Part shown: in pieces, positions 1 through 20,894 of the stretch
How the letters are laid out: the number at the start of each line of letters is the position of its first letter
Numbering within the stretch: position 1 is the first letter of the stretch
The notes under the pieces: model-generated
The model's input: only the letters and a program-made list of their open reading frames with translations
Told to the model about the DNA's origin: nothing
Database searches by the model: none
Source of the DNA: Melanopsichium pennsylvanicum
Taxonomy: Eukaryota; Basidiomycota; Ustilaginomycetes; Ustilaginales
Direction: 5' to 3'
Assembly (NCBI GenBank): GCA_900208305.1
Contig: OAPG01000055.1
Location: forward strand, 1-20,894
DNA length: 20,894 nucleotides
Position numbers and translations under genes: made by a program

Positions 1-255
1 GGATTATAATTTATTATAACGGGAACTAAAAATAGTAAATACTTCCTCCTTTCTGGTTATTGTACCCCTTTTTCTTTTTACTAAATCGAATAGAAATAGT
101 ACCACTAAAAGTTGTAATGAAATTTTATAACGGCAAGAAAAATGTAGGGCTTATAAAGTGATAATATTAATTCTATTCTCGTTTTCCCCTAGTGAAAAAT
201 CATTTTATACATAGCATTTCTTTACTCGCGCCTAGTGCGCATTTTAAGAATAAAA

Positions 256-1074
256 ATGAATATTATTATGCCAACAATTCCTAATGTTTACCTAAAAAGT
301 AGTGGACGTCTACAACAACCACAAATGCAAATGAATAATTATGGAGTGGCGCCAGCGCATTCATTTAGTAAACAATCTCCAGGACTAGGTTCAACTCTAT
401 CTGGAAATACATCACTAAATAATAGTGCTATTTGTATCATTAATGCTTACTTTGGTACACTAAATAATACAACAAAGAAAAAAAATACAAATACTAATCG
501 GCTAGGTGTAAGTAGTAATGTATCTACTTCTTATTTTATTATCAGTAAACCGAACTTTAGTCATACTAATAGTAAAGTTACTATTCCATTTTTTTATTAT
601 ACTGCTTCTAACAGTAAAATTTCCTCTAATAATGAAGTTACAGACGGATCATTCCGAAAAAACTTTGCAGAACTAAGCACTACACTTGCTCAACTATATC
701 AAAAAGAAGTAAATGTTATTGCTACTCGACTATATTATCCATATCTAAATAGCGATATTCTAAGTCAATATCTTGCTTACAATGCACCAAGTAATACTTT
801 CATGGATTTCCAAGAAGCTATTCTAACTAATCCAAGTCTACATAAAACGAATCTACCAGCACATATTAGTGGTATTAAAGTACAAGTTTCAGGACGACTA
901 GTTACTGAAACAGTAATTCCACGTATTACTGTTAAATCTTGTCTAATTGGTTCTTTCCAACGTTTCTCCTAATAATATTACACTGTCACAAGCCTTTATT
1001 GATTACAGTAAATTTACAACTAAAAATGAACTAGGTGCTTTTACTGTAAAAGTTTGGATCTGTCAACGATCTTA
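256..1074 (+). CDS. rps3: Mitochondrial ribosomal protein S3, frame broken near the 3' end
   Basis: This is the small-subunit ribosomal protein uS3 (Rps3/Var1 type), which acts in the mitochondrial ribosome. The recognisable part is the C-terminus: a GIKVQVSGRL block (codons ending about 903), an IPRITV block, then GSFQRF. In frame 1 the reading ends at a TAA at 970-972. The expected final part (IDYSKFT, then GAFTVKVW) continues in frame 2 from about 971 to a TAA at 1072-1074, so one base is gained or lost just before 970. ATG256 is chosen as the start; an in-frame GTG at 235 lies upstream, and ATG268 is an alternative. The N-terminal half is rich in Asn and Ser and carries a GC cluster in frame at 346-360. 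All Arg codons are CGN and there is no TTA Leu codon, as in the other core genes. The frame break could be a sequencing error, real decay, or +1 recoding. The gene is single copy here, so no second copy can check it. Confidence 0.85.
346..360 (+). repeat. GC cluster inside rps3
   Basis: A GC-rich block in an otherwise AT-rich gene. It contains the 11-base core GCGCCAGCGCA (349-359), which also occurs, in one orientation or the other, at 2220-2230, 8814-8824, in the atp8-atp6 spacer near 10686-10709, and in the right-arm mirrors. It reads in frame as Gly-Val-Ala-Pro-Ala-His. It looks like a member of a dispersed GC-cluster family that entered without breaking the frame. Confidence 0.6.
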
Positions 1075-1537
1075 AATATAGTTAATTAACTTAATATCGA
1101 TAATTAACCGCTTCCCCTTCGTTTTTTGTAGAATAAAAAACATCCAATTGAAGATTTTTATAACGCCTATTAACTACAATTTTTCTCTTATTTTTAATAA
1201 TACGGACTATTAATTCAATATTTTATTGGCGTGGACTGTATTCTATTTTTAATGTACAATATTGATAGAATTAGAATTATACAAAAACCCCGCGCCGGGC
1301 GCATAGCGCTGCCTATAAAAATGGAACGGCACGGGGATAGGTAAAAAGTCCACATATATATATAAGATTCTTTTATATAAATGCATTTGTGCCGCTTATT
1401 TTTTTGTTTTTTATTTTCGATTTTATAACAGTAATAAATATAGTAGCGCGCGCATTTTATATAGGGATATAAATTATTATATAGTCTTTAAATGAGCGGA
1501 GTCTGAATTATAAATAAAGAAATAATTAGATTATAAA
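1075..1537. other. AT-rich spacer between rps3 and tRNA-Gly, with GC clusters
   Basis: No convincing gene is seen. It contains GC clusters at 1288-1337 (CCCCGCGCCGGGCGC and nearby) and at 1446-1453 (GCGCGCGC). An A/T hairpin of the kind scattered through the window lies near 1130-1165. A TATATATATATA run lies near 1355-1366. No yeast-type promoter nonanucleotide could be identified with confidence. Confidence 0.6.
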
Positions 1538-1608
1538 GCTAGTGTAGTTTAATGGTAAAACTTGGGACTTCCACTCTCACATTTTCGGTTCGATTCCGAA
1601 TACTAGTA
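1538..1608 (+). tRNA. trnG: tRNA-Gly(UCC)
   Basis: Folds as a full cloverleaf. The acceptor is GCTAGTG/TACTAGT with two G-U pairs. The D arm is GTTT/AAAC. The anticodon stem is TGGGA/TCTCA around loop CTTCCAC, giving anticodon TCC. A 4-base variable loop follows, then T stem TTCGG/CCGAA with loop TTCGATT and discriminator A. It reads GGN codons. It lies downstream of rps3 on the same strand and is the only copy in the window. Confidence 0.92.
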
Positions 1609-1669
1609 TAATATGTATAGATTTCTAAAATTTTACCCTGTACTGCTATATTTATTATTAAAGTATCGC

Positions 1670-1699
1670 AACTAAAACTAAACTAAAACTAAAACTAAA
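1670..1699 (+). repeat. Short tandem repeat of AAAACT
   Basis: About five imperfect copies of the hexamer AAAACT (one copy lacks an A), a simple-sequence tract in the spacer after tRNA-Gly. Confidence 0.7.
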
Positions 1700-2132
1700 T
1701 AAAAAATATCTGATTTTATTAGCCTAGATTAATAAGATGGTGAAATTAGAAATATGATTTAGTAGTTTTATAATAAGTATAAATTTCTGATTATAAATAT
1801 AAAGTAGTAATCGTAATGCTTTCAATTGGTCTAATTTAACTACTAGTAGCCATTCCTGTTTTGGTCCAATAAGATCTGATTTATGGTAAGTCATATAATT
1901 TATAGAAGTCTGAATATTTCGTTTTTCAATACTTAGTAAGTAGCCCTGTTCGTCCGAATTGAAGAGAAATCATACACTTTATCAGTATCACGAGTGATCG
2001 CTTGAATGTCTTATGATTCTTCTTAAATTATTTACTAGAATACCAGTTGACATTAAAATATACCTTCTTGTCCTACATTCGTCCCACAGCATGAATAATT
2101 GCTTGTTCATACATACGTTCTTCATACTGAGT

Positions 2133-2162
2133 AAATTGAAATTGAAATTGAAATTGAAATTG
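2133..2162 (+). repeat. AAATTG hexamer repeat, five copies
   Basis: Five perfect tandem copies of AAATTG lie inside the decayed endonuclease. On the minus strand they read as alternating Gln-Phe or Asn-Phe depending on frame. This is likely slippage expansion in dead sequence. Confidence 0.85.
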
Positions 2163-2216
2163 TTGAAGTACATGGAATAGCTTGCTATCGTTGTTAAAGC
2201 TACCATTTGTATGCCA

Positions 2217-2238
2217 TTCTGCGCTGGCGCGACTAAAA
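2217..2238 (+). repeat. GC cluster, identical to the one at 8811-8832
   Basis: This 22-base block (TTCTGCGCTGGCGCG then ACTAAAA) is identical to 8811-8832 and, inverted, to 15952-15973. It sits inside the decayed endonuclease remnant. An identical stretch in unrelated surroundings suggests a mobile or copied GC cluster, as is well known in Saccharomyces mtDNA. Confidence 0.75.
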
Positions 2239-2760
2239 TAATAGTAGTAGCTATTAGTAGTCTTACCAATTTTACAATTCTAATTATAGATACCGTTTGC
2301 AAATAGTGTCTTATGGAATTTGAATTCTTTTTCACCATTATCATAAAGATCTCGAATAGAACTGTAGTGATTACCAAATCGTCGTTAAAAGTCCGTAGCA
2401 CTACCCGTCTTCAGATAGATTATGTTGCACAATATATACCCCGGATTCATTAGTAAACTGAGATCGAGCAAAGGTATTGTGCGTACTTTTATTAACAAGG
2501 ATTTACTTTTTAGACACTTCATAGTAAGTAATACCAGTATTTTTTATAGGTTCTTTAAGTAGGTGTAGTAATTTCCTTTTTATCAAAATCAATTTTTAAT
2601 ACTAGTATAATTATAATTCAAATTATACATATCATTAAGTACTAGACGGTTCGTTTTCATCATGTTAGTATCACTCCACGGAATATAATCCATTTTTAGT
2701 ATAAATAGATTTGAGTTACCAGTACCAAAGATACTTTTAAATGATCAGAAGAGAAGGGGG

Positions 2761-3116
2761 GGCTATCAATCCGTATTTCTCTGGTGTTACGGCCTCAATA
2801 GCTACAGGCATGAATCCGTGATATACTCCACAGATCTCTGAACATTGTCCGTAGAACACTCCTTCACGCTCGATAAGCACAGATGTTTGATTTAGTCGAC
2901 CGCATCGATTTTAAGTCCTAGAGATGGAACGGGAAATCATGGATAAGGTCGTAACAATAAATCGAATGTGTGTATCGATTGGTACTACAACTCGATTATC
3001 TACATCTAGTAGTCGTAGTTGTCCATCCTCTAGATCTGTTTCAGGAACCATGTAGGAATCAAACTCGATTGATTCTCCATCTTCATTAATGAAATCTGAG
3101 TACTCGTATGACCAGT
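2761..3116 (-). pseudogene. cox2: Displaced, decaying copy of the cox2 3' end
   Basis: On the minus strand this matches the last about 126 codons of cox2, from just before the YEYSDF block to the GGATTGATAGCC near the stop. The Cu-A loop ([14 protein letters not shown]) is preserved almost base for base. Small deletions break the frame around the RFIVTGADVIHDF and DAVPGRLN blocks, and 7 bases are missing before the final Trp. At the start it has Tyr in YEYSDF, the residue usual in yeast Cox2, where the intact gene has Ala (AEYSDF). This suggests it is the older native tail and the intact gene carries an imported one. The two are separated by the endonuclease at 3339-4372. Confidence 0.85.
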
Positions 3117-3338
3117 TAGTAATATTAACACATTCGTATAAGAAGGTATACTTATTTAATAAACTATGCCTTTTTAAGCAAATAATAATATATGTTAACT
3201 TTTAATGTATAAAAATATTATACAAAATATAGTTGAATATTAATGTATAAATGAATATAATTATTGTATGATTCAGAAATATACTGATAATAAGTATAAT
3301 TAACTAGAACATCCTACCGAAATAAAATATACTAACCA
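3117..3338. other. Very AT-rich spacer
   Basis: Almost pure A/T with no supported gene. It separates the displaced cox2 tail from the opposite-strand endonuclease. Confidence 0.6.
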
Positions 3339-4372
3339 ATGAAATACACAAACGTAATCTTTAAAGAGTCAAATAAAGAGCAAGATGAACGATTCAAACG
3401 AAGTCTCTTTGTAATGCAAGAAATTGCAAATAATACAGGACAACTTCTAAGAATATTAGTTATGCTCTAGGGCTTAAAGAAGGAGTAGTTACAGATAAAG
3501 TGGTTACAATTTGTGAAGGTATTGTTATAAATAGTATTACACTGCCTCTATCTAGTAGTAGTGCTGATCTGATAATAGTTCACTATTCCGTAGTGTAGTA
3601 AGATCAAGCTCTTCAACTGGTACTAAAGTACCAGGTTGTTACCTACTTCATTCGCAGGATCCAACAAAGGATACATATATCGGACAAAGTAAATCACTAG
3701 CACAACGGGTACGAGAACACGCAAATGGGAGTTATAACGTTCAAAATCTTATTTTATTAAAGATTTTTGAAATAAAGGAATTATAACTCTATTTATTATT
3801 TCAGAAGAAGTACTAGATACTATTACTATCACAAAAGAACTTTTTATTACTATTCTTGAACAATATCTTTTCTTTTATTATAAACCTACTTATAATAAAA
3901 TGTTTGTAGCTGGAACGAATATTGTAGATTCTAATGATCCTAAATTAAGTACAATTATTTGGAGTAAACTTTACATTTATTATAAAGAAGGTGATACTCT
4001 TACACTTATCAATATTATGCATTCTACAGCAGCTTTTTCACGACTTATGAGTAAAACTATTTATTGGGCTCGAGGTATTGTTAAAAAAGGTGGTTGGATT
4101 CGTGATACCGCCGGAGGCTTATTACTAATACACCTGTATCTAATGTAAATATTAATACTCTACTTACTCTTACTGAACTTAAATCAATTGTTGATGACGT
4201 TCTTAAACTACCCGTTACTCTGCCAACATCCAAGAGTGTGAAAGTAACTAATACTTTTACCAATGAAATTCTTTACTTTGATTCTCTAGGTAAAGCAGCT
4301 ATTTATTTTAATAAGCCTCCTTCTTCCCTTTCACGACCTGTTAACCTCCACTCACTCTACCTTAAAAAATAG
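3339..4372 (+). pseudogene. GIY-YIG homing endonuclease linked to cox2, several frame breaks
   Basis: The plus strand encodes a GIY-YIG-type homing endonuclease in pieces. Starting at ATG3339, frame 1 gives 43 codons to a TAG at 3468. The next frame carries LGLKEG. A third carries GCYLLH and DTYIGQSKSLAQRVREH (about 3625-3725), a good match to the GIY and YIG blocks with the conserved Arg. The next carries ILEQYLFFYYKPTYN (about 3850-3897), the catalytic-Glu block, and runs on to 4148. A last frame change near 4110 gives about 80 more residues ending in a TAG at 4370-4372. The 3' half recurs in the right arm with the same break near 4110, so that break is not a random read error. The gene lies antisense to cox2, between the intact gene and its displaced tail. 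It is either dead or, less likely, decoded by recoding. Biochemically it would cut DNA at a homing site, presumably in cox2. Confidence 0.75.
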
Positions 4373-4418
4373 AAAATTGAATATGTTACCCCATAAAAAG
4401 GTTTATTATAGCACCCTA

Positions 4419-4494
4419 AATTACTCTACTTATTTATTTTTATTATAAAATTACCATACTTATTATTTTTTATTATAAAATTACCATACTTATT
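4419..4494. repeat. 30-base tandem repeat downstream of cox2
   Basis: Two near-identical 30-base units (4428-4457 and 4458-4487), each ending in TATTATAAAATTACCAT, plus a partial third. They lie between the cox2 stop codon and the end of the antisense endonuclease. The mirror copy at about 20281-20345 differs in T-run lengths. Confidence 0.75.
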
Positions 4495-4545
4495 GGCAAT
4501 AGTAAAATAGAATTACGTAAGGGGGAAAAATTGCAAGTTATAATA

Positions 4546-5307
4546 TTAAGATTGGCTATCAATCCAAGCTAGGTATTTCTCTGGTGTTACGGCCTCAATA
4601 GCTACAGGCATGAACCCATGATATACTCCACAGATTTCGGAACACTGTCCGTAGAATACACCTTCTCGCTCAATTAGAACTGATGTTTGGTTTAGTCGTC
4701 CGGGCACAGCATCAATTTTAAGTCCTAGAGATGGAACGGCAAAATCATGAATTACATCTGCTCCTGTAACAATAAACCGGATATGTGTATCGATCGGCAC
4801 TACAAATCGGTTATCTACTTCTAGTAGTCGAAGCTGTCCGTCTTCCAGATCTGTTTCTGGAACCATATATGAGTCGAATTCGATACTTTCTCCGTCCTCA
4901 TTAATGAAGTCAGAATATTCTGCACTCCAGTACCATTGGTGTCCTGCTACTTTAACTGTCATAGAAGGACTAATTACTTCATCCATAAGGTAAAGTAGTT
5001 TAAAACTAGGGAAAGCAATAGCAATAAGTACTAGAGCTGGTGTAATTGTCCAAATTAGCTCAATTAGAGTTCCGTGGTTAGCATATTTGTATACTAGTTG
5101 TGATTTATTACTATTAAAGTTAACAATAACTGATGATAGTACCCATAGTACTCCAAAACAAATAATTACTAGATAAAAGAAGATTGAATCGTGTAGTTCT
5201 GTAATACCTTCATGTGTTGGTGATGCTCCATCTTGGAATCCTAGTTGCCAAGGTTGTGGTGCATCATTAAAAATTGCTGTACTAGCAAATGGAAATAGAT
5301 TAAACAT
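4546..5307 (-). CDS. cox2: Cytochrome c oxidase subunit 2 (left-arm copy, intact)
   Basis: Cox2 is the inner-membrane subunit that carries the Cu-A centre and receives electrons from cytochrome c. The 253-residue product is of normal yeast length. It has an N-terminal presequence-like start (MFNLFPFAS) and two membrane helices (about 41-62 and 83-104). The aromatic QWYW stretch (124-127) and the full Cu-A ligand set follow: His187, Cys222, Glu224, Cys226, His230 and Met233. Trp is always TGG, Arg is CGN and Leu is CTN. The sequence is identical in length to the right-arm copy. Its C-terminal part differs from the displaced tail at 2761-3116 (AEYSDF against YEYSDF), consistent with a tail brought in by an endonuclease. 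The next gene upstream is tRNA-Val on the same strand. Confidence 0.97.
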   Translation of the reverse strand: MFNLFPFASTAIFNDAPQPWQLGFQDGASPTHEGITELHDSIFFYLVIICFGVLWVLSSVIVNFNSNKSQLVYKYANHGTLIELIWTITPALVLIAIAFPSFKLLYLMDEVISPSMTVKVAGHQWYWSAEYSDFINEDGESIEFDSYMVPETDLEDGQLRLLEVDNRFVVPIDTHIRFIVTGADVIHDFAVPSLGLKIDAVPGRLNQTSVLIEREGVFYGQCSEICGVYHGFMPVAIEAVTPEKYLAWIDSQS

Positions 5308-6031
5308 TTTTTATATTTATTTATATTATAATAGCTTTGCTAACCCTACTTCTTAACTTAATAATTATCAATAATTATAGTAAGAAAATAGTATTAAATC
5401 CTCTTTTATTTAATAACTTTATTACTATTAATATATTACTATTTATATACTGTATATAAAGCAGCACTTTTATTTTGACTACTCCCCCATTAGAATAAAA
5501 AACATCAAATCGTAGATTTTATTTTATTACAAAGTAGGTTTTTATAACATAATTAGTCATGCATTTATAAAAAAGACGTAATATTAAGAAAAGAGAAAAT
5601 TACACCCAGTAACCAATTTTAAAGTGAAAGCAGCACGTTAAAATAAAAAGGAAATTACTCCTTTCCTATAAGATTATATAAAGAAAAAGGCTATAATTTA
5701 ATAATAGCCACTATAAATAGAAATAATGTTTACTTATTTTAAAATAGATACAGTTTATATTTAATAGAGTAATATAAAAAATATTACATTTACATTACTT
5801 CTGGTTATAAAATCGAAGATTTTAGTCGGTAAAAAAAAGTAATATTTAATAGCCCTGCTAACAGTTATAAATTGAATTATTTAATCCATCTTTTGTCATA
5901 TGTATTGCCCTGATAAAATAGTATAGCAGTTGCCCTATTAAATTGAAAGGGCGCTACGCGCGCCTATCCAATTAAAATATCCTATTTTAATTGGGCAGCA
6001 GATAACTGGTTATAAATTAATTAATTTAATT
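5308..6031. other. AT-rich spacer between tRNA-Val and cox2
   Basis: No gene is supported. It holds several A/T hairpins of the AAAATC-(3-5 bases)-GATTTT family (near 5505-5525 and 5806-5824) and a GC cluster at about 5948-5963 (GGGCGCTACGCGCGCC). Flanking ATTGAAAGG/CCTATCCAATT sequences give the cluster partial dyad symmetry. It would contain the cox2 5' leader; no promoter is recognisable. Confidence 0.55.
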
Positions 6032-6102
6032 TAAGAATTAGAGGAATCGAACCTCTGTCCCCGATGTGTAAGATCGATGCTAAACCACTCAGCTAAATCC
6101 TT
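6032..6102 (-). tRNA. trnV: tRNA-Val(UAC), left copy
   Basis: The minus strand folds as a 71-base cloverleaf. The acceptor is AAGGATT/AATTCTT, the D arm GCT/AGC, and the anticodon stem TCGAT/ATCGG around loop CTTACAC (anticodon TAC). The T stem is AGAGG/CCTCT with loop TTCGATT, and the discriminator is A. It reads GTN codons and lies upstream of cox2 on the same strand. Confidence 0.92.
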
Positions 6103-6422
6103 AGATGTATGTATACCTATATATATATATGTATACAGCTTTAATAAAAGTATAGAAATAGGATAACCATAAACACTTTGAATTTATAATACGGGATGCC
6201 AGTAACTTTAGTAGATATATGATTAATAGTGCTATTAAAAAATATACAAAAAGAGAAGATTTTAGAATGGCTACTTTAAATCTTCTATTTATAGAAGCGC
6301 TGGGGTGCAAATAAAATTATAGTTAATGGGGGTAAGAGAAAAACGGGTTATAAAAATCGAATATTTTTATTCCGCAAGAGCATTTAACTGGTTAAATTTA
6401 GTAGGACTGAAAATGAAGTTAT
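6103..6422. other. AT-rich spacer between the spare atp6 tail and tRNA-Val
   Basis: Contains a TATATATATA microsatellite (about 6119-6130) that differs slightly from the right arm, and an A/T hairpin near 6345-6372. A minus-strand open stretch (6101-6310) overlaps the end of tRNA-Val and has no recognisable features, so I do not call it. Confidence 0.5.
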
Positions 6423-6608
6423 TTAGTGTAGATCAATAGTATCTTTAAGGTATGATGCTGTTAGAATACAGAATACGTAAGCTTGGATAAATGAAACTGC
6501 AATTTCTAGTCCAATTAGTGGGATAAAGAGACTGAATGGGATTAGAGTAATAACTGCTGTAATAGCTCCTGATGTAAACATTGGTGCTAGGAATCCTGAA
6601 AGGATTTT
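6423..6608 (-). pseudogene. atp6: Displaced second copy of the atp6 3' end (left)
   Basis: Codes in one open frame for 61 residues and a stop that match residues 194-254 of atp6 (KILSGFLAP through SYLKDTIDLH). The middle section differs strongly (MFTSGAITAVITLIPFSLFIPL against LFTSTFIVSV and onward in the intact gene), while both ends are nearly identical at DNA level. It has no start of its own and lies about 2.9 kb downstream of atp6, beyond the endonuclease ORF. This is the pattern left when a mobile endonuclease inserts in atp6 with a replacement tail. Which tail is the native one is inferred from position. The frame is still intact, so displacement may be recent or the tail may still be under conversion or selection. 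Confidence 0.88.
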
Positions 6609-6943
6609 TAGTAGTGTGTGCTTATTATTTTACCATTAAGCATAGGATCTACTTCACGGTTCCAGAATTTTTGATAATCGTCAGTTTGCTTTTGTTCTAC
6701 TTCGTATGATTCAAGTGGAACAATAAACCAAATTTATTTATATGGTTTACCCGAATCTACATATTTCTGCTTCCAGTTGTGTGAATTTCTAAACACATCA
6801 AAGTATCGTAGAATATCAGCTAGAGAGGAGAAGTTTTTATGTAGAATTTTTTGATTTGTTCCAGTGTCAAGTTTGAGTAGTTGGTAAGGATTAGATAGTG
6901 TCTTAGGGGGTTTTTTTGCAATATAAAATTTTTGTGTTGAAAA
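6609..6943 (-). pseudogene. Dead C-terminal tail of an endonuclease, left copy
   Basis: Between the endonuclease ORF and the spare atp6 tail, the minus strand reads as pieces of a second endonuclease C-terminus. The first piece is PYQLLKLDTGTNQKILHKTS. After a frame change comes SLADILRYFDVFRNSHNW with KYVDSGKPYK, then an in-frame TAA, then IWFIVPLESYE to about 6610. The layout resembles the NUMOD-like DNA-binding tails of GIY-YIG and HNH homing endonucleases. The same breaks occur in the right arm. It is probably what remains of an earlier insertion at the same atp6 site. Confidence 0.55.
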
Positions 6944-8422
6944 TTATCCAGTACCTGATAGTTCGTAACATTTGTTGATATATCTTCTTATTTTTTTGGA
7001 GTCAGTATAACCAATATATTTAGCAGCTTCTTGAGAATTAGTAAACTCAGGACCTACTTGATTTAGAGTAGTACTGTCAATTAGAATATATTTTCCAGTA
7101 GGGATACAATTAACATCAAAATAGTCTGGATAAATTAGCCCATAATCTTTGTTTCGAGAGGAAAGAGTTCCAGAAGGTCGTACTGATTCATCTTGGAAAA
7201 TTGTAACTGATTTATCCATTGCAGGTGCTGTAATATAATGAGTTGGTGTGATATTTACATTTCTTGTAAAAGTTCTAGTATTAATACCTGTTGCGGCCTC
7301 TTTGTGAATAAAAAAAGGAACGTTACCTTCTTGATCGATAAGTTTAGTTTTATAACTTGTTATACCAAATTTATCTTGGAAAGCTGTAGAGGACCAATTC
7401 ATATAATCAAAAATAACACCTTGGCTAGAATACCAAGAAGGAAGATTATAAGCATGAATTGACTGTTCAACCAGACGAACACGGTGTTTGCTATAGTGTG
7501 CTAGAATATTTGAATAGATGGGCATGTCTGAAGTAGGGATACTATATTTGGATATATAATCTTTAAAAAGATTACTAGTAGTATATAGAACACCCCATTT
7601 TAGATTGGAGATACCACCAATTCTTGCAACATTACGTGCAAAAGATACATCCTCTCTAGGAAGACCCTTAATAAAACGATCCACATTTTTGTAATAGTTT
7701 TCCATTCTATTTTCAATATTAATACTAGATCCGACATTTACTAGACAATTTTCCATAGTAGTGAAAGAGTATACTACAGATTTATTCTTAAAATCTGCAA
7801 ACAGCTTACGATCAAGAACGTTATCCAGATTCGATAGCTTCGTATAATTACAAATAGAATTTGGTTCGATAGATGACTTTAGAATACCAGTATTGTCAGA
7901 AGGTTTAATAAGAATGTCATAACAATTTTCAATAAGGTAATCGGCTAGATGAATATTATTTTTTTTACAAAAATATAGCATTCTATTTAGTGTTTCTCTA
8001 CTTTTATCTACATTCTTATAATTATACCAAGGAATATAAGATTCATTAGTAATAATTGCAGTTTTATTACTAATACCCATACCATTTTCATCTTCTTGAC
8101 AGTAAATAGTTTTAAGAAAAGAAAACGGAGAATTAGGAAAATAATTGAAAAAAGAAAAATCATTGGAAAAAATAGATGCATAATTATATAAATTATTTAC
8201 TACCCATTCTTCTTTAAAAATAATCCAAACAAAAAGTCTAGTAATAAGAAATAGATAAAAAGGATTACACAGCATGAAGATTATAGAGATTTTCATTAGA
8301 TATGTACCATACATCATTTTATATTGCGCTATTTTTGCACAAAATACAAAAAGAATTACAAAAATAAAAGTAATAACTGGAATTAGAGCATTTTTCATCA
8401 CTAAAGTAGGTATAGTTAACAT
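6944..8422 (-). CDS. GIY-YIG-type homing endonuclease with hydrophobic N-terminus (left, intact)
   Basis: 492 residues from ATG8422; a GTG just upstream is also open. Residues about 11-31 and 43-69 are strongly hydrophobic and could span a membrane, which is unusual for this family. A GIY-YIG core follows: VVYSF (216-220) in place of GIY, VNVGSS (228-233) in place of YIG, Arg239 at the conserved Arg, and a LVEQSIHAYN block with Glu319 as the likely metal-binding Glu. The C-terminus (about 445-485) contains FTNSQEAAKYIGY, resembling a NUMOD-type DNA-binding repeat. It would bind and cut a homing site, probably in atp6, whose spare tail lies just downstream. Codon use differs from the core genes: 10 AGA to 7 CGN Arg codons and many TTA and ATA. 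GIY and YIG residues are imperfect, so activity is uncertain. Confidence 0.78.
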   Translation of the reverse strand: MLTIPTLVMKNALIPVITFIFVILFVFCAKIAQYKMMYGTYLMKISIIFMLCNPFYLFLITRLFVWIIFKEEWVVNNLYNYASIFSNDFSFFNYFPNSPFSFLKTIYCQEDENGMGISNKTAIITNESYIPWYNYKNVDKSRETLNRMLYFCKKNNIHLADYLIENCYDILIKPSDNTGILKSSIEPNSICNYTKLSNLDNVLDRKLFADFKNKSVVYSFTTMENCLVNVGSSINIENRMENYYKNVDRFIKGLPREDVSFARNVARIGGISNLKWGVLYTTSNLFKDYISKYSIPTSDMPIYSNILAHYSKHRVRLVEQSIHAYNLPSWYSSQGVIFDYMNWSSTAFQDKFGITSYKTKLIDQEGNVPFFIHKEAATGINTRTFTRNVNITPTHYITAPAMDKSVTIFQDESVRPSGTLSSRNKDYGLIYPDYFDVNCIPTGKYILIDSTTLNQVGPEFTNSQEAAKYIGYTDSKKIRRYINKCYELSGTG

Positions 8423-8468
8423 CACTTTTCATAGAATATACATAAGAAGTATAAACATTAAAGAATCC

Positions 8469-8576
8469 CTAAACCATGAAACCAAATAGATGAAAATAAT
8501 ATACTACTAGAAGTACTATAATAGTAATATTTGAAATGATTCTAGTAATACTACTTGAGAAAAATTTGTTAGTCAT
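8469..8576 (-). CDS. Possible 35-residue membrane peptide ORF (left)
   Basis: ATG8576 to TAG8469 encodes 35 residues beginning MTNKFFSSS, with a hydrophobic run ITIIVLLVVYYFHLFGFMV. It lies just upstream of the endonuclease ORF on the same strand but in a different frame, and the frame stays open beyond the TAG for about 45 codons. It may be an upstream part of the endonuclease reading frame broken by mutation, or chance. The sequence is the same in both arms. No family is recognised. Confidence 0.25.
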   Translation of the reverse strand: MTNKFFSSSITRIISNITIIVLLVVYYFHLFGFMV

Positions 8577-8726
8577 TTCAAAATAAATAATTAAGTTCAT
8601 AGTACATATTGTAACTATTATGTAGACATTAAAATTGCATAGTTAATTTGATAATTCTAGAGATTTCTTTTTCTTCACTAACTTTTAAGCTCAAATTGGT
8701 AAAAACTTTTGTATAAGAATAGATAA

Positions 8727-8796
8727 GGAGATATAACTTAAAGGTAGAGTAGTTCGCTTCTAATGAATTTGTATTGGTTCGATTCCATTTATCTTA
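8727..8796 (+). tRNA. trnR: tRNA-Arg(UCU), left copy
   Basis: The D arm is ACTT/GAGT with an AAAGGTA loop. The anticodon stem GTTCG/TGAAT carries loop CTTCTAA, giving anticodon TCT, which reads AGA/AGG. The T loop is TTCGATT with stem ATTGG/CCATT (one T-T mismatch). The acceptor GGAGATA pairs with TATCTTA except at the terminal pair (G-A), with one G-U next to it. It is antisense to the surrounding atp6-endonuclease block. The imperfect T stem and acceptor end may be a lost base, a reduced tRNA, or a site of tRNA editing; the mirror copy has the same sequence. Confidence 0.75.
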
Positions 8797-8810
8797 TTTT
8801 TAATTTCTTT

Positions 8811-8832
8811 TTCTGCGCTGGCGCGACTAAAA
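8811..8832 (+). repeat. GC cluster next to tRNA-Arg
   Basis: Identical over 22 bases to 2217-2238, with core TGCGCTGGCGC. It lies 15 bases after the tRNA-Arg 3' end, followed by an A/T hairpin (AAAATCG then AAGATTTT). Confidence 0.75.
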
Positions 8833-8898
8833 AATCGAATAAGATTTTACAAGGGGTTTCTATTTACTATGATTACTACTATTAAAAATTAGGATAAC

Positions 8899-9213
8899 TC
8901 AGATAAAATAAATTAGGATAACTTGAATTGAATCTCTCATATCGTTAAATGGCAGATTTCGTAGGTTGGTGTGTGAATACGGAAGAATATAAATATTTCC
9001 ACCATGTTTTTTACACATATCCATAATTTTATGTGTTGCAGGTTCTTTTTTTAATAGGTATTTATAACATGTTCTAGAAATGTGTGTTGTAAATTCTGAG
9101 TGATAAATGGATGCTTTTTTATCACTTCCTATTGGCACAATAATTATAAAACCTGACGTAGTTTTACTAGTATTACGATTAGGTTTACCATACTTTTCTA
9201 TTACTTTCTTCAT
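8899..9213 (-). CDS. Unrecognised 104-residue ORF (left)
   Basis: ATG9213 to TGA8899. The product is basic (MKKVIEKYGKPNRN) with a SGFIIIVPIGSDKKASIYH segment and a central CYKYLLKKEP stretch. I do not recognise a family. The position, downstream of atp6 within the insertion that also carries the endonuclease and the spare atp6 tail, suggests it belongs to the mobile segment, perhaps as a piece of an older endonuclease. It uses both AGA and CGN Arg codons, unlike core genes. Both arms carry the same open frame, which mildly supports it being real. Confidence 0.4.
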   Translation of the reverse strand: MKKVIEKYGKPNRNTSKTTSGFIIIVPIGSDKKASIYHSEFTTHISRTCYKYLLKKEPATHKIMDMCKKHGGNIYILPYSHTNLRNLPFNDMRDSIQVILIYFI

Positions 9214-9234
9214 TTTATTCTTTTCTTTCTTATC

Positions 9235-9512
9235 TCAAGGAAATTTAATGACCTCAATTTGTTTCAGGTCTTCAAAAATAAATCGGTAGAGAATCGAAAT
9301 AAATTTGTGAGGGCTAATTGAAGTATCAAAGTTACTACTAATACTAGTAAAAATTTGCATCAGATTAGTATAAGTATAAAAGATGGACACATTTTTGAAT
9401 ACTGTACCGCAGGAAAGGGGAGTATCCAATTAATCTTTTTTAGAAAAGATTCATTAGCAACTAGCACTTTAGTTACTAGAATTATTGAAACTTTAGTAAA
9501 ACCTCTACTCAT
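9235..9512 (-). CDS. Two overlapping small ORFs starting at the atp6 stop (left)
   Basis: The base after the atp6 TAA begins an ATG (9512). This frame runs 50 codons (MSRGFTKVS...) to a TGA at 9360-9362. The A of that TGA begins an ATG in another frame (9360), which continues through NFDTSISPHKFISILYRF to a TGA at 9235. The TGATG overlap is compatible with translational coupling or with one ancestral ORF split by a frameshift. It contains AGA, ATA and TTA codons like the endonuclease ORFs. No family is recognised. Both arms carry the same arrangement. Confidence 0.35.
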
Positions 9513-10277
9513 TTAATGTAGATCAATAGCATCTTTAAGATATGAACATGTTAGAACACAGAATACGTAAGCTTGAATAAATGAAACTGCAATTTCTAGT
9601 CCAATAATACCAGTAAAAATGATAAATGGTAGTACAGTCAGTACTGAAACAATAAAAGTAGAAGTAAATAGAGGAGCCAGGAATCCTGAAAGGATTTTCA
9701 TTAGAACGTGTCCTGCTGTAACGTTAGCAAATAGCCGAACTCCAAGTGAGAAAGCTCGTGCTAGATATGAAATCAGCTCAATAGGTACTAGTAGAGGTAC
9801 TAGTCCTAGAGGTGTACCTGAAGGAACAAAGAATGAGAAGAAGTGTACTTTGTGTAGTCGTAGACCAAGAATTGTAACTCCAATAAAGATTGTCATACTT
9901 AGACCAATACTTACCATAATTGATGTAGCTACTGTAAATCCATATGGTACGTTACCACTTAGATTAGCAATTAGGATAAAGAAGAATAGTGAGTAGATAA
10001 ATGGAAGGTACATCTCGTTAGCAGCACCAATTTGTGATTTAACTAGTCCGTGTACTGAAGCAAAACTACTTTCTAGTGCAATACTCCATCGACTTGGAAT
10101 TAGTTGGTGGTTGTTACTTCCCATAATATGAAGTGATAGTACTAGATATACAGTTAGAATTGTATATAGTCCTAGATTTGTTAGACTTAGATTAACGTAT
10201 CCAAGTACAGGTAGATTTAGAGAAATAAGACTAGTTACTTCAAATTGCTCTAGTGGTGAATGAATTAGGAATGCCAT
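9513..10277 (-). CDS. atp6: ATP synthase subunit a (left copy, intact)
   Basis: Subunit a of the F0 proton channel in the inner membrane. It has 254 residues, close to the usual fungal length, and begins MAFLIHSPLEQFEV as in other fungal Atp6 precursors. The key block LGVRLFANVTAGH contains the essential Arg181 facing the c-ring, and a GLEIAVSFIQAYVF helix follows near the C-terminus. Leu codons are CTA/CTT and Arg is CGA/CGG. Residues from Lys194 onward exist in a second diverged version at 6423-6608, and the junction lies at a short palindrome AATCCTTTCAGGATT (9682-9696). The most economical reading is that this C-terminus was imported with the endonuclease. atp8 is upstream on the same strand, so the two are probably co-transcribed. 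Confidence 0.97.
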   Translation of the reverse strand: MAFLIHSPLEQFEVTSLISLNLPVLGYVNLSLTNLGLYTILTVYLVLSLHIMGSNNHQLIPSRWSIALESSFASVHGLVKSQIGAANEMYLPFIYSLFFFILIANLSGNVPYGFTVATSIMVSIGLSMTIFIGVTILGLRLHKVHFFSFFVPSGTPLGLVPLLVPIELISYLARAFSLGVRLFANVTAGHVLMKILSGFLAPLFTSTFIVSVLTVLPFIIFTGIIGLEIAVSFIQAYVFCVLTCSYLKDAIDLH

Positions 10278-10775
10278 TGCATAAAATAATATTAATTGGA
10301 TTGTTACTTAATGTTTTTTTAATAGTTGCTACACCCCTATAAATTAAATGCTAGCTAGCAACACTGATAACAAAATAGATCCTTTTTCATTTTTAGCGCA
10401 ATAAATTTTGCGCTTGCGCTGCGCTTGCGCGCGGGGTTCAATTTGAAATAATGTTAAAGCTTTCTTCTTTCCTATAAAATAGTATAAAATGCCACCGCCG
10501 ATTTTTCTGTTTTATAGACCGCATATTCTATTTAGCTATCGGCTGACACTCTAAAAGAATCCGCTACGCGCTATATTTATATTTATTTACTAAAAGGAGG
10601 CTGTCTATTTTTATCACACCCTTATAAAATAAAATCGAAAATAAAATCGAAAATAAAATCTACGATTTCTTTTTAAGAGTGAGTGTGCTGGCGCTGCGCT
10701 GGCGCTGCTATAAAAATATAGGAGATATTTTAGTGGGGGGGAAAAGATCGTAAAAGTAATAACGATCTTCTTTAA
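10278..10775. other. Spacer between atp8 and atp6 with GC clusters and repeats
   Basis: No gene is supported. It contains a GC cluster at about 10410-10437 (TGCGCTTGCGC motifs), one near 10560-10571 (CCGCTACGCGCT), and one at 10685-10709 carrying the shared GCGCTGGCGC core. A 12-base tandem repeat (ATAAAATCGAAA, about 2.6 copies) lies at 10626-10662. CTAGCTAGC lies near 10351. These would be transcribed between atp8 and atp6 and could form stable hairpins. Confidence 0.6.
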
Positions 10776-10922
10776 TTAAAGTTTAGTAATGTACATTCGT
10801 GAAACAAATAGTTCTACAAAAGCTGGTAGGATGTATTTAGAAAATACAAATAGTAGTACAAATAGTCCTAGGAATGCAAATGAGATTTGATTTACGAAGT
10901 AAAAAGGTAGTAGTTGAGGCAT
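10776..10922 (-). CDS. atp8: ATP synthase subunit 8 (left copy)
   Basis: 48 residues starting [15 protein letters not shown], the classic fungal Atp8 opening. A membrane helix (about 13-28) and a basic C-terminal end (SRMYITKL) follow. It is a peripheral-stalk component of F0 in the inner membrane. Length and sequence match fungal Atp8, and the right-arm copy is identical in length. It lies between cox1 and atp6 on one strand, the yeast order. Confidence 0.96.
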
Positions 10923-11356
10923 TATTTATCAATCAATAAAATAGTTACAAACTAGTAGACTATAGCCTTGTAATATATATATAATCGTTTTCTATTATAT
11001 AGCAGCTATAAAATAGAAGATTTTAGTAGCCGGATTTAATTAATAATACGGGCTTAGTCTCTACTGGAACTGTTACTACTATTTAAGCCTAAAAATGGGG
11101 CTTTCTTTTTCCAGTTTTTCTTTTTATAAAAAGGAACAATAAAATTGATTCCCTCATAAATTTTCTAACCGTTAGAAAAAGGATAGTATATTTTTCTTAA
11201 TAATATTTTGTGCTCCGTTAAAAAATCGGAAGATTTTAGTAGGTCGATTATAGTAATTACTAGAAAATAGAAAACACTAGATAGTTTGTTCCGCTAAGGA
11301 GATGGGTAAGAAGGGGAGTGCGTCCCACCATGATATTCTATAATTTTATATATAAA
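10923..11356. other. Spacer between cox1 and atp8
   Basis: AT-rich with A/T hairpins near 11005-11025 and 11222-11240. A CTAACCGTTAG self-complementary motif lies near 11165-11175. No gene is seen. Confidence 0.5.
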
Positions 11357-12377
<1,021 letters not shown>

Positions 12378-12431
12378 TCCTATGTTACAAGATCCTTATT
12401 TTTCTAATTGGCTTTGTTTTTATTGAATGAA
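12378..12431. other. Unpaired spacer at the axis of the palindrome
   Basis: The last clear pairing is AAAGTCC (12371-12377) with GGACTTT (12432-12438). The roughly 54 bases between show no further inverted match. Single-base noise around it makes the exact axis uncertain by tens of bases. Confidence 0.6.
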
Positions 12432-13429
<998 letters not shown>

Positions 13430-13863
13430 TTTATATATAAAATATAGAATATCATGGTGGGACGCACTCCCCTTCTTACCCATCTCCTTAGCGGAACAAA
13501 CTATCTAGTGTTTTCTATTTTCTAGTAATTACTATAATCGACCTACTAAAATCTTCCGATTTTTTAACGGAGCACAAAATATTATTAAGAAAAATATACT
13601 ATCCTTTTTCTAACGGTTAGAAAATTTATGAGGGGAATCAATTTTATTGTTCCTTTTTATAAAAAGAAAAACTGGAAAAAGAAAGCCCCATTTTTAGGCT
13701 TAAATAGTAGTAACAGTTCCAGTAGAGACTAAGCCCGTATTATTAATTAAATCCGGCTACTAAAATCTTCTATTTTATAGCTGCTATATAATAGAAAACG
13801 ATTATATATATATTACAAGGCTATAGTCTACTAGTTTGTAACTATTTTATTGATTGATAAATA
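13430..13863. other. Spacer between cox1 and atp8 (right copy)
   Basis: Mirror of 10923-11356, with the same A/T hairpins and the CTAACGGTTAG motif. No gene. Confidence 0.5.
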
Positions 13864-14010
13864 ATGCCTCAACTACTACCTTTTTACTTCGTAAATCAAA
13901 TCTCATTTGCATTCCTAGGACTATTTGTACTACTATTTGTATTTTCTAAATACATCCTACCAGCTTTTGTAGAACTATTTGTTTCACGAATGTACATTAC
14001 TAAACTTTAA
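13864..14010 (+). CDS. atp8: ATP synthase subunit 8 (right copy)
   Basis: 48 residues from ATG13864 to TAA14008-14010, encoding the same Atp8 as the left copy without a difference in length. It has an MPQLLPF start, one membrane helix and a basic C-terminus. Confidence 0.96.
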
Positions 14011-14507
14011 TTAAAGAAGATCGTTATTACTTTTACGATCTTTTCCCCCCACTAAAATATCTCCTATATTTTTATAGCAGCGCCAGCGCAGCGCCAGCAC
14101 ACTCACTCTTAAAAAGAAATCGTAGATTTTATTTTCGATTTTATTTTCGATTTTATTTTATAAGGGTGTGATAAAAATAGACAGCCTCCTTTTAGTAAAT
14201 AAATATAAATATAGCGCGTAGCGGATTCTTTTAGAGTGTCAGCCGATAGCTAAATAGAATATGCGGTCTATAAAACAGAAAAATCGGCGGTGGCATTTTA
14301 TACTATTTTATAGGAAAGAAGAAAGCTTTAACATTATTTCAAATTGAACCCCGCGCGCAAGCGCAGCGCAAGCGCAAAATTTATTGCGCTAAAAATGAAA
14401 AAGGATCTATTTTGTTATCAGTGTTGCTAGCTAGCATTTAATTTATAGGGGTGTAGCAACTATTAAAAAAACATTAAGTAACAATCCAATTAATATTATT
14501 TTATGCA
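14011..14507. other. Spacer between atp8 and atp6 (right copy)
   Basis: Mirror of 10278-10775. It contains the same GC clusters (about 14077-14101 and 14348-14376) and the TTTTATTTTCGA 12-base tandem repeat (about 14123-14160). Confidence 0.6.
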
Positions 14508-15271
14508 ATGGCATTCCTAATTCATTCACCACTAGAGCAATTTGAAGTAACTAGTCTTATTTCTCTAAATCTACCTGTACTTGGATACGTTAATCTAAGT
14601 CTAACAAATCTAGGACTATATACAATTCTAACTGTATATCTAGTACTATCACTTCATATTATGGGAAGTAACAACCACCAACTAATTCCAAGTCGATGGA
14701 GTATTGCACTAGAAAGTAGTTTTGCTTCAGTACACGGACTAGTTAAATCACAAATTGGTGCTGCTAACGAGATGTACCTTCCATTTATCTACTCACTATT
14801 CTTCTTTATCCTAATTGCTAATCTAAGTGTAACGTACCATATGGATTTACAGTAGCTACATCAATTATGGTAAGTATTGGTCTAAGTATGACAATCTTTA
14901 TTGGAGTTACAATTCTTGGTCTACGACTACACAAAGTACACTTCTTCTCATTCTTTGTTCCTTCAGGTACACCTCTAGGACTAGTACCTCTACTAGTACC
15001 TATTGAGCTGATTTCATATCTAGCACGAGCTTTCTCACTTGGAGTTCGGCTATTTGCTAACGTTACAGCAGGACACGTTCTAATGAAAATCCTTTCAGGA
15101 TTCCTGGCTCCTCTATTTACTTCTACTTTTATTGTTTCAGTACTGACTGTACTACCATTTATCATTTTTACTGGTATTATTGGACTAGAAATTGCAGTTT
15201 CATTTATTCAAGCTTACGTATTCTGTGTTCTAACATGTTCATATCTTAAAGATGCTATTGATCTACATTAA
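14508..15271 (+). CDS. atp6: ATP synthase subunit a (right copy, one-base frameshift)
   Basis: Same gene as 9513-10277. After ILIANLS a G is missing (AAGTGTAAC here, AAGTGGTAAC in the left copy, near 14829), so the first frame ends at a TAG about 10 codons later. The remainder (from MVSIGLSMTI, 14867) is open to the normal stop and keeps the LGVRLFANVTAGH block with the essential Arg. The loss is at a two-G run and is most easily a consensus error. If real, this copy is dead and only the left copy makes subunit a. Confidence 0.92.
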
Positions 15272-15549
15272 ATGAGTAGAGGTTTTACTAAAGTTTCAAT
15301 AATTCTAGTAACTAAAGTGCTAGTTGCTAATGAATCTTTTCTAAAAAAGATTAATTGGATACTCCCCTTTCCTGCGGTACAGTATTCAAAAATGTGTCCA
15401 TCTTTTATACTTATACTAATCTGATGCAAATTTTTACTAGTATTAGTAGTAACTTTGATACTTCAATTAGCCCTCACAAATTTATTTCGATTCTCTACCG
15501 ATTTATTTTTGAAGACCTGAAACAAATTGAGGTCATTAAATTTCCTTGA
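15272..15549 (+). CDS. Two overlapping small ORFs starting at the atp6 stop (right)
   Basis: Mirror of 9235-9512, with the same TGATG overlap at 15422-15426. The first ORF spans 15272-15424. The second continues in another frame to a TGA at 15547. Function unknown. Confidence 0.35.
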
Positions 15550-15570
15550 GATAAGAAAGAAAAGAATAAA

Positions 15571-15885
15571 ATGAAGAAAGTAATAGAAAAGTATGGTAAA
15601 CCTAATCGTAATACTAGTAAAACTACGTCAGGTTTTATAATTATTGTGCCAATAGGAAGTGATAAAAAAGCATCCATTTATCACTCAGAATTTACAACAC
15701 ACATTTCTAGAACATGTTATAAATACCTATTAAAAAAAGAACCTGCAACACATAAAATTATGGATATGTGTAAAAAACATGGTGGAAATATTTATATTCT
15801 TCCGTATTCACACACCAACCTACGAAATCTGCCATTTAACGATATGAGAGATTCAATTCAAGTTATCCTAATTTATTTTATCTGA
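15571..15885 (+). CDS. Unrecognised 104-residue ORF (right)
   Basis: Identical open frame to 8899-9213. It starts 21 bases after the preceding ORF's stop, across an A-rich stretch (GATAAGAAAGAAAAG), which hints at a single ancestral reading unit. No known domain seen. Confidence 0.4.
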   Translation: MKKVIEKYGKPNRNTSKTTSGFIIIVPIGSDKKASIYHSEFTTHISRTCYKYLLKKEPATHKIMDMCKKHGGNIYILPYSHTNLRNLPFNDMRDSIQVILIYFI

Positions 15886-15951
15886 GTTATCCTAATTTTT
15901 AATAGTAGTAATCATAGTAAATAGAAACCCCTTGTAAAATCTTATTCGATT

Positions 15952-15973
15952 TTTTAGTCGCGCCAGCGCAGAA
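15952..15973 (-). repeat. GC cluster (right copy)
   Basis: Mirror of 8811-8832, with core CGCGCCAGCGCA. Confidence 0.75.
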
Positions 15974-15987
15974 AAAGAAATTAAAAA

Positions 15988-16057
15988 TAAGATAAATGGA
16001 ATCGAACCAATACAAATTCATTAGAAGCGAACTACTCTACCTTTAAGTTATATCTCC
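15988..16057 (-). tRNA. trnR: tRNA-Arg(UCU), right copy
   Basis: Mirror of 8727-8796 with no sequence difference, including the T-stem mismatch. The anticodon loop is at 16021-16027 (TTAGAAG on the plus strand). Sharing the odd bases argues against a random read error. Confidence 0.75.
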
Positions 16058-16207
16058 TTATCTATTCTTATACAAAAGTTTTTACCAATTTGAGCTTAAA
16101 AGTTAGTGAAGAAAAAGAAATCTCTAGAATTATCAAATTAACTATGCAATTTTAATGTCTACATAATAGTTACAATATGTACTATGAACTTAATTATTTA
16201 TTTTGAA

Positions 16208-16315
16208 ATGACTAACAAATTTTTCTCAAGTAGTATTACTAGAATCATTTCAAATATTACTATTATAGTACTTCTAGTAGTATATTATTTTCATCTATTT
16301 GGTTTCATGGTTTAG
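16208..16315 (+). CDS. Possible 35-residue membrane peptide ORF (right)
   Basis: Mirror of 8469-8576, identical. Its frame would remain open past the TAG to about 16460, overlapping the start of the endonuclease ORF in another frame. Confidence 0.25.
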   Translation: MTNKFFSSSITRIISNITIIVLLVVYYFHLFGFMV

Positions 16316-16361
16316 GGATTCTTTAATGTTTATACTTCTTATGTATATTCTATGAAAAGTG

Positions 16362-17841
16362 ATGTTAACTATACCTACTTTAGTGATGAAAAATGCTCTA
16401 ATTCCAGTTATTACTTTTATTTTTGTAATTCTTTTTGTATTTTGTGCAAAAATAGCGCAATATAAAATGATGTATGGTACATATCTAATGAAAATCTCTA
16501 TAATCTTCATGCTGTGTAATCCTTTTTATCTATTTCTTATTACTAGACTTTTTGTTTGGATTATTTTTAAAGAAGAATGGGTAGTAAATAATTTATATAA
16601 TTATGCATCTATTTTTTCCAATGATTTTTCTTTTTTCAATTATTTTCCTAATTCTCCGTTTTCTTTTCTTAAAACTATTTACTGTCAAGAAGATGAAAAT
16701 GGTATGGGTATTAGTAATAAAACTGCAATTATTACTAATGAATCTTATATTCCTTGGTATAATTATAAGAATGTAGATAAAAGTAGAGAAACACTAAATA
16801 GAATGCTATATTTTTGTAAAAAAAATAATATTCATCTAGCCGATTACCTTATTGAAAATTGTTATGACATTCTTATTAAACCTTCTGACAATACTGGTAT
16901 TCTAAAGTCATCTATCGAACCAAATTCTATTTGTAATTATACGAAGCTATCGAATCTGGATAACGTTCTTGATCGTAAGCTGTTTGCAGATTTTAAGAAT
17001 AAATCTGTAGTATACTCTTTCACTACTATGGAAAATTGTCTAGTAAATGTCGGATCTAGTATTAATATTGAAAATAGAATGGAAAACTATTACAAAAATG
17101 TGGATCGTTTTATTAAGGGTCTTCCTAGAGAGGATGTATCTTTTGCACGTAATGTTGCAAGAATTGGTGGTATCTCCAATCTAAAATGGGGTGTTCTATA
17201 TACTACTAGTAATCTTTTTAAAGATTATATATCCAAATATAGTATCCCTACTTCAGACATGCCCATCTATTCAAATATTCTAGCACACTATAGCAAACAC
17301 CGTGTTCGTCTGGTTGAACAGTCAATTCATGCTTATAATCTTCCTTCTTGGTATTCTAGCCAAGGTGTTATTTTTGATTATATGAATTGGTCCTCTACAG
17401 CTTTCCAAGATAAATTTGGTATAACAAGTTATAAAACTAAACTTATCGATCAAGAAGGTAACGTTCCTTTTTTTATTCACAAAGAGGCCGCAACAGGTAT
17501 TAATACTAGAACTTTTACAAGAAATGTAAATATCACACCAACTCATTATATTACAGCACCTGCAATGGATAAATCAGTTACAATTTTCCAAGATGAATCA
17601 GTACGACCTTCTGGAACTCTTTCCTCTCGAAACAAAGATTATGGGGCTAATTTATCCAGACTATTTTGATGTTAATTGTATCCCTACTGGAAAATATATT
17701 CTAATTGACAGTACTACTCTAAATCAAGTAGGTCCTGAGTTTACTAATTCTCAAGAAGCTGCTAAATATATTGGTTATACTGACTCCAAAAAAATAAGAA
17801 GATATATCAACAAATGTTACGAACTATCAGGTACTGGATAA
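16362..17841 (+). CDS. GIY-YIG-type homing endonuclease (right copy, one-base frameshift)
   Basis: Same gene as 6944-8422. An extra G (GGGG at 17643-17646, GGG in the left copy) shifts the frame after NKDYG, giving an early stop at 17669. The C-terminal DNA-binding part (YFDVNCIPTGKYILI onward) continues in another frame to 17841. The hydrophobic N-terminus and the VVYSF/VNVG/Arg/Glu core are unchanged. A homopolymer difference is most likely an error. If real, the copy would lack its C-terminal DNA-binding region. Confidence 0.75.
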
Positions 17842-18175
17842 TTTTCAACACAAAAATTTTATATTGCAAAAAAACCCCCTAAGACACTATCTAATCCTTA
17901 CCAACTACTCAAACTTGACACTGGAACAAATCAAAAAATTCTACATAAAACTTCTCCTCTCTAGCTGATATTCTACGATACTTTGATGTGTTTAGAAATT
18001 CACACAACTGGAAGCAGAAATATGTAGATTCGGGTAAACCATATAAATAAATTTGGTTTATTGTTCCACTTGAATCATACGAAGTAGAACAAAAGCAAAC
18101 TGACGATTATCAAAAATTCTGGAACCGTGAAGTAGATCCTATGCTTAATGGTAAAATAATAAGCACACACTACTA
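17842..18175 (+). pseudogene. Dead C-terminal tail of an endonuclease, right copy
   Basis: Mirror of 6609-6943. It carries the same frame change after HKTS and the same in-frame TAA after GKPYK. Its last stop (TAA at 18174-18176) overlaps the first codon of the spare atp6 tail. Confidence 0.55.
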
Positions 18176-18361
18176 AAAATCCTTTCAGGATTCCTAGCAC
18201 CAATGTTTACATCAGGAGCTATTACAGCAGTTATTACTCTAATCCCATTCAGTCTCTTTATCCCACTAATTGGACTAGAAATTGCAGTTTCATTTATCCA
18301 AGCTTACGTATTCTGTATTCTAACAGCATCATACCTTAAAGATACTATTGATCTACACTAA
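18176..18361 (+). pseudogene. atp6: Displaced second copy of the atp6 3' end (right)
   Basis: Mirror of 6423-6608: 61 open residues KILSGFLAPMF through SYLKDTIDLH with a stop at 18359-18361. It begins at the short palindrome AATCCTTTCAGGATT (18178-18192), also present at the equivalent point of atp6 (15088-15102). Confidence 0.88.
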
Positions 18362-18679
18362 ATAACTTCATTTCAGTCCTACTAAATTTAACCAGTTAAA
18401 TGCTCTTGCGGAATAAAAATATTCGATTTTTATAACCCGTTTTTTCTCTTACCCCCATTAACTATAATTTATTTGCACCCCAGCGCTTCTATAAATAGAA
18501 GATTTAAAGTAGCCATTCTAAAATCTTCTCTTTTTGTATATTTTTTAATAGCACTATTAATCATATATCTACTAAAGTTACTGGCATCCCGTATTATAAA
18601 TTCAAAGTGTTTATGGTTATCCTATTTCTATACTTTTATTAAAGCTGTATACATATATATATATAGGTAACATACATCT
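18362..18679. other. Spacer before tRNA-Val (right copy)
   Basis: Mirror of 6103-6422. It has an A/T hairpin near 18413-18432 and a TATATATATA run near 18653-18664 whose flanks differ slightly from the left arm. Confidence 0.5.
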
Positions 18680-18750
18680 AAGGATTTAGCTGAGTGGTTT
18701 AGCATCGATCTTACACATCGGGGACAGAGGTTCGATTCCTCTAATTCTTA
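18680..18750 (+). tRNA. trnV: tRNA-Val(UAC), right copy
   Basis: Mirror of 6032-6102 with no difference seen. A full cloverleaf, anticodon loop CTTACAC, 71 bases. Confidence 0.92.
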
Positions 18751-19467
18751 AATTAAATTAATTAATTTATAACCAGTTATCTGCTGCCCAATTAAAATAG
18801 GATATTTTAATTGGATAGGCGCGCGTAGCGCCCTTTCAATTTAATAGGGCAACTGCTATACTATTTTATCAGGGCAATACATATGACAAAAGATGGATTA
18901 ATTCAATTTATAACTGTTAGCAGGGCTATTAAATATTACTTTTTTTTACCGACTAAAATCTTCGATTTTATAACCAGAAGTAATGTAAATGTAATATTTT
19001 TTATATTACTCTATTAAATATAAACTGTATCTATTTTAAAATAAGTAAACATTATTTCTATTTATAGTGGCTATTATTAAATTATAGCCTTTTTCTTTAT
19101 ATAATCTTATAGGAAAGGAGTAATTTCCTTTTTATTTTAACGTGCTGCTTTCACTTTAAAATTGGTTACTGGGTGTAATTTTCTCTTTTCTTAATATTAC
19201 GTCTTTTTTATAAATGCATGACTAATTATGTTATAAAAACCTACTTTGTAATAAAATAAAATCTACGATTTGATGTTTTTTATTCTAATGGGGGAGTAGT
19301 CAAAATAAAAGTGCTGCTTTTATACAGTATATAAATAGTAATATATTAATAGTAATAAAGTTATTAAATAAAAGAGGATTTAATACTATTTTCTTACTAT
19401 AATTATTGATAATTATTAAGTTAAGAAGTAGGGTTAGCAAAGCTATTATAATATAATAAATATAAAA
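18751..19467. other. AT-rich spacer between tRNA-Val and cox2 (right copy)
   Basis: Mirror of 5308-6031. It includes the GC cluster (about 18818-18832), A/T hairpins near 18954-18972 and 19256-19272, and the presumed cox2 leader. The leader bases just before ATG19468 differ from the left arm by an extra A/T pair or two. Confidence 0.55.
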
Positions 19468-20229
19468 ATGTTTAATCTATTTCCATTTGCTAGTACAGCA
19501 ATTTTTAATGATGCACCACAACCTTGGCAACTAGGATTCCAAGATGGAGCATCACCAACACATGAAGGTATTACAGAACTACACGATTCAATCTTCTTTT
19601 ATCTAGTAATTATTTGTTTTGGAGTACTATGGGTACTATCATCAGTTATTGTTAACTTTAATAGTAATAAATCACAACTAGTATACAAATATGCTAACCA
19701 CGGAACTCTAATTGAGCTAATTTGGACAATTACACCAGCTCTAGTACTTATTGCTATTGCTTTCCCTAGTTTTAAACTACTTTACCTTATGGATGAAGTA
19801 ATTAGTCCTTCTATGACAGTTAAAGTAGCAGGACACCAATGGTACTGGAGTGCAGAATATTCTGACTTCATTAATGAGGACGGAGAAAGTATCGAATTCG
19901 ACTCATATATGGTTCCAGAAACAGATCTGGAAGACGGACAGCTTCGACTACTAGAAGTAGATAACCGATTTGTAGTGCCGATCGATACACATATCCGGTT
20001 TATTGTTACAGGAGCAGATGTAATTCATGATTTTGCCGTTCCATCTCTAGGACTTAAAATTGATGCTGTGCCCGGACGACTAAACCAAACATCAGTTCTA
20101 ATTGAGCGAGAAGGTGTATTCTACGGACAGTGTTCCGAAATCTGTGGAGTATATCATGGGTTCATGCCTGTAGCTATTGAGGCCGTAACACCAGAGAAAT
20201 ACCTAGCTTGGATTGATAGCCAATCTTAA
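19468..20229 (+). CDS. cox2: Cytochrome c oxidase subunit 2 (right copy, intact)
   Basis: The same 253-residue product as the left copy, with all Cu-A ligands (His187, Cys222, Glu224, Cys226, His230, Met233). Both arms read through without error here, far from the axis, in contrast to cox1. The spare cox2 tail that follows on the left lies beyond the window's right end, if it exists on this side. Confidence 0.97.
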   Translation: MFNLFPFASTAIFNDAPQPWQLGFQDGASPTHEGITELHDSIFFYLVIICFGVLWVLSSVIVNFNSNKSQLVYKYANHGTLIELIWTITPALVLIAIAFPSFKLLYLMDEVISPSMTVKVAGHQWYWSAEYSDFINEDGESIEFDSYMVPETDLEDGQLRLLEVDNRFVVPIDTHIRFIVTGADVIHDFAVPSLGLKIDAVPGRLNQTSVLIEREGVFYGQCSEICGVYHGFMPVAIEAVTPEKYLAWIDSQS

Positions 20230-20280
20230 TATTATAACTTGCAATTTTTCCCCCTTACGTAATTCTATTTTACTATTGCC

Positions 20281-20345
20281 AATAAGTATGGTAATTTTAT
20301 AATAAAAATAATAAGTATGGTAATTTTATATAAAAATAAATAAGT
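20281..20345. repeat. Tandem repeat downstream of cox2 (right copy)
   Basis: Mirror of 4419-4494: ATGGTAATTTTATAATAAAA units. One unit lacks a TA step, and T/A run lengths differ from the left arm. Confidence 0.7.
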
Positions 20346-20397
20346 AGAGTAATTTAGGGTGCTATAATAAACCTTTTTATGGGTAATATTCAATTTT

Positions 20398-20894
20398 CTA
20401 TTTTTTAAGGTAGAGTGAGTGGAGGTTAAGGTCGTGAAAGGGAAGAAGGAGGCTTATTAAAATAAATAGCTGCTTTACCTAGAGAATCAAAGTAAAGAAT
20501 TTCATTGGTAAAAGTATTAGTTACTTTCACACTCTTGGATGTTGGCAGAGTAACGGGTAGTTTAAGAACGTCATCAACAATTGATTTAAGTTCAGTAAGA
20601 GTAAGTAGAGTATTAATATTTACATTAGATACAGGTGTATTAGTAATAAGCCTCCGGCGGTATCACGAATCCAACCACCTTTTTTAACAATACCTCGAGC
20701 CCAATAAATAGTTTTACTCATAAGTCGTGAAAAAGCTGCTGTAGAATGCATAATATTGATAAGTGTAAGAGTATCACCTTCTTTATAATAAATGTAAAGT
20801 TTACTCCAAATAATTGTACTTAATTTAGGATCATTAGAATCTACAATATTCGTTCCAGCTACAAACATTTTATTATAAGTAGGTTTATAATAAA
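20398..20894 (-). pseudogene. GIY-YIG endonuclease linked to cox2 (right copy, cut by window end)
   Basis: Mirror of the 3' half of 3339-4372. It covers the final about 80 residues (IVDDVLKLPVTLPTS region), the shared frame change beside GATACCGCCGGAGGC, and the IYYKEGD and KTIYWARGIVKKGGWI segment. The catalytic GIY-YIG blocks would lie beyond the end. Confidence 0.7.

Follow-up and report, generated by a model that had tools for sequence, protein, structure and literature searches.

Probable element-borne replacement of the atp6 tail in the mitochondrial DNA of Melanopsichium pennsylvanicum, with the former tail left downstream

A hybrid atp6 gene was reportedly described in Allomyces macrogynus by Paquin et al. 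in 1994. In the passages of a later paper that concern this gene, it has an incoming C-terminal part, an endonuclease ORF and the native end downstream, while a near relative retains the native end (PMC3630166). The passages on Glomus sp. in the same source describe hybrid atp6, atp9, cox2, and nad3 genes, whose native ends are stranded and group with close relatives and whose hybrids were seen as mRNA; the Glomus atp6 case involves LAGLIDADG, whereas the present one involves a weak GIY-YIG match. In Sporisorium scitamineum, a smut of the same subphylum, the sections concerned report second copies of the 3' ends of atp9, cox1, nad1, nad5, and nad6 downstream of each complete gene, separated from it by GIY-YIG remains, and propose invasion by endonuclease genes; atp6 is absent from the genes listed there (PMC4466345). 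In Tremella fuciformis, an element brings a homologous copy of a host gene segment, replaces the segment and varies within the species; the relevant sections read such elements as introns possibly losing splicing later (PMC7315562), whereas no intron core was detected here. In Saccharomyces, the free-standing endonuclease ORF4 beside the atp6 3' end drives interspecies transfer of atp6 segments; unlike here, the passages on ORF4 mention no second, stranded tail (PMC8209160).

The exchange of the atp6 end in M. pennsylvanicum adds a well-preserved example to a process that other fungi have already revealed. It shares the gene and the arrangement with A. macrogynus, a member of a distant phylum, but differs from it in the tRNA and extra ORFs of the insert, in the decay of the endonuclease-like ORF, and in the closeness of the incoming tail to those of near relatives. 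Unlike in S. scitamineum, kin that retain the earlier arrangement, together with a nuclear fossil, indicate which end was resident. The relatives that share the core represent the prior state, which can be compared side by side with the present gene, the discarded part, and the independent fossil.

The locus lies on contig OAPG01000055.1 within a stretch of 20,894 nucleotides (the window; Table 1). The active tail denotes residues 186-254, which form the final part of ATP synthase subunit a; the spare tail denotes the second copy of the last 65 atp6 codons, which keeps an intact frame 2.9 kb downstream of atp6.

Table 1. Features of the atp6 region in the window
Feature	Position	Strand	Basis
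atp6, complete, probably hybrid gene, 254 aa	9513..10277	-	ORF; Pfam ATP-synt_A, E=6.4e-56
atp6 core, probably resident, residues 1-185	9723..10277	-	97/97 overlapping residues identical to P0123; 177/185 to P0004
Active-type tail, probably incoming, residues 186-254 and stop	9513..9722	-	Clusters with P0001, P0002 and eight further rows, 95/81
Spare tail, probably the stranded former one, residues 190-254 and stop; frame open, without start codon	6423..6620	-	
513-aa ORF, TTG start, first ATG at 8458; weakly GIY-YIG-like	6944..8485	-	Pfam E=0.0088, below cut-off; homologues P0121, P0122
Remainder of the putative endonuclease frame; TAA at 6944-6946 and 6734-6736; ends at 6608-6610, inside the spare tail	6608..6946	-	
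Two overlapping ORFs (9201-9512, 8860-9429) immediately 3' of atp6; no family above cut-off	8860..9512	-	
tRNA-Arg(tct), within the insert, strand opposite to atp6	8726..8798	+	ARAGORN; Rfam tRNA, 49 bits

Positions 6423-6614 (minus strand) align with the end of atp6 without gaps at 148 of 192 identical nucleotides (77%), and the likeness is not due to chance, given a blastn E-value of 2e-39. A sequence-only reading had reported residues 194-254 as present twice, with a diverged middle and near-identical ends. Both observations hold, the likeness starting slightly earlier at the protein level, at H190 (6618-6620); the two tails differ at 5 of 27 nucleotides in codons 191-199, at 34 of 75 in codons 200-224, and at 8 of 93 in codons 225-255. 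The assembly contains at least 14 full atp6 copies, all identical, and at least 14 spare tails, likewise identical; wherever a locus has both, they are separated by about 2.9 kb, and no atp6 copy without the insert was seen among the copies in the assembly.

The named fungal records among the best 120 atp6 matches belong to Exobasidium, Jaminaea, Parajaminaea, Sympodiomycopsis, and Malassezia, which places the host among basidiomycetes rather than ascomycete yeasts, contrary to the earlier mention of "related yeasts". Homologue P0123 has a core identical to that of the window over the 97 residues that overlap, and its tail matches the spare one at 61 of 64 residues and the active one at 48 of 64. 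P0004, P0124, and P0125 follow the same pattern: their cores resemble that of the window, and the tail in the active position is of the spare type. At the protein level, the core of these relatives is joined directly to that tail, as in a putative insert-free gene. In the tail tree, the spare tail groups with P0123, P0124, P0125, and P0004 (support 99/99), separately from the active-type group (95/81). The careful tree rejects a sister relationship of the two tails (AU p=0.0002), which an initial quick tree based on 78 rows did not (p=0.09). The three residues distinguishing the spare tail from P0123 include P223 and T250, which occur in 0 of 172 homologue residues at those columns. A 72-bp nuclear fossil (C4:547385-547456) preserves the spare type in undecayed form, agreeing at 20 of 23 residues with the spare-type relatives and at 9 of 23 with the active tail; no comparable nuclear match to the active atp6 DNA was found in the assembly.

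Since P0123-like kin combine the same core with a spare-type tail and the nuclear fossil is of the same type, the spare tail appears to be the former resident one, displaced by the active tail. Together with the kinship of the tails and the rejected sister relationship, this strongly suggests that atp6 is a hybrid whose former end was stranded: most probably, an element-borne tail replaced the resident one and displaced it 2.9 kb downstream. The layout supports this explanation, as an endonuclease-like ORF lies between both ends and its frame terminates within the spare tail; nad1 and cox2 of this mtDNA, which are laid out alike, also favour it. A mobile endonuclease element bearing a separate version of the final atp6 segment would have inserted into the resident gene around codons 186-190, and repair would have copied the incoming tail along with the element, so that the gene would then end in residues 186-254 of that tail. 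The resident tail, pushed downstream without a start codon, would have begun to accumulate substitutions, and the endonuclease gene would have decayed as well. Cutting and copying were presumably performed by the endonuclease; the hybrid gene is presumably in use and the stranded tail silent.

The origin of the incoming tail is a different matter. The earlier reading expected the spare tail to group with relatives and the active tail with a foreign donor lineage. The former is borne out (99/99); the active tail, however, also groups with close relatives (P0001 and P0002) and a wider clade, and therefore a distant donor is not shown. The donor presumably had an active-type tail and belonged to the same wider clade. 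The replacement of the C-terminus thus stands for the latest step, based on the kin of the core and the fossil, but neither the distant donor nor a well-defined endonuclease does. Core and tail trees disagree, and the nearest kin of the core bear a tail different from the active one of atp6. In the core tree, the spare-type relatives are nested within a clade mostly bearing active-type tails, and for this reason the direction of replacement is not the simple one. This nearly amounts to one half of the refutation that the earlier reading had named. A single clade of all eight members of the complex is not rejected on tails (p=0.055). Searches for DNA of the relatives gave no match in viral contigs or plasmids; in genome contigs they gave five loci, 37-57% identical, whose records bear bacterial titles. 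P0002 is located on a public contig of 81 kb and P0004 on one of 11 kb.

The clade distribution raises the reversed polarity, in which the active tail was inherited, and the spare one is foreign, was brought by the element and at no time formed part of the working gene. Active-type tails in P0003, P0005, P0007, P0008, P0011, P0066, P0067, and P0096, which surround the complex on the core tree, agree with this, and spare-type tails, which lie close to the Exobasidium type, are more distant from those of P0003, P0005, P0007, and P0011 than the cores would lead one to expect (ranks 0.00-0.03). It is nevertheless unlikely: the four relatives with the nearest cores bear the spare-type tail in working position, P0009, whose core is fairly close (0.84), also has a spare-like tail (0.83), the fossil carries the undecayed spare type, and the recipient's own end stays downstream of an element inserted into a gene. 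If two mtDNAs that differed in their tails had simply recombined, the endonuclease ORF would be incidental. This is in line with the mosaic cores and tails of other homologues and with the weak GIY-YIG match, but explains neither why a single molecule keeps both tails on either side of an endonuclease-like ORF nor why nad1 and cox2 show the same layout, and is improbable.

The open frame kept in the spare tail could also mark an alternative last exon behind an intron, as proposed for atp6 and cox2 in the relevant passages on Phlebia radiata (PMC4019555) and in the model sections on Tremella (PMC7315562). Two spare residues absent from homologues speak against this, and no group I core was detected in positions 1-12400 of the window (E up to 0.1), whereas three above the cut-off occur elsewhere in the same mtDNA, which makes an intron very improbable. 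A simple duplication within the species, in which a copy of its atp6 end diverged later, fits the near-identical ends of both copies but hardly the separate kin of each tail, nor the rejection of sister tails in the careful tree (the quick tree being permissive), and is scarcely credible.

The GIY-YIG ORF previously placed between the tails is present but degenerate, with two in-frame stops and a weak match (16.8 bits, where the cut-off is 22.6). It is likely a decayed homing endonuclease. NUMOD1 in its homologue P0122 scores 17.5, below the cut-off of 22.8; a PDB search with P0122 gave no match, and the predicted structure of the 513-aa ORF has a pLDDT of 34. The tRNA on the opposite strand and 1 kb of ORFs without an assigned family are not accounted for by the proposed insertion.

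The disagreement between core and tail, from residue 186 on, also occurs in other homologues; the atp6 end has therefore probably been exchanged more than once. In a sliding-window scan, pairs gave 131/304 near pairs for residues 184-252 and 0 to 19 for windows within 1-213, while in connected groups the variable N-terminal windows reached 11 versus 8 for the tail; as these windows stand out too, the case for recurrence relies on trees and on long contigs. Short metagenome contigs (e.g., P0016, 852 bp) are possibly chimeric and were not relied on. In the Exobasidium-like group, P0015, P0046, and P0031 are located on 88, 41, and 36 kb, respectively. AU tests of further exchanges are mixed (tails, 0.014 and 0.063; cores, 0.12 and 0.13). 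The spare type, for its part, may have been acquired earlier from an Exobasidium-like lineage. We tentatively consider, with somewhat more doubt than confidence, that atp6 from residue 186 on might be a recurrently exchanged cassette of Exobasidiomycetes, with almost identical cores bearing different tails in several lineages and tail types spread by homing, the lineage of the window having gained an Exobasidium-like tail and then its clade's own type again. A tree of atp6 from these fungi may therefore combine two histories, with the switch at residue 186. Should the exchange be recurrent, strains that are near-isogenic except for the tail could show the effect of the end of subunit a on ATP synthase.

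Two further stranded gene ends, each with GIY-YIG remains, are present in this mtDNA: cox2 within the window and nad1 outside it. Where the two atp6 tails share a residue, they also share the codon at 32 of 35 sites in the end segments and at 5 of 12 in the middle one (Fisher p=0.001, segments chosen by eye). Gene conversion between the tails is not claimed (run test, p=0.65; all-segment scan, p=0.06). At third positions, T and A amount to 0.53 and 0.34 in the active tail, 0.39 and 0.43 in the core, and 0.33 and 0.48 in the spare tail; the active tail is thus farther from the core than the spare one is, a weak signal, and mean codon fit is similar.

The end of atp6 is present twice in the window, as the sequence-only reading had claimed, although the likeness does not start at residue 194, where that reading placed it: the protein match extends back to H190 (6618-6620). 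The second copy, the spare tail, keeps an open frame through to its own stop. Identical full atp6 copies number at least 14 in the assembly (21.1 Mb in 61 contigs, one of which is the entire window), as do identical spare tails, these 14 and 14 copies being repeated assembly pieces rather than independent molecules. No insert-free atp6 copy is seen in the assembly, in which a minor form could be masked. The window (1-20894) is itself a fold-back palindrome with arms 99% identical over 8.4 kb and frameshifts in the second arm, probably an assembly or read artefact.

Gene ends and associated features; positions refer to the window unless another contig of the same genome (C4, C28) is named
Feature	Position	Strand	Remarks
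atp6, complete	9513-10277	-	254 aa; Pfam E=6.4e-56
Spare tail, DNA-level copy	6423-6614	-	148/192 nt identical to atp6 end; E=2e-39
513-aa ORF between both atp6 ends	6944-8485	-	weak GIY-YIG likeness
tRNA-Arg(tct) in inserted stretch	8726-8798	+	strand opposite to that of atp6
Two overlapping ORFs directly 3' of atp6	8860-9512	-	no family above cut-off
Broken second copy of cox2 3' end	2761-3105	-	81% over 367 columns; 22 gap positions
Endonuclease remains between cox2 and its copy	3562-4372	+	opposite strand; GIY-YIG 22.5 bits (cut-off 22.6), NUMOD1 19.1 (cut-off 22.8)
Stranded nad1 end copy, 90 nt, open frame	C28 32364-32453 (G000, L034)		outside window; 77/90 nt identical
199-codon open frame between nad1 and stranded end	C28 32983-33582		GIY-YIG E=4.7e-6, 27.2 bits (cut-off 22.6)
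Nuclear fragment of spare-type atp6 tail, 72 bp	C4:547385-547456 (L010 2386-2457)		genome search match to spare tail

Relatives sharing the atp6 core (residues 1-185) carry either type of tail. Named fungi among the best 120 homologues are Exobasidium, Jaminaea, Parajaminaea, Sympodiomycopsis, and Malassezia; records labelled plant, spider, or (two) orchids were treated as contaminants. These names point to an Ustilaginomycotina-like basidiomycete as the source of the window. Of 173 homologous proteins (P0001-P0175 minus two endonuclease proteins), eight match the core of the window at 92% identity or more: three (P0001, P0002, and P0003) end in the active type, that of residues 186-254 of the complete gene, and four (P0004, P0123, P0124, and P0125) in the spare type. 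P0079 has a spare-type beginning (NTVAGHTLLKIL) and was omitted from the tail counts, since its likeness stops after residue 196; its residues 197-217 are unlike the homologues, which may reflect a further insertion close to that of the window, though the contig is only 865 bp long. The P0123 core is identical to that of the window at 97/97 overlapping residues, and its tail matches the spare tail at 61 of 64 residues and the active tail at 48. The three differences are L220, P223, and T250 of the spare tail; of the 172 homologues having a residue at those columns, not one shows P223 or T250, and no residue of the active tail is confined to one homologue or absent from all. The spare tail looks like a working tail with decay under way.

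The nuclear fragment lies on a 1.2-Mb contig (local G+C 0.52 vs 0.32 for the mtDNA contig C28) and is 83% identical (60/72 nt, E=2.8e-14) to the spare tail DNA. Its translation, MFTSGATTALFTLIPFSIFIALI, shares 20 of 23 residues with P0123, P0124, P0125, and P0004, 18 with the spare tail, 9 with the active tail, and at most 16 with any further homologue. No comparable nuclear match to the active atp6 DNA is among the matches listed by the genome search, in which the best candidates were scored. It follows that an undecayed spare-type tail was formerly present in the mtDNA of this lineage.

In a quick tail tree (78 rows), active and spare tails as sisters are not rejected (p=0.09). Careful trees comprised 48 hand-picked rows. 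In that of the tails (69 columns, bootstrap incompletely settled), the sister relationship is rejected (p=0.0002), and a single clade of the eight tail-bearing members of the complex (the window and near relatives, spare counted as one) is not quite rejected (p=0.055). The spare tail groups with P0123-P0125 and P0004 (support 99/99), as expected of a native end; the active tail is joined by ten others (95/81), and the wider clade also carries its type (P0003, P0005, P0007, P0008, P0011, P0066, P0067, and P0096), which speaks against the simple reading with a clearly distant donor. The core tree (185 columns) places the eight complex members together, though at 82/61 only, and rejects single clades of active-type (p=0.012) and spare-type rows (p=0.031). 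As groups were defined after inspection of earlier trees, these p values are somewhat optimistic.

The likeliest history has two steps: an ancestor of the complex would have gained a spare-type tail, and the active type would later have come back together with the element, the stretch between both atp6 ends. Only this return is recorded in the window; the earlier gain is one that we infer. Spare-type tails are too distant from those of P0003, P0005, P0007, and P0011 (ranks 0.00-0.03), the excess being less clear for P0008, P0066, P0067, and P0096 (ranks 0.11-0.37). Against eight Exobasidium-type tails they reach 0.84-0.88, closer than cores predict, yet inside the background range (ranks 0.82-0.92). 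The tail of P0009 (core 0.84) resembles the spare type (0.83), and P0002 and P0003 both have tails closer to that of P0066 than cores predict (ranks 0.99).

Among 172 distinct homologues, window included, 327 pairs have a core identity of at least 0.90, and in 149 of these tail identity is 0.80 or less, mismatch jumping between residues 185 (0.00) and 186 (0.89). The 149 pairs represent few events, because a single Exobasidium-like group (24 members) accounts for 121 of them and the group of the window for 19. Examples are P0015 with P0046 (long contigs of 88 and 41 kb; identity 0.92 for cores, 0.77 for tails), P0002 with P0004 (81 and 11 kb; 0.95 for cores, 0.68 for tails), and P0028 with P0033 (99% core, 75% tail identity). 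P0024, P0028, and P0033 group on cores (100/93), a grouping rejected on tails (AU p=0.014). Two exchanges, one in each group, are well supported by these comparisons, and further ones are likely.

The 513-aa ORF has two homologues, P0121 and P0122 (search among 4433 candidates), about 70% identical where aligned. The first in-frame TAA of the window ORF (6944-6946) corresponds to a residue in both, P0122 continues beyond the position of the second (6734-6736), and the endonuclease-like frame terminates within the spare tail (6608-6610). The overlapping ORFs next to atp6 are possibly a single frameshifted gene. No group I intron was detected in window 1-12400; the identical method finds three above cut-off elsewhere in the same mtDNA.

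The window atp6 is a genuine case of a known process, preserved with unusual completeness; what makes it of interest is that the prior state is on record and that recurrence is likely. Sporisorium scitamineum, a member of the same subphylum, has this layout of duplicated ends for atp9, cox1, nad1, nad5, and nad6, for which the same cause is proposed (PMC4466345). Hybrids of atp6, atp9, cox2, and nad3 are expressed in Glomus (PMC3630166). Full-text searches covering few subscription journals gave no publication on atp6 tails in Exobasidiomycetes by title or abstract start.

Other gene ends are stranded in this mtDNA. The cox2 copy contains three 7-nt gaps; in the nad1 copy, 11 of 12 changed codons are synonymous. 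A second tRNA-Arg(tct) gene (C28 32520-32592) is very unlike that of the window, and each lies in a stretch that separates a gene from its stranded end. On the 636-kb contig C14, 12.9 kb (about 304.2-317.1 kb) are 99.9% identical to mtDNA, representing either a recent transfer to the nucleus or a misjoin.
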